A stretch of DNA of 64,000 nt, taken from NCBI RefSeq assembly GCF_004364285.1, contig NZ_SOBE01000001.1, forward strand, positions 124,001-188,000, written 5' to 3'. Made by a program: the position numbers and the translations under genes. Each line of letters opens with the position of its first letter. The stretch's first letter is position 1. This DNA comes from Frigoribacterium sp. PhB116. Lineage in GTDB: Bacteria; Actinomycetota; Actinomycetes; Actinomycetales; Microbacteriaceae. Below, one piece after another: positions 1 to 64,000 of the stretch. The notes beneath the pieces are model-generated. The model was not told the origin of the DNA and made no database searches. It worked only from the letters and a program-made list of their open reading frames with translations.

Positions 1-852
1 CCCGACGGCGTCGTCACCGTGCTGACCACGACGGACGCGGCCGGGGTGACCGGGCCCCTGCTCGCCGACCCGCGCCTCCGGAAGCTCTCGTTCACCGGCT
101 CGACCGCGGTCGGCCGGGTGCTGATCGCGCAGGCGGCCGAGAACGTGCTCCGCACCTCGATGGAGCTCGGCGGCAACGCCCCCTTCGTCGTGATGGCCGA
201 CGCCGACCTCGACGCCGCCGTCGACGGCGCGATGCTCGCGAAGTTCCGCAACGGCGGGCAGGCCTGCACGGCCGCGAACCGCCTGCTCGTGCACGAGCGG
301 GTCGCCGACGAGTTCACGCGCCGCCTCGCCGAGCGCGTCGAGGCGATCGTCGTCGGGCCCGGCACGGCCGACGGGACGACCCTCGGCCCGCTGATCGACG
401 ACCGCGCCGTCGCGACCTGCGAGCGGCTCGTCGCCGACGCCGTGGCCCGGGGCGCCCGCGTCGTCACGGGCGGCTCGGCGCCGGGCGGCCCCGGCTCGTT
501 CTTCGCGCCGACCGTGCTCGCCGACGTGCCCCGCGACGCCGACCTGATGCACCAGGAGATCTTCGGCCCGGTCGCCGCCGTCACGACGTTCCGCGACGAG
601 GACGACGCCGTCCGGCTCGCCAACGACACTCCCTACGGCCTCGTCGCCTACCTCTTCACGACCGACCTGGCCTGTGGACGACGGATGCTCGGTCGGCTCC
701 GCACCGGCATGCTGGGCGTCAACACCGGCCTGGTCTCGAACGCCGCGGCCCCGTTCGGCGGGGTCGGGCACTCGGGCCTGGGGCGTGAGGGCGGCAGCGA
801 GGGAATCCACGAGTACCTCGACACGACCTACGCACTGCAGCCCGACGGCTGA
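1..852 (+). CDS. gabD: NAD(P)-dependent succinate-semialdehyde dehydrogenase, 5'-truncated by window edge
   Basis: C-terminal part of an aldehyde dehydrogenase that is open from base 1, so its start lies outside the window. The NAD-fold signature FTGSTAVGR, the general-base Glu in MELGGNAP (codon near 163) and the catalytic Cys in GGQACTAANR (codon near 265) are all present, as is the family C-terminus APFGGVGHSGLGREGG. GGQACTAANR with FTGSTAVG is typical of the GabD/SSADH subgroup, which oxidises succinate semialdehyde to succinate. The next genes make GABA from putrescine, so this would be the last step of that route; a GABA transaminase would be expected upstream but cannot be seen. Family assignment is firm; the substrate is inferred from motif and context. 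Confidence 0.85.
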   Translation, partial: PDGVVTVLTTTDAAGVTGPLLADPRLRKLSFTGSTAVGRVLIAQAAENVLRTSMELGGNAPFVVMADADLDAAVDGAMLAKFRNGGQACTAANRLLVHERVADEFTRRLAERVEAIVVGPGTADGTTLGPLIDDRAVATCERLVADAVARGARVVTGGSAPGGPGSFFAPTVLADVPRDADLMHQEIFGPVAAVTTFRDEDDAVRLANDTPYGLVAYLFTTDLACGRRMLGRLRTGMLGVNTGLVSNAAAPFGGVGHSGLGREGGSEGIHEYLDTTYALQPDG

Positions 853-879
853 TCCCGAGCCGACGAGCACCGACCCGAC

Positions 880-925
880 CGAACCGAACCGAACCGACCA
901 GCACGGCCCCGACCAGCACGGCCCC
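880..925 (+). repeat. Short tandem repeats in the gabD-patD spacer
   Basis: The 108-bp spacer between the two dehydrogenase genes holds CGAAC repeated three times and then a 15-bp unit, gaccagcacggcccc, exactly twice (896-910 and 911-925). No hairpin or promoter stands out. It is probably a slippage-derived spacer inside one transcript. Confidence 0.7.
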
Positions 926-960
926 GAGCACCACGGCACCAGCACCACCGAGAGGACATC

Positions 961-2403
961 ATGGCGACCCTGCAGAACTTCGTCGACGGCCGGTACGTCG
1001 ACGCCCACGGCACCGCGACGATCGACGTGGTCTCGCCGATCACCGAGCAGGTCGTGGCGGTCTCGCCCGTGAGCGACGCGGCCGACGTCGACGCGGCGGT
1101 GCAGGCCGCGGCCCGGGCGTTCCCCGGCTGGAGCCGCAGCACGCCGTCGGTGCGCCAGGCCGCGCTGCTCGCGCTCGCCGACGCCCTCGACGCGCACAGC
1201 GACGAGCTCGTCGAGGCGCAGCACCGGGACACGGGGCAGCCGAAGGCGATCATCGCTGCCGAGGAGGTCGCCGTCGGCGCCGACCAGGTGCGCTTCTTCG
1301 CCGGGGCCGCCCGCCGGCTCGACGGCATCGCCTCGGGGGAGTACCTCGACGGGCTCACCTCGTCGGTGCGCCGCGAGCCCATCGGCGTCGTCGCCCAGGT
1401 CACGCCCTGGAACTACCCCCTGATGATGGCGATCTGGAAGATCGCCCCGGCGCTCGCCGCGGGCAACACGATCGTGCTGAAGCCGAGCGACACGACGCCG
1501 GAGTCGACCCTCGTGCTCGCCTCCCTGACGAAGGGCGTCCTGCCCGACGGCGTCTTCAACGTCGTCCTCGGCGACGCGAGCACGGGCCAGGCCCTCGTCG
1601 AGCACCCCGTGCCCGGGCTGGTCGCCATCACGGGCTCGGTGCGCGCCGGCGTGGCCGTCGCGACCTCCGCCGCCGACCGCGTGGCCCGGGTGCACCTCGA
1701 GCTCGGAGGCAAGGCGCCCGCCGTCGTGTTCCCCGACGTCGACGTCGACGTGGTCGCCCCCCAGATCGCGGAGGCGGCCTTCTTCAACGCCGGCCAGGAC
1801 TGCACCGCGGTGACCCGCGTCATCGTGCACGAGTCGGTCCACGACGACCTGGTCGCCGCCCTGGTGCGTGCCGCGGAGGCGACGACGACCGGTCCCGACG
1901 CCGGGGAGGGCGCCTCCTACGGGCCCCTCAACAACGCGCGGCACTTCGCCGCGGTCCAGGCCGTCGTCGACTCGCTGCCCGCGCACGCGACCGTGGTGAC
2001 GGGCGGGCACCGCGTCGGCGGGACGGGGTTCCACTTCGCGCCGACGATCGTGACGGGCGTGCGGCAGGACGACGACGTCGTGCAGGCCGAGGTGTTCGGC
2101 CCGGTGCTCACCGTGCAGTCGTTCGGCACGGCCGACGAGGCGCTCGCGCTGGCCAACGGCGTGCCCTACGCCCTGGCCTCGAGCGTCTGGACCGACAGCC
2201 ACACCACGGCCGAGCGCTTCGCCCGCGACCTCGACTTCGGCTGCGTCTGGATCAACACGCACATCCCGCTCGCGGCCGAGATGCCGCACGGCGGGTTCAA
2301 GCGCTCCGGCTACGGCAAGGACCTCAGCGCCTACGGCCTCGAGGACTACACCCGGGTCAAGCACGTGATGAGCGCGCACGCCTCGCCGCGCGCCTCGTCC
2401 TGA
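961..2403 (+). CDS. patD: Gamma-aminobutyraldehyde dehydrogenase
   Basis: Full-length 480-residue aldehyde dehydrogenase. Visible active-site elements are Asn151 in TPWNYP, Lys174 in IVLKPSD, the base Glu248 in LELGGKAP and nucleophile Cys281 in AGQDCTA. The segment ITGSVRAG (223-230) replaces the usual FTGST and, with GQDCTA, is characteristic of the PatD/YdcW group, which oxidises 4-aminobutanal to GABA with NAD. It directly precedes a putrescine oxidase gene, which would supply that aldehyde. The ATG follows a GAGAGGA ribosome binding site. A related betaine-aldehyde-type substrate is possible, but context favours aminobutyraldehyde. Confidence 0.85.
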   Translation: MATLQNFVDGRYVDAHGTATIDVVSPITEQVVAVSPVSDAADVDAAVQAAARAFPGWSRSTPSVRQAALLALADALDAHSDELVEAQHRDTGQPKAIIAAEEVAVGADQVRFFAGAARRLDGIASGEYLDGLTSSVRREPIGVVAQVTPWNYPLMMAIWKIAPALAAGNTIVLKPSDTTPESTLVLASLTKGVLPDGVFNVVLGDASTGQALVEHPVPGLVAITGSVRAGVAVATSAADRVARVHLELGGKAPAVVFPDVDVDVVAPQIAEAAFFNAGQDCTAVTRVIVHESVHDDLVAALVRAAEATTTGPDAGEGASYGPLNNARHFAAVQAVVDSLPAHATVVTGGHRVGGTGFHFAPTIVTGVRQDDDVVQAEVFGPVLTVQSFGTADEALALANGVPYALASSVWTDSHTTAERFARDLDFGCVWINTHIPLAAEMPHGGFKRSGYGKDLSAYGLEDYTRVKHVMSAHASPRASS

Positions 2404-2476
2404 CCGCCCCGGCCGAGCCGACCCCCACACTCACTCGGCACCACCCGGTGCCCGCACCAGCGACGGAGACCACCCC

Positions 2477-3910
2477 ATGACCGACACCACCACCTGCGAC
2501 GTCGTCGTCATCGGCGCGGGGGCCAGCGGCCTGACCGCGGCCGCCGACCTGCGAGCGGCGGGCCTCGACGTGGTCGTGCTCGAGGCACGTGACCGCGTCG
2601 GCGGCCGGCTGCGCACCGAGACGATCGACGGGGCGATGCTCGAGCTCGGCGGCCAGTGGGTGTCGCCCGACCAGACGGCCCTGATCGCCACACTCGGCGA
2701 GCTCGGCCTCGAGACGTACTCCCGGTGGCGCGAGGGCGAGAGCGTCTACGTCTCCGCCGACGGCACGGCGTCGCGCTTCACGGGCGACATCTTCCCTGCC
2801 TCCGAGCACACGCAGGCCGAGATCGAGCGGCTCATCGTCCTGATGGACGAGCTCGTCGCCGAGACGGACGTCGCGGCCCCCTGGGAGCACCCGCGGGCCG
2901 CCGAGCTCGACCACGTGTCGTTCTCGGCCTGGCTCGAGCAGCAGAGCGACGACGCGGAGGCGCGGGCCAACATCGCGCTCTTCATCGCCGACGCGATGCT
3001 CACGAAGCCGGCCCACTCGTTCTCGCTGCTCCAGGCACTGCAGATGGCGTCGAGCGCCGGCAGCTTCAGCAACCTCGTCGACGCGGACTTCATCCTCGAC
3101 AAGCGCGTCGTGGGCGGCCTGCAGCGGGTCCCGCTGACGCTCGCGGAGAAGCTCGGCGACGCCGTGCGCCTCGGCCAGCCGGTCGAGACGCTCGAGTGGT
3201 CGGCCGACGGGGTCGTCGCGTCGACGCCCGAGCTGCGCGTGGCGGCCCGCTGGGCCGTCGTCGCCGTGCCGCCCAACCTCTACTCGCGCATCGAGTACCT
3301 GCCCGCTCTGCCCGCCTTGCGCCAGCAGTGGCACCAGCACGTCTCGCTCGGCCTCGTGATCAAGGTGCACGCCGTCTACGAGACGCCGTTCTGGCGCGAC
3401 GCCGGTCTCTCGGGCACGGCGTTCAGCCCCTACCAGGTGGTGCACGAGGCGTACGACAACTCGAACCACGACGACCCGCGGGGCACCCTGGTCGGCTTCG
3501 TCAGCGACGAGAAGGCCGACCGCCTCCTCGCCCTGCCCGCCGACGAGCGACGCGCGGCGATCCTCGCGTCGCTGGCGTCGTACTACGGCGAGCAGGCGAC
3601 CGAGCCGGTCGTCTACTTCGAGAGCGACTGGGCGAGCGACGAGTGGACGGGCGGCGCGTACGCGACGAGCTTCGACCTCGGCGGCCTCTCGCGCTGGGGC
3701 CACGACCAGCGGGTGCCCGTCGGGCCGATCCGCTTCTCGTCGAGCGACATCGCGGCGGAGGGGTTCCAGCACGTCGACGGCGCGATCCGCGTCGGGCACG
3801 ACGTGGCCGCCGAGATCCTCGCCGAGCGGGACGCACACGCCGGCGCATCTGCGCCGCCCGCGTCCGCAGGCCAGCCCGAGCACGCCGATGCCGGAGCGGC
3901 CGTCTCGTGA
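2477..3910 (+). CDS. puo: FAD-dependent putrescine oxidase (flavin monoamine oxidase family)
   Basis: A 477-residue flavin amine oxidase, about the length of the Kocuria and Rhodococcus putrescine oxidases. The N-terminal Rossmann motif GAGASGLTAA (13-22), acidic Glu36 in VVVLEARDR and the GGR motif DRVGGRLRT (39-47) bind FAD. The reaction is putrescine plus O2 to 4-aminobutanal, ammonia and hydrogen peroxide. No signal peptide or membrane segment is seen, so it is cytoplasmic. It lies 73 bp after patD and overlaps the next gene by GTGA. Neighbouring dehydrogenases and permease support putrescine over other amines. Confidence 0.85.
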   Translation: MTDTTTCDVVVIGAGASGLTAAADLRAAGLDVVVLEARDRVGGRLRTETIDGAMLELGGQWVSPDQTALIATLGELGLETYSRWREGESVYVSADGTASRFTGDIFPASEHTQAEIERLIVLMDELVAETDVAAPWEHPRAAELDHVSFSAWLEQQSDDAEARANIALFIADAMLTKPAHSFSLLQALQMASSAGSFSNLVDADFILDKRVVGGLQRVPLTLAEKLGDAVRLGQPVETLEWSADGVVASTPELRVAARWAVVAVPPNLYSRIEYLPALPALRQQWHQHVSLGLVIKVHAVYETPFWRDAGLSGTAFSPYQVVHEAYDNSNHDDPRGTLVGFVSDEKADRLLALPADERRAAILASLASYYGEQATEPVVYFESDWASDEWTGGAYATSFDLGGLSRWGHDQRVPVGPIRFSSSDIAAEGFQHVDGAIRVGHDVAAEILAERDAHAGASAPPASAGQPEHADAGAAVS

Positions 3911-4851
3911 GGAGCGTGGTCGTCGGGTACCTTGACACCCCCGCGGGGCACGACGCCCTGGCCCTCGGCACGGCCCTCGCGCACACGCTCGGCGTGCGCC
4001 TCGACCTCGTGATGGTCCTGCACGACCAGGGCCGTGCCTCCCTCGTCCCCACCGCGCCCAGCTACGAGCGGCACCTCGACGACCTCGCCGAGGGCTGGCT
4101 GCAGGAGGCGGCGGCCGAGGTCCCGGCCGGCGTCACGTCCACGATTCACCTGGTCAGGGCCGAGACGTTCGCGGAGGGCCTGGTCGCGGCCGCCGCCGAC
4201 CTCGGGGCCGACGCGATCGTGATCGGCGCCGGCAAGGAGGGCACGTTCGGCCGGCTGCACCTCGGCAGCGTCGGGGGAGTCCTCGTGCACTCGGCCCCGG
4301 TGCCCGTCGCGATCGCTCCCGCCGGCTTCGCCGAGCGCGGCGTCCGCAGCTTCGGCAGCGTGACGGCGGCGGTCGGCACCCGGGCCGGCGCCCGGGCGGT
4401 CGTCGACACGGCGGTCGCCACGGCCGCCGCCGCCCGCATCCCGTTGCGGCTCGTCTCGCTGGTGACGCTCGACTCCGTCGGCGACGGCGAGCGCCGCGAC
4501 CGCGACGAGCGCGAGCGCGCCCTGCACGACGAGGCGCGCGAGCACGCGGAGCGGATGCGCGACATCGCCCTGGACGGCGTCCCCGCCGACCTCGACGTCA
4601 CGGTCGAGATCGCCCCGGGCCCGAGGATCGCCGACGCGATCGACGCCCTCACCTGGAGCGACGACGAGCTCGCCCTCGTCGGTTCGAGTCGTCTGGCCCA
4701 GCCCCGTCGGCTGTTCCTCGGGAGCGTCGCCGCGAAGATCGTGCGCGGCGTCCCCGTCCCCCTCGTGGTGGTTCCTCGTGACCACGATGCCCGCACGACC
4801 TGGACCGGCGTCGCCCCGGGCGGCGCCCACCCCGAAGGGACCACCCCGTGA
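3907..4851 (+). CDS. Universal stress protein, two tandem UspA domains
   Basis: A 314-residue protein starting at a GTG that overlaps the putrescine oxidase stop (GTGA). Two UspA-like halves are visible. The first runs from VVVGYLDTPAGHDAL to a nucleotide-loop-like GSVGGVLVHSAPVPVAIAP, and the second ends with GSSRLAQPRRLFLGSVAAKI and VPVPLVVVPRD. Usp proteins of this type often bind ATP; their physiological output is usually unknown. Its place inside the polyamine operon, coupled at both ends by 4-bp overlaps, suggests a role in coping with peroxide or aldehyde from polyamine oxidation, or in controlling uptake, but this is inference. Confidence 0.8.
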   Translation: MRSVVVGYLDTPAGHDALALGTALAHTLGVRLDLVMVLHDQGRASLVPTAPSYERHLDDLAEGWLQEAAAEVPAGVTSTIHLVRAETFAEGLVAAAADLGADAIVIGAGKEGTFGRLHLGSVGGVLVHSAPVPVAIAPAGFAERGVRSFGSVTAAVGTRAGARAVVDTAVATAAAARIPLRLVSLVTLDSVGDGERRDRDERERALHDEAREHAERMRDIALDGVPADLDVTVEIAPGPRIADAIDALTWSDDELALVGSSRLAQPRRLFLGSVAAKIVRGVPVPLVVVPRDHDARTTWTGVAPGGAHPEGTTP

Positions 4852-6401
4852 GCATCCTCAAGAAGTCCGGCGTCGCCGCCGACCAGACCCTGTCGTCGAA
4901 GGGGCTGAGCGCCGGCAGCGTCGGCCTGATCGGCGCCGTCGTCATCGGCATCTCGTGCATCGCGCCCGCCTACACGCTGACCGGCGCCCTCGGCCCGACC
5001 ATCGCGCAGGTCGGCACGCACCTGCCCGCGATCTTCCTGGTCGGGTTCATCCCGATGCTCCTCGTCGCGTTCGGCTATCGCGAGCTGAACAGCGCGATGC
5101 CCGACAGCGGCACCTCGTTCACCTGGGGCGTCCGCGCCTTCGGCCCGTGGGTCGGGTGGATGGCCGGTTGGGGCCTGGTGGTGGCGACCATCGTGGTGCT
5201 GAGCAACCTCGCGGGAATCGCGGTGGACTTCTTCTACCTGCTGCTCGGGCAGGTCTTCTCGGATCCGTCGATCGCCGACCTGGCGGCGAACCCGCTGATC
5301 AACGTCGTCACCTGTCTGGCCTTCATGGCCGGGGCGACCGTCATCTCGTACCGCGACATGCAGACCACCCAGAAGGTGCAGTACTGGCTCGTCGGGTTCC
5401 AGCTGCTCGTGCTGGTCGGCTTCGCGATCGTGGCGTTCGTCCGGGTCGGCGGCGGATCGGCGTTCGACGCCACCGCGATCTCGCTCGACTGGTTCAACCC
5501 GTTGACGGTGCCGACCTTCTCGGCGTTCGCTGCCGGGCTCTCGCTGTCGATCTTCATCTTCTGGGGCTGGGACGTCACGCTGACGATGTCCGAGGAGACG
5601 AGCGGCTCGCGGACGACCCCCGGCCGCGCCGCCACCCTCACCGTCGTCATCATCGTGCTGGTCTACCTGCTCGTCTCGCTCGCCTCCATGACGTTCGCCG
5701 GCCTCGGCGACGAGGGGGTCGGGCTCGGCAACCCCGACATCCAGGGCAACGCGTTCTCGGCGCTCGCCGGGCCGGTGCTCGGGCCGCTCGCGATCCTCAT
5801 GTCAATGGCGGTGCTGAGCAGCTCCGCCGCCTCCCTCCAGTCGACCTTCGTGTCGCCGGCGCGCACCCTGCTCGCCATGGGGCACTACGGCGCGCTGTCG
5901 CCGAAGTTCGCCCGCGTCTCGCCGCGGTTCTTCACCCCCGGGTACGCGACCCTCGCCTCCGCCGTCGTCGCGAGCGTCTTCTACGCGGTGATGCGCTTCA
6001 TCAGCGAGGACGTGCTCTGGGACACGATCACGACCCTCGGCATGATGATCTGCTTCTACTACGGGCTCACGGCGTTCGCCTGCGTCTGGTACTTCCGGCA
6101 CCAGTGGCGCACCGGGGCACGCAACCTGTTCTTCCAGATCGTCGCTCCGGGCGTCGGCGGGCTCATCCTCGCCGTGCTCTTCGTCACCACGCTGGTCGAC
6201 AGCATGGACTCCGACTACGGCAGCGGCTCACAGATCGGCGGGGTCGGCCTGGTGTTCCTGCTCGGCGTCACGATCCTCGTGGGCGGCGTCGTGGTGATGC
6301 TGGTCAACGCCCGGCTGCGGCCCGCGTTCTTCCGCGGCGAGGGGCTCCGGGCCGGCGTCGCCGGCGACGAGCGCGAGGGGCAGGCCGTTCTCCCCGAGTG
6401 A
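4848..6401 (+). CDS. APC-superfamily permease, probable putrescine importer
   Basis: A 517-residue integral membrane protein with about twelve hydrophobic segments. The first follows LSAGSVGLIGAVVIGISCIA, and the helix 1 unwound region resembles APC amino-acid/polyamine carriers. It starts at a GTG overlapping the Usp stop (GTGA) and is the last gene of the putrescine operon. Substrate is inferred from context: a putrescine oxidase and aminobutyraldehyde dehydrogenase in the same transcript need an uptake route. It could import another amine or amino acid. It is convergent with the TetR gene, with only 28 bp between stops. Confidence 0.75.
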   Translation: MSILKKSGVAADQTLSSKGLSAGSVGLIGAVVIGISCIAPAYTLTGALGPTIAQVGTHLPAIFLVGFIPMLLVAFGYRELNSAMPDSGTSFTWGVRAFGPWVGWMAGWGLVVATIVVLSNLAGIAVDFFYLLLGQVFSDPSIADLAANPLINVVTCLAFMAGATVISYRDMQTTQKVQYWLVGFQLLVLVGFAIVAFVRVGGGSAFDATAISLDWFNPLTVPTFSAFAAGLSLSIFIFWGWDVTLTMSEETSGSRTTPGRAATLTVVIIVLVYLLVSLASMTFAGLGDEGVGLGNPDIQGNAFSALAGPVLGPLAILMSMAVLSSSAASLQSTFVSPARTLLAMGHYGALSPKFARVSPRFFTPGYATLASAVVASVFYAVMRFISEDVLWDTITTLGMMICFYYGLTAFACVWYFRHQWRTGARNLFFQIVAPGVGGLILAVLFVTTLVDSMDSDYGSGSQIGGVGLVFLLGVTILVGGVVVMLVNARLRPAFFRGEGLRAGVAGDEREGQAVLPE

Positions 6402-6429
6402 CTCCGGATCGTCGAGACCGTCAGGTCGG

Positions 6430-7107
6430 TCAGGGCGAAGGAGGCGCGGGCTCGGCCCCGTCGCCGGTCGCGGCAGGCAGGATCACGAGGTCGAGGTAGT
6501 CGCGCAGCAGCCGCGGCACGTCGACCTCGTCCGGGGCGAGCAGCCACTGCAGCTGCACCCCGTCCCACAGCCCGACGAGCCCGGCGGCCGCGCGGTCGGG
6601 GTCCACGCCCTCGCGCAGCCGGCCGACCTCGGCCAGCGCGCGGAAGTCCGCGGCGTAGTCCCGTCGCAGGACGGCGAGCCGCTCCGTGACGTAGGCGCGC
6701 CCGGGGTTGCCCTCGGTCACCGCCTCGCCCGACAGGACCGTGTAGAGCCCGATGAGCCCGGGCACGCCCTCGTTGTACCGTGCCTGCCGCTCGACGTCGC
6801 CGGCGAGCTGCACGCCGGCGCCGCGCACGAATTCGCCGCTCGACATCTGGTCGCGACGCCGCAGCACCTCGAGCAGCAGGTCGCTCTTCGACGGGAAGTA
6901 GTGCAGCAGGCTCGTCTGGCTCATGCCCACCACGTCGGCGACGCGCTGCAGCGACCCGCCCTGGTACCCGTGGGCCGTGAAGACCTCGAACGCCGCCTCG
7001 ACGATCGCGGAGCGGCGCTCGGCGGACTTGGCGTAGGGGCCGCGAGGGCCGCCACGGCCGCCGCGGGCACCGCGGCCACGGGTCGTCACGGGAGCGCCTT
7101 CGGTCAT
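6430..7107 (-). CDS. TetR/AcrR-family transcriptional regulator
   Basis: A 225-residue regulator with a basic Gly/Arg-rich N-terminal extension and a TetR helix-turn-helix (about residues 30-78) including IVEAAFEVFTAHGYQGGSLQ and VGMSQTSLLHYFPSKSDLL. The C-terminal ligand domain ends in a Pro-rich tail. It is divergent from the sugar transporter/beta-galactosidase operon, and a perfect 7-bp-arm palindrome lies in the shared 120-bp region, so it probably represses that operon and itself. Control of the convergent putrescine operon is an alternative. A TAGGCT box ends 7 nt before the ATG, suggesting a leaderless mRNA. Confidence 0.88.
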   Translation of the reverse strand: MTEGAPVTTRGRGARGGRGGPRGPYAKSAERRSAIVEAAFEVFTAHGYQGGSLQRVADVVGMSQTSLLHYFPSKSDLLLEVLRRRDQMSSGEFVRGAGVQLAGDVERQARYNEGVPGLIGLYTVLSGEAVTEGNPGRAYVTERLAVLRRDYAADFRALAEVGRLREGVDPDRAAAGLVGLWDGVQLQWLLAPDEVDVPRLLRDYLDLVILPAATGDGAEPAPPSP

Positions 7108-7114
7108 GACCGGG

Positions 7115-7120
7115 AGCCTA
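7115..7120 (-). promoter_or_regulatory. -10 box of the TetR gene, likely leaderless transcript
   Basis: On the minus strand TAGGCT matches TANNNT and lies 7 nt before the ATG at 7107, which places the transcription start at or next to the start codon. No Shine-Dalgarno sequence precedes this ATG. Confidence 0.5.
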
Positions 7121-7159
7121 CGACGCCCCGCGCCTCCACGGTGTCGACCTGAGTGTCAA

Positions 7160-7179
7160 TTTCGAGCGACCACTCGAAA
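7160..7179. promoter_or_regulatory. Perfect palindrome, candidate TetR operator
   Basis: TTTCGAG-CGACCA-CTCGAAA is a perfect inverted repeat with 7-bp arms and a 6-bp centre. It sits midway between the divergent TetR and substrate-binding-protein genes, just upstream of a TACGGT -10-like box (7188-7193). Size and symmetry fit a TetR dimer site. Assignment to the adjacent regulator is inferred from position. Confidence 0.6.
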
Positions 7180-7227
7180 AGCCGTGTTACGGTCGCTCTC
7201 GTCCCGTCCACAACGAAGTGAGTCCTG

Positions 7228-8565
7228 ATGAGTCCTCTCAGTCGTCGGCAGCTGCTGAGCCTCGGCCTCGGCGCGTCCGCCGCCGCCGTCCTCGCCGGCT
7301 GCGCCACGCCCGGCACGACCTCGGTCAACACCCTGCCGACCATCCCGCCGGCCGCCGGCAAGGTCCGGCTCGAGTACTGGGCCTGGCTCAAGGGCCTCGA
7401 CCAGGTGACCGACCTCTACAACAAGAGCCAGGACCGCGTCCAGGTCGAGACCGTCTTCATCCCCGGCGGCAACGCGGGCGGATACCAGAAGCTCTACTCC
7501 GCGCTCGCCGCGGGGGCCGGGCCCGACATCGCCCAGGTCGAGCTGCGCTCGCTGCCCGAGTTCCTGCTCGCCAACGGCGTCGTCGACCTCAAGCGCTACG
7601 GCGCCGAGAAGTACGAGGAGCTCTACGACCCCACGCTCTGGAACCAGGTCAGCTACACGGGCGGCATCTACGCCGTGCCGCAGGACAGCGGCCCGATGGG
7701 CATGTTCTACCAGCCCGCCGTCTTCGACCAGGTCGGCGCGGCCGTGCCCGCCACCTGGGACGAGTGGGCGGCCGTCGGTGCCGAGCTCAAGGGCGCGGGC
7801 GTGCTGATGGACTCGTTCCCGCTCGCCGACGCCTCGCCGTTCGCCGCGTACGCGACGCAGGCCGGCGCCTCCTGGTTCACCGCGGAGGAGGACGGCTGGG
7901 TCATCGACATGACCGACGAGGCGACCCTCGAGGTGGCCGCCTTCTTCGACAAGGCGATCGACGACGGCATCGTCACCACCGCCTACGGCGCCTACACGCC
8001 GGCCTGGTTCTCGGCCGCGGCGGACGGGAAGATCGCCTCCGTCGCGACCGGCTCGTGGGGCGACGCCCTGATCGAGGGCGTCAGCGGCGCCGAGGGCAAG
8101 TGGAAGGTCGCGCCCTTGCCGACCTGGGACTCGGGCTACGCCTCGAGCTTCCTCGGCGGCTCGACCGCCGCGATCCTCGCGAACAGCCAGCACCCGCAGG
8201 AGGCGCTCGAGTTCGCCGTCTGGATGACCACCACCCCCGAGGGCGTCAACGCCCTGATCGAGTTCTGCGGCATCGGCTGGTCGCCGGCCGTGGACGTGGT
8301 CGGCACGCTCCGCGAGAAGCCGAGCGCCTTCTTCAGCGGCCAGAACTACAACCAGGAGGTGTTCGTGCCCGCCACGAAGGAGTCCAGCCAGAACCAGGAC
8401 TGGAGCTGGTGGCCCGTCACGCAGCAGTCCTTCAACATCCTCAGCGACGGCTTCCGCGGCAAGGCCTCGGGCGGCACGCTCGTCGACGCCGTCGCGCAGG
8501 CCGAGAAGGACATCATCTCGGTGATGCAGGCCAAGGGCCTCTCGATCCGCAAGGCGAACGCGTGA
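7228..8565 (+). CDS. Sugar ABC transporter substrate-binding lipoprotein
   Basis: A 445-residue extracellular solute-binding protein (family 1 type). The N-terminus carries a twin-arginine-like SRRQLL and a lipobox LAGC (Cys about residue 26), so it is exported, possibly by Tat, and lipid-anchored. The mature part begins with KVRLEYWAWLKGLDQV, typical of maltose/multiple-sugar binding folds. It opens an operon with two MalF/MalG-like permeases and a GH2 beta-galactosidase, so a beta-galactoside ligand is likely. No ATPase gene is present; a shared MsiK-type ATPase encoded elsewhere would be needed. Confidence 0.88.
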   Translation: MSPLSRRQLLSLGLGASAAAVLAGCATPGTTSVNTLPTIPPAAGKVRLEYWAWLKGLDQVTDLYNKSQDRVQVETVFIPGGNAGGYQKLYSALAAGAGPDIAQVELRSLPEFLLANGVVDLKRYGAEKYEELYDPTLWNQVSYTGGIYAVPQDSGPMGMFYQPAVFDQVGAAVPATWDEWAAVGAELKGAGVLMDSFPLADASPFAAYATQAGASWFTAEEDGWVIDMTDEATLEVAAFFDKAIDDGIVTTAYGAYTPAWFSAAADGKIASVATGSWGDALIEGVSGAEGKWKVAPLPTWDSGYASSFLGGSTAAILANSQHPQEALEFAVWMTTTPEGVNALIEFCGIGWSPAVDVVGTLREKPSAFFSGQNYNQEVFVPATKESSQNQDWSWWPVTQQSFNILSDGFRGKASGGTLVDAVAQAEKDIISVMQAKGLSIRKANA

Positions 8566-9554
8566 GCGCCGGGATGGAGACGCGGCCCGAGACAGCAGCG
8601 GCGACGGACGCCACGGCGCCCGGCCGGGGTCGCGACGGAGGCGGCGATGCCACCCGCAGGAAGGGCGCGTCGTCCGGCGCCGTCAAGCGCGCCCCGTGGG
8701 TGCTGCTCTTCCCGTTCCTCGCCCTGTTCCTGCTGACCTTCATCGTCCCGATCCTCATGGCGCTCGTGTCGAGCTTCACGAAGGTGACGCGCGGCGGTCT
8801 CTTCGGCGAGGCCGGCGTCGTCACCCAGTTCGCCGGCTTCGACAACTACGCCCAGGTGATCGGCGACCCGAACTTCGTCGCCTCGATCGGCCGGATGTTC
8901 CTGTTCGGCATCGTCCAGGTGCCGGTCATGCTGATCCTCTGCACGGTGCTCGCGCTGCTGCTCGAGTCGGCCTCGGCCAAGTGGCCGGGCGTCTTCCGCG
9001 CCGCGTACTTCCTGCCGTACGGCGTGCCCGGCGTCATCGCGACCATCCTCTGGTCGTTCCTCTACGTGCCGGGCCTCAGCCCGATCATCGACGTGGCCGA
9101 GGTCTTCGGCGTCTCGCCCGACTTCCTCGGCGCGAACACCGTGCTCTGGTCGATCGCCAACATCGTCACGTGGAGCTACACCGGCTACAACATGCTGATC
9201 ATCATCGCCCAGCTGAAGTCGATCCCGGTCGAGCTGTACGAGGCCGCCAAGGTCGACGGGGCGTCGGCCCTCCGGGTCGCGACGAGCATCCAGCTGCCGC
9301 TGATCCGCCCGGCCCTGCTGCTCACCGCCGTGTTCTCGATCATCGGCACCCTGCAGCTCTTCGCCGAGGCACAGGTGCTGCAGCGCGTCGCACCGGCCAT
9401 CGACAGCCAGTACACGCCGAACCTCAGCGCCTACACGACGGCGTTCGCCTACAACGACTACAACGTCGCCGCGGCGCAGTCCGTGCTGATCGCGCTCGTC
9501 GCGTTCACGCTGTCGATCGTGTTCCTCACCATCACGAACAGGAAGTCCGCATGA
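8562..9554 (+). CDS. Sugar ABC transporter permease, MalF type
   Basis: A 330-residue permease. The chosen GTG at 8562 overlaps the binding-protein stop (GTGA), giving a hydrophilic N-terminus of about 40 residues before the first helix at APWVLLFPFLALFLL. Six membrane segments are visible. The EAA loop that contacts the ATPase reads YEAAKVDGASALRVATSIQLP. It forms the heteromeric channel with the next gene product. An ATG at 8574 is an alternative start. Confidence 0.88.
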   Translation: MSAGMETRPETAAATDATAPGRGRDGGGDATRRKGASSGAVKRAPWVLLFPFLALFLLTFIVPILMALVSSFTKVTRGGLFGEAGVVTQFAGFDNYAQVIGDPNFVASIGRMFLFGIVQVPVMLILCTVLALLLESASAKWPGVFRAAYFLPYGVPGVIATILWSFLYVPGLSPIIDVAEVFGVSPDFLGANTVLWSIANIVTWSYTGYNMLIIIAQLKSIPVELYEAAKVDGASALRVATSIQLPLIRPALLLTAVFSIIGTLQLFAEAQVLQRVAPAIDSQYTPNLSAYTTAFAYNDYNVAAAQSVLIALVAFTLSIVFLTITNRKSA

Positions 9555-10546
9555 GCCCCCGCACCTCGGCTGCTGCGACGAGCGCCCCGAGCGCGGAGCA
9601 CGCCACCGACACCGAGTCCATCGTCACGGCCGGCCAGGGCAGGAGGCGCGGCGAGGGCCGTGCCGCCGCCCGCCGCTCGGCGAACAGCGGGCCGGACAGG
9701 TCCGCGGGCCGCAGCCGCGCCTCCACCATCATCGTCACAGCTGTGCTGGTCGTCGTCGCGCTGTACTTCCTCATCCCGGTCTACTGGGTCGTGGTCGCCG
9801 CGACGAAGACCACGGGCGACCTCTTCGGCACCTTCGGCTTCTGGTTCGCCCCGACCTTCGCGCTCTGGGACAACCTCGGTCAGGTGCTCACCTACGGCGA
9901 CGGGATCTTCCTGCGCTGGCTCGGCAACTCGGTGCTCTACGCCGGGGTCGGCGCCCTGATCGCGACCTACTTCGCCGCGGCCGGCGGCTACGCCCTCGCC
10001 AAGTACGAGTTCCGCGGGCGCAACGCCGTCTTCGGCACGATCCTCGGCGGCGTTCTGGTGCCCGGCACCGCGACGGCGCTGCCGCTGTTCCTGCTGTTCA
10101 GCCAGATGGGCCTCGCCAACACCTACTGGAGCGTCCTGCTGCCGTCGCTGGTGTCGCCGTTCGGCCTCTTCCTCTGCCGGATCTACGCGCAGGCCACCGT
10201 CGACACGTCGCTGATGGAGGCCGCCCGCCTCGACGGCGCGAGCGAGCTGCGCATCTTCCACACCCTCGGGCTGCGCATCCTCACGCCTGCGCTGGTGACG
10301 GTGTTCCTGTTCCAGCTCGTCGGCATCTGGAACAACTACTTCCTGCCCCTCGTGATGCTGAGCGACGTCGACAAGTTCCCCGTCACGCTCGGCCTCAACA
10401 ACTGGCTCAGCCAGACCGACCGGCTGCCCGAGTTCTACCAGCTGACGACCGGCGGCGTGCTGCTGTCGATCATCCCGCTGGTCATCGCCATGGTCGTCCT
10501 CCAGCGCTTCTGGCGCGGCGGCCTCACGGAAGGATCCGTCAAGTGA
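9551..10546 (+). CDS. Sugar ABC transporter permease, MalG type
   Basis: A 331-residue permease whose ATG overlaps the previous stop (ATGA). A long charged N-terminus of about 58 residues precedes helix 1 (STIIVTAVLVVVALYFLIPV). The EAA motif is MEAARLDGASELRIFHTLGL, and the C-terminus carries LQRFWRGGLTEGSVK, typical of MalG-type proteins. It pairs with the upstream MalF-like subunit. Its stop overlaps the beta-galactosidase start by 4 bp, so all four operon genes are translationally coupled. Confidence 0.88.
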   Translation: MSPRTSAAATSAPSAEHATDTESIVTAGQGRRRGEGRAAARRSANSGPDRSAGRSRASTIIVTAVLVVVALYFLIPVYWVVVAATKTTGDLFGTFGFWFAPTFALWDNLGQVLTYGDGIFLRWLGNSVLYAGVGALIATYFAAAGGYALAKYEFRGRNAVFGTILGGVLVPGTATALPLFLLFSQMGLANTYWSVLLPSLVSPFGLFLCRIYAQATVDTSLMEAARLDGASELRIFHTLGLRILTPALVTVFLFQLVGIWNNYFLPLVMLSDVDKFPVTLGLNNWLSQTDRLPEFYQLTTGGVLLSIIPLVIAMVVLQRFWRGGLTEGSVK

Positions 10547-13500
10547 CGACCCCCGCCTCCTCGTCCGCCGCCTCCTCGACCCTCGGCTCCTCGGCCCCCA
10601 GCTCGGAGACCTCCGTGTCCCCGATCCCGGCGGCACCGGCGCCCGTCGACTACCTCGCCGACACCGGTCCCGGCACGGGCCGTCGCAGCCCCGCCCGGTC
10701 GTGGCTGCACACCGACGCGCCGACCCTGTCGCTCGACGGAGAGTGGGCGTTCCGTCTGCTGCCCGGCGCGCCCGGCACCCCCGGGGGCCGCGGCGTGCTG
10801 CCCGAGGGCGAGGCCGTCGACGGCGTGGGCGACCCCGACCTCGACGACTCGTCGTGGCAGTCCATCGCCGTGCCGTCGCACTGGGTGCTGACCGGCGACG
10901 GCGAGCGGGGCGCGCCGATCTACACGAACGTGCAGTTCCCGTTCCCGACCGAGCCGCCCTTCGTGCCCGACGCGAACCCGACCGGCGACCACCGCCGCCG
11001 CTTCGACCTGCCGGCCTCGTTCGACGGCGCCGAGCGTGTGCTGCTCCGGTTCGACGGCGTCGAGTCGCGCTGGGCGGTCTGGGTCAACGGCGTGCACGTC
11101 GGAGTCGGCGTCGGCAGCCGCCTCGCGCAGGAGTTCGACGTCACCGACGCCGTCCGCCCCGGCGAGAACGTCATCGCCGTGCGTGTGCACCAGTGGTCGG
11201 CCTCGAGCTACGTCGAGGACCAGGACCAGTGGTGGCTGCCCGGCATCTTCCGCAGCGTCACGCTGCAGGCCCGCCCGGTCGGCGGCCTCGACGACGTCTG
11301 GCTGCGCACCTCGTGGCACGGCACGGCGGGCGAGACCGCAGGAGGCGCGACGATCGTCCCCGAGGTCACGGCCGGCCCCGACGCGTTCCCGGTCACCCTC
11401 GCGGTGCCCGAGCTCGGCGTCGACGTGACCTGGGCCACGGCCGCCGACGTGGCGCCCGTCGAGCTGCCCGAGGGCGTCGAGCCCTGGTCGGCCGAGACGC
11501 CCCGCCTCTACGACGCCACCGTGTCGAGCGCGCTCGGCGCCGAGGTCGTCAGCCTCCGGCTCGGCTTCCGCACCGTGCGGATCGACGGCGACCTGTTCAC
11601 CGTCAACGGCCGCCGCGTCGTGTTCCACGGGGTCAACCGGCACGAGACCCACCCCGACCGCGGCCGCGTCTTCGACGAGGAGTGGGCGCGCCGCGACCTG
11701 CTGCAGATGAAGCGGTTCAACGTGAACGCGATCCGCACGTCGCACTACCCGCCGCACCCGCGCCTCCTCGACCTCGCGGACGAGCTCGGCTTCTGGGTCG
11801 TGCTCGAGTGCGACCTCGAGACGCACGGCTTCGAGCGCGACGCCTGGACCGAGAACCCCAGCGACGACGCCGCCTGGCACGACGCGTACGTCGACCGGAT
11901 GGTGCGCACCGTCGAGCGCGACAAGAACCACCCGTCGATCGTGATGTGGTCGCTCGGCAACGAGGCCGGGACGGGCCGCAACCTCGCGGCCATGGCCGCG
12001 TGGACGCACGCCCGCGACACCGGTCGCCCCGTGCACTACGAGGGCGACTACACCGGCGCCTACACCGACGTCTACTCGCGGATGTACTCGTTCGTCGACG
12101 AGACGCGCGCGATCGGCAGCGGCGACGAGTCGGTGCAGCTGCTCGGCTGCACGCCCGCCGAGGCGGCGCGCCAGCGGTCGAAGCCGTTCCTGCTCTGCGA
12201 GTACGTGCACGCCATGGGCAACGGCCCGGGCGCGATCGACGAGTACGAGGCGCTGGTCGACGAGTTCCCGCGGCTGCACGGCGGCTTCGTCTGGGAGTGG
12301 CGCGACCACGGCCTGCGGCACCGCACCGCCGACGGCACCGAGTTCTTCGCCTACGGCGGCGACTTCGGCGAGGTCGTGCACGACTCCAACTTCGTGATGG
12401 ACGGGATGGTCCTCAGCGACGACACCCCGTCGCCCGGCCTGTACGAGTGGGCGCAGGTCGTCGCGCCGATCCGCGTGTCGCTGGCCGTGGGCGAGGACCT
12501 CGGCCGGACCGACACCGACGCCGAGGGTGCCGAGGCGCTGGTGACCGTGGCGAACCTGCGGCACTCGGCCGACGCCTCCGACGTCGTGGTCCGGCTCACG
12601 GTCGAGCACGACGGCGAGGAGGCGCTGGTCGCCGACCTCCCCGTGGCCGGCGTCGGCGACGACGCCCTCGCCGCGGGGGAGACGGTCGTCCTGGCCGTCC
12701 CCGGCCTGCCGGTCTCGTCCTCGGGCGAGACCTGGGCGACGGTGCGGGTCGTGACCGCCGCCGACGCCGAGTGGGCGCCCGCCGGACACGTGGTCGCGAC
12801 CGCGCAGCTCGACCTCACGCCTGCCGCGGCGGTCCGGCGTGCGCCGTCGACGCTGCGACCCGGCGTGCCCGGCTCGGCCGGCGACCGGCTGGCGGGCGCC
12901 TCCTCGGGCCGGCTCGACCTCGGTCCGGCGTCGTTCGTCGACGGACGTCTGGTCTCTCTGGCCGGCCGACCCGTCGACGGGCCGCGGCTCGAGCTCTGGC
13001 GTGCGCCGACCGACAACGACCAGGGGCGCGGCTGGGTGCCGCGCGACCGCGACGTCGACGTGATGCGCGACCGGCACCGCGCCGACCAGTACCTGCTGGC
13101 GGAGCTGCCGAGCGCCGAGACGACCTGGCTGCGCCTCGGGCTCGACCGCATGACGCCGCGCGTCGAGCAGGTCACGGCGACGGACTCGCAGGTGCACGTC
13201 CGCACCCGCTGGGCCGCGGCCGACGCCCGCCAGGCCGTGACCGTCGACGAGCGCTGGTCGCTCGAGGGCGGCGAGCTCTGGCTGGCGCTCGACCTGGTGC
13301 CGACGGCCGGCTGGGACACCTCCTGGCCGCGCGTCGGCGTGCGCCTCGACCTGCCGACCGACGTCGCCACGGCGTCGTGGTTCGGCACGGGGCCGCACGA
13401 GTCGTACCCGGACAGCAGGCACGCCGCGGTCGTCGGCCGGTACACGTCGTCGATCGACGACCTCGTCGTCGACTACGCCCGCCCGCAGGAGAGCGGCCAC

Positions 13501-13800
13501 CGCAGCGACCTGCGGAGCCTCGACCTGAGCGGCGCCGACGGCCGCGACTGGCTGCGGGTCGACGCCGTCGGCGACGAGCTCGGCCGCCTGCCCGGCTTCA
13601 CGCTGCGCCGCCACACCGCGCAGCAGGTCGACGCCGCCCGCCACCCGCACGAGCTGCCCGAGCCCGACCACACCTACCTGTGGCTCGACGCGGCGCAGAA
13701 CGGGCTCGGCTCGCGGGCCTGCGGGCCCGACGTGTCGGCGCCGCACGTGCTGCGGCCGTCGGCTCGGTCGATGCGGCTGCGGCTGACCGCGCTCGGCTAG
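10543..13800 (+). CDS. lacZ: Beta-galactosidase, glycoside hydrolase family 2
   Basis: A 1085-residue GH2 enzyme hydrolysing terminal beta-galactosides such as lactose. The sugar-binding N-terminal domain contains GAPIYTNVQFPFP. The TIM barrel opens with FHGVNRHETHPDRG. The acid/base is Glu474 in SLGNEAGTGR and the nucleophile is Glu553 in LLCEYVHAMGNGPG. The large beta-sandwich C-terminal domain contains WRAPTDNDQGRGW. No signal peptide is present, so it acts on sugar imported by the preceding transporter. Start is a GTG overlapping the permease stop (GTGA). An unusual Ser/Pro/Ala-rich stretch of about 30 residues precedes the domain. Confidence 0.95.
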   Translation: MTTPASSSAASSTLGSSAPSSETSVSPIPAAPAPVDYLADTGPGTGRRSPARSWLHTDAPTLSLDGEWAFRLLPGAPGTPGGRGVLPEGEAVDGVGDPDLDDSSWQSIAVPSHWVLTGDGERGAPIYTNVQFPFPTEPPFVPDANPTGDHRRRFDLPASFDGAERVLLRFDGVESRWAVWVNGVHVGVGVGSRLAQEFDVTDAVRPGENVIAVRVHQWSASSYVEDQDQWWLPGIFRSVTLQARPVGGLDDVWLRTSWHGTAGETAGGATIVPEVTAGPDAFPVTLAVPELGVDVTWATAADVAPVELPEGVEPWSAETPRLYDATVSSALGAEVVSLRLGFRTVRIDGDLFTVNGRRVVFHGVNRHETHPDRGRVFDEEWARRDLLQMKRFNVNAIRTSHYPPHPRLLDLADELGFWVVLECDLETHGFERDAWTENPSDDAAWHDAYVDRMVRTVERDKNHPSIVMWSLGNEAGTGRNLAAMAAWTHARDTGRPVHYEGDYTGAYTDVYSRMYSFVDETRAIGSGDESVQLLGCTPAEAARQRSKPFLLCEYVHAMGNGPGAIDEYEALVDEFPRLHGGFVWEWRDHGLRHRTADGTEFFAYGGDFGEVVHDSNFVMDGMVLSDDTPSPGLYEWAQVVAPIRVSLAVGEDLGRTDTDAEGAEALVTVANLRHSADASDVVVRLTVEHDGEEALVADLPVAGVGDDALAAGETVVLAVPGLPVSSSGETWATVRVVTAADAEWAPAGHVVATAQLDLTPAAAVRRAPSTLRPGVPGSAGDRLAGASSGRLDLGPASFVDGRLVSLAGRPVDGPRLELWRAPTDNDQGRGWVPRDRDVDVMRDRHRADQYLLAELPSAETTWLRLGLDRMTPRVEQVTATDSQVHVRTRWAAADARQAVTVDERWSLEGGELWLALDLVPTAGWDTSWPRVGVRLDLPTDVATASWFGTGPHESYPDSRHAAVVGRYTSSIDDLVVDYARPQESGHRSDLRSLDLSGADGRDWLRVDAVGDELGRLPGFTLRRHTAQQVDAARHPHELPEPDHTYLWLDAAQNGLGSRACGPDVSAPHVLRPSARSMRLRLTALG

Positions 13801-13827
13801 CGGGCCTGGGCTTCAGCCCACGCATGT

Positions 13828-13883
13828 CGAGTGGTCAGTTCTGGTCATCCGTGCAGCACGGAACGACCGGAACGGACCACTCG
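13828..13883. terminator. Large hairpin after lacZ, possible terminator or regulatory repeat
   Basis: A near-continuous inverted repeat: left 13828-13853, loop CAG at 13854-13856, right 13857-13883, about 26 bp with three mismatches and one bulged base. It begins 28 bp after the lacZ stop and lacks a T-tract. The ends CGAGTGGTC/GACCACTCG repeat part of the candidate TetR operator at 7160-7179. A factor-independent terminator is the simplest reading. Confidence 0.5.
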
Positions 13884-13911
13884 GCGTCCCCGGCAGGAGC
13901 AGACTGGCCCG

Positions 13912-14361
13912 ATGTCGAAGCGCACCACAGCCCGTCCCACGTCCGTCCCGAGGACCGTCGCCCGCCTCCTGCTCGGGGCCGTCCTCGTGTTCGCGGGTGC
14001 CAGCCACCTCAGCTTCGCGCGGGACGACTTCCAGGCGCAGGTGCCCGAGTGGCTCCCGATCGACGACGACGCGGTCGTGCTCGCGTCGGGCGTCGTCGAG
14101 ATCGCGCTCGGCAGCTCGCTGATCGCGCTCGGCCGGTGGCGCGTGGCCGTCGGACTCGTGGCGGCGGCGTTCTTCGTCGCGATCTTCCCGGGCAACATCT
14201 CGCAGCTCGTCACCAAGACGAGCGCCTTCGGCCTCGACACCGACGCCAAGCGCTGGCTGCGCCTCCCGTTCCAGCCGCTGCTCGTGTTCGTCGCGCTGTG
14301 GTCGACGGGCGCCTGGCGCGACCGCCGCATCGTGCTCGACCGCCTGCGCCGCCGCCGCTGA
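13912..14361 (+). CDS. DoxX-family small integral membrane protein
   Basis: A 149-residue, four-helix DoxX-like protein. Segments include ARLLLGAVLVFAGASHLSF, VLASGVVEIALGSSLIALG, AVGLVAAAFFVAIFPGNI and a C-terminal helix before a basic tail WRDRRIVLDRLRRRR. DoxX-like proteins are membrane proteins of mostly unknown biochemistry, some linked to redox or thiol stress. The start follows CAGACT plus 6 nt, suggesting leaderless initiation, and there is no ribosome binding site. A second homologue lies at 41273-41680. Confidence 0.75.
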   Translation: MSKRTTARPTSVPRTVARLLLGAVLVFAGASHLSFARDDFQAQVPEWLPIDDDAVVLASGVVEIALGSSLIALGRWRVAVGLVAAAFFVAIFPGNISQLVTKTSAFGLDTDAKRWLRLPFQPLLVFVALWSTGAWRDRRIVLDRLRRRR

Positions 14362-14407
14362 CCCCGGGCGTCTCCCGTCCCTCCGCCGCCCCTCTGCCGC
14401 TCCTGTC

Positions 14408-14492
14408 CCGCACATGCCGACCTCGAGACCCGCAATAGTGGGAGATCCGGGTGTTGTGGAGCCCGGAGCGGGCTTCCGGTCGGCATGTGCGG
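14408..14492. repeat. Perfect 15-bp inverted repeat around a 55-nt core
   Basis: CCGCACATGCCGACC (14408-14422) and its exact reverse complement (14478-14492) enclose 55 nt in the convergent gap between the DoxX-like gene and the methyltransferase gene. Within the core CCCGC (14429-14433) pairs with GCGGG (14468-14472). It could be a structured bidirectional terminator or a small palindromic element. No T-tract or target-site duplication is evident. Confidence 0.6.
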
Positions 14493-14516
14493 CCCAGCAG
14501 GGCCGGAGCGAGCGGA

Positions 14517-15236
14517 CTAGGAGGCGCGGGTCGCCTTCACGACCACGTCGCGCACCGTGGTGGTCCCGCCATCCGTCGCGAGGACCTGCCGCGCACGCGA
14601 CTCGGCCACCTCGACGGTCCAGCCGTCGTCGGGGACGGCCGCGAGCACGTCCTCGATCGTGAACATCAGCTCCTCCTTGCCGTGCCGACCGGCCCCCGCG
14701 GCCAGGTCGGACAGGTCGTGGCCGACGACGAGCAGGGTCCCGCCGGGGGCCACCGCCTCCGCCAGCGACCGGAACAGCGCGGCGCGCACCGGGTCGGCGA
14801 GGTGCATGAACTGCGACGACACGAGGTCCACCGACCCCGGTGCGGGAGCCCAGACGGCGAGGTCGTGCTGCTCCCAGGTGATCCGGGCCGCCGCCGCCTC
14901 GTCGACCTCGGCCGCCCGGGCCGCCGCCTTGTCGAGCGCGGCCTGCGCGATGTCGATCGCGGTCACCTGCCAGCCGCGGCCGGCGAGCCAGATCGCGTCG
15001 CCGCCCTCGCCGCTGCCGACGTCGAGCACGCGACCCGGCTCGAGCCCGCTCGCCTCGTCGACGAGGACGGGGTTCGGGCGCCCGCTCCACTGCAGGCCGG
15101 GGGCCGAGTAGCGGTCCTCCCAGTAGTCGCGGCCCCACTCCTCCGAGGCGTGCTGCCCGTGCTGGTCCCCTCCGTGCCCGTGGCCGTGCTCCGGCTGGTC
15201 CTCGTCGTGCGGGTGCTGCCCGGTCGTCTGCGTCAT
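14517..15236 (-). CDS. Class I SAM-dependent methyltransferase with His-rich N-terminus
   Basis: A 239-residue methyltransferase. The SAM-binding motif I is VLDVGSGEGGDAIWLAGRG, followed by the acidic motif AIDIAQAAL and the post-motif LVSSQFMHL. Before the fold is a His/Asp/Glu-rich stretch (about residues 7-27, HPHDEDQPEHGHGHGGDQHG) that looks metal-binding. The start ATG overlaps the upstream flavoprotein stop (ATGA), so it is the second gene of that operon. The substrate is unknown; TehB/SmtA-like thiol or metalloid methylation is possible but not shown by sequence. Confidence 0.8.
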   Translation of the reverse strand: MTQTTGQHPHDEDQPEHGHGHGGDQHGQHASEEWGRDYWEDRYSAPGLQWSGRPNPVLVDEASGLEPGRVLDVGSGEGGDAIWLAGRGWQVTAIDIAQAALDKAAARAAEVDEAAAARITWEQHDLAVWAPAPGSVDLVSSQFMHLADPVRAALFRSLAEAVAPGGTLLVVGHDLSDLAAGAGRHGKEELMFTIEDVLAAVPDDGWTVEVAESRARQVLATDGGTTTVRDVVVKATRAS

Positions 15237-16390
15237 CGTCGTGTTCCCTCGAGTCCGTGCCGGCGGTCGCCGAGCACCCTGGTCGTGTTCTCCACCTCGG
15301 CGCGGACGCTGAACGGCCGGCGTCGCTCCGCCACGGCGAGGTCGGTGTCCTCGGTGATGAGGTCCATGTTGACCGAGACCGCGACCCCCACGCCGGAGGC
15401 GGCGGCCGTGACCACCTGCATCCGCGCGTCGGCGACGTTGCCGGCCAGGTACAACCCGGGCACGGTCGTGGCCCCGGTCAGCGGGTCGGACGCGATCACG
15501 GTCCCCAGCCCCATCGGGTGCGGCTCGTGCACCAGGCCGAGCGGCTCGAGCAGGTCGCCGTTCGGGCGCACCGCCGCGGCGACGGCGAGCGCGTCGACGG
15601 GCACGACCGGTGCCCCGTCGACGACGACGCCGGTCAGCGCGTCGCCCTCGACCCGCAGCGACCGGACGCGGCCCGTCACGACCTGGACGCCGCGGGCGGC
15701 GAGCCGCTCCCACTCGTCGTCGGACGGCTCGGGCGCCTCGTGCACGAAGAGCGTCACGCGGTCGCTCCACTGCCGGAACATCATCGCCTGGTGCACGGCG
15801 AACGGGGTCGTGCCGAGCACGCCGATCACCTGGTCGCGGATCTCCCAGCCGTGGCAGTACGGGCAGTGCACGACGTCGCGACCCCAGCGCTCGGCGAGCC
15901 CGTCCACGTCCGGCAGCTCATCGGTGAGGCCGGTCGTCACGACGACGCGTCGGGCCCGGACGACGCGCTCGTCGCCGTCCTGCGTCGTGAGCGAGACGGT
16001 GAACGAGGAGGCGCCTCCTGCGTCCGCCCCCGTGGCCGACGCCTCGGCGACGGAGGCGTCGCCGGGCTCGCCACCGCTGCGCTCCAGCCGCGTCACGGTC
16101 CCGTCGACGACCTCGCCGCCGACCTGCCCCACCTCGGCGCGGCCGAGCCGGGTGAGCTCGCGCGGGGCGATGCCGTCCCGGGTGAGGAAGCCGTGCACGC
16201 CCTCGGCGGGGGCGTTGCGCGGCTCGCCGGCGTCGACGACGAGCACGCGACGACGGGCACGGGCGAGAGTGAGGCCGGCGCTGAGGCCGGCGGCGCCGCC
16301 GCCGACGACGACCACGTCGTAGGTGGTCGCGGTCGTGGTGGCGAGAGCGGCGGCGGCTGCATCGAGCGGGGACTGCGGGGTGTTCGTCAT
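15233..16390 (-). CDS. Thioredoxin-reductase-like NAD(P)/FAD-dependent oxidoreductase
   Basis: A 385-residue flavoprotein. FAD-binding VVVVGGGAAGLSAGL is at 26-40; a redox pair CPYC (Cys176, Cys179) follows in VVHCPYCHGWEI; the C-terminal FAD motif is GLYLAGNVADARMQVV. This is the single-chain TrxR-like group with CxxC in the NADP domain, whose partners are generally not known. An Ala/Gly/Ser-rich insert near 105-128 is not part of the fold. It has a GAGGAGG ribosome binding site, overlaps the methyltransferase start, and is divergent from an XRE/cupin regulator that probably controls it. Confidence 0.85.
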   Translation of the reverse strand: MTNTPQSPLDAAAAALATTTATTYDVVVVGGGAAGLSAGLTLARARRRVLVVDAGEPRNAPAEGVHGFLTRDGIAPRELTRLGRAEVGQVGGEVVDGTVTRLERSGGEPGDASVAEASATGADAGGASSFTVSLTTQDGDERVVRARRVVVTTGLTDELPDVDGLAERWGRDVVHCPYCHGWEIRDQVIGVLGTTPFAVHQAMMFRQWSDRVTLFVHEAPEPSDDEWERLAARGVQVVTGRVRSLRVEGDALTGVVVDGAPVVPVDALAVAAAVRPNGDLLEPLGLVHEPHPMGLGTVIASDPLTGATTVPGLYLAGNVADARMQVVTAAASGVGVAVSVNMDLITEDTDLAVAERRRPFSVRAEVENTTRVLGDRRHGLEGTRR

Positions 16391-16447
16391 GGTGGGTGAC
16401 CTCCTCAGATCATGCTCGACCCGCACCTCCTCGTCCTGCAAGCTCCG

Positions 16448-16462
16448 TTGCCGATGTGGCAA
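16448..16462. promoter_or_regulatory. Inverted repeat TTGCC-N5-GGCAA, candidate XRE operator
   Basis: TTGCC GATGT GGCAA lies between the divergent flavoprotein and XRE/cupin genes, and a further half-site TGCAAG is at 16437-16442. The right arm overlaps CAAGAT (16460-16465), a -10-like hexamer 6 nt before the regulator ATG, so binding would block that promoter. This fits autoregulation but is inferred. Confidence 0.5.
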
Positions 16463-16471
16463 GATCGCGGT

Positions 16472-17134
16472 ATGGCACACGATCGTTCCCGTCCTCACGG
16501 CCCTTCGGCGGCGTCCTCCGGCACCGGTGCCGACGCTGGTGCCGAGGCCTCGACCGACGACGTGCTCGCGGCGGTCGGCCCCCGGCTGCGTGCGCTGCGG
16601 GCGACGAGCGGTCGCACGCTCGCGCAACTCGCCGAGACGACCGGGATCTCGGTCAGCACCCTGTCTCGGCTCGAGTCGGGCCAGCGGCGTCCGGCGCTCG
16701 AGCTGCTGCTGCCGCTCGCCCGCGCCCACGGCGTGCCGCTCGACGAGCTCGTCGGCGCGCCCGAGACCGGCGATCCGCGCATCCACCTCCGGCCCGTGAC
16801 GATGCACGGCCAGACGATCGTCCCGCTGTCCCGCGGCGGGGGAGGGCTGCAGGCGTTCAAGCACCTCATCGAGGCCGACGTGCCTCCGGGCGAGCCGGAT
16901 CCCCGCGTGCACGAGGGCTACGAGTGGCTGTACGTGCTGCGCGGACGCCTGCGGCTGGTGCTCGGCGAGCACGACCTGGTGCTGCCCGCGGGGGAGGCGG
17001 CGGAGTTCGACACGCGCACCCCGCACTGGTTCGGCCGGGTCGGGCCCGGAGCCGTCGAGTTCCTCAGCCTGTTCGGCCGCCAGGGCGAGCGCATGCACGT
17101 GCGGGCGGCGCCGCCCGGCCGTCTCGGCGCCTGA
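16472..17134 (+). CDS. XRE-family regulator with C-terminal cupin domain
   Basis: A 220-residue regulator. The helix-turn-helix (about 36-90) contains LAQLAETTGISVSTLSRLESG; the cupin (about 135-210) contains VHEGYEWLYVLRGRLRLVLG and HWFGRVGPG. XRE/cupin proteins usually sense a small ligand and repress a neighbouring metabolic or redox operon, here probably the divergent flavoprotein-methyltransferase pair. I chose the ATG at 16472, preceded by CAAGAT and 6 nt (leaderless), over an ATG at 16412 that would add 20 non-conserved residues and include the palindrome. Confidence 0.85.
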   Translation: MAHDRSRPHGPSAASSGTGADAGAEASTDDVLAAVGPRLRALRATSGRTLAQLAETTGISVSTLSRLESGQRRPALELLLPLARAHGVPLDELVGAPETGDPRIHLRPVTMHGQTIVPLSRGGGGLQAFKHLIEADVPPGEPDPRVHEGYEWLYVLRGRLRLVLGEHDLVLPAGEAAEFDTRTPHWFGRVGPGAVEFLSLFGRQGERMHVRAAPPGRLGA

Positions 17135-17167
17135 CCCGGCCCGCCGCCCCTCCGACCTCCGCCCACC

Positions 17168-17207
17168 GTCCCGTCGCGTCCCGTCGCGTCCCGTCGCGTC
17201 CCGTCGC
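17168..17207 (+). repeat. 10-bp tandem repeat, four copies
   Basis: gtcccgtcgc is repeated four times head to tail, perfectly, in the 313-bp non-coding stretch between the XRE/cupin gene and the OmpA-type lipoprotein gene. The rest of that stretch (17135-17447) shows no gene. Copy number may vary between strains. Confidence 0.85.
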
Positions 17208-17447
17208 CGAGACGGCAGGCTCGCGACGACTTGCCCCCGATGGTCGGTCGGCGGCCCTGCGGGCAGCCGTTCGGGGCACCTCGACGGCGCCGGCCGTCGC
17301 GACCTGAGGAGGAGCGCAGTTCATCCCGGAGGAGGGGCCCGGTCATCCCTGGGCAGGCTGCGGCGGAGCGCGACCCGTTCCTACGCTCGAGGTCCGGACG
17401 CTCGTCGTCCCCGAGCGGGCCTGCCCGCGCGATCCAGAGGACCTTCC

Positions 17448-18650
17448 ATGACCCCACGACCCTCCGCGTCCCCGCGACCCGCGAGCCGTCCCCGCCGACC
17501 CGCCCTGCGCGCCGTCGCCGCCACGGCCGCCGCAGCCCTCGCGCTCACGGCCCTCGCCGGCTGCACCCTCGAGTCGCCCGAGCCGCTCGTCCTCGGCTTC
17601 ACGGCCACGTCCGCCGAGCCGCTGCCCTCGCTCGGGGCCGGGGCGGCCGACGCCATCTCCGCCCACGCCCTCGCGGCGCACCAGCCCGCCGAGGGCAGCG
17701 TCGACGTCGTCGTGCAGGGCACGTCGTCCGCGTCGGCCCACGACCTGACCCCGATGCTGACTGCCGACCGCGTGCAGCAGGTCCCCGACAAGAGGGAGGC
17801 GGCGGTCGCCGACGCCCTGGGCGAGCTCGGCTCGGACGTGGCCGGCCTCACCGCCGGCGACGAGGGACTCGACCTCCTCTCGGTGCTCGCCTCCGCCGCG
17901 GCCCTGCACGACGGCGGCTCGATCGTCGTCGTGTCGAGCGGCGTGCAGACCGCGGACCCCCTCGACCTCCGGCAGCTCGGCTGGTCGTTCGACCCGGCGA
18001 CGGTCGCCTCGACGCTCGCCGACCAGGGCGCCCTGCCCGACCTGGGCGGGCACGCCGTCACCTTCGTCGGTCTCGGCCGCACGGCCGGCTCGCAGCCCGC
18101 GCCGTCGATCTCGTCCACGAGTCGCCTGTCCCAGCTCTGGCTCGCGATCTGCGACGCCGCCGGGGCGACGAGCTGCACCGACGGGGGAGCGGGCGCGTCC
18201 CAGGAGGCGCCCGTCGCCTCCTCGGCGGTGCCCGTCGTGCCCGTGACGAGCGACGCGACGCCGTGCACCGCTCCGCTCGTGCTCTCGGCCGCCGTCCTCT
18301 TCGGCGGCGACTCCGCGGCCCTCGGATCGACCGCCGACACGGCCCTGCAGGGCGTCGCCGACGAGCTCGGTCGTTGCCCGTCCGGTGTCGCCGCCGACGT
18401 CGTCGGCCACGCGGCCGACACCCGCGCCGGAGTCGTCGACGGCGAGCAGCTCAGCCTCGACCGGGCCCAGGCCGTCCACGACGCCCTCGTGCGCCTCGGC
18501 GCCCCCGCCGGCACGCTCGGCGACGTCGTCGGCCGTGGCGACGCCGACCCCGTGGTCGACGACCTGCCCGGCGGCGTCTTCGACGACCAGCTCGCGGCGC
18601 AGAACCGCCGCGTCGAGATCACCTTCCGCAGTGAGGACACCGCGTCATGA
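17448..18650 (+). CDS. OmpA-domain lipoprotein
   Basis: A 400-residue exported lipoprotein: basic N-terminus, hydrophobic segment and lipobox LAGC with Cys39. The middle (about 85-230) reads like a nucleotide- or vWA-like fold with GGSIVVVSSGVQTADPLDL. The C-terminal domain (about 280-398) is OmpA/MotB-like, with VVGHAADTRAG, LSLDRAQAVHDALVRLGA and AAQNRRVEITF. Such domains bind peptidoglycan; the usual GHTD is altered to GHAAD, but the terminal Arg pair is kept. Its stop overlaps the start of the 12-residue-repeat membrane protein (ATGA), so the two are probably made and act together at the cell wall. Confidence 0.8.
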   Translation: MTPRPSASPRPASRPRRPALRAVAATAAAALALTALAGCTLESPEPLVLGFTATSAEPLPSLGAGAADAISAHALAAHQPAEGSVDVVVQGTSSASAHDLTPMLTADRVQQVPDKREAAVADALGELGSDVAGLTAGDEGLDLLSVLASAAALHDGGSIVVVSSGVQTADPLDLRQLGWSFDPATVASTLADQGALPDLGGHAVTFVGLGRTAGSQPAPSISSTSRLSQLWLAICDAAGATSCTDGGAGASQEAPVASSAVPVVPVTSDATPCTAPLVLSAAVLFGGDSAALGSTADTALQGVADELGRCPSGVAADVVGHAADTRAGVVDGEQLSLDRAQAVHDALVRLGAPAGTLGDVVGRGDADPVVDDLPGGVFDDQLAAQNRRVEITFRSEDTAS

Positions 18651-20419
18651 CCGACATCCGCCCCGAGTCCCGTCCCGACGACCAGGTGACCGCGCGCCTC
18701 GACAGCTGGCCGGACGCGCAGGCCACGGAGCGCCTCCACGGCTGGCCCGATGCTCAGGTGACTGAGCGCCTCGACGGCCGGCCCGACGCGCACGTCACCG
18801 AACGACTCGACGGCTGGCCCGACGGGCAGGTCACCGAGCCCCTGCCCGGCCGGACGGCGTCCCGGCCGACGGACCGGCTGGACGCCTGGCGGGAGGCCCG
18901 CGTGCGGGACCGCCTCACCGGTCGGCCCGACCACGACCCGACCGGGCGGAGCGCCACGCCGACACGAGCCGTCCCCACGACCTCCGCTGCGCCGACGGTG
19001 CCCGAGGCGGCCGCTGCCGTCCCGGCCGCTGTCGTCCCGCCTGCTGCCGCGCCGGCAGCCTCAGCCCCGACCGCTGTGGTCCCGACTGCTGAAGTCCCGA
19101 CCGCTGCCGCGCCGCCAGCCTCAGTCCCGACTGCCGTCGCCCCGAGCTCTCCCGCCTCGCCCGCGGCGACTGCCCCCGCCCCGTTCCCGGCGCCCCGCCC
19201 GGCCGGTACGGTCCCGCGGGCCCGCGCCGTCGAGGCGATCCCCGCCGGCGACCTCGTCCTCTCGCTCGTCGGCGTCGGTCCGATCCCGGCACGGCACGTC
19301 GCCACGGCCCCGCGACTGCACGACGAGCGCCTGCGCGCCGACCTGCCCGAGGGCGTGGACGACCACACTCCGCTGGAGGCGGCGCTCCGGCTCCGCACCG
19401 AGGTCGCGGCCGAGAGGTGGCTGGCCCGTCGCACGCGGCAGGTGCTCGACCCGGCGGCGCGCCGCCTCACCGCGCTCAGCTCGCGGCACCGCGAGGTGCT
19501 CCGACGCCTCGACCGCTCGGGCGACGAGCCCCTCGTCGACACGACGGGCCGCACCGTGACCCGGGACGAGGCCCGGGCGACCGCCGACCGGCTGTCCGTG
19601 GCGATCGAGGCGTCGCTCGACTCGGGCTCGGAGAAGCACCGTACCGAGTCGCGGGCCCGCAAGCGCCTCCTGCTGTTCTTCGTGCTCGCCGACTTCGCGC
19701 TGTTCGCCTACTTCATGTCCCGCGTGCTCAACGTCGACGTGTTCATGCCGGCGACCGACCCGATCGCCTTCACGACGTCGATCGTGTTCGCGCTGCTCTT
19801 CACCCTCGGCGTCGCCTACGCGCTGCACCACTTCGGGCACGCGCACCGGGTGCACAAGGACGACTCCGGCGAGGTGGTCGTGCCCGACGGCGCGGTGCAG
19901 CTCCGGCTGCAGCTCGTCTACGTGCACGTCCTGACGGTGCTGCCCGGCGTGCTGATCGGCGTGCGGATCGTCGACGACGCCCTGGTCTCCGGAGCGCCCC
20001 TGCCCCTGGCGTTGCTGCTGGGCGTCGCGATCGGCGTGGTCATGGCCGGCATCGGGCACCTGATCTACCGCACGGAGCTGCGCGACGGCACGAGCGCGAC
20101 CGACCGCCTCCTGCACCTCGGGCGGCACCTGCGGAAGGCCCACCGGCGCGACCGGAAGCTGCACCTCGAGCTCGACCGGCTCGAGCGACGCGTCGCGGTC
20201 GTCTCGGCCCGTGCGGAGCGCGCCGCCGCCCGGATAGAGCAGACCGGCGACCGCCGGGCGAACCGCGGCCCGAGTACCCGCACCCTGCGGTACACGCGGT
20301 CGCTCGCCGGCATGGTGCACGTCGGGGCGGCCCTGCCGGTCGTCCGCCCGGCCCGGGGCGGCCTCGACGAGGCCCTCGGCCAGATCCGGGCGCCGCGCGT
20401 CACCGACCTCACCGATTGA
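18647..20419 (+). CDS. Four-TM protein with N-terminal 12-residue tandem repeats, function unknown
   Basis: A 590-residue protein I do not recognise. Residues 5-100 are eight imperfect 12-residue repeats of consensus RLDGWPDAQVTE. Residues about 105-200 are a low-complexity Ala/Pro/Val linker. A predicted globular region follows, then four membrane helices (about 340-362, 372-395, 418-440, 448-470) and a charged, probably coiled-coil tail with LDRLERRVAVVSARAERAAA. The ATG overlaps the OmpA-lipoprotein stop. Topology suggests a long disordered cytoplasmic or wall-facing arm joined to a membrane anchor. No enzyme motif is seen. Confidence 0.8.
   Translation: MTDIRPESRPDDQVTARLDSWPDAQATERLHGWPDAQVTERLDGRPDAHVTERLDGWPDGQVTEPLPGRTASRPTDRLDAWREARVRDRLTGRPDHDPTGRSATPTRAVPTTSAAPTVPEAAAAVPAAVVPPAAAPAASAPTAVVPTAEVPTAAAPPASVPTAVAPSSPASPAATAPAPFPAPRPAGTVPRARAVEAIPAGDLVLSLVGVGPIPARHVATAPRLHDERLRADLPEGVDDHTPLEAALRLRTEVAAERWLARRTRQVLDPAARRLTALSSRHREVLRRLDRSGDEPLVDTTGRTVTRDEARATADRLSVAIEASLDSGSEKHRTESRARKRLLLFFVLADFALFAYFMSRVLNVDVFMPATDPIAFTTSIVFALLFTLGVAYALHHFGHAHRVHKDDSGEVVVPDGAVQLRLQLVYVHVLTVLPGVLIGVRIVDDALVSGAPLPLALLLGVAIGVVMAGIGHLIYRTELRDGTSATDRLLHLGRHLRKAHRRDRKLHLELDRLERRVAVVSARAERAAARIEQTGDRRANRGPSTRTLRYTRSLAGMVHVGAALPVVRPARGGLDEALGQIRAPRVTDLTD
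18659..18946 (+). repeat. 36-bp in-frame repeats encoding 12-residue units
   Basis: Eight consecutive 36-bp units inside the membrane protein gene encode RPESRPDDQVTA, RLDSWPDAQATE, RLHGWPDAQVTE, RLDGRPDAHVTE, RLDGWPDGQVTE, PLPGRTASRPTD, RLDAWREARVRD and RLTGRPDHDPTG. The units conserve R-L/P-x-x-W/R-P-D and a Thr at position 11. The middle copies are the most alike. Confidence 0.85.
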
Positions 20420-20825
20420 CCCGCGCCCGCCCCGCCCGCCCGCGCCTGCCCGCGCCCGCGCCCGCGAGGCGGCCTCCGACGCAGGTGAGGACGGGAAAGG
20501 GACGTTGCAGACGGGGGCCCCGCCGCACGACGTCCCATTCCGTGCACGACGCTGTCGTAGTGCGGCGGCGCCCCCGCGAGGAGACGCCTGACCGCACACG
20601 GATGACGCCGCGCGGAGAGGTCCCCGATCCCGCCCTCGACGTCGCCCGGCCAGCACACGGTGATGAGACGTCGTCGGTGAGACGTCACCTGTGCGGCGTG
20701 CAGGGCTGCATCATGCGGGGATGGCGCTGCCCTCGCGCCGACAGGGGCCGGGATGACCGCCGGCCACGGCTCGTGCTCGCTCCGGGAGGCGTCTACCGAC
20801 TCTCCGCGTGCGGTGGTGCCTCGTC
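20420..20825. other. Non-coding stretch with a GC-rich inverted repeat
   Basis: About 400 bp between the repeat membrane protein and the convergent DIP1984 gene with no convincing gene. It begins with a C/G simple-sequence run. At 20513-20528 and 20560-20575 two 16-nt arms (GGGGGCCCCGCCGCAC and GTGCGGCGGCGCCCCC) pair at 15 of 16 positions around a 31-nt loop, a probable terminator. I see no RNA gene in the remainder. Confidence 0.6.
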
Positions 20826-21293
20826 TCAGGTCGTAAGGTCCGCCTCCCAGTTGGTGCGCTGGATCTCGACGTCGAGCTCGCGCAGCTCGCGGGCCGTGTC
20901 GTCTGCCCGACGGCGCAGCTCGGCGACGGGCAGCGCCGCGAACTGTCGCAGCTCGCTGCGCAGCTGACGGAACCCGCCGCCGCCTCCGCCCTGGGCCGCG
21001 TCGGCCGCGCTCGACAGCAGGCTGTGCCGCGCCCGCAGCGTCTCGCGGCGGGCCAGGGCGGCGGTCATGCTGCGACCGTCGGCGAGCAGCACGGAGGCGT
21101 TCGTCAGGTTGACCGCGACGACCAGCTCCTCGAGGCGGTCGAGCGACCGCGACACCTCGTCGACGAGGCCCGCCGCGTCCTCGGCGGGCTCCTCGCCCTC
21201 CTGGTAGCGGGCGTTCTGGCGGATCCGCTCCTGTGCCTGCGCGATCCGTCGCTGCAGGTCGGCACGGGTCATGAGGGCCTCGGCGAGCTTCAT
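20826..21293 (-). CDS. DIP1984-family (septicolysin-like) protein
   Basis: A 155-residue, strongly helical protein. Diagnostic segments are MKLAEALMTRADLQRRI at the start, RQNARYQEGEEPAEDAAGLV, VNLTNASVLLADGRSMTAAL, ARRETLRARHSLL and the C-terminal LDVEIQRTNWEADL. These match the DIP1984/septicolysin-like family, of unknown function, found in actinobacteria and firmicutes. The start at 21293 is preceded by CAGGAT plus 6 nt on the minus strand, suggesting leaderless initiation. A run of Gly residues lies in the middle. Confidence 0.85.
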   Translation of the reverse strand: MKLAEALMTRADLQRRIAQAQERIRQNARYQEGEEPAEDAAGLVDEVSRSLDRLEELVVAVNLTNASVLLADGRSMTAALARRETLRARHSLLSSAADAAQGGGGGGFRQLRSELRQFAALPVAELRRRADDTARELRELDVEIQRTNWEADLTT

Positions 21294-21414
21294 GCCGCCA
21301 TCCTGCCAGGCACCGCCGTCACCCTGCCGCTGCCGCTGCGCCCTCGGCCGATCGGCAGAGCGCCGGAGGCGGCGGCACGGCCGGTCGCCCAGCCGCCGGG
21401 AGCAGGATGGCGCC

Positions 21415-21909
21415 ATGAGAGCGAAGCGCATCGAGCCCGGGCCCGGCCAGGAATCCGTCTGGGACTACCCGAGGCCGCCCCGCGTCGAGGCGCGCCGCGA
21501 GCGCGTTGTCGTCCGGCTCGGCGGAGAGGTCGTCGCCGACACCACGAACGCCTACCGCGTGCTCGAGACGAGCCACCCGCCGGTCTGGTACCTGCCCCGC
21601 GAGGCGTTCGTCGACGGCGCCCTGTCGGCGGGCCAGGGCCGCAGCATGTGCGAGTTCAAGGGGACGGCCCGCTACCTGGACGTCTGGGGCGGCGGGACCA
21701 CCGCCTCCTCGGCCGGCTGGACCTACCCGAGCCCCTGGCCCGGCTACGAGATGCTCGCCGACCACGTCGCGCTGTACCCGAGCCGGTTCGACTCGTGCGA
21801 GGTCGACGGCGAGGTCGTCGAGGCACAGGACGGCGACTTCTACGGCGGCTGGATCACGTCGCGCGTCGTCGGTCCGTTCAAGGGAGCCCCCGGCACCCTC
21901 GGCTGGTGA
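21415..21909 (+). CDS. DUF427 domain protein
   Basis: A 164-residue DUF427 protein. Typical features are VWDYPRPPRVEARRERVVV near the start, TTNAYRVLETSHPPVWYLPR, and the C-terminal WTYPSPWPGYEMLADHVALY with a final FYGGWITSRVVGPFKG. The family is common next to oxidoreductases, but its biochemistry is unclear. The ATG at 21415 is preceded by CAGGAT and 6 nt, the same arrangement as the divergent DIP1984 gene; in-frame upstream starts lack support. Confidence 0.85.
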   Translation: MRAKRIEPGPGQESVWDYPRPPRVEARRERVVVRLGGEVVADTTNAYRVLETSHPPVWYLPREAFVDGALSAGQGRSMCEFKGTARYLDVWGGGTTASSAGWTYPSPWPGYEMLADHVALYPSRFDSCEVDGEVVEAQDGDFYGGWITSRVVGPFKGAPGTLGW

Positions 21910-21920
21910 GGTCCAGGTGC

Positions 21921-21982
21921 GGCGGGTCGCCGTCGTCCCCGGCCGGTCCGCGCTGACCCGCCGGGGACGACATCGACCCGCC
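21921..21982. terminator. Bidirectional terminator-like inverted repeat
   Basis: Arms 21921-21942 and 21961-21982 are 22 nt each and match at 20 positions, around an 18-nt loop. It lies exactly between the convergent DUF427 and lysozyme-like genes. No T-tract. Confidence 0.65.
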
Positions 21983-22000
21983 GACTTCGAGTTCGTCGAC

Positions 22001-22597
22001 CTACGGCGCGGGGCTGGCCGTCAGGGCCGCCACGACCGTCTCGGCGTCGTCGAACCACTTCGTGTAGTGGTCGGGGTCGGCGTTCACCTGCACCGCGTGC
22101 GCGGCCTGGGTCGGCGTCAGCTCCTTCCAGCCGGGCATCCGCACCAGCTTCGTGAAGAAGCTCGTCGCGGCCGTGTACGGGTCCATGCGCTGCTCGTAGG
22201 TGCCCCACTGGCCGTTGTCGCGCTGCTGGAAGAGCCCGCGGCTGTCGGGCCCGACCTCGTCGCCGTGGTCGATGTTGCGGAGGCTCGACTCGCCCATCGC
22301 GGTCATCACCCCGATCGCCTGGGTGTGGGTGCCGATGCCCTGGGCCTTCGCCGCCTCCATGATCCAGGCGGCGTTGACCAGCCGGTCCTGGCAGTAGCCC
22401 GCGATCGGCCCGGCGGGCACGCTGATAGTGCCGACCACGACGGGCTCGACGTCGGGGCAGGTGACGCCCACGGCGGCCGGCTCGGACGGCTCGTCCGGCG
22501 TGCCGGCCAGCGACGCCACGACCATCACGAGCGCCACGACGAGGGCGACGACCCCGCCGCAGAACACGACGGAGGCGGCGATCACGAGACGGCGCAC
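22001..22597 (-). CDS. Membrane-anchored lysozyme-like (lytic transglycosylase-type) protein
   Basis: A 198-residue protein with an N-terminal signal anchor (about 5-32, VIAASVVFCGGVVALVVALV) and an extracytoplasmic lysozyme-like domain. The domain contains VMTAMGESSLRNIDHGDEVG with the likely catalytic Glu, then DSRGLFQQRDNGQWGTYEQR, DPYTAATSFFTKL and ADPDHYTKW. This arrangement is found in actinobacterial peptidoglycan hydrolases and in the lytic domain of conjugation proteins. There is no neighbouring transfer gene, so a housekeeping wall-remodelling role is more likely. Confidence 0.78.
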   Translation of the reverse strand: MRRLVIAASVVFCGGVVALVVALVMVVASLAGTPDEPSEPAAVGVTCPDVEPVVVGTISVPAGPIAGYCQDRLVNAAWIMEAAKAQGIGTHTQAIGVMTAMGESSLRNIDHGDEVGPDSRGLFQQRDNGQWGTYEQRMDPYTAATSFFTKLVRMPGWKELTPTQAAHAVQVNADPDHYTKWFDDAETVVAALTASPAP

Positions 22598-22699
22598 GGC
22601 GGGCTCCCGGGGCGGTGACGAGGGCGGACGGGGTGGACCCGACCGAATATAGGGCCCTGTCCTGGGCGATCCCGACAGGCACCCTGCGCGTCACCTCGG

Positions 22700-24226
22700 T
22701 CAGCGGGCGGGCGGCACCGCCTCGGGGTCACCCGCGTCGCCGGTCGACGCGACCCGCGCCTCCTCGGCTCGGGCGCGGCCGCCGGCTCCCCGGTCGACGC
22801 CTCCTCCGCCGTCGCGTCCGCGACGCGAGATCATCGTGACGCCACAGAGCACGACCCCGATCGCCAGCAGGATGCCGGCGATCTGGTACTGCTCGACTCC
22901 GCGGCCCGACGAGAACGGCAGCACCAGCCAGAGGCAGGCCACGACGCCGACGACGGGCAGCACGCGCCCGGCCCTGAAGTGGTGCCTGCCGACGTCGTCC
23001 CGACGCAGCACGAGCACCGTCACGTTGACGATCGCGAAGACGACGAGCAGCAGCAGCGACGTCGTGCCGCCGAGCACGGCGACGACGGGCGACTCCGGGC
23101 TGAGCGACACGTAGCCGATCAGCAGCAGCGAGAGTGCGGTGGTGAAGACGATCGACGCCCAGGGCGTCTGGCGGGTGCGGTGCACCCTCGACAGGAACCC
23201 GGGCAGCACGCCCTGCTTGCTCATGCCGTAGAGCAGGCGGCTCGCCATCATCATGTTGATCAGCGCGCTGTTGGCGACGGCGAACATCGAGATGAACGGC
23301 AGCGGCTGCCCGATCGGGAACCCGGGGGCGGCCGTGTTCACGACCGTGACGAGCGGCGTCTCGTTGTCGGCGAGCTCGCCGATCGGCACGACGGCGACGG
23401 CGCAGATCGAGACGAGCACGTAGACGACGGCGGTGATGCCGAGGCCGGTGAGCATCGTGCGCGGGAAGATCCGGCTCGGGTCCTTGGTCTCCTCGGCCAT
23501 GTTGACGCTGTCCTCGAAGCCGACCATCGCGAAGAAGGCGAGCGAGGTCGCCGTGCTCACGCTCAGCAGCAACGACTTGTCGCCGGGGGTCTCGAAGATC
23601 GTGACGCGCGACAGGTCGGCGTTCCCGCCCGCGATGGCCCAGAAGCCGATCATGATGACCATCACGAGGCCGGACAGCTCGACCAGGGTCAGCACGACGT
23701 TCGCCTTGACGCTCTCGCTGACGCCGCGGAAGTTCACGAGCATCACCAGCAGCATGAAGCCCATCGCGATGCCCATCACGGCGATGTCCGGCAGCTCGAG
23801 CCCGACGCCGACCGCGAGGTTCGCGGCGAACGCCCGGGAGGCGGTGGAAGCGCTGGTGATCCCCGAGCACATCACCACGAAGCAGACGAGGAACGTCACG
23901 AAGTGCACCCCGAACGCCTTGTGCACGTAGAGGGCCGCGCCGGCGGTCTGCGGGTACTTCGTCACCAGCTCGAGGTACGAGAAGGCCGTCACGAGCGCGA
24001 CCCCGAAGGCGATGAGGAACGGCAGCCAGGCGGCCCCGCCGACCTCGGCGGCGACCTGGCCGGTCAGCGCGTAGACGCCCGTGCCGAGGATGTCGCCGAC
24101 GATGAAGAGCAGCAGCAGCTTCGGCCCGATGACCCGCTTCAGCTCGGTCCTCTCCTCCCCGTCAGGGGCTGCCCCGGAGGCGGAGGCGGCGGTCGGCTGG
24201 TCGGGAGGGGTGGTGGTCGTCGACAC
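22700..24226 (-). CDS. APC-superfamily amino-acid permease
   Basis: A 508-residue permease with about twelve helices. Helix 1 carries LLLLFIVGDILGTGVYALTG, the signature glycine-rich break of APC transporters. The motif GFEDSVNMAEETKDPSRIFP, which follows helix 6, is typical of cationic amino acid or general amino acid carriers. The hydrophilic tail is rich in Gly, Arg and Ala. I chose the GTG at 24226, which has AGGAGG 5 nt upstream; frames upstream extend 54 residues without similarity. The substrate cannot be read from the sequence. It appears monocistronic. Confidence 0.8.
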   Translation of the reverse strand: MSTTTTPPDQPTAASASGAAPDGEERTELKRVIGPKLLLLFIVGDILGTGVYALTGQVAAEVGGAAWLPFLIAFGVALVTAFSYLELVTKYPQTAGAALYVHKAFGVHFVTFLVCFVVMCSGITSASTASRAFAANLAVGVGLELPDIAVMGIAMGFMLLVMLVNFRGVSESVKANVVLTLVELSGLVMVIMIGFWAIAGGNADLSRVTIFETPGDKSLLLSVSTATSLAFFAMVGFEDSVNMAEETKDPSRIFPRTMLTGLGITAVVYVLVSICAVAVVPIGELADNETPLVTVVNTAAPGFPIGQPLPFISMFAVANSALINMMMASRLLYGMSKQGVLPGFLSRVHRTRQTPWASIVFTTALSLLLIGYVSLSPESPVVAVLGGTTSLLLLVVFAIVNVTVLVLRRDDVGRHHFRAGRVLPVVGVVACLWLVLPFSSGRGVEQYQIAGILLAIGVVLCGVTMISRRGRDGGGGVDRGAGGRARAEEARVASTGDAGDPEAVPPAR

Positions 24227-24370
24227 GAGGGCCTCCTGGGGCGCATCGGTGCTGCACGGGTCCGGTTGACGGCCCATCCTGCTCCGCCCCGCGGCCCGGG
24301 TCACGTGCTGCGACCGACTTTGCAGAGCGTGCACCGTTCGCCCGCGCGCTCGCGGAGTCCGATCGACCAT

Positions 24371-24419
24371 GTGACGCGCCGGGGGCATCGACGGGTGCAG
24401 GACACCCTCGACGCGTCAC
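24371..24419. terminator. Two-part hairpin, probable terminator
   Basis: GTGACGCG (24371-24378) pairs perfectly with CGCGTCAC (24412-24419). Inside, TCGACGGGTG (24388-24397) pairs with CACCCTCGA (24403-24411), leaving one bulged base and a 5-nt loop. It lies just after the end of the minus-strand gene at 24449 and upstream of the permease. Confidence 0.55.
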
Positions 24420-24448
24420 TTCCCTGAGGGGACCTCCGAGGAGGCGGC

Positions 24449-24955
24449 CTAGACGAACTCGGACCGGTCGGCCAGGTAGGCCCGCAGCTCGCGCACCTCG
24501 TCGGGGCCGCGGCCCCAGCGCACGTGCACGACCCCGTCGCGGAGCAGGAGCGGGTCGGACGCCCCGCTCCGCAGCGACTCGGCGTCGAGCGGCAGCCGGA
24601 CGTGCTCGAAGTTGACGACCTCGCCCTCGGTGAATCTCTTGGAGGCGGCCCGGCGGGCGTCGCGGCGCTCCTCGACCGAGGCCGAGAGGCCCTGCTCCTT
24701 CTTCGGCTCGGTGGCGCGGGTGATCCGACCGGTGGCCCAGACCTCGCCGTCGCGGCCGAGCAGCAGGACCCCGAGCCGCCAGGCCCGCCCGGCGGGCTGC
24801 ATCGACGCCGAGGTGTGCACGAGCAGCAGCTTCCGCGAGGCCTTCACGGCGGCCAGCGCCTCGTCGCGGGCGTGCCGGGCGTCGAGCTCGGCGGCGGTCT
24901 CGCGGAGGAGGCGCGCGAGGGAGTCGGCAGCCGTGACGGCCTCGTCGTCGGTCAC
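24449..24955 (-). CDS. Conserved actinobacterial hypothetical protein
   Basis: A 168-residue cytoplasmic protein I cannot assign. The N-terminal 45 residues are helical and charged (SLARLLRETAAELDARHARD). The rest alternates strands, with LLLVHTSASMQPAGRAWRLG, LLLGRDGEVWATGRITRATE and a C-terminal VVHVRWGRGPDEVRELRAYL. There is no signal, membrane segment or catalytic motif. It is 72 bp downstream of the heme-degrading-domain gene on the same strand and may share its transcript. Confidence 0.7.
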   Translation of the reverse strand: MTDDEAVTAADSLARLLRETAAELDARHARDEALAAVKASRKLLLVHTSASMQPAGRAWRLGVLLLGRDGEVWATGRITRATEPKKEQGLSASVEERRDARRAASKRFTEGEVVNFEHVRLPLDAESLRSGASDPLLLRDGVVHVRWGRGPDEVRELRAYLADRSEFV

Positions 24956-25027
24956 CGCGCCTCCTCGGGGGTGTGTCGGGTGCTGCTGTGTCGGGGGGTG
25001 CTGTGGGTCGCTGGCTGGCCCGGCGGG

Positions 25028-25507
25028 TCAGCTGTCGTAGCCGTGGTCGAGGAAGTCCTCGACGAGCTCGACCACGAGCGCGTGGTCGTCGGCCTGGGGC
25101 AGGCCCGAGACGCCGACGGAGCCGACCATCCCGACCCCGCGGACGATCACGGGGAACACCCCTCCGTGCGCCGCGTAGAGCGCGGTGTCGAGCCGTGACT
25201 TCTCGTCGAAGGTCGAGCCGTCCACGCGGAACTGCTCGCCGACCCGCCAGGAGCTCTTCCCGTAGCGCTCGACGACGCGGGCCTTGCGGTCGAGCCACTC
25301 GTCGTTGTCGAGGGAGGTGCCGGGCAGCGCCGCGTGGAACACCCGCTGACGGCCCTTGAGGACCGCGATCGTGACGGGCAGGCCGCGACGGCGAGCACCG
25401 GCGAGCACGTGGGCGCCGAGGTCGAGTGCCGTGTCCGTGGTGAACCTGCGGAAGGTGAGGCGCTCCTCCTGCTCGGCGAGGGTGCGCAGCAGCGTGTCGT
25501 CGGTCAT
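25028..25507 (-). CDS. Heme-degrading-domain protein, UPF0303 family
   Basis: A 159-residue single-domain protein of the HbpS/GlcG-like fold (UPF0303 group). Recognisable segments are LLRTLAEQEERLTFRRFTTD, DTALDLGAHVLAGARRRGLP, RKARVVERYGKSSWRVGEQF, and the Gly-rich loop GVFPVIVRGVGMVGSVGVSG. Members are small cytoplasmic oligomers; some bind heme, though many are uncharacterised. The ATG is the first start and gives the normal family length. The downstream hypothetical gene follows on the same strand. Confidence 0.85.
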   Translation of the reverse strand: MTDDTLLRTLAEQEERLTFRRFTTDTALDLGAHVLAGARRRGLPVTIAVLKGRQRVFHAALPGTSLDNDEWLDRKARVVERYGKSSWRVGEQFRVDGSTFDEKSRLDTALYAAHGGVFPVIVRGVGMVGSVGVSGLPQADDHALVVELVEDFLDHGYDS

Positions 25508-25616
25508 GGTGCCTCCGGTGTGTCAGGTCGAGCGGGCGTCGTCGCCCCGGCCGAGCCTAGACGCGGGCGCTGGGGACGAGATCGGCGCGGCCGCCGGCCC
25601 GTCTCGTTCCCGAGGG

Positions 25617-26837
25617 TCAGCGACGCCCGCCCGCGGCGGCGAGCGCGCGGCAGGGGTCGCTGCCGACGAGCCGGCAGTACACGTCGGACAGCTCGGCTGC
25701 CGACAGCGACCACGGGTGCTCGAGAGCACGCTCGCGGGAGGCGCGTGCCAGTCGCTCCCACAGCTCGCCGTCCCCGAGCAGCCGGGTCACCGTCTCGCCC
25801 CACACGACGGGGTCGCGGGAGTCGAGCACGACGCCGGTCACGCCGTCGACGACCGACTCGCGGAGGCCCCCCGAGGAGGCGGCGACCACGGGGACGCCGC
25901 TGGCCGCGGCCTCGAGGGCGATCAGCCCGTACGTCTCGGAGTGCGACGGCACGAGCACGAGGCGGGCCTCGCGGAGCAGGCTCGCGAGGCCGGGGCGGGT
26001 CTGCGGGCCGAGGAACCGGACGTCGAGCCCCGACTGGTCGGCGAGCGCGGCCAGGTCGCGCTCGTAGCCGGCGAACTCCGTGGAGGCGCCCCCTGCGATC
26101 ACGAGCTCGGGTCGCAGCTCGGCAGGCACCGCGGCCACGGCCTCGATGGCGAGGTCCGGGCCCTTGAGCGGCTCCAGCCGACCGGCGACGACGACGGTGG
26201 GGTGCGAGGCCGTCTCGCCCGCGGCGAGAGGGCGGAACAGCTCGGCGTCCACGCCCGGCAGCACGATCGCGACCCGGGCCGGGTCGCCGCCGAGTCGGCT
26301 CGTGACGGTCTCGGCCTCGGCGTGGCTGATGGCCACCACGGCGTCGGACTCCCGGGCGAGCATCGCCTCGCCGGCGAGCCGGCCGGGCGACTCGGCGCGC
26401 TCGCCGTGCGAGAGGGGAGTGCTGTCCGCCGCCGCGATCGAGTGGAAGCTCTGCACGTGGGGGATCCCGCGCTGCCGTGCGATCGGCAGCGCGGCGACTC
26501 CGCTGAACCAGTGGTGGGAGTGGATCACGTCCCAGGGGCCGAGCTCGGCGAGACGGTCGCGGAACTCGTCGACGAACTCCTCGTGCCGGCCCTTCGGCAC
26601 GGCCTCGACCGGCCCTGCGGTGAGGAACCGGAGCACGACGCCCGGCGCCAGCTCGACGGCCTCGGGCTCGTCGGGGGAGGACCGTCGCGTCAGGATCTCT
26701 ACCTCGTGGCCCGCCGCGCCGAGCGCCTCCGCCTGGTTGCGCACGACGACGTTCATGCCCCCGACGTCGCCCGATCCCGGCTCGGCCCCCGGCGAGGTGT
26801 GGAGCGAGACGAGCGCGATGCGGAGGGGTGAGGTCAC
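25617..26837 (-). CDS. GT4-family glycosyltransferase, MshA-like
   Basis: A 406-residue GT-B glycosyltransferase. The N-terminal donor-side loop GSGDVGGMNVVVRNQAEAL resembles MshA, which transfers GlcNAc to inositol-3-phosphate in mycothiol synthesis. Also seen are HSHHWFSGVAALPIARQRG, the second-domain VVVAGRLEPLKGPDLAIEAV and the catalytic EX7E region ETYGLIALEAAASGVPVVA. The GTG at 26837 gives VTSPLRIALVSLHTSP, the expected first strand. Sucrose-phosphate-synthase-like relatives share these motifs, so MshA identity is likely rather than certain; no other mycothiol gene is nearby. Confidence 0.75.
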   Translation of the reverse strand: MTSPLRIALVSLHTSPGAEPGSGDVGGMNVVVRNQAEALGAAGHEVEILTRRSSPDEPEAVELAPGVVLRFLTAGPVEAVPKGRHEEFVDEFRDRLAELGPWDVIHSHHWFSGVAALPIARQRGIPHVQSFHSIAAADSTPLSHGERAESPGRLAGEAMLARESDAVVAISHAEAETVTSRLGGDPARVAIVLPGVDAELFRPLAAGETASHPTVVVAGRLEPLKGPDLAIEAVAAVPAELRPELVIAGGASTEFAGYERDLAALADQSGLDVRFLGPQTRPGLASLLREARLVLVPSHSETYGLIALEAAASGVPVVAASSGGLRESVVDGVTGVVLDSRDPVVWGETVTRLLGDGELWERLARASRERALEHPWSLSAAELSDVYCRLVGSDPCRALAAAGGRR

Positions 26838-26889
26838 TGCCCGAGCGTACTCGCCGTGGCCCGCACGGCCCGCCCGCCGCCCCCGGGCA

Positions 26890-26895
26890 TACGGT
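26890..26895 (+). promoter_or_regulatory. -10 box TACGGT, leaderless start
   Basis: TACGGT lies 5 nt before the ATG at 26901, with no ribosome binding site between, implying a transcript that starts at or beside the start codon. Confidence 0.5.
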
Positions 26896-26900
26896 GAGGC

Positions 26901-27911
26901 ATGGCGAGCGAGGCGACGATGCTGCAGGTGGGCGACCGCGAGGTCCGGATTTCGAGCCCGGGGCGGGTGCTCTGGCCCGACCTGGGGATCACGAAGCTCG
27001 ACCTCGCCCGGTACCTCGCGACCGTGGGCGACGCGTTCGTCCGGGCGAACGGCGGCCGACCCGTGTCGCTGCAGCGGTTCCCCGCCGGGGTCGACGGAGA
27101 CGACTACTTCTCGAAGAACCCGCCGAAGGGAGCCCCCGAGTTCGTCCGCAGCGTCGAGGTGACCTACCCCAGCGGCCGCTCGCACCCCCAGCTCGTGATC
27201 GACGAGCCCGCCGCCGCGGTCTGGGCCGCGCAGATGAACACGGTGGTGTTCCACCCCTGGGCGTCCCGGGCCGACGCCAGCGACCTGCCCGACCAGCTCC
27301 GCATCGACCTCGACCCCCAGCCGGGCACCGACGTCGACGACGCGGTGCCGGTCGCGCACGAGCTCCGCCGGGTGCTCGCCGACGCGGGCCTCGCCGCGTT
27401 CGTCAAGACGAGCGGCAACCGCGGCCTGCACGTCTTCGCCACGATCGAGCCGACCCGCGAGTTCCTCGACGTGCGGCACGCCGTCATCGCGGCCGCGCGC
27501 GAGCTCGAACGACGCCTCCCCGAGACGGTCACCACGAACTGGTGGAAGGAGGAGCGCGGGCAGCGGATCTTCGTCGACTACAACCAGGCGAACCGCGACC
27601 GCACCATGGCGGGCGCCTGGTCTCCCCGGGCGCTGGCCGCCGCCTCCGTGTCCACGCCCCTCGACTGGAGCGAGCTCGACGGCGTCGACCCGTCGGCGTT
27701 CACCGTCCTCACCGTGCCGGACCGCCTCGCCGCGACCGGCGACCCGTGGGAGCGGATGCACGACGAGCCCGGCACCGTGGACGAGCTGCTCTCGTGGTGG
27801 GAGCGCGACGTCGAGGCGGGACTCGGCGAGCTGCCGTTCCCGCCCGACTTCCCGAAGATGCCGGGGGAGCCGCCCCGCGTGCAGCCCAGCAGGGCCAGGA
27901 AGCAGCCGTAG
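26901..27911 (+). CDS. LigD-type polymerase (Prim-Pol family) protein
   Basis: A 336-residue stand-alone polymerase domain like the PolDom of mycobacterial LigD and Prim-PolC. Seen are SSPGRVLWPDLGITKLDLAR near the N-terminus, FSKNPPKGAPEFV, the metal-binding acidic pair Asp136/Asp138 in LRIDLDPQPG, and the nucleotide-contact region VKTSGNRGLHVFATI. These enzymes fill gaps with NTPs or dNTPs during end joining or excision repair. No ligase or nuclease domain is attached. The convergent neighbour is a LigC-type ligase, but no Ku gene is in the window. Confidence 0.88.
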   Translation: MASEATMLQVGDREVRISSPGRVLWPDLGITKLDLARYLATVGDAFVRANGGRPVSLQRFPAGVDGDDYFSKNPPKGAPEFVRSVEVTYPSGRSHPQLVIDEPAAAVWAAQMNTVVFHPWASRADASDLPDQLRIDLDPQPGTDVDDAVPVAHELRRVLADAGLAAFVKTSGNRGLHVFATIEPTREFLDVRHAVIAAARELERRLPETVTTNWWKEERGQRIFVDYNQANRDRTMAGAWSPRALAAASVSTPLDWSELDGVDPSAFTVLTVPDRLAATGDPWERMHDEPGTVDELLSWWERDVEAGLGELPFPPDFPKMPGEPPRVQPSRARKQP

Positions 27912-27934
27912 GAGGCGCCGCGAGGCTGGCACCT

Positions 27935-28004
27935 CGAGGGCGGGTCGTCGTCGTCGAGGGCGGGTCCGCTGCGACCCGCCCTCGACGCAGGCGACCCGCC
28001 CTCG
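27935..28004. repeat. Four-part palindromic element, copy 1
   Basis: CGAGGGCGGGTC occurs twice directly (27935, 27955) and its inverse GACCCGCCCTCG twice (27973, 27993), each pair spaced exactly 20 bp. The inner copies extend to a perfect 14-bp stem (27953-27966 with 27973-27986) closed by a 6-nt loop. It separates the convergent polymerase and ligase genes, so it probably terminates both. An element of the same design lies at 38225-38296. Confidence 0.75.
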
Positions 28005-28010
28005 GCGTGG

Positions 28011-29108
28011 TCAGGGCCGGACGAGCACCTCGCCGAGGTCGTACGCCGCCGGCACCTCGAGCTGGTCGAAGCCGCACGACGCGGCCTCGCGGTCGTCGCG
28101 CCAGCGCTCGACCTGCACCGTGTGCCGGAACCTCGCGCCCTCCATCTGGTCGTAGCGCACCTCCACGACGCGCTCGGGTCTCAGCGGCACGTACGAGACG
28201 TCCTTCCCCGACGAGAAGCGGCTGCGGTCCGTCTCGGCGTGCGCGACGCCTCCGTCGTCGTCGCGCCGCACCAGGTCGGCGAGCTCGTCGACGAGCTCGA
28301 GGCGACGGGCGTCCGAGAACGCGGAGGCGCCTCCCACGTTCCGCAGCTCGCCCGCGGAGTCGTGCAGCCCCAGCAGCAGCGACCCCACGCCCCGACCGCT
28401 CTTGTGCACCCGGTAGCCGAGCACCACGCAGTCGGCCGTGCGGTGGTGCTTGACCTTGAGCATCGTCCGCTTCCCGGGCAGGTAGGAGGCGGCGAGCGGC
28501 TTGGCCACGACGCCGTCGAGCCCTGCCCCCTCGAACTCGACGAGCCACCGACGGGCGACGTCGGCGTCGGTCGTCGTCCGGCTGAGGTGCAGGGGAGCGG
28601 CCGCCCCGTCGAGCAAGCGCTCGAGCGCGGCACGGCGCTCGCCGAAGGGCCGGTCGAGCAGGCTCTCCTCGCCCTCCGCGAGCAGGTCGAAGGCCACGAA
28701 GGAGGCGGGGGTCTCGACCGAGAGCTTGGCCACACGCGAGGCCGCCGGGTGGATCCGCTGCGACAGGGCGTCCCAGTCGAGGCGTTCGCCGCCGTGGTCG
28801 CCGCGGCGCAGGACGATCTCGCCGTCGAGCACGCAGGGCCCGGGCAGGCGCTCGCCGAGGGCCTCGACGAGCTCGGGGAAGTACCGCGTCAGCGGCTTCG
28901 AGCCGCGGCTGCCGATCTCGAGCTGCTCGCCGTCCCAGTAGACGAGGCCGCGGAAGCCGTCCCACTTCGGCTCGTACGACAGGCCGCCCCCGACGCTGTC
29001 GGCGTCGGGCACGCTCGTGACCGCCTTAGCGAGCATCGGCGCGACCGGGTCGGCGGCGGTGGGGACGCCTGCAGCGGCGGACGGGCTCGTGTCGGAGGAC
29101 GGCGTCAT
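28011..29108 (-). CDS. ligC: ATP-dependent DNA ligase, LigC type
   Basis: A 365-residue ligase. The adenylated lysine is Lys48 in EPKWDGFRG. Downstream nucleotidyltransferase motifs are VLDGEIVLRRGD, FVAFDLLAEGEE, GLDGVVAKP and MLKVKHHRTADCVVLGYRV, followed by an OB-fold C-terminus with GRGVGSLLLGL. Length and organisation match LigC, the minimal ligase that in mycobacteria works with Prim-PolC in repair. It is convergent to such a polymerase here. The ATG at 29108 has CAGACT 6 nt upstream, suggesting leaderless initiation; a Ser/Ala-rich lead of about 20 residues precedes the fold. Confidence 0.9.
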   Translation of the reverse strand: MTPSSDTSPSAAAGVPTAADPVAPMLAKAVTSVPDADSVGGGLSYEPKWDGFRGLVYWDGEQLEIGSRGSKPLTRYFPELVEALGERLPGPCVLDGEIVLRRGDHGGERLDWDALSQRIHPAASRVAKLSVETPASFVAFDLLAEGEESLLDRPFGERRAALERLLDGAAAPLHLSRTTTDADVARRWLVEFEGAGLDGVVAKPLAASYLPGKRTMLKVKHHRTADCVVLGYRVHKSGRGVGSLLLGLHDSAGELRNVGGASAFSDARRLELVDELADLVRRDDDGGVAHAETDRSRFSSGKDVSYVPLRPERVVEVRYDQMEGARFRHTVQVERWRDDREAASCGFDQLEVPAAYDLGEVLVRP

Positions 29109-29144
29109 CGCTCGAGTCTGCTCGCAGGCGCGAGGCTGCGCACT

Positions 29145-29204
29145 GCACCGGGTTCCGTACACTGCACCGGGTCTAGACGTGGTGCAGTGTACGGAACCCG
29201 GTGC
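29145..29204. repeat. Perfect 24-bp inverted repeat
   Basis: Arms 29145-29168 and 29181-29204 are exact reverse complements of 24 nt, around a 12-nt centre that contains the palindrome GTCTAGAC. CACTGCACCGGGT is also directly repeated at 29141 and 29159. It lies in the 156-bp gap between the ligC start and the end of the MBL hydrolase gene. It may be the MBL terminator, but the arms are unusually long and perfect. Confidence 0.7.
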
Positions 29205-29264
29205 GATGTCGTGCAGGGTGGCACGGCGGCCGGATCGCGCCGCCGCCGGGCCGCGCGGCGGCGG

Positions 29265-30335
29265 TCAGCTCGCGAGGTCGCCGGCGCGGCCCGCCGCGCG
29301 CAGGTGCCACTCGGTCTGCGCCAGGGCCGACGCGAGCGGCAGGCCGCTCATCGACCGGAGCCCGCCGCGCCAGCCCGTCATGGCCTCGGCGACCTGCCAG
29401 ACCGACGGTGCCGCGCTCGAGCCGCGGCGGGCTGCGTGGCCGTCGGCGCCGTCGGCACCGCCGAGCAGCCCGTCGAGGGCGCCCAGGGCGTCTCGGGTGC
29501 GCTCCTCGCGGTGCGCGACGAGCGCCTCCGCCCGCTCCGTGAGCCCGACGAACCGGTACTCGTGGCCGGGGCAGACCTCGAGTGCGTCGGCGCCCGGCCG
29601 GTCGAGCTCGACGACGCGAGCAAGCGAGGCGAGCACGTCGTCGAGCGGGTCGGCGGCGGTGCGGCCGCCGAGGCCGATCCCCGGGTTGATCGTCGGCAGC
29701 ACGTGGTCGCCCGTGAAGATCAGCCGCTGCTCGGGCTCGACCAGGCAGAGGTGCCCCGACGTGTGGCCGGGCGTGTGCACCGCGCGAAGACGACGCCCCG
29801 CGACCGGCAGCTCGTCGCCGTCGTCGAGCAGCAGGTCGGGGACGACGTCGACGAGGAGGCGGCCTGAGCCCCACGAGGCGACCAGCGCCTCCTGCGCCTC
29901 GGCCGGCACCTGCCAGCGCACGAGGTCCGCGTCGGCCGCGACCGCGTCGTCGGCCCGGCTGGCGAGCGCGCGCTGCTCGGCGGGGTGCATCGCGAGGCGG
30001 GCGCCCGTGGCGCGTCGGACGGCGTCGGCCGCCCCGAGGTGGTCGACGTGCAGGTGGGTGGCCACGATCAGGTCGACGTCGTCCAGCCGGTGGTCGATCT
30101 CGTGCAGGGCGGCGTCGAGCCGGTCGACGGCGTCGGGGGAGGGCCAGCCCGGGTCGATCAGCGTCAGCCGCCCGTCGGAGCCCTCGACGAGGTAGCTGTA
30201 CGAGAAGTCGGCGACGGAGGAGGTGGCCGGCGAGGTCAGCGACCAGACGCCGTGCCGCACCTCCTCGAGCGGAGGGACCGTGCCCGTACGCAGGGCCTCG
30301 GCCTGCACGGGGCTGAGCGGAGCAGGGGCAGGCAT
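29265..30335 (-). CDS. Metallo-beta-lactamase-fold hydrolase
   Basis: A 356-residue MBL-superfamily protein. The zinc-binding motif is THLHVDHLG (His94, His96, Asp98, His99); further ligands are in HTPGHTSGHL and FTGDHVLPTINPGIG, with a last His in VCPGHEYRF. The C-terminal 90 residues form an extra helical domain (ALGALDGLL...), as in thioesterase- or lactonase-like members. The substrate is unknown. TAGGCT lies 6 nt before the ATG on the minus strand, so the mRNA is probably leaderless. Confidence 0.88.
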   Translation of the reverse strand: MPAPAPLSPVQAEALRTGTVPPLEEVRHGVWSLTSPATSSVADFSYSYLVEGSDGRLTLIDPGWPSPDAVDRLDAALHEIDHRLDDVDLIVATHLHVDHLGAADAVRRATGARLAMHPAEQRALASRADDAVAADADLVRWQVPAEAQEALVASWGSGRLLVDVVPDLLLDDGDELPVAGRRLRAVHTPGHTSGHLCLVEPEQRLIFTGDHVLPTINPGIGLGGRTAADPLDDVLASLARVVELDRPGADALEVCPGHEYRFVGLTERAEALVAHREERTRDALGALDGLLGGADGADGHAARRGSSAAPSVWQVAEAMTGWRGGLRSMSGLPLASALAQTEWHLRAAGRAGDLAS

Positions 30336-30341
30336 CCGCCG

Positions 30342-30347
30342 AGCCTA
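30342..30347 (-). promoter_or_regulatory. -10 box TAGGCT of the MBL gene, leaderless start
   Basis: On the minus strand TAGGCT stands 6 nt before the ATG at 30335, with no Shine-Dalgarno sequence; identical in hexamer to the TetR-gene box. Confidence 0.5.
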
Positions 30348-30368
30348 GCCCGCCCCCTCCGCCCGACC

Positions 30369-31397
30369 TCAGCCCTGGGCGACGTCGATCAGCACCTTGC
30401 CGGTGACCCCGCCCTCGACGGCGTCGTGGGCCGCGGCCGTCTGCTCGAGCGAGTAGCGGTGCAGCGGCAGTCCTGCCTCCTCGCCGACCGGCAGGGCGCC
30501 GTCGCGGACGGCCGCGGTGACGTCCTCGGCAGCCGCCTGCAGCGCTTCCTCGCCCACCGTGTAGAGCAGCACGAACTGGTAGCGCGTGTTGGTGCCCATG
30601 TTCGCGCGGAGCGGCAGCTCGACCGTGTCGCCGCCGTCGTTGGCGTAGATCGCGACCGAGGCGCGGGTCGAGACGACGGCCGCGACCAGCTCCGCGTTCT
30701 GCCGGATCGACACCTCGACGACGATCTGCACGCCGTCGGGCGCGATGCGGCGGATCTCGGCGGCGGCGTCCTGCTCCTTGTAGTTCACGACGTGGTGGGC
30801 GCCGGCCGCCCGGGCGAGCGCGGCCTTCTCCTCGCTCGAGATCGTCGTGACGACGGTGGCACCCGCCCAGGCTGCGAGCTGGATCGCGGCGTGGCCGACG
30901 GCTCCCGCGCCGCCCGAGACGAGCACGGTCACGCCGTCGAGCGCGCCGGGCGACAGCCGTGACGGCCCGTCCTCGTGCACGGTGAGGGCTCGGTGCGCGG
31001 TCATGGCCGGCACGCCGAGGCTCGCGCCCAGGTCGAACGAGGCGCCCTCGGGCAGCGGGACGACGCGCGACCGCGGCAGCACCGTGTACTCCTGGGCGGT
31101 GCCGGTCGCGTGCCCGTTCGCCGAGATGAACGACCAGACCCGGTCGCCGACCGCGAGGTCGTCCACGCCCTCGCCGACGGCGTCCACGACGCCCGAGCCG
31201 TCCTGGTTCGGCACGATCACGGGGAACGGCACGTCGCCCCCGCTCGTCTCGCCCGTGCGCGACTTCCAGTCGGTCGGGTTCACGCCCGACGCGACGACGC
31301 GCACGCGCACCTCGCCGGCCCCCGGCTCGGGCACCTCGCGCTCGACGAGGTGCAGGACGGACGACGGACCGGTCTCGGTGTAGGTGATCGACTTCAT
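30369..31397 (-). CDS. NADPH:quinone oxidoreductase-like MDR-family enzyme
   Basis: A 342-residue zinc-free medium-chain dehydrogenase/reductase. The N-terminal domain has VRVVASGVNPTDWKSRTG; the nucleotide-binding turn is VLVSGGAGAVGHAAIQLAAW (AxxGxxG); the start of the coenzyme domain is preceded by LGVPAMTAHRAL. No structural or catalytic zinc cysteines are seen, as expected for QOR/zeta-crystallin types, which reduce quinones or enones with NADPH. It ends 33 bp before the MBL gene on the same strand and is divergent from a histidine kinase gene. Confidence 0.87.
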   Translation of the reverse strand: MKSITYTETGPSSVLHLVEREVPEPGAGEVRVRVVASGVNPTDWKSRTGETSGGDVPFPVIVPNQDGSGVVDAVGEGVDDLAVGDRVWSFISANGHATGTAQEYTVLPRSRVVPLPEGASFDLGASLGVPAMTAHRALTVHEDGPSRLSPGALDGVTVLVSGGAGAVGHAAIQLAAWAGATVVTTISSEEKAALARAAGAHHVVNYKEQDAAAEIRRIAPDGVQIVVEVSIRQNAELVAAVVSTRASVAIYANDGGDTVELPLRANMGTNTRYQFVLLYTVGEEALQAAAEDVTAAVRDGALPVGEEAGLPLHRYSLEQTAAAHDAVEGGVTGKVLIDVAQG

Positions 31398-31463
31398 GCC
31401 CCCAGTCAACGACGCGGGCTCCGTGCGTGTTCCGTCGGGGCCGACATCGGCGAGGATGTGCAC

Positions 31464-32903
31464 ATGAGCACACCTCGGGGGGAGGGCGGCAGCGGTGCCG
31501 TCCCGCACTGGACGACCGTCGCCCGGCCCGTCGACCGCACGCCCGCCTCCGCCGCGGACCCCCGCCCCTCCGGGGTCGTCGCCTGGGTCGCCGTCGTCTC
31601 GGTGCTCGTCATCGTCGCGGTCGCGGTCGCCGCCCTCTTCGCCGCCCGCGGCCTCGCCGAGGCCGAGTCGGTCCGCGACGCCGCGGACCGGGCGGACCGC
31701 ATCGCCGACGCGATCGTCGAGCCTGCCCTCACCGACGCGCTGGTCGACGGGGACGAGGAGGCGCGTCGCGCCATGGACGACGAGGTCCGCGACCACGTGC
31801 TCAGCTCGAGCATCGTCCGCGTCAAGATCTGGGACGACACCGGCCGCGTCGTCTGGTCCGACGAGCCCGCGCTGAACGACCGCCGGTTCACCCTCGACGA
31901 GGACGACCTCGAGGCGCTCGCCGGAGGGGCGGCGGGCGTCGAGGCCGAGGTCAGCGACCTCACCGCCCCCGAGAACGAGTACGAGCGCGACCGCGGCAAG
32001 CTGCTCGAGGCCTACCGGGCCGTCGAGACGCCGGGCGGGCAGACGCTGCTGTTCGAGGTGTACTTCCGCTACGACGAGGTGCTGCAGCGCAGCGGCCAGC
32101 TGTTCGCCGGGTTCGCGGGCATCACGATCGGCAGCATCGTGCTCGTCGTGCTGCTGTTGCTGCCGGTGCTGCGGCAGCTGCTGCGGGCGCTCGACCGGGC
32201 CAGGATCCAGCGCGAGGCGTTGCTCGAGCGCGCGCTCGACGCGAGCGCCGCCGAGCGACGCCGCATCGCGGGGGCGCTGCACGACGGCGTGGTGCAGGAC
32301 CTCGTGGGCGCCTCGCTCGCGGTCTCGGCCGAGTCCGGCTCGGCCCGGGCGCGCGGCGACGTCACCACGGCCGACGGGCTCGACCGGGTGGCCGGCGCGC
32401 TGCGCGGCAGCGTCGGGGGCCTGCGCTCGCTGCTCGTCGACATCTACCCGCCGAACCTCGCGAGAGCGGGCATCGGCCCGGCGCTCGACGACCTCGCGGC
32501 GGGCGTGCGGTCGCGCGGGGTCGCCGTCGTGCTCGAGGCCGACGCGGCCTCGGCGCTGGACGACGAGGGCCAGCGGCTGGTGTTCCGGGTGGTGCAGGAG
32601 TGCCTGGCCAACGTCGTGGCCCACGCCCGCGCCTCCGTCGTGTCGGTCACTGCAGAGCAGCCTGACGAGGGCGGCGTCGTCGTCACGATCGCCGACGACG
32701 GCGCGGGGTTCGACCCCGAGCTGCTGACCCGCCCCGAGCCCGACCACTTCGGCCTGCGGGTGCTCGCCGACGTCGCGAGCGCAGGAGGCGCGGGCCTCGA
32801 CCTGCGGACCGCGCCCGGCCGGGGCTCGCGGTGGCGCCTCACCCTGCCGGCGTCCGCCGTGGCGAGCGCGGCCGCCGCGGGCGTCCCCGGGAGCCGGTCG
32901 TGA
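31464..32903 (+). CDS. Sensor histidine kinase, NarL/DesK type
   Basis: A 479-residue membrane kinase. Two helices, at about 37-60 (VVAWVAVVSVLVIVAVAVAA) and 215-238, enclose a roughly 150-residue extracellular sensor domain. The HisKA_3 box is ERRRIAGALHDGVVQDL with His273. The HATPase region has the N-box VVQECLANVVAHA and G-box IADDGAGFDP. The start ATG precedes a Gly-rich lead. The stop overlaps the response-regulator start (GTGA), forming a two-component pair. The signal is unknown; the target may be the divergent oxidoreductase or the following secreted protein. Confidence 0.9.
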   Translation: MSTPRGEGGSGAVPHWTTVARPVDRTPASAADPRPSGVVAWVAVVSVLVIVAVAVAALFAARGLAEAESVRDAADRADRIADAIVEPALTDALVDGDEEARRAMDDEVRDHVLSSSIVRVKIWDDTGRVVWSDEPALNDRRFTLDEDDLEALAGGAAGVEAEVSDLTAPENEYERDRGKLLEAYRAVETPGGQTLLFEVYFRYDEVLQRSGQLFAGFAGITIGSIVLVVLLLLPVLRQLLRALDRARIQREALLERALDASAAERRRIAGALHDGVVQDLVGASLAVSAESGSARARGDVTTADGLDRVAGALRGSVGGLRSLLVDIYPPNLARAGIGPALDDLAAGVRSRGVAVVLEADAASALDDEGQRLVFRVVQECLANVVAHARASVVSVTAEQPDEGGVVVTIADDGAGFDPELLTRPEPDHFGLRVLADVASAGGAGLDLRTAPGRGSRWRLTLPASAVASAAAAGVPGSRS

Positions 32904-33565
32904 TCCGCGTCCTCGTGGTCGACGACCACCCGCTGGTCCGACAGGGGCTCCGGTCGCTCGTCGACCAGGCCGAGGGGATCGTGGTGGTCGAGGAGGCGGC
33001 GGACGGCGAGCGAGGAGTCGCCGCGGCCGCCCTGCACCGGCCGGACGTCGTGCTCATGGACCTCTCCATGCCCGGCATCGGCGGCGTGGAGGCGACCCGC
33101 CGCGTCGTGGCGGCCGACCCGAGCGTGCACGTCGTGGTCCTGACGTCCGTGCCCGACGCCTCCTCGGTCCGGGAGGCGCTGGCCGCCGGGGCCGTCGGCT
33201 ACCTGCTCAAGGACGCCGAGCCCACGAGCGTCGTGGCCGGCGTCCGGGCGGCGGCGGCGGGCGGCGCGCCCCTCGACCCGCGCGCGGCCAGGGCCCTGCT
33301 GCCGGACAGGTCGACGCCGGACGGCCCGACGCGCACGCCGGCGACGTCCGCACCGGCCCCCGATCCCGATCCGGCCCCGCTCGTCTCCGGTCGCGAGGCC
33401 GAGGTGCTGCGCCTCGTCGCCCGCGGCCTCGCGAACAAGCAGATCGGGACCGAGCTCGGCATCAGCGAGCGCACGGTCAAGGCGCACGTCGGCAGCGTCT
33501 TCCGCCGGATCGGCGTCGCCGACCGGACGAGCGCCGCGCTCTGGGCGCGCGACCACGGGTACTAG
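32900..33565 (+). CDS. LuxR/NarL-type response regulator
   Basis: A 221-residue regulator starting at a GTG that overlaps the kinase stop. The receiver has Asp8/Asp9, phosphoacceptor Asp54 in VVLMDLSMPG and Lys104 in YLLKDAE. After a Pro/Asp-rich linker (about 128-155), the DNA-binding domain carries SGREAEVLRLVARGLANKQI and SERTVKAHVGSVFRRIGV. It is the cognate partner of the upstream kinase. Its target cannot be told from the sequence, but the secreted protein gene 91 bp downstream is a candidate. Confidence 0.92.
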   Translation: MIRVLVVDDHPLVRQGLRSLVDQAEGIVVVEEAADGERGVAAAALHRPDVVLMDLSMPGIGGVEATRRVVAADPSVHVVVLTSVPDASSVREALAAGAVGYLLKDAEPTSVVAGVRAAAAGGAPLDPRAARALLPDRSTPDGPTRTPATSAPAPDPDPAPLVSGREAEVLRLVARGLANKQIGTELGISERTVKAHVGSVFRRIGVADRTSAALWARDHGY

Positions 33566-33656
33566 TACCAAGGTCCGATGGTGTGCCGGGACGCCCGCGG
33601 CGAAAGTGGTCGCAGGCCCGGGGGACGGGCCGTCCACCCTCCACGAGGAGCCCGCC

Positions 33657-34529
33657 ATGACCACCACCACATCTCTCGGCCGCACGGCCCGTCAGCTCCG
33701 CTCGGCGGTCCTCGTCGCGGCTGTCGTCGCCGGGTCGCTGGCCCTCTCGGCCGGCCCGGCCAGCGCCTCCGGCAAGACCAGCGCGGGCGGCGACTACCGC
33801 GTCACGATCGGCAGCACGACCTACGACCCGGCGCCCGGCAAGAGCGTCAAGGTCAGCGGGATCGTCCCCTCCGGCCGCATCGCGGTGCGGGGCGTCAACA
33901 ACGGCTTCGACATCGACGTCGCGACCCTGGGCGTCTACGACTACACGCTGACCGGCGCGCCGGACACGCAGCGCATGGTCACCAAGCCGACCGTCGTGTT
34001 CGCCTCGAAGGTGCCGACCCTCACGGCGGCTCAGCTCGCCGGGGCGACGATCACGAGGCTCGAGGTCAAGGACGACACCCTCGTCGTGCTCTTCAGCTCC
34101 GCGGGCGGGACCTTCAAGATCCAGGCGAAGGACGGCGCCCAGGGCGGCATCTTCCAGATGGAGTCCGAGTTCGGCGCACCCGTCGAGTTCACGCACACCC
34201 TCGGCGCCGGCCTGTTCTACTTCGCCAACCAGTACACGGGCAAGGTCAATTTCGGCGACGGCGTCGACCCCGTCACCTCGGGTGCCGGAGCGCACCAGAT
34301 GCTGCTCGGCAAGGACAGCCCCCAGGTCGCGACGAAGACCCTGCAGACCGGCACCGTCACGAAGTGGGTCGTCCAGTCGGGCGGCCGCCTCGGGGGAGTG
34401 CTCGGCGAGGACGCGATCGAGCTGAGCGCCGGCGCCACGAACTGCACGAGCCAGTGCCAGGCGCAGAACCAGATCCGCGGCTCGCTGCCGGTGCCGCCGC
34501 TGCCGACCGACCCGACGCCGATCGGCTGA
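33657..34529 (+). CDS. Secreted protein of unknown function
   Basis: A 290-residue protein with a clear Sec signal peptide: basic start, hydrophobic core SAVLVAAVVAGSLALSA and cleavage after ASA near residue 38. The mature part is rich in Gly, Thr and beta-strand patterns (GGDYRVTIGSTTYDPAPGKS), with one cysteine pair in NCTSQCQAQN near the C-terminus and a Pro-rich end. No membrane anchor, sortase motif or catalytic motif is visible. A GAGGAG ribosome binding site precedes the ATG. It follows the two-component system on the same strand and could be its target. Confidence 0.78.
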   Translation: MTTTTSLGRTARQLRSAVLVAAVVAGSLALSAGPASASGKTSAGGDYRVTIGSTTYDPAPGKSVKVSGIVPSGRIAVRGVNNGFDIDVATLGVYDYTLTGAPDTQRMVTKPTVVFASKVPTLTAAQLAGATITRLEVKDDTLVVLFSSAGGTFKIQAKDGAQGGIFQMESEFGAPVEFTHTLGAGLFYFANQYTGKVNFGDGVDPVTSGAGAHQMLLGKDSPQVATKTLQTGTVTKWVVQSGGRLGGVLGEDAIELSAGATNCTSQCQAQNQIRGSLPVPPLPTDPTPIG

Positions 34530-34651
34530 CCCGGGTCCGTCGCACCTCGGGAGCCGAGCAGCCGCGTGCTGCTCGGCCCTCGTGCGCGTCACTGCGGGCC
34601 AGCCCTCCTCGGGGGCTGGTCCGTCGCCGTCGTCCGCGCCAGACTCGGGCC

Positions 34652-35296
34652 GTGAGCAGACGAGACCGGCCCGCGCGGCCGCCCCGCGGCCGGGCCGGTG
34701 CGCCCCTCTGGGTCGAGACGACGATCCGCGCCCCCCTGGAGCGCGTCTGGGAGCTCACGCAGACCCCGGAGGAGCACGTCCGCTGGGACCTCCGCTTCAG
34801 CCGCATCGTGCGCGTGGCCGACCTGCCGGGCGGCGGCTGGCGCTTCCGCTACGAGCGGTCGATGCCCGGCCACGTGATCACCGGGACCGGCACCTCGCTC
34901 GGCGAGCGAGAGCGACCGGACGGCACCCGCACCTCCGCCCTGCGGTTCGACACCGCCGACCGCCTGTCGCCGCTCCGTGGGGGCCGCGGCTACTGGCGCT
35001 ACGTCCCGGTCGGCGGCGGCGTGCGGTTCGTCACCGGCTACGACTACGAGCCCGGTCTCGGGCGAGCCGCCGACCGCCTCCTGCGGCCCGTCGTGCTGTG
35101 GATGACGGCGTGGTCGTTCTACCGGCTGCGGATCTGGGCCGAGAAGGGCACGCCGCCCGAGGCGTGGCCGCTCGCGTCGGTGCTGGCGTTCTGGCGCGCG
35201 GACCGTCCGCGGGCGTCCCGCTGCGGCACGACCGCCCCGCGCCGGGGAGCCCTCGCCGACGCCCCGACGACACTCTCGACCCTGGAGGCACCGTGA
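34652..35296 (+). CDS. SRPBCC-family protein
   Basis: A 214-residue SRPBCC (START-like) protein. After an Arg/Pro-rich lead it opens with LWVETTIRAPLERVWELTQT and RWDLRFSRI, the usual first strand and helix, and continues with RYERSMPGHVITGTGTS. A hydrophobic cavity for a lipid or other small molecule is characteristic of the fold. The GTG at 34652 follows CAGACT and 6 nt (leaderless). Its stop overlaps the GTG of the next, frame-disrupted DUF4166 gene (GTGA), so the two were an operon. Confidence 0.75.
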   Translation: MSRRDRPARPPRGRAGAPLWVETTIRAPLERVWELTQTPEEHVRWDLRFSRIVRVADLPGGGWRFRYERSMPGHVITGTGTSLGERERPDGTRTSALRFDTADRLSPLRGGRGYWRYVPVGGGVRFVTGYDYEPGLGRAADRLLRPVVLWMTAWSFYRLRIWAEKGTPPEAWPLASVLAFWRADRPRASRCGTTAPRRGALADAPTTLSTLEAP

Positions 35297-35468
35297 CCGC
35301 CTCGTTCGCCCGCGCCCGCGCCCGCGCCCGCGTCGGACGCCGCTCTCGCGCACCGGCGGGCCGACGACCGGCTCGGTCTTCCGCGCCGCGCTCGGCGACG
35401 ACTTCGACCGGCTGCACCCGCGCCTCCAGGAGCGCTTCGGGGTCTCCGTCGCGGACGGCCGCGGCTGC
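35293..35468 (+). pseudogene. Frame-disrupted 5' part of the DUF4166 gene
   Basis: A GTG at 35293 overlaps the SRPBCC stop (GTGA) and looks like the natural start, but it opens frame 1. DUF4166-like sequence (TGSVFRAALGDDFDRLHPRL, from about 35367) runs in frame 3, which has no start codon until GTG 35469. A (CGCCCG)4 tract at 35307-35330 lies between. Either an indel in this GC-rich tract broke the gene, or the assembly has an error, or an unusual start is used. See the findings. Confidence 0.5.
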
Positions 35469-36047
35469 GTGGGCACGGGCGTCATGACGGAGGTGCGGCG
35501 CGGCCCCTGGTGGACGGTGCCCTTCCTGCAGATCGGCCGCCTGCGGAACATCCTCATCGCCGACGTCGGCCGCGACGTGCCGTTCCGCATCGAGAACTGG
35601 CCGTACGTCGACCCGTTCGGACGCGAGACGGTGACTTTCGTGCGCGAATATCGCGCGCCGAGGCGCCGGGCGGTGAGCCGCTTCGACGCGACCATGGTGC
35701 TCGACCCGGGGCGCGGCACCGTCGTCGACTACCTCGGCACGCACCAGCACCTCGCGGTCGACCTCGACCTCCGCGTCGAGGACGACGGCTCGCTGCACCT
35801 CACCTCGCACGCGCAGCGCTTCTACGAGGGGCGGGCGGCGTTCCGGTTCCCGATGCTCGCCTCGGGCACGGCGTCGCTCCGCGAGCGGTGGGACGACGAC
35901 GCCGGCGTGTTCCGCATCTCGCTCGAGGTGCACAACCGGCTGTTCGGTTTCCTGTTCGGCTACGAGGGCTGGTTCACCGCCGAGTACCCGCCCGCGTCCG
36001 ATGCTCCCGACCACGTGAGGCCCCTGCGCCACGAGGAACGCCTCTAG
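35469..36047 (+). CDS. DUF4166 domain protein, apparently shortened at the N-terminus
   Basis: The readable frame from GTG 35469 gives 192 residues: VGTGVMTEVRRGPWWTVPFL, then FRIENWPYVDPFGRETVTFV, a beta-rich core and a C-terminal RLFGFLFGYEGWFTAEY. These fit DUF4166, a family of unknown function often fused or adjacent to saccharopine-dehydrogenase-like or SRPBCC proteins. Conserved family sequence continues upstream in the same frame for about 100 bp without a start codon, so the native protein was probably about 35-55 residues longer. The activity of the product is uncertain. Confidence 0.7.
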   Translation: MGTGVMTEVRRGPWWTVPFLQIGRLRNILIADVGRDVPFRIENWPYVDPFGRETVTFVREYRAPRRRAVSRFDATMVLDPGRGTVVDYLGTHQHLAVDLDLRVEDDGSLHLTSHAQRFYEGRAAFRFPMLASGTASLRERWDDDAGVFRISLEVHNRLFGFLFGYEGWFTAEYPPASDAPDHVRPLRHEERL

Positions 36048-36087
36048 GCCCGGTGCGATCCGCACCCCCGGACGCGGCCCGGTGCAG

Positions 36088-37062
36088 CTAGAGCCCGAAC
36101 GCCCCACGCAGCATCGCGAGCGCCTCGAGGTCGTCCTCGACCCCGCCGCCCTCGTGCCCGTTGTACGGCCAGACGGTGATGTCCGCCTCGCCGCCGTACG
36201 CGTGGAACGCGCCGAACACCGTCGACGGCGGGCAGGTCGCGTCCATCAGCGCCGTCGAGAAGAGCGCGGGCGCCGTGGCCCGCTTGGCGAAGTTGACCCC
36301 GTCGAAGTACGACAGCACCTCGTGCACCTGCTCGGCGCGGTGGCGGTGCACCGCGAGGTAGCGCCCGATCTGCTTGTAGGGGTCGCTGTCGGTGATGACG
36401 GAGGCGCGGCGGAAGTCGCAGAGGAACGGCACCCGCGGCACCGCGGCGACCAGCCCCTCGACGAGACCGGCGACGGCCAGCGTGATGCCGCCTCCCTGGC
36501 TGGTGCCGAGCACGGCGACGCGGTCGGCATCGACGACGTCGAGCGACCGAGCGGCCTCGACGGCGCGCACCCCGTCCGTGTACACGCGGCGGTAGTAGTA
36601 GCTCTCGGCGCTGTCGATCCCGCGGGTCATGACGCCGTCGGCGGCGGGGCCCGAGCCCCCGGAGTCGGCCGTGTCGCCCGTGCTCCAGAGCGAGCCCTGG
36701 CCGCGCGTGTCCATCTGCAGGTGCGCGAAGCCGGCGGAGGCCCAGAACAGGTTCTGCTGGGCGTGGCCTCGGCCGCCCCCGTAGCCGACGAACTCGACGA
36801 CGGTGGGCAAGAGCTCGCCGGAGGCGGCGGCGCCGGCAGGCACCCGCAGCCAGGCGCGCACGCGCTGACCGTCGGCCCCGCGGAACGACACGTCGAGCAC
36901 GTCGACCGTGGTGAGGCCGGTGTCGACCGTCTCCGCCTGGACGTCGAGGTCGTGCTCGCGTGCCTCGGCGAGGGTCCGACGCCAGAAGTCGTCGAAGTCG
37001 TCGGGCTCGGTCTGGGTGCTGCGGTACGCGCGGAGGGCCGCCTCGTCGAGGTCCGTGTTCAT
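36088..37062 (-). CDS. Acetylxylan esterase / cephalosporin-C deacetylase family
   Basis: A 324-residue alpha/beta hydrolase of the AXE1 (CE7) family, which removes acetyl groups from xylo-oligosaccharides and similar substrates. Catalytic residues are Ser188 in LGTSQGGG, Asp274 in LMDATCPP and His303 in NGHEGGG; the oxyanion region is FVGYGGGRGH. The N-terminus STQTEPDDFDDFWRRTL is typical of the family. No signal peptide, so it acts inside the cell on imported oligosaccharides. A 10-bp palindrome AGACATGTCT (37065-37074) touches the start codon and may be an operator. Confidence 0.87.
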   Translation of the reverse strand: MNTDLDEAALRAYRSTQTEPDDFDDFWRRTLAEAREHDLDVQAETVDTGLTTVDVLDVSFRGADGQRVRAWLRVPAGAAASGELLPTVVEFVGYGGGRGHAQQNLFWASAGFAHLQMDTRGQGSLWSTGDTADSGGSGPAADGVMTRGIDSAESYYYRRVYTDGVRAVEAARSLDVVDADRVAVLGTSQGGGITLAVAGLVEGLVAAVPRVPFLCDFRRASVITDSDPYKQIGRYLAVHRHRAEQVHEVLSYFDGVNFAKRATAPALFSTALMDATCPPSTVFGAFHAYGGEADITVWPYNGHEGGGVEDDLEALAMLRGAFGL

Positions 37063-37117
37063 GCAGACATGTCTACAGGCCGCGAGGCGGCGACGGCACG
37101 AGGAGGCGCGGCTCGCC

Positions 37118-38170
37118 TCAGGAGGCGCTGGTCGCCCGACCGAACGCCGGCACCCACCCGATCGCCGGGGCGACGTGCTCGGCCACGGTGCGCAGCAGGC
37201 GCGCGTTGTAGTCGACGCCGAGCTGGTTCGGCACGGTGAGGTGCACGGTGTCGGCCGCCTGCACGGCCGCGTCGTCGGCCAGCTGGCGGGCGATGACGTC
37301 GGGCTCGCCGACGTAGCTCTTGCCGAAGCGCGACTGGACGCCGTCGAGCATGCCGACCTGGTCCTGCGAGTCGGCCTGCGCCCGGACGCCGAAGTACCGG
37401 ACGTCCTCGTCCGTCGTGATCGGGATGACGCTGCGGCTGACGGCGACGCGCGGCTCGCGGGCGTGCCCGGCTGCAGCCCACGCCGCCCGGAACACTGCGA
37501 TCTGCTCCGCCTGCAGCTCGTCGAACGGCACGCCGGTGTCCTCGGTGAGCAGGGTGCTGCTCATTAGGTTCATGCCCTGCTCGCCCGTCCAGTGCGCGGT
37601 CGCCCGGGTGCCGGAGCCCCACCAGATGCGCTCGCCGAGTCCCGGCGACCGCGGCTCGATCGCGAGCGGGCTCGACCAGCCGGTCATGCGCGGGTCGCTC
37701 TGGGCGACCGCGTCGCCGTCGATCGCCCGGCGGAACAGGTCGGTGTGACGGCGGGCCATGTCGGCGTCGGTCTCGCCGTCCTCGGGCACGTGGCCGAACG
37801 CCTCCCAGCCGCGCAGCGAGGTCTCGGGTGATCCCCGGCTCACGCCGAGCTGCAGCCGCCCGGCGCTGATCAGGTCGGCGGCCGCGGCCTGCTCGGCCAT
37901 CGAGAGCGGGTTCTCGTAGCGCATGTCGATGATGCCGGTGCCGAGCTCGATGCGGCTCGTGCGCGCGGCCATGGCGGCCAGCAGCGGGAACGGGCTGGCC
38001 AGCTGCTTCGCGAAGTGGTGCACGCGCACGGAGGCGCTGTCGATGCCGATCTCCTCGGCGGCGACCGCCAGCTCGATCGACTGGACCAGCGCCTCCCGGG
38101 CGGTGGGCGTCCGGGAGCCGGGCACGTCCTGGTAGTGGCCGAACGAGAGGAACCCGATGCGCTTCGTCAT
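37118..38170 (-). CDS. LLM-class flavin-dependent oxidoreductase
   Basis: A 350-residue luciferase-like monooxygenase-family protein using FMN or F420. Seen are KRIGFLSFGHYQDVPGSRT, the barrel segments ASVRVHHFAKQLASPFPLLA and RIELGTGIIDMRYENPLSMA, the phosphate region LQLGVSRGSP and the final MTVPNQLGVDYN-like stretch. The chosen ATG gives MTKRIGFLSFG, the natural first strand. The substrate is unknown. The next upstream feature is a repeated palindromic element, so the gene is probably monocistronic. Confidence 0.87.
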   Translation of the reverse strand: MTKRIGFLSFGHYQDVPGSRTPTAREALVQSIELAVAAEEIGIDSASVRVHHFAKQLASPFPLLAAMAARTSRIELGTGIIDMRYENPLSMAEQAAAADLISAGRLQLGVSRGSPETSLRGWEAFGHVPEDGETDADMARRHTDLFRRAIDGDAVAQSDPRMTGWSSPLAIEPRSPGLGERIWWGSGTRATAHWTGEQGMNLMSSTLLTEDTGVPFDELQAEQIAVFRAAWAAAGHAREPRVAVSRSVIPITTDEDVRYFGVRAQADSQDQVGMLDGVQSRFGKSYVGEPDVIARQLADDAAVQAADTVHLTVPNQLGVDYNARLLRTVAEHVAPAIGWVPAFGRATSAS

Positions 38171-38224
38171 GTTCGATGTCAACGCATGCACCGCCTCCCG
38201 CATTCCGGCCGCACTCCAGATCGC

Positions 38225-38296
38225 CGAGGGCGGGCATTCCGGGTCGAGGGCGGGTCGCCGCGGACCCGCCCTCGACCCGGATCACCCGCCCTCGAC
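38225..38296. repeat. Four-part palindromic element, copy 2
   Basis: The same design as 27935-28004: CGAGGGCGGG direct copies at 38225 and 38245, inverse copies at 38263 and 38283, each pair 20 bp apart. The inner copies form a perfect 14-bp stem (38243-38256 with 38263-38276) with a 6-nt loop. Here it lies between divergent genes (LLM oxidoreductase and the 38396 gene), so simple termination does not explain it. Confidence 0.75.
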
Positions 38297-38300
38297 CGAA

Positions 38301-38336
38301 CGCAGCCGCAGCCGCAGCCGCAGCCGCAGCCGCAGC
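38301..38336 (+). repeat. Hexanucleotide repeat (CGCAGC)6
   Basis: Six perfect CGCAGC copies immediately after the palindromic element and 60 bp before the 38396 gene. It is not inside a supported gene. Slippage could alter spacing upstream of that promoter. Confidence 0.85.
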
Positions 38337-38382
38337 AGCCGCTGCCGCAGAGATCGCAGGTGACGGGACGAGGAGGCGCCGC

Positions 38383-38388
38383 TAGCGT
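38383..38388 (+). promoter_or_regulatory. -10 box TAGCGT, leaderless start
   Basis: TAGCGT stands 7 nt before the GTG at 38396, and there is no ribosome binding site at normal spacing. This fixes the start of the orphan gene. Confidence 0.5.
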
Positions 38389-38395
38389 GGGTCCC

Positions 38396-38797
38396 GTGGA
38401 GAACCGCTTCCGTATCGACGGCGACGACCTCGGGATCGACCTGCGCGCCTCCTCGGTGACCATGGGCTCGGACGGGGTGGTCGACGCGACCATCGTCGCG
38501 GCCCGGGTGCCCGAGGTGGCCGACTGGTCGGACGACGCCCCGCGGCTCGAGTTCCGCGACGTGCCCCTCAAGTTCGACGGAGCCAGCTTCGGCGTCACGG
38601 TCGACGACGACCTTCTCGACGAGCACGACATCTCGTTCTGGCTCGGCGAGTCGCTCGACGTGCACGGCCAGCTCAGCCTCGCGGCGGGGGAACGGCTGCG
38701 CTTCGTGGGCACCACCCACGTGGCGGGGGAGCCCAAGGCGTGGCGGGTGGACGTGTCGATCCGGTTCGGCTCGCCCGGTCGCAGCGCGGCCGTCTGA
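38396..38797 (+). CDS. Hypothetical protein, function unknown
   Basis: A 133-residue acidic cytoplasmic protein I do not recognise. It begins VENRFRIDGDDLGIDLRASS and is largely beta: DATIVAARVPEVADW, LEFRDVPLKFDGASFGVTVD, LDVHGQLSLAAGERLRFVGT, ending with a basic FGSPGRSAAV. No signal, membrane or metal motif. The start is set by TAGCGT 7 nt upstream. It is convergent with the MFS gene, with 13 bp between stops. The repeated element and hexamer tract lie just upstream. Confidence 0.65.
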   Translation: MENRFRIDGDDLGIDLRASSVTMGSDGVVDATIVAARVPEVADWSDDAPRLEFRDVPLKFDGASFGVTVDDDLLDEHDISFWLGESLDVHGQLSLAAGERLRFVGTTHVAGEPKAWRVDVSIRFGSPGRSAAV

Positions 38798-38810
38798 GCC
38801 GCGACTGCGC

Positions 38811-40169
38811 CTAGCGCGCCGCGATCTCGACCACGGGCAGGTGCCGCCGCACGCGCATCTGCAGCGTGAGCTGTCCCCGCCGCGCGAGCACGAGGGCCGT
38901 GACGCCGGCGACGACCGCCGGCACGCCGCCGGAGATCACCATGGCCGTCGGCGTGCCGAGCAGCTCGACGATCCCGCCCATCAGCGGGCCGCCGACGGCC
39001 TGGCCGCCGAGCAGCACGAGCACGTAGAGCGACATCACCCGGCCTCGGATGCCGATGTTGCTCGACAGCTGCACCAGCTGGTTCGCCGATGTGAGGAACA
39101 GCAGCGACGCCAACCCGACCGAGACGAGCACGAGGGCGAACGGCACGACGCCGGCGGCACCGCCGACGACCCCGGCGCCCGCCTGCAGCAGGCCGGTGAC
39201 GAGCAGGCCCACGACGAGCGTGCGCAACCGTATCGTGGCACGCCGGGTCGAGAGCAGAGCCCCCGTCAGGGCTCCCACCGCGATCATCGAGTTGAAGAGC
39301 CCGTAGCCGCCGGCGCCCACGTCGAAGACCTCGTCGGCGTACGACGCGAGCAGCACGGGCATCGTCAGGCCGAACACGGCGTAGGAGGCGACGAGCACGA
39401 CCGGCACGAGGATGGTCGGTTTCGCCCGGGCGTACGCGAGGCCCTCGCGCAGCTGGCCGCGCGACCGGGGAGCCGGTGCGGTGCGGGTCATCTGGGAGGT
39501 GCGGAGCAGGCCGAGCATGCCGACCACGAGCAGGCAGGCGACGCCGTTCACGGCGAAGGCCCACCCGGCTCCGACCGCGAGCAGCAGCACGCCGCTGACG
39601 GCGGGGCCGATCATGCCGCCGAGCTGGAACACGCTCGAGTTGACGCTGATGGCGTTGCGGAGGTGGCGCTGGCCGACGAGCTCGCTCACGATCACCTGGC
39701 GGGCCGGGTTGTCGACCACGGTCACCAGGCCGGTCGCGAAGGCGATGGCGAACACGTGCCAGGCCTCGACGACGCCGGTCAGGGTCAGCACGGCGAGCCC
39801 GATGCTCAGCACCGCGAAGACGCTCTGGGTGACGACCATCAGCGCCCGCTTCGAGAACCGGTCGACGAGCACGCCGCCGAGCAGGCCGAAGAAGAGCATC
39901 GGCGCGAACTGCATCGCCACCGTGACGCCGACGGCCGTCGCGCTGCCGGTCAGCTCGAGAACGAGCCAGTCCTGGGCGATGCGCTGCATCCAGCCGGCGG
40001 TCATGGCCACGAAGTTGCCGACCGTCCAGAGCCGGAAGTTCGGCACGCTCAGCGCGATGAAGGTGTGTCGCCACGGCGGGCGCTGCGTCGCGACGGGCAG
40101 CGGGGCGGTGGCGGGGAAGGAGGCGGCGGGGTCGACGACGGGAGTGCTGGCGGTGGACGGTGAGGACAT
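38811..40169 (-). CDS. MFS transporter (probable drug or metabolite exporter)
   Basis: A 452-residue major facilitator with about twelve helices. Seen are FIALSVPNFRLWTVGNFVAM at the first helix, the loop 2-3 region GVLVDRFSKRALMVV (motif A type) and TVVDNPARQVIVSELVGQRH, which is typical of the enterobactin-exporter/DHA3-like group. The start at 40169 gives a Ser/Pro-rich lead of about 32 residues; an upstream ATG at 40289 would add 40 more with no evident similarity. Divergent from a LysR regulator that probably controls it. Substrate unknown. Confidence 0.82.
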   Translation of the reverse strand: MSSPSTASTPVVDPAASFPATAPLPVATQRPPWRHTFIALSVPNFRLWTVGNFVAMTAGWMQRIAQDWLVLELTGSATAVGVTVAMQFAPMLFFGLLGGVLVDRFSKRALMVVTQSVFAVLSIGLAVLTLTGVVEAWHVFAIAFATGLVTVVDNPARQVIVSELVGQRHLRNAISVNSSVFQLGGMIGPAVSGVLLLAVGAGWAFAVNGVACLLVVGMLGLLRTSQMTRTAPAPRSRGQLREGLAYARAKPTILVPVVLVASYAVFGLTMPVLLASYADEVFDVGAGGYGLFNSMIAVGALTGALLSTRRATIRLRTLVVGLLVTGLLQAGAGVVGGAAGVVPFALVLVSVGLASLLFLTSANQLVQLSSNIGIRGRVMSLYVLVLLGGQAVGGPLMGGIVELLGTPTAMVISGGVPAVVAGVTALVLARRGQLTLQMRVRRHLPVVEIAAR

Positions 40170-40287
40170 CGGCGTTCCTGCGCTGGTGGGCGGCCCGGGG
40201 CGGTCGCGGCCGCCGGGGGAGGGGGCGAGGGGCCTCGCGGTGGTGAGCCGCGCCTCCTCGTCCCTCGACGGTAAGGCCGTCGGCATC

Positions 40288-40311
40288 ATTCGGACCCCCT
40301 ATGGTGTGAAT
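40288..40311. promoter_or_regulatory. Inverted repeat ATTCGGACC-N6-GGTGTGAAT, candidate LysR operator
   Basis: Arms of 9 bp match at 7 positions around a 6-bp centre in the shared MFS/LysR promoter region, and a TATGGT -10-like hexamer (40300-40305) overlaps it. Position and the ATTC...GAAT ends suit a LysR-type site. Confidence 0.4.
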
Positions 40312-40357
40312 CACTGTCATGCGATCATCGAATGACCCGACGGGAGGAGGCCCCATC

Positions 40358-41215
40358 GTGTTCGACCCTGCCCTGCTCACGACGTTCCTCGCCGTCGCGG
40401 AGACGCGCAGCTTCACGGCCGCGGGCCTCCGTCTCGGCATCAGCCAGCCGACGGTCAGCCAGCACGTCGGCCGGCTCGAGAAGGCGGCGGGCCGCACCCT
40501 CGTGGTGCGGGACACCCGTGACGTGCGCCTCACCGACAACGGCGACGCGATGGCCGGCTTCGCCCGCACGATCCTCGCGGCGCACTCCGCGGCCGAGAGC
40601 TGGTTCAGCGGCTCGGCCATGCGCGGCCGCCTGCGCTTCGGCGCCGCGGACGACCTCGCCATCACGCAGCTGCCGCGCATCCTCCGGCACTTCCGGCAGC
40701 TGCACCCCGACGTCGACCTCGAGCTGACGGTGAACCAGAGCGGTCCCCTGCGACGCCGGCTCGCCTCCGGCCACCTCGACCTGATCTTCGTGAAGCAGAC
40801 GGCGGGCGAGTCCGACGAGGGTCGCCGGGTCGCCGGCGACACGATGGTCTGGATCGGGCAGGAGAAGCTGCAGGTCGAGGCGGGTAGGCCAGTGCCCCTG
40901 ATCGCCTACCAGGCGCCGAGCCTCAGTCGTCAGCTCGCGATCGGTGCCCTCGAGGCGAGCGGGCGCACCTGGCGCATCACCTGCAACACGCGCGACGTGA
41001 ACGGGGTGCTCGCGGCGGTGCGGGCGGGCATGGGCGTCGCTGTGTTCCCCTTCTCGCTCATCCCCACCGACCTCGTCAAGGTCAGCGACCGCTTCTCGCT
41101 GCCCGCCCTCGGCGACGTCGACTACGTGCTCGTGGCGAACCCCGCCGCACCGCGCGAGCCGGTCGAGGCGCTCACCTCGGCGATCATGAGCCGGGGCGTC
41201 CGCCGCGCCGTCTGA
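40358..41215 (+). CDS. LysR-family transcriptional regulator
   Basis: A 285-residue LysR regulator. The winged helix-turn-helix is FDPALLTTFLAVAETRSFTA with SQPTVSQHVGRLEKAAGRTL; the effector domain begins RGRLRFGAADDLAITQLPRI. I chose the GTG at 40358, which has GGGAGGAGG 7 nt upstream and gives the standard N-terminus; the ATG at 40319 adds 13 residues. It is divergent from the MFS transporter and likely controls it in response to an unknown ligand. Confidence 0.88.
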   Translation: MFDPALLTTFLAVAETRSFTAAGLRLGISQPTVSQHVGRLEKAAGRTLVVRDTRDVRLTDNGDAMAGFARTILAAHSAAESWFSGSAMRGRLRFGAADDLAITQLPRILRHFRQLHPDVDLELTVNQSGPLRRRLASGHLDLIFVKQTAGESDEGRRVAGDTMVWIGQEKLQVEAGRPVPLIAYQAPSLSRQLAIGALEASGRTWRITCNTRDVNGVLAAVRAGMGVAVFPFSLIPTDLVKVSDRFSLPALGDVDYVLVANPAAPREPVEALTSAIMSRGVRRAV

Positions 41216-41272
41216 CCTCCCCTCGGCCGGGTCGGACCCGCCGAGGAGGCGCGGGCGAGCAGGATGGACCGC

Positions 41273-41680
41273 ATGAGCACCCGACGCACCCGCCACGCCC
41301 GCACCGCCTCCGTCCGCCGCACGGCGCTCCTCCTCGCGGCCGCCTGCGGCGTCTCCGGCGTCCTGCACCTCGTGCGCCCGAGCGCCTACGACGCCGTCGT
41401 GCCGCGCAGCATGCCCGGCCCGGCCCGCCTGTGGACCACGAGCTCGGGCGTCGCGGAGGTCGTCGTCGCCGGCGCCCTGCTCTCGACGACGACGCGACGG
41501 GCGGGCGGCGCCCTCGCGGCCGCGCTCTTCGTCGCCGTGTTCCCGGCGAACGTGTCGATGGCCCTGCGGGCGCTCCGGAGCAGCCGCGCCGGGACGGCCC
41601 GACGGGTCGTCACCGTCGTCCGCCTGCCGCTCCAGGTGCCGCTCGTGGCGAGCGCGCTCGCCGTGCGCCGGGCCTCCTAA
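41273..41680 (+). CDS. DoxX-family small membrane protein, second copy
   Basis: A 135-residue homologue of the protein at 13912-14361. Helices are TALLLAAACGVSGVLHLVRP, SGVAEVVVAGALLS, GALAAALFVAVFPANVSMAL and LPLQVPLVASALAV. The shared FxAxFPxNxS motif between helices 3 and 4 links the two copies. The ATG at 41273 follows CAGGAT plus 7 nt (leaderless); ATG 41264 is an alternative adding three residues. It stands alone between the LysR gene and the 5-oxoprolinase operon. Confidence 0.7.
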   Translation: MSTRRTRHARTASVRRTALLLAAACGVSGVLHLVRPSAYDAVVPRSMPGPARLWTTSSGVAEVVVAGALLSTTTRRAGGALAAALFVAVFPANVSMALRALRSSRAGTARRVVTVVRLPLQVPLVASALAVRRAS

Positions 41681-41834
41681 CCGACCCGGCCGCACGGCGG
41701 CCGCACGTCCTCGGGGTCGCCGCTGCGCCTCCCGCCCGGCGTCCTCCCCGCCCCGGCCCGGTACCGTGGACGATCGGCCCACGAGCCGACCACCGCACGA
41801 CAGCCGCACGACGACCGCCGAGGGGAGGCGCCGC

Positions 41835-42683
41835 ATGACCACGATCGACCTCAACGCCGACCTCGGCGAGGGCTTCGGCCGATGGACGCTCGGCGACGAC
41901 GACGCCCTGCTCGACGTCGTGACGAGCGCGAACGTCGCCTGCGGGTTCCACGCGGGCGACCCGGCCGGCCTGCTGCGCGTCGTCGACGCGGCCCACCGTC
42001 GCGGGGCCGTCGTCGGGGCGCACGTCTCGTACCGCGACCTCGTCGGTTTCGGCCGCCGCTACGTCGAGGCGTCGCACGACGAGCTCGTCGCAGACGTCGT
42101 CTGGCAGATCGGCGCGCTGACGGGCCTCTCCCGGGCTGTCGGCGGGGCCGTCCGCTACGTCAAACCGCACGGCGCGCTCTACTCGGTCGTCGCGGACGCC
42201 GACGGCCGGGGCGCCGTCCACGCCGGCGCCGTGATCGAGGGCATCCTGCGGATCGACCCGGCCCTGCCCGTCGTCGGGCTCGCCGGCTCCGCGTTCCTCC
42301 GTCGTGCCGGGCAGGAGGGCCTCCACGTCGTCGCCGAGGCCTTCGCCGACCGCGCCTACGACGCGACCGGCGCGCTCGTGCCCCGCAGCCGACCCGGGGC
42401 CGTGCTGCACGACGCCGGCGAGGTCCGCGACCGCGTCCTCCAGCTGGTCGAGACCGGCACGGTGCGCGCCGTCGACGGCACCGTCGTCGAGCTGCGGGCC
42501 GACACGGTCTGCGTGCACGGCGACAGCCCGGACGCCGTCGCGATCGCCGTCGGGGTGCGCAGCGCCCTCGAGGAGGCAGGGGTCGTCCTCCGCCCGTTCG
42601 TGACGGTCCCGCAGGCGGCCGGCACCCCCGCGACGCCCTCGTTGTCGTCGACGCCGCTCGACCCCGGGACGACCACCCGGTGA
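41835..42683 (+). CDS. pxpA: 5-oxoprolinase subunit A (LamB/YcsF family)
   Basis: A 282-residue LamB/YcsF-family protein. Diagnostic motifs are TIDLNADLGEGFGRWTLGDD at the N-terminus, SANVACGFHAGDP, GAHVSYRDLVGFGRR, VRYVKPHGALY and VCVHGDSPDAV. PxpA works with PxpB and PxpC to hydrolyse 5-oxoproline to glutamate with ATP. It opens an operon in which the next gene encodes PxpB-PxpC as one chain, coupled by GTGA. GGGGAGG precedes the ATG. The C-terminal 25 residues are Thr/Pro/Ser-rich. Confidence 0.92.
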   Translation: MTTIDLNADLGEGFGRWTLGDDDALLDVVTSANVACGFHAGDPAGLLRVVDAAHRRGAVVGAHVSYRDLVGFGRRYVEASHDELVADVVWQIGALTGLSRAVGGAVRYVKPHGALYSVVADADGRGAVHAGAVIEGILRIDPALPVVGLAGSAFLRRAGQEGLHVVAEAFADRAYDATGALVPRSRPGAVLHDAGEVRDRVLQLVETGTVRAVDGTVVELRADTVCVHGDSPDAVAIAVGVRSALEEAGVVLRPFVTVPQAAGTPATPSLSSTPLDPGTTTR

Positions 42684-44464
42684 CCGGCCACGAGGTCGAT
42701 CTCGGGGCCGCGCTCCGGCACCTCCGGGTGCTGCCGCTCGGCACGGACGGCGTGCTGATCGAGACCGACGGACTCGACGAGTCGCTCGCCCTCTTCGGCG
42801 CCCTGCTCGCCCAGCCCGTGGCTGGCATCCTCGACGTCGTGCCGGCCGCACGGAGCGTCGCGGTGCGGTTCCTGCCCACGCTGCTGCCCATCGCCTCCCT
42901 GATGAGCGTGCTCCGGTCGCTGCCGACGTCGCGCGACGCGGCGACGCAGGGCCGGCTCGTGGAGATCCCCGTCGAGTACGACGGCGAGGACCTGGCCGAG
43001 GTCGCCCGGCTGAGCGGGCTCAGCATCGACGAGGTCGTCGACCGGCACGCCGGTGCCACCTACACCGTCGCCTTCACGGGCTTCGCGCCGGGCTTCGCGT
43101 ACCTCACGGGCGGCGACCCGTCCCTCGCCGTCCCTCGGCGCGCGACGCCCCGCACCTCGGTGCCCGCCGGGGCGGTCGCCATGGCGGGGGAGTTCACCGG
43201 GGTCTACCCGCGCGAGAGCCCCGGCGGGTGGCAGCTGCTCGGGCACACCGACGTCGCCCTCTGGGACCTCGCCGAGCGCGTCCCGGCGCTGCTGCAGCCG
43301 GGGATGCGCGTCCGCTTCGTCGACGTCACGGAGCGCAGAGCCAGTCCCGAGGAGGCGGCCTACCCGGAGCACGGGACCGTCGCGTCCCCGCACGGGCGCG
43401 CTCACGAGCACGGCCACGAGCACGAGCACGAGCACCAGTCCGCCGGACCCGGACCCGGACCCGGACCCGCTGCCCGCCCCCGCCCCCGCCCCGACCGTGC
43501 GCTCGTCGTCACGACCCCGGGCCCGTTCAGCATCCTGGAGGACCTCGGGCGGCCCGGCCGCTCCGGCCTCGGCGTCTCGCGCTCGGGCGCCATGGACCAC
43601 CGTGCGCTCCGCGAGGCCAACCGCCTGGTCGGCGCGGCGACGGGCTCGGCCGCGCTCGAGCTGGCCTACGGCGGGCTGGAGGCGACGGCGCGCGGAGACC
43701 TCGTGCTCGCCGTGGCGGGCGCGCCCGTCCCGTTGACGGTGCACGGCGCGAGCGGCGTCCGCCACGCGGTCCCCGGGGCCGCGTTCGCGGTCGACGACGG
43801 CGAGGTGCTCGTCGTGGGGGCGCCTCCTCGGGGCGTCTACTCGTACCTCGCCGTCCGCGGCGGCTGGGAGGCCGAGAGCGTGCTCGACAGCGCGTCGGGC
43901 GACGTCCTGGCGCGCATCGGCCCCGGCCGGCTGGCCGCCGGCGACGAGCTCGGCGTCGGACGTGCCTGGTCCGAGAGCGTCGCGGCCTCGGCCCACGACG
44001 CCCAGCGCTCGGTCTCCGCCCCGGACGAGGTCACCCTGCTCGACGTCGTGCTCGGACCGCGCGACGACTGGTTCACCCCCGAGGCGCTCGAGCGCCTCAC
44101 GGGCCAACGGTTCACGGTCACGGCGCAGTCGAACCGGATCGGGCTCCGCCTGGCGGGCGAGCACCCCCTCGAGCGTGCGGTCGAGCACGAGCTGCCGAGC
44201 GAGGCGACCGTCTCGGGTGCCCTGCAGGTCCCGCCCGACGGCCAGCCCGTGCTCTTCATGGCCGACCACCCCGTCACGGGCGGCTACCCGGTGGTCGCGT
44301 GCGTCGTCGGAGACCAGCTCGACCGTGCCGCGCAGGTGCCCGTCGGGGCGAGCGTGCGGTTCCGCGTCGTCCCCGGGCCCGACCTCGGCGCGGGTCGACG
44401 CGGCGGCCGGCGCGACGCACGGGTCGACGAGCGTGCCGCAGACGAACGGGGCGTCGAGCAGTGA
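42680..44464 (+). CDS. pxpBC: 5-oxoprolinase subunits B and C fused in one polypeptide
   Basis: A 594-residue fusion. Residues about 1-230 are PxpB/KipI-like (TYTVAFTGFAPGFAYLTG, VPRRATPRTSVPAGAVAMAG, ESPGGWQLLG). Residues about 273-594 are PxpC/KipA-like (LVVTTPGPFSILEDLGRPGR, SGAMDHRALREANRLVG, SNRIGLRLAGEHPL, GYPVVACV). The domains are joined by a His/Glu- then Gly/Pro/Arg-rich linker (about 233-272). With PxpA it forms the ATP-dependent 5-oxoprolinase. GTGA overlaps occur at both ends. Urea-amidolyase subunits share these folds, but pairing with PxpA settles the assignment. Confidence 0.9.
   Translation: MTGHEVDLGAALRHLRVLPLGTDGVLIETDGLDESLALFGALLAQPVAGILDVVPAARSVAVRFLPTLLPIASLMSVLRSLPTSRDAATQGRLVEIPVEYDGEDLAEVARLSGLSIDEVVDRHAGATYTVAFTGFAPGFAYLTGGDPSLAVPRRATPRTSVPAGAVAMAGEFTGVYPRESPGGWQLLGHTDVALWDLAERVPALLQPGMRVRFVDVTERRASPEEAAYPEHGTVASPHGRAHEHGHEHEHEHQSAGPGPGPGPAARPRPRPDRALVVTTPGPFSILEDLGRPGRSGLGVSRSGAMDHRALREANRLVGAATGSAALELAYGGLEATARGDLVLAVAGAPVPLTVHGASGVRHAVPGAAFAVDDGEVLVVGAPPRGVYSYLAVRGGWEAESVLDSASGDVLARIGPGRLAAGDELGVGRAWSESVAASAHDAQRSVSAPDEVTLLDVVLGPRDDWFTPEALERLTGQRFTVTAQSNRIGLRLAGEHPLERAVEHELPSEATVSGALQVPPDGQPVLFMADHPVTGGYPVVACVVGDQLDRAAQVPVGASVRFRVVPGPDLGAGRRGGRRDARVDERAADERGVEQ
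43380..43500 (+). repeat. Low-complexity His/Glu and Gly/Pro linker region
   Basis: Inside pxpBC: alternating cac-gag codons encode HEHGHEHEHEH, followed by CCGGAC repeated four times (from 43443) and a Pro/Arg run. Likely a flexible, possibly metal-binding linker produced by repeat expansion at the PxpB-PxpC joint. Confidence 0.75.
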
Positions 44465-46077
44465 GGAAGCTCCTGATCGCCGAGCGGGGGCTCGTGGCGG
44501 TGCGCGTCGCGAGGGCCGCCGCCGACCTCGACCTGCCCTCCGTCGCGGTGTTCGCCCCCGACGACGTCGACGCCCTGCACGTGCGTGCCGCCGATGAGGC
44601 CTGGGCCCTCGACGAGCTGCCCGGCACCGACGCGTACCGCGACATGCAGGCGCTGCTCGACGTCGCCGATCGGAGCGGCGCCGACGCGGTGCACCCCGGC
44701 TGCGGCCCGCTCAGCGAGAACGCCGAGTTCGCGCGTCGGGTGCTCGCCGCAGGCCTCACCTGGGTCGGGCCCGACCCCGAGACGATGGAGCTGCTCGGCG
44801 ACAAGGTCTCGGCGCGGGCCCTCGCGGACTCCGTCGGCGCGCCCCTCGTCGTCGGCACCTCCGAGCCGATCGCCTCGGCGGACGAGGCGGTCGCGTTCGC
44901 CCAGCGGCACGGGCTGCCGATCGCGCTCAAGGCGGCCCACGGAGGCGGCGGGCTGGGGCTGCGGATCGCTCGCCGGCTCGACGAGGTCGCCGACCTGCTC
45001 GACTCCGCCGTGCGCGAGTCGGCCGCCGTCTTCGGCCGCGGAGAGGTCTTCGTCGAGCAGTACCTCGACCGGCCGCGCCACGTCGAGGCCCAGCTGCTGG
45101 GCGACGGGGAGGGACGGGTCGTGGTGGTCGGCACCCGCGAGTGCTCGGTGCAGCGCCGGCACCAGGAGCTCGTCGGCGAGGCACCGGCTCCGTACCTGAC
45201 CGACGAGCAGCTCGAAGTCGTCACCTCCACGTCCGTCGCCCTGGGCTCGGCGGTCTCGTACCGCGGCGCCGGCACCGTCGAGTTCCTCGTGTCGCGTGCA
45301 GGCCAGGTCTCGTTCCTCGAGGTGGGCACCGCCCTGCCGCTCGAGCACGTCGCCACCGAGCAGGCCACGGGCGTCGACCTGGTGCGGCAGCAGCTGCTGG
45401 TGGCGGGCGGGCTCGGGCTCGACCTCGCCGACGTGCCCGAGAGCCGTGGCCACACGATCTCGTTCCGCGTCACGGCGGAGGACGCCGGTCGCGGGTTCCT
45501 GCCGGCACCGGCCCCGGTGGCCCGCCTCGAGCTGCCGGGCGGACCGGGCGTGCGGGTCGACTCGGGCGTCGTCGTGGGCTCGGTCGTCCCGGCGGGCCGC
45601 GACCCGCTCCTCCTCACGGTCGTCGTGACGGGCCGGGACCGTGCGGCGGCCCTGAGCCGCGCACGCCGCGCCCTGGACGGCCTCGTCGTCGAGGGGCCCG
45701 CGACGACCGCGCGCTTCCACCGCCTCCTCGTCGACGACCCGGCCTTCACGGGCGTCGTCGCCGACACCGAGACGGGGACGGACGGCGGGGGAGCGGACGG
45801 CGCCGAGCCGTCCGTGCACACCCGCTGGATCGAGACCGAGTGCGAGTGGCTCGACGAGCTGGCGACCGCGACGCCGGAGGCGGCGGCCGGCCCGGGGTCC
45901 CTCCGCACGTGGGTCGTCGTCGACGGGCGTCGCGTGCCCCTCGTGCTGCCGCTCGCCGACGTCGTCGGCTCGTCCGACGGCGCGCTCGGGGCCGACGCCC
46001 TCGTCGCCGGCATCGCCGCCGCGACGATCGAGGTCGATGTGCCCGGGCAGGCCGGGCGGGGCTCTTCGGCGTCGTAA
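44461..46077 (+). CDS. Degenerate biotin-carboxylase homologue in the 5-oxoprolinase operon
   Basis: A 538-residue protein with the fold of biotin carboxylase subunits and no biotin carrier domain. ATP-site features remain: Lys115 in LLGDKV, Lys157 in IALKAAHGGGG, Glu274 and Glu287. Residues for bicarbonate and catalysis are changed: RRHQKV is RRHQEL (Lys to Glu236), and the conserved EMNTRLQVEH is EVGTALPLEH, replacing the Asn, Arg and Gln. The N-terminal NRGEIA is ERGLVA. VHTRWIETE near residue 455 recalls actinobacterial acyl-CoA carboxylase alpha chains. GTG overlaps pxpBC (GTGA). Normal carboxylase activity looks unlikely; a regulatory or new ATP-dependent role is inferred. Confidence 0.8.
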   Translation: MRKLLIAERGLVAVRVARAAADLDLPSVAVFAPDDVDALHVRAADEAWALDELPGTDAYRDMQALLDVADRSGADAVHPGCGPLSENAEFARRVLAAGLTWVGPDPETMELLGDKVSARALADSVGAPLVVGTSEPIASADEAVAFAQRHGLPIALKAAHGGGGLGLRIARRLDEVADLLDSAVRESAAVFGRGEVFVEQYLDRPRHVEAQLLGDGEGRVVVVGTRECSVQRRHQELVGEAPAPYLTDEQLEVVTSTSVALGSAVSYRGAGTVEFLVSRAGQVSFLEVGTALPLEHVATEQATGVDLVRQQLLVAGGLGLDLADVPESRGHTISFRVTAEDAGRGFLPAPAPVARLELPGGPGVRVDSGVVVGSVVPAGRDPLLLTVVVTGRDRAAALSRARRALDGLVVEGPATTARFHRLLVDDPAFTGVVADTETGTDGGGADGAEPSVHTRWIETECEWLDELATATPEAAAGPGSLRTWVVVDGRRVPLVLPLADVVGSSDGALGADALVAGIAAATIEVDVPGQAGRGSSAS

Positions 46078-46080
46078 GCT
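46075..46080 (+). promoter_or_regulatory. -10-like box TAAGCT upstream of the AzgA-type permease
   Basis: TAAGCT begins on the stop codon of the preceding gene and lies about 57 bp before the permease ATG. No convincing -35 is visible, so this is a tentative promoter that would give a short untranslated leader. Confidence 0.35.
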
Positions 46081-46136
46081 GAGAGTGCGCCCAGAGTCGC
46101 GCGCCCTCCTCGCCGCCCTACTCCTCGGGAGCCACC

Positions 46137-47603
46137 ATGACCACCCCCGTGTCCACCGACTCTCGCCGCCCCGGCGTGGCCGGTGCCCTCGACCGCTACT
46201 TCGAGATCACCGGCCGCGGCTCGAGCTGGGCCCGCGAGATCCGAGGCGGCGTCGTCACCTTCGTGACGATGGCCTACATCGTGATCCTCAACCCGCTGAT
46301 CCTCGGCGGCTTCAGCGAGGACCAGGCCGCGAAGGACGTCCTCGGCGGCTGGCTGCAGAACAGCCAGGTCGGCGCGGTCACGGCTCTCACCGCCGGTGTC
46401 ATGACCATCCTCTTCGGCACCGTCGCGCGCCTCCCGTTCGCCTTCGCGGCGGGCCTCGGCATCAACTCGTTCCTGGCGGTCACGGTCGTGCAGGACGTGA
46501 CCTGGCCCGAGGCGATGGGCCTCGTCGTCATCAACGGCCTCGTCATCACGATCCTCGCCGTCACGGGTCTCCGCAGCATGATCTTCAGCGCGGTGCCCGC
46601 GGCGCTCAAGACCGCGATCACGGTCGGCATCGGCCTCTTCATCGCGTTCATCGGCCTCGTCGACTCGGGCTTCGTCCGCACGAGCGGCGCCGCGTCGCCC
46701 CCGGTGCAGCTCGGCGACGGCGGGTCGATCAGCACCCTGCCGACCATCACCTTCGTCATCGGCCTCGTCGTCATCGGCGTGCTCATGGCCCGTCGCGTCC
46801 GCGGTGCGATCTTCATCGGGATCGTCGCCTCGACGGTCATCGCGATCGTCCTGCAGGCGATCTTCCAGGTGCCCACCTCGAACGGCCAGAACCTCGACGA
46901 CTGGAACCTCAACGCGCCGGTGCTGCCGACGCAGATCGTCGCGCTGCCCGACCTGTCGCTGATCGGCGACGTCAGCCTCGGCGCCTTCGCGCGCATCGGC
47001 TGGCTGTCGGCCGTGATGCTCGTCTTCACCCTCGTCTTCACGAACTTCTTCGACGCCATGGGCACGATGACCGGACTCGCGAAGGCCGCCGACGTCGCTG
47101 CACCCGACGGCACGTTCCCCCGCCTGAAGTCGGCGCTCGTCGTCGAGGGCATCGGCGCGGTCGCCGGCGGCGCGACGAGCTCGTCGTCGAACACCGTCTT
47201 CGTCGAGTCGGCCTCCGGCATCGGCGAGGGCGCCCGCACCGGCTTCGCCTCGGTCGTCACCGGGCTGCTCTTCATCCTCGCCATGTTCTTCACGCCGCTG
47301 ACCCAGGTCGTGCCGCTCGAGGTCGCCGCCGCGGCGCTCGTCATCGTCGGCGCGCTGATGGTCTCGCAGATCAAGGACATCGACTGGACCGACTTCAGCG
47401 TCGCCCTGCCCGTGTTCCTGACGATCATCGTCATGCCGCTGACCTACTCGATCGCCAACGGCATCGGCGTCGGCTTCGTCACGTGGGTGATCGTCCGCGC
47501 GTTCTCGGGCAAGGCACGCGAGATCAGCCCCCTGCTGTGGATCGTCGCAGTCGGGTTCCTGGTCTACTTCGTCCGCGGTCCGATCGAGACCCTGATCGGC
47601 TGA
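46137..47603 (+). CDS. NCS2-family purine permease, AzgA type
   Basis: A 488-residue permease with about twelve to fourteen membrane segments. Signatures of the AzgA branch (adenine, guanine, hypoxanthine uptake by proton symport) are GGVVTFVTMAYIVILNPLIL, PFAFAAGLGINSFLAVTVV, TNFFDAMGTMTGLAKAADV and GATSSSSNTVFVESASGIGE. Helix 10 precedes a conserved VEVAAAALV-type motif (here PLEVAAAALVIVGALMV). It follows the 5-oxoprolinase operon by 59 bp and may be transcribed separately. Confidence 0.88.
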   Translation: MTTPVSTDSRRPGVAGALDRYFEITGRGSSWAREIRGGVVTFVTMAYIVILNPLILGGFSEDQAAKDVLGGWLQNSQVGAVTALTAGVMTILFGTVARLPFAFAAGLGINSFLAVTVVQDVTWPEAMGLVVINGLVITILAVTGLRSMIFSAVPAALKTAITVGIGLFIAFIGLVDSGFVRTSGAASPPVQLGDGGSISTLPTITFVIGLVVIGVLMARRVRGAIFIGIVASTVIAIVLQAIFQVPTSNGQNLDDWNLNAPVLPTQIVALPDLSLIGDVSLGAFARIGWLSAVMLVFTLVFTNFFDAMGTMTGLAKAADVAAPDGTFPRLKSALVVEGIGAVAGGATSSSSNTVFVESASGIGEGARTGFASVVTGLLFILAMFFTPLTQVVPLEVAAAALVIVGALMVSQIKDIDWTDFSVALPVFLTIIVMPLTYSIANGIGVGFVTWVIVRAFSGKAREISPLLWIVAVGFLVYFVRGPIETLIG

Positions 47604-47688
47604 CCCTCGCGGCCGGGGGGTGGGCGCGGTAGCGTCTGCCGAACGCGCCGACACCGTCGTCGGCGCGACCGAGCCGAGGAGGCGCCCC

Positions 47689-48171
47689 GTGCCCCGCATC
47701 ACCCCAGTCCTGTGGTTCGACGGCGAGGCCGAGGCGGCCGCGACGTTCTACGTCTCGCTGTTCCCGGTCTCCCACATCTCGCACGTGTCCCGGTACCCGG
47801 ACGACTTCCCCGACCCGGCCCTGGCCGGCCAGGCGCTCGTCGTCGAGTTCGACCTCGACGGCCAGGGCTTCCAGGGCCTGAACGGCGGCCCCGGGTTCGT
47901 CCCCAACGAGGCCGTCTCGCTCTCGGTGCCGGTCGACGACCAGGAGGAGCTCGACCGGATCTGGGACGCCCTCGCCTCCGACGGCGGCCAGGAGGGGCGG
48001 TGCGGCTGGGTCCGCGACCGCTGGGGCTTCTGGTGGCAGGTCGTGCCGAGCGCCGTGCAGCGGACCGTCGGCGGGTCCGACCCGGCCGGCGCCTCCCGCG
48101 CGATGGAGGCGATGATGGGCATGAGCCGCCTGGTCGTCGCCGACCTCGAGGCCGCCTACCGCGGCGATTGA
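47689..48171 (+). CDS. VOC-family protein, PhnB-like
   Basis: A 160-residue protein of the glyoxalase/VOC superfamily, PhnB (3-demethylubiquinone-methyltransferase-like) type: RITPVLWFDGEAEAAATFYV, FPVSHISHVSRYP, VVEFDLDGQGFQGLNGGPGF and CGWVRDRWGFWWQVVPSAV. Members dimerise and may bind metal; substrates are mostly unknown. The GTG at 47689 has GAGGAGG upstream within the recurrent GAGGAGGCGCC motif. The C-terminal Met-rich part MEAMMGMSRLVV is standard for the group. Confidence 0.85.
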   Translation: MPRITPVLWFDGEAEAAATFYVSLFPVSHISHVSRYPDDFPDPALAGQALVVEFDLDGQGFQGLNGGPGFVPNEAVSLSVPVDDQEELDRIWDALASDGGQEGRCGWVRDRWGFWWQVVPSAVQRTVGGSDPAGASRAMEAMMGMSRLVVADLEAAYRGD

Positions 48172-48186
48172 CCTGCCCGCCGCGAC

Positions 48187-48240
48187 GAGAGGCCCCAGAT
48201 CGACCCGCAGCCGTGGCGCGAGGTCGATCCGAGGCCTCTC
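48187..48240. terminator. Bidirectional terminator-like inverted repeat
   Basis: Arms 48187-48205 and 48222-48240 (GAGAGGCC...GATCGACC) match at 17 of 19 positions around a 16-nt loop, between the convergent VOC and manD genes. No T-tract. Confidence 0.65.
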
Positions 48241-48255
48241 GAGCGCCTCCTCAGC

Positions 48256-49494
48256 TCACCAGTCGTGCACGGTCCCGTCCGCGAGCCGGTTGTAGGGCAG
48301 GTAGGCCTGCTCGTACGGGTACTTCCCGGCCTCGTCGACGTTCAGCTCGACCCCGATGCCCGGCTCCTCGCCGGGGTGCAGCATGCCGTCCGTGAAGGTG
48401 AAGCTCTGCTCGAAGACCGAGTCGGTCTTCTCGCCGTGCTTCATGTACTCCTGGATGCCGAAGTTGTGGATCGCGAGGCCGAGGTGCATCGCGGCCGCCA
48501 TGCCGACGGGCGAGATGTCGGTCGGCCCGTGCATGCCCGACTTGATCTGGTACTGCGCCGCGTAGTCGAGCACCTTGCGCAGGTGCGTGATCCCGCCGGT
48601 GTGGGTGACGGCGCTCCGCACGTAGTCGATCAGCTGCTCGCGGATGATCTGCTGGTAGTCCCAGACCGTGTTGAAGATCTCGCCGATCGCCAGGGGCGTC
48701 GTCGTGTGCTGACGGACGAGCCGCAGAGCCTCGGGGTTCTCGGCCGGGGTGACGTCCTCGAGCCAGAACAGGTCGTAGGGCTCCAGGCTCTTGCCGAGCG
48801 AGGCCGCCTGGATGGGCGTCATGCGGTGGTGGCCGTCGTGCAGCAGCGGGATCTCGGGCCCGAACTCGTTCCGCACGGCCTCGAAGACTGTCGGCACGTG
48901 CCGCAGGTACGAGCGGGTGTCCCAGTCCTCCTCGTTCGGCAGGGCGCCGCGCTGGGCGGGCTCGTGGTCGTAGCGCACGCCGGTGTTGGCGTCGAAGGTC
49001 GCGTTCGAGGCGATGCCGTAGATCGACTTCAGCCCGGGCACGCCGGTCTGCACGCGGATCGCCTTGTACCCCTGCTCCTGGTGGTCGCGCACGCTGTCGA
49101 AGAGCTCGTCCAGGTCCTTGCCGGAGGCGTGGCCGTAGGTGAGCAGGCCGGTGCGGGAGGCACCGCCGAGCAGCTGGTAGAGCGGCATGCCGGCGACCTT
49201 CGCCTTGATGTCCCAGAGGGCGACGTCGACGGCGGCGATGGCGGCCATCGTGACGGGGCCGCGGCGCCAGTAGGCGCTGCGGTAGAGGAACTGCCAGGTG
49301 TCCTCGACGCGACCGGGGTCCCGGCCGATCAGGAGCGGCACGACGTGCTCGCTGAGGTAGGCGACGACCGCGAGCTCGCGACCGTTCAGGGTGGCGTCGC
49401 CGAGCCCGGTGACCCCCTCGTCGGTGGTCAGCTTCAGCGTGACGAAGTTGCGGTCAGGGCTGGTGACGATGACCTCGGCCTTGTCGATCTTCAT
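48256..49494 (-). CDS. manD: D-mannonate dehydratase, enolase superfamily
   Basis: A 412-residue mandelate-racemase-type enolase-superfamily enzyme. ManD features are [90 protein letters not shown] and the C-terminal [17 protein letters not shown]. It dehydrates D-mannonate (or D-gluconate, slowly in some members) to 2-keto-3-deoxygluconate, a step of glucuronate breakdown. The ATG at 49494 has AAGGAG upstream. The preceding EI24 gene runs 41 bp into this one. Confidence 0.9.
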
Positions 49495-50320
49495 TCGGTC
49501 TCCTTCGACTGGATGGTGGCGGCAGCGCCTCCTCACCACCCTGTCGCACCTGGGCGTCACGCGCCAGGGCGTCCTGCGCGCCCGCGGCGTCGCGCGCCAG
49601 CAGGGTCGCGCCGGCGACCGCGGCGGGCATCACGACGACGGCCCCGAGGGGGACGAAGAACGACAGCCAGATGGCCGTGCCGAAGCCGAGGGTCCGCCAG
49701 CGGTTCGCCGCCAGGGCCGCCCGCCGTTGCCGCAGCGACCGCCCGCGGGCGTCGAGGGCGAACCCGGTCAGCTCGACGGCCAGGAACCAGCCGCCGGTCA
49801 GCGCGCCGAGCACGGGCACGAGGGTCTGCCCGACGACCGGGACGAAGCCGCCGACGAACAGGCAGACGCCGACCGCCGCGGTGGCGAGCAGCAGGCGGAC
49901 GGAGTCGCCGACGCTCCGCAGCACCCCGCGCCAGAAGCCGTGGTCGACGTCGGCCGGTGCGTCGCCCTCGCGCTGCTCGACGTGCCGCCAGATGCGCTCG
50001 TAGAAGGGATCGCCGACGAGCAACGTCACGGCGGTGAAGGTCACCACGGCGAGCAGCACGGCCAGCAGGGCGACCGCGACGCCGATGCCGACGCGGACGA
50101 GCACGCGGCCCCACTCCGGCCACCGGTCGGCGAACGGGGTCGCCAGGACGGCCAGGTCGTCCGCCTGCCCGTTCACCAGCACGAGCAGGGCGACGAAGAC
50201 GGCGCCGACGATCAGGGCGGGCACGGCCCCGAGCAGCATCAGCCGCGGCGACGTGCCCCAGAGGCGGAGCCCCCGGCCGAGGACCGCGACGCCCGACCCG
50301 AACTCGCGGAGCGCCGACAC
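49454..50320 (-). CDS. EI24/CysZ-like integral membrane protein
   Basis: A 288-residue membrane protein with about five helices: [75 protein letters not shown] and [34 protein letters not shown] after helix 2 is characteristic of the EI24 domain family (CysZ sulfate permease relatives); whether it transports sulfate is unknown. GTG start, 1 bp after the aldo/keto reductase stop. The last 14 codons overlap manD in another frame. Confidence 0.82.
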
Positions 50321-50321
50321 C

Positions 50322-51176
50322 TCAGCGCACCTCGAGCGGCACGGGCCCGGTCGGGGCCGGGAACGCGCGCTCGAGCTGCACGAACGCCTGGTCGTCGATG
50401 TCGACGGCGAGGGCTGCGGCGTCCTCGCGCACGTGCTCGACGCTGCCGGCCTTCACGGCGAGCAGCACGTCGGGCGCGAGCCGCAGCACCCAGGCGATCG
50501 CGAGCTGGGCCGGCGTCACGCCGAGGTCGGCAGCGACGGAGGCGACGACCGGGTGGTCGAGGAGCTCGCCGTGGTCGACGGGCGAGTACGCCATCAGCGG
50601 CGTCCCCGACTCGCGCAGGCGCGGCAGCAGGTCGTGCTCCGGCCCCCGGCGCGCGAGGTTGTAGAGCACCTGGTCGGTCTGGGGCGAGGACGAGCCGCCG
50701 GTGGCCCGGGCGAGGTCGTCGAGGTCGTCGACGTCGAAGTTGCTGACGCCCCAGCCGCCGATCGCGCCCTCGGCGACCAGCGCCTCCATCGCCTCCACCG
50801 TGTCCTCGAGCGGGTGGCCGCCGCGCCAGTGCAGCAGGTAGAGGTCGAGCCGGTCGGTGCCGAGGCGGGCGAGGCTGGCGTGGCACGCCTCGATCGTTCC
50901 CCGACGGCTCGCGTTCGAGGGAAGCACCTTGCTCACGAGGAACACCTCGTCACGCCGACCCGCTATCGCCTGGGCGACGAGTCGCTCGGAGGCGCCGCGC
51001 CCGTACATCTCCGCCGTGTCGACGAGGGTCATGCCGAGGTCGAGCCCCTCGCGGAGGGCCGCCAGCTCGGCGTCGCGTCGACGGGGATCGTCGCCGAGCT
51101 CCCAGGTGCCGAGCCCCAGGGCGGGGGCGGTGCGTCCGTCGGGGAACGTGACGGTCTGGTTCTCGTGAGCAGCCAT
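50322..51176 (-). CDS. Aldo/keto reductase
   Basis: A 284-residue NADPH-dependent (alpha/beta)8 aldo/keto reductase. The catalytic tetrad is Asp53, Tyr58 (VDTAEMYGRGASE), Lys83 (LVSKVLPS) and His116 (YLLHWRGG). The C-terminal coenzyme loop is VLLAVKAGSVEHVRED. The substrate is unknown. CACACT lies 6 nt before the ATG on the minus strand (leaderless type). It heads an operon with the EI24 protein and possibly manD. Confidence 0.88.
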   Translation of the reverse strand: MAAHENQTVTFPDGRTAPALGLGTWELGDDPRRRDAELAALREGLDLGMTLVDTAEMYGRGASERLVAQAIAGRRDEVFLVSKVLPSNASRRGTIEACHASLARLGTDRLDLYLLHWRGGHPLEDTVEAMEALVAEGAIGGWGVSNFDVDDLDDLARATGGSSSPQTDQVLYNLARRGPEHDLLPRLRESGTPLMAYSPVDHGELLDHPVVASVAADLGVTPAQLAIAWVLRLAPDVLLAVKAGSVEHVREDAAALAVDIDDQAFVQLERAFPAPTGPVPLEVR

Positions 51177-51329
51177 CGCCCCAGTGTGCCCGGGAGACCG
51201 TGCTCACGGCCCGTCCTCCCCAAGCCGCAGGGGGCGTGATCCCTCCCCAGCGCCGAGGGGGCTTGGCACCGTCCACAGTCGAGGAGGCGCGGGTCGAGCC
51301 GGGACGCCCGCTCCGGCACGGTGGTCCCC

Positions 51330-51836
51330 ATGACCACCTCAGAGCGCACCGTCCCGCCCCTGCCCGCCAGCTCCTCCGAGTCCGCCCTCGCGCAGTGGGC
51401 GAGCGTCGTCTGCGACGAGCCCTGCGACGAGGACCTCGTCTACGTCGCGTTCTTCGACCGCGGCGAGTACCCCTGCGCGAACCTGATCCGGTTGAGGGGG
51501 CTGCCCCGGCTGCCCTACGGCCGCGACGTCGCCTCCCTCGAGCGCGTCGTCCGCGACCAGGCGAGCGACGTGCGGGCCCGCTCGGTCGTGCTCGTGTGGC
51601 AGCGCGAGGGCGAGACGCCCCTCGACGACCTGGCCGTGGCCACCTGGTCGCGGGGCCTCGACGAGAGGCTCCGACGCGGCCCGCTGAGCCTCCGCGGCCA
51701 GGTGCGCCGCACGCCGGGCGGGTTCGACCCGGCCCCGCGGCTGCCGGGACAGGTCACGGCGACCGACCTTCCCGAGGGGTTCGACGTGCCGGGCGAGGGC
51801 CCGCAGCTGATCCCGATGCGGAATCCGTACCACTGA
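51330..51836 (+). CDS. Hypothetical protein, function unknown
   Basis: A 168-residue cytoplasmic protein I cannot place. The segment SALAQWASVVCDEPCDEDLVY has a C-x3-C pair, then YVAFFDRGEYPCANLIRLRG, VLVWQREGETPLDDLAVATW, and a Pro-rich C-terminus ending MRNPYH. No signal or membrane helix. The ATG follows CACGGT and 7 nt (leaderless). It stands alone, with no informative neighbour. Confidence 0.65.
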   Translation: MTTSERTVPPLPASSSESALAQWASVVCDEPCDEDLVYVAFFDRGEYPCANLIRLRGLPRLPYGRDVASLERVVRDQASDVRARSVVLVWQREGETPLDDLAVATWSRGLDERLRRGPLSLRGQVRRTPGGFDPAPRLPGQVTATDLPEGFDVPGEGPQLIPMRNPYH

Positions 51837-51881
51837 CCGTCGCCCGTCCGCCCGTGCCGTCGCCCGGAGGTGCCCGTCAAG

Positions 51882-52757
51882 TCACGCGGCGTCGGCGGCT
51901 GCGTCGAGCCTCTGCACCTCGTCGGCGGACAGCTTGATCGTCGCGGCGGTGGCCGAGTTCATGATCGTCTGCGGACGAGTCGACCCGGGGATGGGGATGA
52001 CCAGCTCGGACGCGTGCAGCTCCCACGCGAGGGTCAGCACCTGGGGCGAGATCCGGCGCGCGTTGGCGATCTCGGCGAAGACGGCGTGCTTCGTGCCGAG
52101 GTCGGCGGCGTTCGTGATGCCGCCCAGCGGGCTCCACGGCAGGAAGGCGATGCCCATCTCGTCGCACAGCACGAGCTCCTCGGTGCTCGAGCGGAACGCG
52201 GGGGAGTACTGGTTCTGCACGGAGACCAGGCGCCCGTCGAGGACGTCGTTCGCCTCGCGGATCTGGTCGACGGTGGCGTTCGAGATGCCAGCCATCCTGA
52301 TGACTCCCTCGTCCAGCAGCTCCGCCAGGGCGCCCACCGAGTCGGCGTACGGCACGGCCGGGTCGGGGCGGTGGAACTGGTAGAGGCCGATGGTCTCGAC
52401 GCCGAGGCGCTGCGCGGACGCGCGCGCCGCCTCCTTCAGGTAGGCCGGGTCGCCGTTCTGTGCCCAGGCTCCCGCATCCGGGCGGAGGTGGCCGCCCTTC
52501 GTCGCGACGAGCACGTCCGAGGTGTCGCCGTGGAAGCTCTCGAGCGCCCGGGCGATCAACGACTCGTTGTGCCCGATCTCGTGGGTGCCGGGCTGGTGGT
52601 ACGCGTCGGCGGTGTCGATCAGGGTGATGCCCTGCTCGAGAGCGGCGTGGATCGTGGCGATCGCCTGCTTCTCGTCCGGCCGTCCCTCGATCGACAAGGG
52701 CATGCCGCCCAGGCCGATCGCGCTCACGGTGACGTCTCCGATGGTCCTCGTCTTCAT
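51882..52757 (-). CDS. Aldo/keto reductase, second copy
   Basis: A 291-residue aldo/keto reductase of a different subgroup from the one at 50322. Catalytic residues are Asp48, Tyr53 (IDTADAYHQPG), Lys87 (LVATKGGHL) and His129 (YQFHRPDP); ELVIPIPGSTRPQTIMNSA is the coenzyme phosphate loop. Such enzymes are often oxidoreductases of the YhdN/IolS type. AGGAGG lies just before the ATG. The stop is 45 bp from the preceding convergent orphan gene. Confidence 0.88.
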   Translation of the reverse strand: MKTRTIGDVTVSAIGLGGMPLSIEGRPDEKQAIATIHAALEQGITLIDTADAYHQPGTHEIGHNESLIARALESFHGDTSDVLVATKGGHLRPDAGAWAQNGDPAYLKEAARASAQRLGVETIGLYQFHRPDPAVPYADSVGALAELLDEGVIRMAGISNATVDQIREANDVLDGRLVSVQNQYSPAFRSSTEELVLCDEMGIAFLPWSPLGGITNAADLGTKHAVFAEIANARRISPQVLTLAWELHASELVIPIPGSTRPQTIMNSATAATIKLSADEVQRLDAAADAA

Positions 52758-52921
52758 GGGTCCTCCTCGTGCCGCAGCGGTGCGGCGCTCGTGATCGTGA
52801 CGGTCCCCGCAGGCGGGGACCCTGCGTCCTGGGTACGCCCGCCCGGCCTCCCCGCTCCCAGGAACGACCGGCGCCCAGGTGCCTGGCAGGCGCCACGGCG
52901 CGGTCTGCCAGGGGAGCCGCC

Positions 52922-52927
52922 TAGGTT
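52922..52927 (+). promoter_or_regulatory. -10 box TAGGTT, leaderless start
   Basis: TAGGTT stands 6 nt before the ATG at 52934, with no Shine-Dalgarno sequence at normal spacing. Confidence 0.5.
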
Positions 52928-52933
52928 CTCCGC

Positions 52934-53341
52934 ATGACCTCCGAGACCGCCGTGGCCCCGTCCCGGCCCGCCGCCGGCCCGCACGACGACGGCGCTCCCC
53001 ACGGTGCGACGACTCCGGGCGCCCCCGAGGAGGGCCTCGGCCGGACCGCCCGGGCGCGAGCTCGCTGGCGTGCCGGGCGAGCGAAGCTCGACGGCTACCC
53101 CCGCCTCCGCGTGGCCTACAAGGTGGGCGTGGCCCTGGCGGGCGTGGTCGTGATCGCCGTCGGCCTGGTGCTCGTCCCGCTGCCCGGTCCCGGCTGGTTG
53201 ATCGTCTTCGTCGGGGTCGCCGTCCTCGGCACGGAGTTCCCGGCGGCACACCGCGTCACGCAGGCCGTCCGACGGCTCGCCCACCGTCTCCGGCTGCGCT
53301 GGCGCGCTTGGAGAGCGAACCGGGCCGCCGCGCGCGCCTGA
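52934..53341 (+). CDS. PGPGW-motif small membrane protein (TIGR02611-like)
   Basis: A 135-residue protein with a disordered N-terminal half (about 1-55, Ala/Pro/Arg-rich) and two membrane segments, VGVALAGVVVIAVGLVLVPL and GWLIVFVGVAVLG, separated by the signature PLPGPGW (about 83-89). The C-terminus is strongly basic (RLRLRWRAWRANRAAARA). The PGPGW family is common in actinobacteria, with no established function. Start set by TAGGTT 6 nt upstream. Confidence 0.8.
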   Translation: MTSETAVAPSRPAAGPHDDGAPHGATTPGAPEEGLGRTARARARWRAGRAKLDGYPRLRVAYKVGVALAGVVVIAVGLVLVPLPGPGWLIVFVGVAVLGTEFPAAHRVTQAVRRLAHRLRLRWRAWRANRAAARA

Positions 53342-53348
53342 CCACCCG

Positions 53349-53394
53349 CACCGCAGAGGGCCCGTCCACGATCGTGGACGGGCCCTCTGCGGTG
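53349..53394. terminator. Perfect 46-bp palindrome, bidirectional terminator
   Basis: CACCGCAGAGGGCCCGTCCACGA is followed directly by its exact complement, centred at 53371.5. It is the only content of the gap between the convergent PGPGW and glycerol dehydrogenase genes. Confidence 0.75.
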
Positions 53395-53412
53395 TCGGTG
53401 CCGGAGGTGCCG

Positions 53413-54558
53413 CTAGTGCGCGGCCTCGTACTTCACCGGCTCGGGCAGGCCCTTGTCGGCACGGATCGACCGCGAGAGGCGCTCGATCGAGGTGAGGGCC
53501 GCGACCACGTCGGCGGCGGTCACCGGGAACGGCATCGAGTGGATGGTCTCCGACTCGACGGTGGCGGCCGCGGCCACCGCCTCGAGCTCCTCGGTGTCGT
53601 CCGTGCTCAGGCCGATCTCGGTGAGCGTGTTCGGCAGGCCCACCCGGGTCGTGAACTCGACGAAGTCCTCGATCTCGGCACGGGGCGCCCCCTCGAGCAC
53701 GAGCTGGGTCAGCGAGCCGATGTTGACCTTCTGGCCGTGGGTCAGGCCGTGCGTCTGCGGGGCGGCGGTCAGGCCGTTGTGGATCGCGTGCGCGGCGGCG
53801 AGGCCGCCCGACTCGAAGCCGAGGCCGGAGAGCAGCGTGTTCGCCTCGACGAGCGACTCGAGCGCCGGCGTGACGATCCCGTCGCGCACCGCGTCCAGGG
53901 CGGAGAAGGCGTTCTCGTGGATGATGCGCCACGACAGCTCGGCCAGGGCGGTGCCCGCCTGGGTCGCGAGTCCGCCGGCCATCGTGGTCGCGGCGGCCTT
54001 CGCCGACGCGCGGGCCTCGATCCAGGTGGCGAGCGCGTCGCCGATCCCCGCCACCAGGAACTGCACGGGGGCGTTCGCGACGAGCTGCGTGTCGATCAGC
54101 ACGAGGTCGGGGTTCCGCGGGAAGAACCGGTACTCGATGAACTCGCCCTCGTCCGTGTAGACGACGGCCAGGGCCGAGGTGGGCGCGTCGGTCGAGGCGA
54201 CGGTCGGCACGCTCACCCAGCGGATGCCGGTGGCGTGGCCGGCGGCCTTGGCCGCGTCGATGGCGCTGCCGCCGCCGATCGCGACGACGACGTCGGCATC
54301 CGACGACCGGATCGACTCGGCCAGCTCGTCGATCGCGGCCGGCGTCGCGAACCTGCCGAACGGGACGCGCTCGACCCGCAGCGACTCGGCGGCGAAGCTC
54401 GTGCCCACCGCCTCCTCGACGAGGCCCCAGACGACGTCGTCCGAGACGACGAGGGGGCGGCTCCCGATCGGCGCGACGAACTCGCCGAGGCGGGTGATCG
54501 CGTCCTTGCCCTGGACGTAGCGGGCGGGGCTCATGACGGTGCGGACGGGAACGGGCAT
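53413..54558 (-). CDS. gldA: Iron-containing alcohol dehydrogenase, glycerol dehydrogenase type
   Basis: A 381-residue GldA-like dehydrogenase that oxidises glycerol or related polyols with NAD. Seen are VRTVMSPARYVQGKDAITRL at the start, the dinucleotide loop AIGGGSAIDAAKAAG, PTVASTDAPTSALAVVY, and metal ligands Asp174 (GIGDALATWIEA), His257 (AAHAIHNGL) and His274 (THGQKVNIG). All three metal ligands are conserved. Monocistronic, bounded by a palindromic terminator. Glycerol is the usual substrate, but related diols are possible. Confidence 0.87.
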   Translation of the reverse strand: MPVPVRTVMSPARYVQGKDAITRLGEFVAPIGSRPLVVSDDVVWGLVEEAVGTSFAAESLRVERVPFGRFATPAAIDELAESIRSSDADVVVAIGGGSAIDAAKAAGHATGIRWVSVPTVASTDAPTSALAVVYTDEGEFIEYRFFPRNPDLVLIDTQLVANAPVQFLVAGIGDALATWIEARASAKAAATTMAGGLATQAGTALAELSWRIIHENAFSALDAVRDGIVTPALESLVEANTLLSGLGFESGGLAAAHAIHNGLTAAPQTHGLTHGQKVNIGSLTQLVLEGAPRAEIEDFVEFTTRVGLPNTLTEIGLSTDDTEELEAVAAAATVESETIHSMPFPVTAADVVAALTSIERLSRSIRADKGLPEPVKYEAAH

Positions 54559-54672
54559 GCGGTGCTTCCTCTCGTGGGGGACGTGTGCCGTGCACGGTAG
54601 GCGGGGCGGCTCCGTGTCCCGTGGACGCCGACGCCGACACCGACGCCGACGCCCTGCCCAGCCGCGGCCCGA

Positions 54673-54678
54673 TATCGT
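54673..54678 (+). promoter_or_regulatory. -10 box TATCGT, leaderless start
   Basis: TATCGT stands 6 nt before the GTG at 54685. The same hexamer precedes the ParA start on the other strand. Confidence 0.5.
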
Positions 54679-54684
54679 TGCGGG

Positions 54685-55641
54685 GTGACGCCCAGTCCTG
54701 CCTCTGCGACCGCCTACGAGGTGCTCGGCGTCCCCTCCACGGCCTCCGACGACGACCTGCGACGTGCCTACCGCCGCCTCGCCCGCGAGACGCACCCCGA
54801 CCTCGGCGGCAGCGCCTCGGCCTTCCGCGACCTGCAGCTGGCGTGGGAGGCGGTCGGGACGCCGGAGGCGCGAGCCGCGTACGACCGTCGACGCCCGTCG
54901 TCGTCGGCGTCCGGCCGCTCGGGCTCCGCGTCGTCTCCCTCCGGTGCCCCGACGCCCGGCTGGGCCCCGCCGCCCCGTGATCCCCAGCGCACCGACTCCC
55001 GGCCGAGGGCCCGGGTGCACGGCCATCCCGGCGGTGCCAACCGTGAGCGCTACCTGTCGCTGATGCGCGAGTGGGTCGGCCGCGGCGTCCCCCTCGACGA
55101 CCCCTACGACGAGGCCCTCGTGCGGAGCGCGCCCCCGGAGATCCGGCACGTGCTCGCCGACGCCCTGGCCGAGGAGGCGACGGTCGCGATCGTCACCGGG
55201 CTCGGCATCGGCTTCACCATCTGGAGCGACGTCGACGCCGGCCCCGACGGCAAGCTGGACCACATCGTGCTCGGCCCCTCCGGCCTGTTCGCCGTGCAGT
55301 CGTCCGACTGGGGGAGCGAGGTCACCGTGTCCAAGGGCGACCTCGTCGGCCCGGGCATCCCCCTCGACGAGCAGCCGGTCCGCGACGTGACGAGGCAGGC
55401 CCGCGCCGTCCGCCGCGAGACCCGGGTGTCGTTCACCCACCAGCTGATCGTCGTGCCCGACGACGACCTGCCCACGGCGCTCGAGCAGGTCGGGCGCGGG
55501 CGACGGGGCAGCACGTGGGTCCTCCGTCGCTCGCTCCTCGCCCAGGTGCTCCGCCACGGTCCCGAGCTGGGCGACCGGACGGCGCTCTCCGACGTCTTCG
55601 AGATCCGAGAACGCCTCCAGCAGGCCGTCCGCTTCGTGTGA
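54685..55641 (+). CDS. J-domain/NERD-domain fusion protein
   Basis: A 318-residue protein. Residues 9-70 are a J domain (AYEVLGVPSTASDDDLRRAY with the HPD tripeptide at 37-39), which stimulates Hsp70 ATPase. A Ser/Pro-rich linker (70-110) leads to a region containing LDHIVLGPSGLFAVQSSDWG (about 192-212), matching the core of NERD, a nuclease-related domain; a short basic C-terminus follows. No zinc finger or membrane segment. The GTG start is fixed by TATCGT 6 nt upstream. Function unknown. Confidence 0.78.
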   Translation: MTPSPASATAYEVLGVPSTASDDDLRRAYRRLARETHPDLGGSASAFRDLQLAWEAVGTPEARAAYDRRRPSSSASGRSGSASSPSGAPTPGWAPPPRDPQRTDSRPRARVHGHPGGANRERYLSLMREWVGRGVPLDDPYDEALVRSAPPEIRHVLADALAEEATVAIVTGLGIGFTIWSDVDAGPDGKLDHIVLGPSGLFAVQSSDWGSEVTVSKGDLVGPGIPLDEQPVRDVTRQARAVRRETRVSFTHQLIVVPDDDLPTALEQVGRGRRGSTWVLRRSLLAQVLRHGPELGDRTALSDVFEIRERLQQAVRFV

Positions 55642-55721
55642 ACCGGGAACCGCCTCGGGGCGCGCCCTTCCCCGGGGCACGTCCCGAGGCGCACACTGGT
55701 GTCCTGATCGAGGAGGTCCCC

Positions 55722-56069
55722 GTGTTCGAGCCCGTCAGCGCCTACAGCGGCTTCAGCGTCGACGACGTCCCGGCGGCGGCCGAGTTCTGGGGCGAGGTGC
55801 TCGGACTGGCCGTCACGCCCCTCATGGACGGCACGATGCTGCAGGTCAAGCTGCCCGGCAGCGCCGCGAGGGTCCTCGTCCTCAACCTCGTCGTCGACGA
55901 CGTCGACGTCGCCCTGGCCGGTCTCGCCGAGCGCGGGCTCAGGCCCGACCCGGGCGGGCCCTGGGCGGGCGAGGACCAGGTCGTCCGCGGGCGCGCCTCG
56001 GGCCACGGCCCCGACATCGCCTGGTTCCACGACCCCGCAGGGAACGTCTTCTCCGTCCAGCAGCAGTGA
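55722..56069 (+). CDS. VOC-family protein
   Basis: A 115-residue glyoxalase/bleomycin-resistance-type domain: VSAYSGFSVDDVPAAAEFWG, VLGLAVTPLMDGTMLQVKLP, LVLNLVVDDVDVALAGLAER and WFHDPAGNVFSVQQQ at the end. Likely a metal-dependent or ligand-binding dimer; substrate unknown. The GTG at 55722 has GAGGAGG 5 nt upstream. It follows the J-domain gene and may be in the same transcript. Confidence 0.82.
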   Translation: MFEPVSAYSGFSVDDVPAAAEFWGEVLGLAVTPLMDGTMLQVKLPGSAARVLVLNLVVDDVDVALAGLAERGLRPDPGGPWAGEDQVVRGRASGHGPDIAWFHDPAGNVFSVQQQ

Positions 56070-56107
56070 CGGCAGGCGCGGGCCGAGGCGGCAGCAGCAC
56101 GAGCGGA

Positions 56108-56140
56108 GGGCTGGCCCGACATCGGGTTCCGGGCCAGCCC
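56108..56140. terminator. Inverted repeat, probable terminator
   Basis: GGGCTGGCCCG (56108-56118) pairs exactly with CGGGCCAGCCC (56130-56140), with weaker pairing outside. It follows the VOC gene stop by 39 bp. Confidence 0.55.
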
Positions 56141-56240
56141 CCTGTCCTCGTTCGGAGTCCCCGGCCTGCCGGTTGGGTGTCACGTCGTCCTCGGAGCGGC
56201 GGCCGGTAACCTGGGCGCACCGACCCGAGGAGCACCAGCG

Positions 56241-56528
56241 ATGACGCGCGACGCCGAACCCCGCCCCGCCTCCGACCGCCCGATCGCGGCGTTCCTGTCC
56301 GTCGCGGCGGGCGTCCTGGCCTTCGCGGTGCCCGTCCCGGCCCTCAACGTGGTCTTCTCCCTCGGCGCCCTCGTCTACGGCGTGCTCGGCCTCCGACGCA
56401 GTCGTGCGCTGCGCTCTCGCGGCCCGCTGCGCTCGGGGCTCGTCCTCGCGATCGTCGGCCTCGTGCTCGGCGCCCTGGCCGTGCTCGGCACCGTGGCGGG
56501 GCTCGTCGTCCTGTCGCAGCAGTCGTGA
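56241..56528 (+). CDS. Small two-helix membrane protein
   Basis: A 95-residue protein with a charged N-terminus, then helices AAFLSVAAGVLAFAVPVPAL-type and NVVFSLGALVYGVLGL, a basic loop RRSRALRSRGPLRSG and a last helix LVLAIVGLVLGALAVLGTVA. The pattern resembles DUF4190 proteins. Function unknown. The stop overlaps the Nudix start (GTGA), so the two are translationally coupled. TAACCT about 35 bp upstream may be a -10. Confidence 0.7.
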   Translation: MTRDAEPRPASDRPIAAFLSVAAGVLAFAVPVPALNVVFSLGALVYGVLGLRRSRALRSRGPLRSGLVLAIVGLVLGALAVLGTVAGLVVLSQQS

Positions 56529-57421
56529 CAGTCCACGGACCCGCCGACGGCTGGGTCGAGGGCCCGGACGGGCGTCGCTTCTGGGGCCGCGCGGGCGCCG
56601 CGGGCCTGCTGGCGGTCGACGCCGACGACCGCGTGCTGCTGCAGCACCGCGTCGAGTGGAGCCACTTCGGCGGCACCTGGGGCCTGCCGGGCGGTGCCCG
56701 CGACTTCGACGAGACGGCCGTGGCGGGAGCTCTCCGCGAGGCAGGCGAGGAGGCCGCCGTCCCCGCCGGCGCGCTCCGTCTGCGCTCCGAGTCGGTCCTC
56801 GACCTCGGCTTCTGGTCGTACACGACCGTCGTCGCGGCCGTCACGCGCGCCTTCGAGCCGGTCATCTCCGACGCCGAGAGCCTCGAGCTCCGCTGGGTGC
56901 CGAGGGCCGAGCTCGACGTCCTGCCGCTGCACCCGGGGCTGGCGGCGTCGTGGCCCGGCCTCCGCGCCCAGCTGGACGACGACGTGCACCTGGTCGTCGA
57001 CGCGGCGAACGTGGTCGGGTCGCGGCCCGACGGCTGGTGGCGGGACCGCGCAGGAGGCGCCGCCCGCCTCCTCGGGTCCCTGGCCGACGCGCTCGCGGTC
57101 GGCCTCCCCGCCCGGCTCCTGTCGGACGCCCCGCCCGAGGGACCCGGCGCCGCGACGTCCTGGTGGCCGACGACGACGGTCGTGCTCGAGGGCGAGGCCC
57201 GGCGAGCCCCCGACGTCGACGGGCTCACGGTGCGACGCGCCCCGGGCGAGGGCGACGACGCGATCGTCGTCGAGGTCGAGCAGCGCGTGGCCGCTGCCGT
57301 CGGCGCCGGCGCGACGCCCCGGGTCGTCGTGGTGACGGCCGATCGTGGCCTTGCCGACCGTGTGCGGGCCGCGGGCGGCGCCGTCGTCGGTCCCCGGCGC
57401 CTCCTCGACCTGCTCGGCTGA
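56525..57421 (+). CDS. Nudix hydrolase fused to a NYN/YacP-like PIN domain
   Basis: A 298-residue two-domain protein. The N-terminal Nudix domain has the box GGARDFDETAVAGALREAGEEAA (56-78), which conserves the G-x5-E-x7-REUXEEXGU pattern. The C-terminal part (about 145-298) reads HLVVDAANVVGSRPDGWWRD, VVLEGEARRAPDVDG, then DDAIVVEVEQ and VVVVTADRGLADRVRAAGG, fitting a NYN/PIN ribonuclease with Asp residues at the active site. It may couple nucleotide hydrolysis with RNA cleavage. GTG overlaps the small membrane protein gene. Confidence 0.8.
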   Translation: MTVHGPADGWVEGPDGRRFWGRAGAAGLLAVDADDRVLLQHRVEWSHFGGTWGLPGGARDFDETAVAGALREAGEEAAVPAGALRLRSESVLDLGFWSYTTVVAAVTRAFEPVISDAESLELRWVPRAELDVLPLHPGLAASWPGLRAQLDDDVHLVVDAANVVGSRPDGWWRDRAGGAARLLGSLADALAVGLPARLLSDAPPEGPGAATSWWPTTTVVLEGEARRAPDVDGLTVRRAPGEGDDAIVVEVEQRVAAAVGAGATPRVVVVTADRGLADRVRAAGGAVVGPRRLLDLLG

Positions 57422-57429
57422 CGGCACGG

Positions 57430-57461
57430 AGGCCCTTCCTCCGGACCGGGAGGAAGGGCCT
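57430..57461. terminator. Bidirectional terminator, perfect 13-bp stem
   Basis: AGGCCCTTCCTCC (57430-57442) and GGAGGAAGGGCCT (57449-57461) form a perfect stem with a 6-nt loop between the convergent Nudix and protease genes. Confidence 0.8.
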
Positions 57462-57476
57462 TCGCACGCGTGGGGG

Positions 57477-58952
57477 TCAGGCCGCGGGGCCCTCGCCGAG
57501 GGTCACCGTCGCGGTGTGGCTCGTGCCGGTCGCGTCGGTCCAGGTCAGCTGCACCTGGTCGCCGGCGTCGTGCGCCTGGACGGCCGCGGTCAGGGCCGAG
57601 GCGTCCGCCACGGCGGTGCCGTCGAGCGCGGTGACGGTGTCGCCCGCGACGAGGCCGGCCGACTCCGCGGCGCTGCCCTCGACGGTGCCGGCGATCGCGA
57701 CGCCTGCCCCGGTGCCGGTCGCCGTGCTCGAGATCTGGGCACCGAGGAACGCGGGGAGCCCGATCTGGATCGTCGAGCTGCCCTGACCCGCGACGATCTG
57801 CTTCGCGATCGACAGCGCGTGCGAGATCGGGATGGCGTAGCCGGTGATCGGAGCGGCGCCCGAGGAGGCGGCGGTCACGATCCCGACGACCTCGCCGTCG
57901 GCGTCGCGCAGCGGCCCGCCGGAGTCGCCCGAGACGACGTCCGACTGCAGCTCGATCAGGCCCGACAGCGACTCCGTGCCGCTGCCCGTCTCGCTGGCGA
58001 CGGAGATCGCCTGGTCGGTCGCGAGCACCGTGCCCTCGGCCGTCACCAGGTCCCCGGTGCCGCCGGCGTTGCCCGTCGAGTGCACGGCGTCGCCGGTGGC
58101 CACGTCGCCCGAGGCGTCGAAGTCCACGGGCGTCAGCCCGCTCGCGTCCTCGAGCTGCAGCACGGCGACGTCGTTCGTGGCGTCGGTGCCGACGACCTTC
58201 GCGGTGTAGGCCTGCCCGGTCGTCTCGTCGGTGACCTCGATGCTCGTCGCGCCCTGCACCACGTGGTTGTTCGTGAGCACCAGCCCGTCCGCCGTCATGA
58301 CCATCCCGGTGCCGGCCGACTCGTGCGACGAGTCGTAGTCCAGGGTGCTGACGATCGTCACGACGCCCTTCGTCTCGTCCGCGGTCGCTGCCGTGGCGGA
58401 CGACTCGGAGGCGCCCGTGCCGCCGGTGCTGCCCGTGCCGCCCTGCGCCTGGCCGGGGAGCAGCTGGCCCCCCGAGGACGACCCGTCCGAGCTGCCGAAC
58501 GGCGAGCCCTGCGAGGGCAGCTGCTGGGGCGAGAGCTGGTAGGTCTGCTGGCGTGCCTCCGCGGCGGCGAGGCCGACGGAGTGGCCGAGCGACCAGGCGC
58601 CCACGCTCGCCCCGCCGACGCCGAGCACGAGGACGGCGGCGGCGCCGGTCACGAGGGCCCAGCGGGCGGGGCGGCGACGACGAGGGGGGCGGGGACCGAA
58701 GGCCGAGGGGAGGGAAGGGGCGGACGCGGCCGTGCCGCCCTGCGTCGCGGCCGGGTCCTCCGCGGCGGCGGACACGAAGCGTGCGTCCGAGGAGCCCGTC
58801 ACGTGGGGGAGCGTGCGGGCCTCTGCCGGATCCCGGTCCGTCGAGCTCGGGGTCGGCGTCGCGCTCGGGGTCGGGCTGGGCGTCGGCGTCGGCGTCGTCG
58901 CGGGCGTCGGCTGGTCAGCGGTGCGGTCGGCGTCGCTCTCGCGGTCGTTCAT
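57477..58952 (-). CDS. Membrane-anchored trypsin-like serine protease with PDZ domain (HtrA/DegP type)
   Basis: A 491-residue protease. An N-terminal cytoplasmic tail of Thr/Pro repeats (19-38) and Ser/Ala runs precedes an anchor helix (about 98-120). The protease domain has catalytic His230 (LTNNHVV), Asp261 (TNDVAVLQ) and Ser344 (GDSGGPL). A PDZ domain (about 395-490) follows, with GVAIAGTVEGSAAESAGLVA. It acts outside the membrane in folding stress or proteolysis. The ATG is preceded by GGAGG; the next gene is divergent, 235 bp away. Confidence 0.9.
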   Translation of the reverse strand: MNDRESDADRTADQPTPATTPTPTPSPTPSATPTPSSTDRDPAEARTLPHVTGSSDARFVSAAAEDPAATQGGTAASAPSLPSAFGPRPPRRRRPARWALVTGAAAVLVLGVGGASVGAWSLGHSVGLAAAEARQQTYQLSPQQLPSQGSPFGSSDGSSSGGQLLPGQAQGGTGSTGGTGASESSATAATADETKGVVTIVSTLDYDSSHESAGTGMVMTADGLVLTNNHVVQGATSIEVTDETTGQAYTAKVVGTDATNDVAVLQLEDASGLTPVDFDASGDVATGDAVHSTGNAGGTGDLVTAEGTVLATDQAISVASETGSGTESLSGLIELQSDVVSGDSGGPLRDADGEVVGIVTAASSGAAPITGYAIPISHALSIAKQIVAGQGSSTIQIGLPAFLGAQISSTATGTGAGVAIAGTVEGSAAESAGLVAGDTVTALDGTAVADASALTAAVQAHDAGDQVQLTWTDATGTSHTATVTLGEGPAA

Positions 58953-59134
58953 GGGGTGCCTCCTGAGGCGGTGGTCGAGGTGATGAGGACCATGGAACGA
59001 GGTCCGCCGATCGATTCCCTATGAACCGCCGAGGAGGTGGTCGTGAGTTCTCGGAGGGACCGCCGACAGCCGCGGGCCGTGTCCTCCCTTCGGCGGACGA
59101 TCGTCCGTCCCCGGGCGGCCCGCCCCGAAAAGCG

Positions 59135-59165
59135 TTGCCGTCCGGTGCCGCCGATCCGATACGCT
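59135..59165 (+). promoter_or_regulatory. Candidate promoter of garA, TTGCCG-N19-TACGCT
   Basis: TTGCCG (59135-59140) and TACGCT (59160-59165) are spaced 19 bp, upstream of AAGGAGG (59175-59181) and the garA ATG. It lies in the 235-bp divergent region shared with the protease gene. Confidence 0.45.
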
Positions 59166-59187
59166 GGTCACCCGAAGGAGGTCCACG

Positions 59188-59724
59188 ATGGCAGAGCCCG
59201 TTCACCACGTGCCCGACGAGCACCGCCCCGACCAGGGCAGCCCCGGCGCACACACGGCGCACACCCCCGCGCAGGGCGTCCCCGGGTCCTCTCGCGAGGT
59301 CGACACCACCCTCAGCTTCAACGAGGAGTACCAGGCCCAGCTCGCTGCGCTCCAGGGCGGTGCCACGTCCGACGAGGGCGAGGCGGTCGCCGCGCTCCCG
59401 TCCGGTTCCGCCCTCCTCGTCGTCCGACGGGGCCCGAACATCGGCGCCCGGTTCCTCCTCGACTCCGACGTCACGGTGGCCGGCCGGCACCCCGACGCGG
59501 GCATCTTCCTCGACGACGTCACGGTCAGCCGCAAGCACGCCGAGTTCCGGCGGTCAGGCACGACCTTCACGGTCAACGACCTCGGGTCGCTCAACGGCAC
59601 GTACTTCGACGGCGTCCGCATCGACGAGGCCCTGCTCAGCGACGGCGCCGAGGTGCAGGTCGGCAAGTTCCGCCTCACCTTCTACGCGTCGCGCGTCGAC
59701 CTGGCCACCCTGGCCCTCCAGTAG
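59188..59724 (+). CDS. garA: FHA-domain metabolic regulator, GarA/OdhI family
   Basis: A 178-residue FHA protein. After a His/Pro-rich lead comes the phospho-switch site EVDTTLSF (Thr40/Thr41), equivalent to the ETTS site phosphorylated by PknG/PknB. The FHA domain (about 75-165) has ARFLLDSDVTVAGRHPDAGI, VSRKHAEFRRSG and VNDLGSLNGTYFDGVR. Unphosphorylated GarA inhibits 2-oxoglutarate dehydrogenase and glutamate dehydrogenase. It overlaps ftsR by 1 bp (TAGTG). The position next to MerR regulators matches the mycobacterial Rv1827-Rv1828 order. Confidence 0.9.
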   Translation: MAEPVHHVPDEHRPDQGSPGAHTAHTPAQGVPGSSREVDTTLSFNEEYQAQLAALQGGATSDEGEAVAALPSGSALLVVRRGPNIGARFLLDSDVTVAGRHPDAGIFLDDVTVSRKHAEFRRSGTTFTVNDLGSLNGTYFDGVRIDEALLSDGAEVQVGKFRLTFYASRVDLATLALQ

Positions 59725-60422
59725 TGCCCGGCTCCGCCGCCGCCCGGTCGTCGCCGACCGGGTCGGCCGACCTGTTGACGATCGGGCAGGTCCTGGCGCG
59801 TCTCAAGCCCGAGTTCCCCGACCTGAGCAACAGCAAGCTGCGCTTCCTCGAAGAACGTCAGCTGGTCACGCCCGTGCGCACCGCGTCGGGCTACCGGAAG
59901 TTCTCGTCCGCCGACGTCGAGCGCCTGCGCTTCATCCTCGGCCTTCAGCGCGACCACTACCTGCCCCTCAAGGTCATCCGTCAGCACCTCGACGACCTCG
60001 ACGCCGGACGGCCGTCCACCCTCCCGACCGGTTCGGCTCCGGTGTCGATGCTCTCGACCGTGCGCCGGTTCTCCCGTGCCGACCTGCTCCGCGAGACGGG
60101 CGCCTCCTCGGCCCTGCTCGACGACGCGATCGCGTCGTCGCTGATCTCGCCGTCCGAGACCTACGGCGACGAGCCCCTGGCCGTGCTGGCCGCCCTGGTC
60201 GAGCTCGGCCGCTCGGGCATCGAGCCCCGTCACCTGCGCAGCTTCCGAGCGGCCGCCGAGCGCGAGCTCAGCCTCATCGAGAGCGCGCTCGCCTCGGTCG
60301 CGCGTCGTCGTGACCCGGCCGGTCGGGCACGGGTCGCCGAGCTCTCGCGAGAGCTGGCCGGGCAGCTCGAGGTCGTCCGCACCTCGCTCATCCGCTCGGC
60401 CCTCGACCGCCTCGACACGTAG
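59724..60422 (+). CDS. ftsR: MerR-family regulator FtsR
   Basis: A 232-residue MerR-type regulator starting at a GTG overlapping the garA stop by one base. The winged helix is LTIGQVLARLKPEFPDLSNS with SKLRFLEERQLVTPVRTASG and RKFSSADVERLRFILGLQRD. The long C-terminal helical domain ends in VVRTSLIRSALDRLD. Homologues next to garA regulate ftsZ in corynebacteria and mycobacteria. The assignment rests on position and motif; DNA targets are not visible here. Confidence 0.85.
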   Translation: MPGSAAARSSPTGSADLLTIGQVLARLKPEFPDLSNSKLRFLEERQLVTPVRTASGYRKFSSADVERLRFILGLQRDHYLPLKVIRQHLDDLDAGRPSTLPTGSAPVSMLSTVRRFSRADLLRETGASSALLDDAIASSLISPSETYGDEPLAVLAALVELGRSGIEPRHLRSFRAAAERELSLIESALASVARRRDPAGRARVAELSRELAGQLEVVRTSLIRSALDRLDT

Positions 60423-60576
60423 ACGGCGGGGCCGGCGACGAATATCCTCGACACGCCGACTCCTCGACGCGGATGTCGCCTCGACGAGACCTCGATGTGG
60501 GTACCGTGGGACCAGGTCGAACCATCAACCCGGTGTTGAATGTTTCGGGTCAGATCGCGACGTGGAAGGCAACTGC

Positions 60577-61125
60577 ATGAACGAGTCAGGTTCCCCTGAG
60601 GGATCCCGCTACGAGCGGGGCCTGCTCTTCACGGACGGCATGCCCGAGCTCGACGCCGACAGCGGCTACCGAGGCACCGTCGCCGCCCGCGCCGCTGGCA
60701 TCAGCTACCGCCAGCTCGACTACTGGGCCCGGACCGGCCTCGTCGAGCCCACCATCCGCAGCGCCGCCGGCTCGGGCTCGCAGCGGCTCTACGGCTTCCG
60801 CGACATCCTCGTGCTCAAGCTCGTGAAGCGGCTGCTCGACACCGGCATCTCCCTCCAGCAGATCCGCACGGCCGTGAACCAGCTGAGGGAGGCGGGGGTC
60901 AGCGACCTGGCACAGACCACGCTCATGAGCGACGGCGCCAGCGTCTACCTCTGCACGTCCGACGACGAGGTCATCGACCTCGTGAGCCGCGGTCAGGGCG
61001 TCTTCGGCATCGCCGTCGGCAAGGTCCTCCGCGAGGTCGAGACGAGCCTCGTCGAGCTCGACAGCACCCCTGCGGCCGATCCCTCCGACGAGCTGGCGGC
61101 CCGCCGAGGCGACCGCGCCAGCTGA
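60577..61125 (+). CDS. MerR-family regulator, second of the garA cluster
   Basis: A 182-residue MerR-like regulator (Rv1830 type). After a short acidic lead, YRGTVAARAAGISYRQLDYW and ARTGLVEPTIRSAAGSGSQR form the winged helix, followed by LYGFRDILVLKLVKRLLDTG and a domain with VYLCTSDDEVIDLVSRGQGV. In mycobacteria a bifunctional-nuclease gene separates this from ftsR; here only 154 bp of non-coding DNA does. TACCGT at 60502-60507 may be its -10. Confidence 0.85.
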   Translation: MNESGSPEGSRYERGLLFTDGMPELDADSGYRGTVAARAAGISYRQLDYWARTGLVEPTIRSAAGSGSQRLYGFRDILVLKLVKRLLDTGISLQQIRTAVNQLREAGVSDLAQTTLMSDGASVYLCTSDDEVIDLVSRGQGVFGIAVGKVLREVETSLVELDSTPAADPSDELAARRGDRAS

Positions 61126-61294
61126 CCCGCCACGGTCAGCCTCCACGGGAGCGCGGTCCGCGCGACTCGGGAGGCACCCCCGCGTGAACGACACAGCGCC
61201 CGAGGGCACCCGCATCCTGTGATCCGCCTGCGGGCCCATCCTGACCGCGGCAGCGGTGCACGTGGCTACGGGACCGGCAGACACGCGTCAGGAG

Positions 61295-61314
61295 CGCACG
61301 CCAGCGGGCGTGCG
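61295..61314. terminator. Hairpin in the MerR-ParA convergent gap
   Basis: CGCACGCC-AGCG-GGCGTGCG is an 8-bp perfect stem with a 4-nt loop, inside the 218-bp gap 61126-61343, which otherwise shows nothing recognisable. Likely a terminator for one or both genes. Confidence 0.5.
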
Positions 61315-61343
61315 TCAGCTGGCGTGTGGAGGGGGGACTGACC

Positions 61344-62156
61344 TCAGCGCGCGGCAGGTTCGGCGTAGTCGCCGATCTTCGCGGTGCGCATGATGCGCTC
61401 GAGCAGCTGGTCGAAGTTGCGCGCCATCTCCTGTGCGCTCTCGCCCGGCCACACGTGCAGGGGCTTCGCGGCGCCCTGCGCCTGCTGCAGCGACGTGCGC
61501 TCGGGCAGCTGCGGGCTCAGCACGAGGGGCCCGAACATGTCCCGGAGCTCCTTGATGCGGAACTGGTGCTCGATCGACTGGACGCGGGCACGGTTGACGA
61601 TGATGCCCAGCGGCTGCAGCCGAGGGGAGAGGCCGCGGCGGATCTCCTCGATCGCCCGCAGGGCTCGGTCCGCCGCGGCGACGCTGAAGAGACCGGGCTC
61701 GGTGACCACGGTGACGCGGTCGGAGGCGGCCCAGGCGGTGCGCGTCAGGGCGTTCAGGGACGGGGCGCAGTCGATGAGGACGAGGTCGTAGTCGGCCTCG
61801 ACGTTGGCGAGCGCCTCCTCGAGCTTCCAGATGTCGCGGATCGACGGGTGCGGGCCGTCGAAGTTGATGGCCGAGGGGCTGCCGATCATGACGTCGATCT
61901 TTCCCGTGCGTCCCTTGGTCCAGCCGCTGGGGGCGATCGCGGCCCGGACCGTCTTCTCCTTCGGCGACGCCAGGACGTCGGCGACGTTGAGGTGCCCCGC
62001 GACGGTGATGTCGAGGCCGGTCGAGACGTCGGACTGCGGGTCGAGGTCGACCACCAGGGTCCTGAGGCCCTTGGCGAAGGCCGCCGACGTGAGTCCGAGC
62101 GTCACGGTCGTCTTGCCGACGCCGCCTTTGAGAGAACTGACGCTGAGTACATGCAC
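61344..62156 (-). CDS. ParA-family ATPase
   Basis: A 270-residue ParA/MinD-type ATPase. The deviant Walker A is KGGVGKTT (10-17), the second motif is TLVVDLDPQSDVSTGLD, and Walker B-like VLIDCAPSLNALTRT follows. No N-terminal DNA-binding domain and no ParB gene nearby, so it is not the chromosomal ParAB pair; an orphan ParA in this garA/MerR neighbourhood is common in actinobacteria. The GTG at 62156 follows TATCGT and 7 nt (leaderless), giving VHVLSVSSLKGG; frames upstream lack similarity. Confidence 0.87.
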   Translation of the reverse strand: MHVLSVSSLKGGVGKTTVTLGLTSAAFAKGLRTLVVDLDPQSDVSTGLDITVAGHLNVADVLASPKEKTVRAAIAPSGWTKGRTGKIDVMIGSPSAINFDGPHPSIRDIWKLEEALANVEADYDLVLIDCAPSLNALTRTAWAASDRVTVVTEPGLFSVAAADRALRAIEEIRRGLSPRLQPLGIIVNRARVQSIEHQFRIKELRDMFGPLVLSPQLPERTSLQQAQGAAKPLHVWPGESAQEMARNFDQLLERIMRTAKIGDYAEPAAR

Positions 62157-62163
62157 GACGACG

Positions 62164-62169
62164 ACGATA
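62164..62169 (-). promoter_or_regulatory. -10 box TATCGT of the ParA gene, leaderless start
   Basis: On the minus strand TATCGT lies 7 nt before the GTG at 62156, with no ribosome binding site, which fixes the start used here. Confidence 0.5.
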
Positions 62170-62287
62170 CCGTCACTATTCTTGAAGCACCTGCACGCCA
62201 CGTCGCCCGACGGGCGATCCCGGCAGGCTCCCTCGTCTCCGGTGGCTCCGAGCCCCGTCCCCGTTCCTTCCCCAGGAGGTGCTCGTC

Positions 62288-62785
62288 GTGAGCGTCCGCC
62301 CCATCCGACTCTTCGGCGACCCGGTTCTCCGGTCGCCCTCCGACCCCGTCCGCGTGGGCGACGCCCGACTGGCTTCGCTCGTCGACGACCTCCTCGACAC
62401 CGTGCGCGAGCCCGGTCGCGCTGGCGTGGCCGCTCCCCAGATCGGTGTCGGCCTGAGGGCCTTCAGCTACAACGTCGACGGCGAGGTCGGCTACGTCCTG
62501 AACCCCGAGATCACCGAGCTCTCGGGCGAGAAGGAGCTGGTGGAGGAGGGCTGCCTCTCCGTGCCGGGCTTCTGGTTCCCGACCCCGCGATGGTCCCGGG
62601 CCCGCGTCGAGGGCATCGACCTCGACGGCGAGCCGGTCGTGCTCGAGGGGGACGGGCTCATGGCGCAGGCGCTCCAGCACGAGACGGACCACCTCGCCGG
62701 CACCCTCTACGTCATGACCCTCGAGACCGAGACCCGCCGCGACGCCCTGCGGCAGATCCGGGCCAGCGACTGGTGGCGGGCCTGA
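62288..62785 (+). CDS. def: Peptide deformylase
   Basis: A 165-residue metal-dependent deformylase that removes the formyl group from nascent proteins. Motif 1 is GVAAPQIG (46-53), motif 2 EEGCLSVPG with metal ligand Cys89, and motif 3 HETDH (131-135) with ligands His131 and His135 and catalytic Glu132. The GTG at 62288 has AGGAGG 9 nt upstream. It is divergent from the ParA gene and convergent with the acyl-CoA synthetase gene. Confidence 0.93.
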   Translation: MSVRPIRLFGDPVLRSPSDPVRVGDARLASLVDDLLDTVREPGRAGVAAPQIGVGLRAFSYNVDGEVGYVLNPEITELSGEKELVEEGCLSVPGFWFPTPRWSRARVEGIDLDGEPVVLEGDGLMAQALQHETDHLAGTLYVMTLETETRRDALRQIRASDWWRA

Positions 62786-62795
62786 CCGGACCTCG

Positions 62796-62822
62796 ACCGG
62801 CGGCGCCCTGGGCGCCGCCGGT
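62796..62822. terminator. Bidirectional terminator, perfect 12-bp stem
   Basis: ACCGGCGGCGCC (62796-62807) pairs with GGCGCCGCCGGT (62811-62822) around a CTG loop, between the convergent def and acyl-CoA synthetase genes. Confidence 0.75.
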
Positions 62823-62839
62823 ACCGGGGCCGGGCACGG

Positions 62840-64000
62840 TCAGGCGGTCGGCCCCGGCTTGTCCGCGGACGAGACGGTCCTGACCGACTCCGTGTTGGGG
62901 TAGACGGAATAGAGGTCGGCGATCTGTCCGGCGAAGTCCTCGACGACGACGGCGCGCTTGACGCTCATCTTCGGCGTCAGGTGCCCGCTGGCCTCGGTCA
63001 GCTCGATCGGCAGCACGACGAACTTGCGGATCGACTCCGCCCGGGAGACCGCCTCGTTCGCGAGGTCGACCGCCCTCTGCACCTCGGCCAGCACGGCGGG
63101 GTGCTCGGCAGCCTCCGCGAGCGGCATGTCCGCGGCCTCGCCCGCGTTGTTGAGCCAGACCGGCAGCATCTCGGTGTCGAGGGTGACGAGCGCCGAGATG
63201 AACGGACGCTGGTCGCCCACCACGACGACCTGGGCGACGAGGGGGTTCGCGCGGATCGGGTCCTCGAGCACGGCGGGGGCGACGTTCTTGCCCCCGGCGG
63301 TGACGATGATCTCCTTCTTCCGACCCGTGATGGTGAGGTAGCCGTCGGAGTCGAGGCTGCCGAGGTCGCCGGTGCGGAACCAGCCGTCCTGCATGACCGC
63401 GGCCGTCTCCTCCTCGTTCCTCCAGTAGCCCGCGAAGACGTTCTCGCCCTTGACCAGCACCTCGCCGTCGTCGTCGATCCGCAGCGAGACGCCCGGGAGC
63501 GCCGGCCCGACGGTGCCGATCTTGAACCGCGACACGAGGTTCACCGAGGCCGGCGCCGTGGTCTCGGTCAGGCCGTAGCCCTCGAGGATGCGGATGTCGA
63601 GGCTGCGGAAGAAATGGCCGAGGCGGGTGCCGAGCGGGGCCGAGCCCGAGACGGCGTAGCGGATGTTCCCGCCCATCGCCTTCTTCAGCTTGCGGTACAC
63701 GAGCCGGTCGAAGAGGGCGAAGCGCAGGCGCAGGCCGACGGGCACCGTCCCCTCGTCGAGGGCCTTGGAGTGCGCGATGGCCACCGCGACGGCCTGACGG
63801 AAGATGCCGCCCTTGCCCGAGGCCTCGGCCTTCTGCTCAGCGGAGTTGTAGACCTTCTCGAACACCCGCGGCACCGCGAGCAGGAACGAGGGGCGGAAGG
63901 AGGCGAGCGACGGCAGGAGCTGCTTGGTGTCGGCCTGGTGGCCCACCTTGACCCCCGCGTGCACCGACATCACCGCGATGAAACGGGCGAAGACGTGGGC
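62840..64000 (-). CDS. Long-chain fatty-acid-CoA ligase (AMP-binding), 5'-truncated by window edge
   Basis: C-terminal 386 residues of an AMP-forming acyl-CoA synthetase (FadD15-like); the frame is open to base 64000. Seen are LAVPRVFEKVYNSAEQK, the motif ILEGYGLTETTAPASVN, DDGEVLVKGENVFAGYWRNE, the hinge-core WFRTGDLGSLDSDGYLTITG with GRKKEIIVTAGGKNVAPAVL, and the C-terminal GHLTPKMSVKRAVV. It activates long-chain fatty acids with ATP and CoA at the membrane. The missing N-terminus holds the first half of the AMP-binding domain. Confidence 0.92.
   Translation of the reverse strand, partial: AHVFARFIAVMSVHAGVKVGHQADTKQLLPSLASFRPSFLLAVPRVFEKVYNSAEQKAEASGKGGIFRQAVAVAIAHSKALDEGTVPVGLRLRFALFDRLVYRKLKKAMGGNIRYAVSGSAPLGTRLGHFFRSLDIRILEGYGLTETTAPASVNLVSRFKIGTVGPALPGVSLRIDDDGEVLVKGENVFAGYWRNEEETAAVMQDGWFRTGDLGSLDSDGYLTITGRKKEIIVTAGGKNVAPAVLEDPIRANPLVAQVVVVGDQRPFISALVTLDTEMLPVWLNNAGEAADMPLAEAAEHPAVLAEVQRAVDLANEAVSRAESIRKFVVLPIELTEASGHLTPKMSVKRAVVVEDFAGQIADLYSVYPNTESVRTVSSADKPGPTA

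Follow-up and report, generated by a model that had tools for sequence, protein, structure and literature searches.

A degenerate biotin-carboxylase-like protein retained beside the fused 5-oxoprolinase genes of Frigoribacterium

Behind the 5-oxoprolinase genes pxpA and pxpBC, Frigoribacterium encodes a biotin-carboxylase (BC)-like protein that lost its carrier domain and its bicarbonate/biotin pocket on the stem of the Frigoribacterium clade, while most of its ATP site has been retained and its BC core kept under purifying selection. With both the carrier and the pocket gone, we strongly infer from its sequence that this protein most likely no longer carboxylates biotin. On balance, we lean towards the view that it has been retained as a putative carboxylase-dead partner of PxpABC.

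Intact genes for BC-carrier proteins adjoin many 5-oxoprolinase genes, although 5-oxoprolinase can work without them. The loci described below form a natural series that separates the role of the BC from its chemistry, i.e., intact versions (76/152 loci outside the genus), loci in which none was detected (74/152), and versions that are dead but retained (nine Frigoribacterium genomes and the loci L143 and L110). Should these dead copies still be of use to the cell, part of what the BC contributes would be structure or ATP sensing.

Results

A BC-like gene is the third member of a pxp operon

In the window (the whole 64,000-nucleotide stretch of Frigoribacterium sp. PhB116 DNA analyzed here), three genes follow each other on the forward strand. 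The first, pxpA (41835..42683), encodes the LamB/YcsF-type 5-oxoprolinase subunit A of 282 amino acids (PF03746, 300 bits), and pxpBC (42680..44464) encodes a fusion of subunits B and C of 594 amino acids (CT_C_D and CT_A_B domains; PF02682 and PF02626). The third gene (44461..46077, with a GTG start at 44461 and a stop codon ending at 46077) encodes the degenerate BC-like protein of 538 amino acids. Its start shares the four bases GTGA (44461..44464, forward strand) with the stop of pxpBC, and an NTGA overlap is found at this junction in all nine operon-bearing Frigoribacterium genomes. An earlier note on this DNA had described a BC fold without carrier as the third gene after pxpA and a fused pxpBC, with a 4-bp overlap, and its coordinates are exact and the Pfam matches agree with it.

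The pxpA and pxpBC genes of the window are members of the PxpABC families, as a prokaryotic 5-oxoprolinase operon is expected to encode a LamB/YcsF protein together with the CT_C_D and CT_A_B domains, and this one does. PxpA scores above the cut-off of one NCBIfam PxpA subfamily model (PRK05406.1-3), and PxpBC barely exceeds those of TIGR00370 and TIGR00724 and stays under that of the PxpC equivalog NF045499. None of the 50 PxpA columns conserved across 147 of the 152 loci outside the genus is missing from all nine Frigoribacterium genomes. For PxpBC, the majority residue of the nine copies deviates at 2 of 84 conserved columns, at one of them in every copy; this comparison drew on the 122 of 152 loci with a single frame of sufficient length (121 without L143, with L110 scored as BC-less), and the upstream residues carried by some Frigoribacterium rows are expected to fall outside conserved columns. 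Decay of the operon as a whole is ruled out by this retention of nearly all conserved columns in PxpA and PxpBC.

The carrier and the bicarbonate/biotin pocket are lost while most of the ATP site is kept

Pfam recognizes Biotin_carb_N, CPSase_L_D2, and Biotin_carb_C in the BC-like protein and no biotin-carrier domain, which is absent from all nine Frigoribacterium copies. The C-terminal remainder from residue 431 (45751..46074, forward strand) is a remnant of the hairpin that leads from BC to carrier. The predicted structure (pLDDT 84, pTM 0.80) has the BC fold and matches 3g8c with a TM-score of 0.95 (by target length) and an rmsd of 1.7. The protein falls below the cut-off of all 20 NCBIfam models listed (best score 431 bits), and so do two intact controls, the pxp-linked L213 and the AccA3-type L002, so that the curated BC cut-off does not discriminate.

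Aligned to E. coli AccC (NC_000913.3), which serves as reference for residue numbers, the window protein retains K116, K159, E276, and E288 as K115, K157, E274, and E287, as the earlier note had stated for the ATP site. E296, which serves as the catalytic base, is retained too, as are the biotin residues R338 and D382. Its residues 287–296 (45319..45348, forward strand) read EVGTALPLEH instead of EVNTRLQVEH, and residues 81–83 (44701..44709, forward strand) read CGP instead of YGF (E. coli Y82–F84). Among the residues that define a functional BC pocket (Y82, K238, N290, R292, Q294, E296, and R338), the window protein thus has only E296 and R338. Six changes are shared by all nine copies: Y82 to C (A in one copy), F84 to P, R167 to L, Q, or V, N290 to G, R292 to A, and Q294 to P, S, or A. 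The four replacements pointed out previously (K238 to E236, N290 to G289, R292 to A291, and Q294 to P293) are all present in the window. However, the glutamate (45166..45168, forward strand) is private to this genome, with lysine in the other eight copies, and position 294 is not a conserved proline.

Of 157 BC-domain columns that are at least 95% conserved among 74 of the 76 intact pxp-linked BCs (L121 and L200 excluded), 17 are altered in all nine Frigoribacterium copies. Of the 11 positions in the bicarbonate/biotin pocket, five are among those changed clade-wide (hypergeometric p = 0.0025), as against none of the 13 conserved positions in the ATP site, a sparing that is by itself within chance (p = 0.21); both residue sets were compiled after some of the changes were known. 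R167 of the glycine loop, which belongs to neither set, is lost although the 13 ATP-site positions are spared. All five pocket changes replace a larger with a smaller side chain, with mean volume changes of −44 to −87 cubic angstroms.

The BC core is under purifying selection

The three-gene cassette is present in 9 of 16 Frigoribacterium genomes, always with an NCS2-type permease gene (46137..47603, forward strand, in the window; PF00860) as right-hand neighbor, and every genome with pxpBC also has the BC-like gene. At the corresponding site of the remaining seven genomes, where the same permease gene follows a gene for a small membrane protein, no match to pxpA, pxpBC, or the BC-like gene was found; the search covered whole genomes for pxpBC and the BC-like gene and this site only for pxpA.

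No stop or frameshift interrupts any of the nine copies. Between close species, dN/dS of the BC core is 0.05–0.08, comparable to PxpBC, and the median pairwise values among the four closest genomes are 0.073 for the BC core, 0.100 for PxpBC, and 0.157 for PxpA. Constraint on the BC-like gene is nevertheless partly relaxed because the median for the BC core climbs to 0.33 in deeper pairs, because the C-terminal tail is only weakly constrained (0.4–1.5), and because the genome's AccA3-type paralogue is held more tightly throughout (0.026–0.059 in close pairs, at most 0.170 in deeper ones). This paralogue is also the only one of the genome's four Biotin_lipoyl matches with a biotinylation motif in a simple motif scan. 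With its fold kept, catalytic residues lost, and purifying selection in place, the BC-like protein is a probable pseudoenzyme.

The gene descends from an intact pxp-linked BC-carrier protein

In a tree of 50 of the 77 BC loci known before that of L110 (25 hand-picked likely near-copies, L121, and L200 were omitted), the Frigoribacterium genes form one clade (100/100) inside the pxp-linked BCs and beside the intact L213 and L214 (98/88). Function was therefore lost once, on the Frigoribacterium stem, and the tree places the gene as a descendant of a working pxp-linked BC fused to its carrier (BC-BCCP). An ancestor of this kind would resemble the proteins still encoded beside pxpABC in many Actinomycetales such as L213 and L214, which likewise follow pxpA-pxpBC and share ca. 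60% identity with the window protein but, unlike it, retain EVNTRLQVEH, HPGYGFL, GGGGRG, and a biotinylation motif. The gene and the AccA3-type paralogue of the same genome fall into separate clades, so that an origin by duplication and degradation of that paralogue, left undecided by an earlier tree without L213/L214 and without five rows lacking a recognizable start, was rejected.

The earlier note had reasoned that an intact motif in close homologues would indicate simple decay. The nearest homologues outside the genus are indeed intact and carry the carrier. However, the loss is ancestral to nine sampled genomes and has been conserved, which together with the constrained dN/dS disfavors the dying gene that the note had considered.

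BC genes come and go at pxp loci outside the genus

Sampling of 398 genomes of the family and 396 of the order (PxpBC hits down to 1e-60 and 1e-75; 69 of the 76 order genomes with such hits) yielded 152 pxp loci outside Frigoribacterium. A BC is present at 78 of these, while none was detected at 74 within the fetched stretch of at most about 13 kb (just 590 bases past PxpBC for L205). A looser search (E up to 0.001) of 75 seemingly BC-less loci uncovered the degenerate BC of L110 and no other. Two of the 78 BCs are degenerate copies, each from a single genome. The remaining 76 are intact and carry a biotinylation motif, though one of these is not adjacent to the pxp genes. On the PxpBC tree, presence or absence of the BC module switches 9–15 times (with L110 scored as BC-less). 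No PxpBC residue separates BC-linked from BC-less operons at 85% in both groups (121 loci).

The degenerate copies, L143 and L110, belong to two further genera and have lost the carrier, the active site, and parts of the ATP site, with open frames of 498–503 amino acids that overlap pxpBC by 4 bp. The L143 copy has no close match among the other eight genomes of its genus, and L110 is the sole genome with pxpBC among five of its own. A single origin of the Frigoribacterium and L143 BCs was rejected (AU p = 0.019, for a group named post hoc and subject to long-branch effects). In L110, the 498-residue frame is open though it contains no recognizable ATP-grasp domain, which hints at a structural role and implies that ATP binding is not general to such remnants; both copies could also be end-stage relics in late decay.

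Discussion

Solved structures place the BC-like protein closest to AccA3, the alpha subunit of actinobacterial acyl-CoA carboxylases (PDB 5mlk as the best sequence match, 9yx2 and 5mlk as the best structural matches), with which it shares the layout of BC plus hairpin, whereas the intact active site and carrier of AccA3 are missing. With E. coli AccC it shares the fold and most ATP/Mg residues. Urea carboxylase (BC-CT-BCCP) combines a BC with a carboxyltransferase part homologous to PxpBC, and its model TIGR02712 matches both window proteins. However, the window parts reside on separate proteins, the carrier is absent, and the score of 393.8 bits compares to a cut-off of 1303.85. Separate genes resembling both ends of the urea carboxylase carboxyltransferase domain are described in an excerpt of PMC3199775. 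Among the matches listed in a search of titles and abstract starts outside subscription literature, no paper dealt with pxp-linked pseudo-carboxylases.

According to an excerpt of PMC13274462, Corynebacterium glutamicum can live on 5-oxoproline by means of a pxpTABC cluster that, in contrast to the window operon, contains no BC gene. Since that cluster works without a BC and the module has switched so often, the BC is dispensable elsewhere, which counts against a partner role. The Frigoribacterium gene might be a relic that became useless with loss of its carrier and is slowly vanishing as the module did in other lineages. The intact outgroup BCs, the repeated switches of the module, the more ruined L143 and L110, the further private loss of K238 in the window copy, and the weakly constrained tail all fit this account. 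We nonetheless regard it as rather improbable because all nine copies are uninterrupted, the BC core evolves as slowly as PxpBC between close species, and the gene is never absent where pxpBC is present; moreover, frames of ca. 500 codons as in the strongly diverged L143 and L110 would not be expected to stay open under long neutral decay.

A catalytic role could take two forms. The uniform shift to smaller side chains in the pocket, together with retention of E296, the Mg ligands E276/E288, R338, and D382, would suit a repurposed ATP-grasp enzyme that takes a larger, less charged substrate, e.g., a lactam phosphorylated or ligated for PxpABC. Yet loss of N290 and R292 should cripple phosphoryl transfer too, position 294 varies unlike a tuned site, parts of the ATP site are lost in L110 and L143, and PxpABC elsewhere requires no additional kinase as far as the excerpt of PMC13274462 goes, so that we consider such an enzyme unlikely. 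We give very little credence to a slow BC that would serve the AccA3-type paralogue's carrier in trans. The genome does encode a biotinylation motif, the protein retains E296, R338, D382, and almost its entire ATP site, and eight of nine copies still have K238, but Frigoribacterium combines N290G with exactly R292A, and in E. coli BC alanine at these positions cuts activity 250- and 200-fold, respectively (from an excerpt of PMC8667948). In addition, Y82, F84, and Q294 are lost, and all 76 intact pxp-linked BCs that we found have kept a biotinylation motif of their own. Frigoribacterium also offers a natural case in which R292A, crippling in E. coli, is fixed in a conserved protein.

The partner role that we favor starts from what the sequences show: the carrier and pocket were lost on the Frigoribacterium stem, while the ATP-grasp fold stayed in place along with almost the entire nucleotide/Mg site. 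The resulting non-catalytic or weakly catalytic subunit would dock on PxpBC via the inherited BC-carboxyltransferase surface and stabilize 5-oxoprolinase or couple it to ATP, the latter being considered because the ATP site is kept. Docking, stabilization, or ATP coupling is most likely what the BC-like protein contributes, as we infer from its sequence and genomic context. The non-carboxylating role suggested by the earlier note is thus partly supported: carboxylation is almost certainly inefficient and purifying selection alongside pxpABC fits such a role, which might involve ATP binding, a complex with PxpA/PxpBC, regulation, or a new ligase activity.

A broader and more tentative possibility is that carrier-bearing BCs next to pxp genes repeatedly become carboxylase-dead 5-oxoprolinase subunits. 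With its pocket emptied and nucleotide site kept, the Frigoribacterium protein might then be a regulator that responds to ATP, or else an ATP-grasp enzyme acting on a lactam, whereas the L143 and L110 proteins, whose ATP site is damaged or missing, might be scaffolds.

Three observations bear indirectly on a physical or regulatory partner, i.e., the operon overlap, the inheritance of the cassette as a block, and a fusion at locus L105, and the additional loss of K238 in the window genome was counted against a partner role. At L105, PxpBC, BC, and carrier are encoded as one open frame, which was also counted for docking.

A biotin carboxylase-like protein with an altered bicarbonate/biotin pocket

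The pxp operon comprises pxpA (41835-42683), a fused pxpBC gene (42680-44464), and a third gene encoding a biotin carboxylase (BC)-like protein of 538 amino acids (44461-46077), flanked by genes for a small MauE/DoxX-like membrane protein (41264-41680; MauE match under the Pfam cut-off) and an NCS2-type permease (46137-47603). A Pfam-type domain search of the BC-like protein matched three biotin carboxylase domains but no biotinyl-lysine-bearing carrier domain, and its best sequence matches among structures are mycobacterial AccA3. It falls under the cut-off of every NCBIfam BC model listed, as do two intact controls. Foldseek matched an AlphaFold2 model (17 sequences; mean pLDDT 84.4, pTM 0.80; tail poorly predicted) to 5mlk (rmsd 1.6) and 3g8c (rmsd 1.7, TM 0.95 by target length).

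Relative to E. coli AccC, whose numbering we use throughout, the window copy keeps K116, K159, E201, H209, Q233, H236, E276, E288, E296, R338, and D382 and carries Y82C, F84P, R167L, K238E, N290G, R292A, and Q294P. An earlier note on this DNA had described a kept set of ATP-site lysines and glutamates (K116, K159, E276, E288), the changes K238E, N290G, R292A, and Q294P, a missing carrier domain, and a 4-bp translational overlap with pxpBC; all of this is borne out, and an NTGA overlap joins the two genes in all nine Frigoribacterium genomes carrying the cassette. Its Glu/Gly/Ala/Pro set is conserved only in part: N290G and R292A are, like F84P, invariant across the nine copies, but K238 is lost in the window only and Q294 is replaced by P, S, or A (similarly, Y82 by C or A and R167 by L, Q, or V). 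In E. coli BC, activity is down 250-fold in N290A and 200-fold in R292A (PMC8667948); a second source, with numbering mostly one lower, assigns the role of base to the E296 equivalent, contact with Mg-ADP to the equivalents of E201, Q233, E276, and E288, and contact with biotin to those of R338 and D382 (PMC11077971). The BC-like protein very probably does not carry out efficient carboxylation.

Origin and distribution of the BC-like gene

PxpBC searches of 398 family and 396 order genomes gave matches in 96 and 76 of them at the thresholds used, and 152 pxp loci were fetched from outside the genus. An intact BC-carrier gene is present at about half of these pxpA-pxpBC loci (76/152; L090-L149, L162-L253), with NTR[LI]QVEH, GGGG[RK]G, QRRxQK, and the biotinylation motif all kept; at one of the 76 (L121), the BC is of another type and lies ~1.6 kb away. 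BC-like frames at 78 loci (77 from the first census, L110 from a looser search) include two exceptions to this intactness, L143 and L110, and no BC was detected at 74 loci (the L205 stretch ends early). A 67-row tree places the Frigoribacterium genes in a single clade (100/100; stem 0.38) whose neighbors are the intact BCs of L213/L214 (98/88); the clade falls within the pxp-linked BCs, separate from the AccA3 paralogs. This placement points to an intact, carrier-bearing BC as the most likely ancestor.

Within a set of 16 Frigoribacterium genomes, pxpBC is present in nine and the BC-like gene in the identical nine, while an AccA3-type paralog is found in all 16 and a further BC (~40% identity) in one non-carrier (G008). 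Between the MauE/DoxX-like gene and the permease, none of the seven non-carriers has a match to pxpA, pxpBC, or the BC-like gene at 1e-4; six of them have a gap of 121-165 bases here, and the 848-base gap of G009 likewise matches none of the three cassette genes. Non-carriers occupy one side of a single branch of the permease tree (100/100).

Specific loss under retained constraint

Across 74 intact pxp-linked BCs, 157 columns of the BC domains reach at least 95% conservation, and 17 of these columns are altered in every one of the nine Frigoribacterium copies. The 17 include 5/11 of the bicarbonate/biotin set (p = 0.0025), each with a smaller side chain, versus 0/13 of the ATP set (p = 0.21, not unusual alone; Fisher p = 0.011 between sets); F84, K116, K159, H209, and further positions of the ATP set were also taken as contacts. 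The majority residue of PxpBC differs at 2/84 conserved columns (at one, in all nine copies), and PxpA has lost 0/50 clade-wide. By these columns, the loss is thus specific to one half of a single protein, the half concerned with carboxylation. Loss of the carrier and of the bicarbonate/biotin pocket is derived and clade-wide in Frigoribacterium, and the BC-like protein retains its fold, a nearly complete ATP site, and constraint on its core.

The gene may nevertheless be in slow decay, which the earlier note had tied to intact motifs in close homologs and to absent constraint. The 76 pxp-linked BCs are indeed intact, but the loss is shared by all nine Frigoribacterium copies, and pairwise Nei-Gojobori dN/dS in the close pairs, those formed by the four closest genomes, runs from 0.051 to 0.080 (median 0.073) for the BC core, compared to 0.051-0.137 (0.100) for PxpBC and 0.116-0.164 (0.157) for PxpA. 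Deeper-pair medians are 0.332, 0.239, and 0.368, respectively, and the AccA3 paralog is tighter (0.026-0.059 for close pairs, up to 0.170 deeper). Constraint on the C-terminal tail is weak (0.4-1.5), as slow decay would have it. We infer that the BC-like protein is a putative non-carboxylating partner of PxpABC, though it may instead be an ATP-grasp enzyme with a new substrate.

Association of BC with PxpABC

One open frame at L105 (L105:3907-7536, minus strand) encompasses PxpB and PxpC together with biotin carboxylase and carrier domains, in an order different from that of urea carboxylase; this one natural fusion suggests PxpBC-BC contact. Over a 131-row PxpBC FastTree, the BC module was gained or lost at least 9 times (the number forced by well-supported branches) and up to 15 times, and no PxpBC column was found to separate BC-linked from BC-less operons; BC therefore seems to be an accessory to the chemistry of PxpABC. 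C. glutamicum pxpTABC, a cluster that lacks BC, supports growth on 5-oxoproline (PMC13274462).

Two further degenerate copies are pxp-linked with a 4-bp overlap with pxpBC. The one at L143, from another genus of the family (L143:6631-8142; 503 amino acids), lacks the carrier and has lost K116, K159, E288, N290, R292, and E296, so that ATP and bicarbonate sites are both damaged; the K238 position is Glu as in the window, and the other eight genomes of its genus hold no close match. A tree uniting it with the Frigoribacterium clade was rejected (p = 0.019, with a long-branch caveat). The one at L110 (L110:2980-4476, minus strand; 498 amino acids), from a 1.7-Mb genome that alone bears pxpBC among five of its genus, matches Biotin_carb_N and Biotin_carb_C recognizably in the domain search, whereas ATP-grasp goes unmatched; it lacks a carrier and, R338 and D382 apart, both active-site halves. 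Each copy may represent an independent conversion or a late stage of decay; their frames have stayed open for ~500 codons despite strong divergence, which favors conversion. The L110 copy makes the partner reading, and repeated conversion of such BCs, slightly likelier, and decay or a repurposed enzyme slightly less likely.

In the window PxpBC (42680-44464), a His/Glu-rich and Gly/Pro-rich linker separates the two halves, and the PxpBC tail just before the BC-like overlap is variable and of low complexity (L008, L009, and the window).
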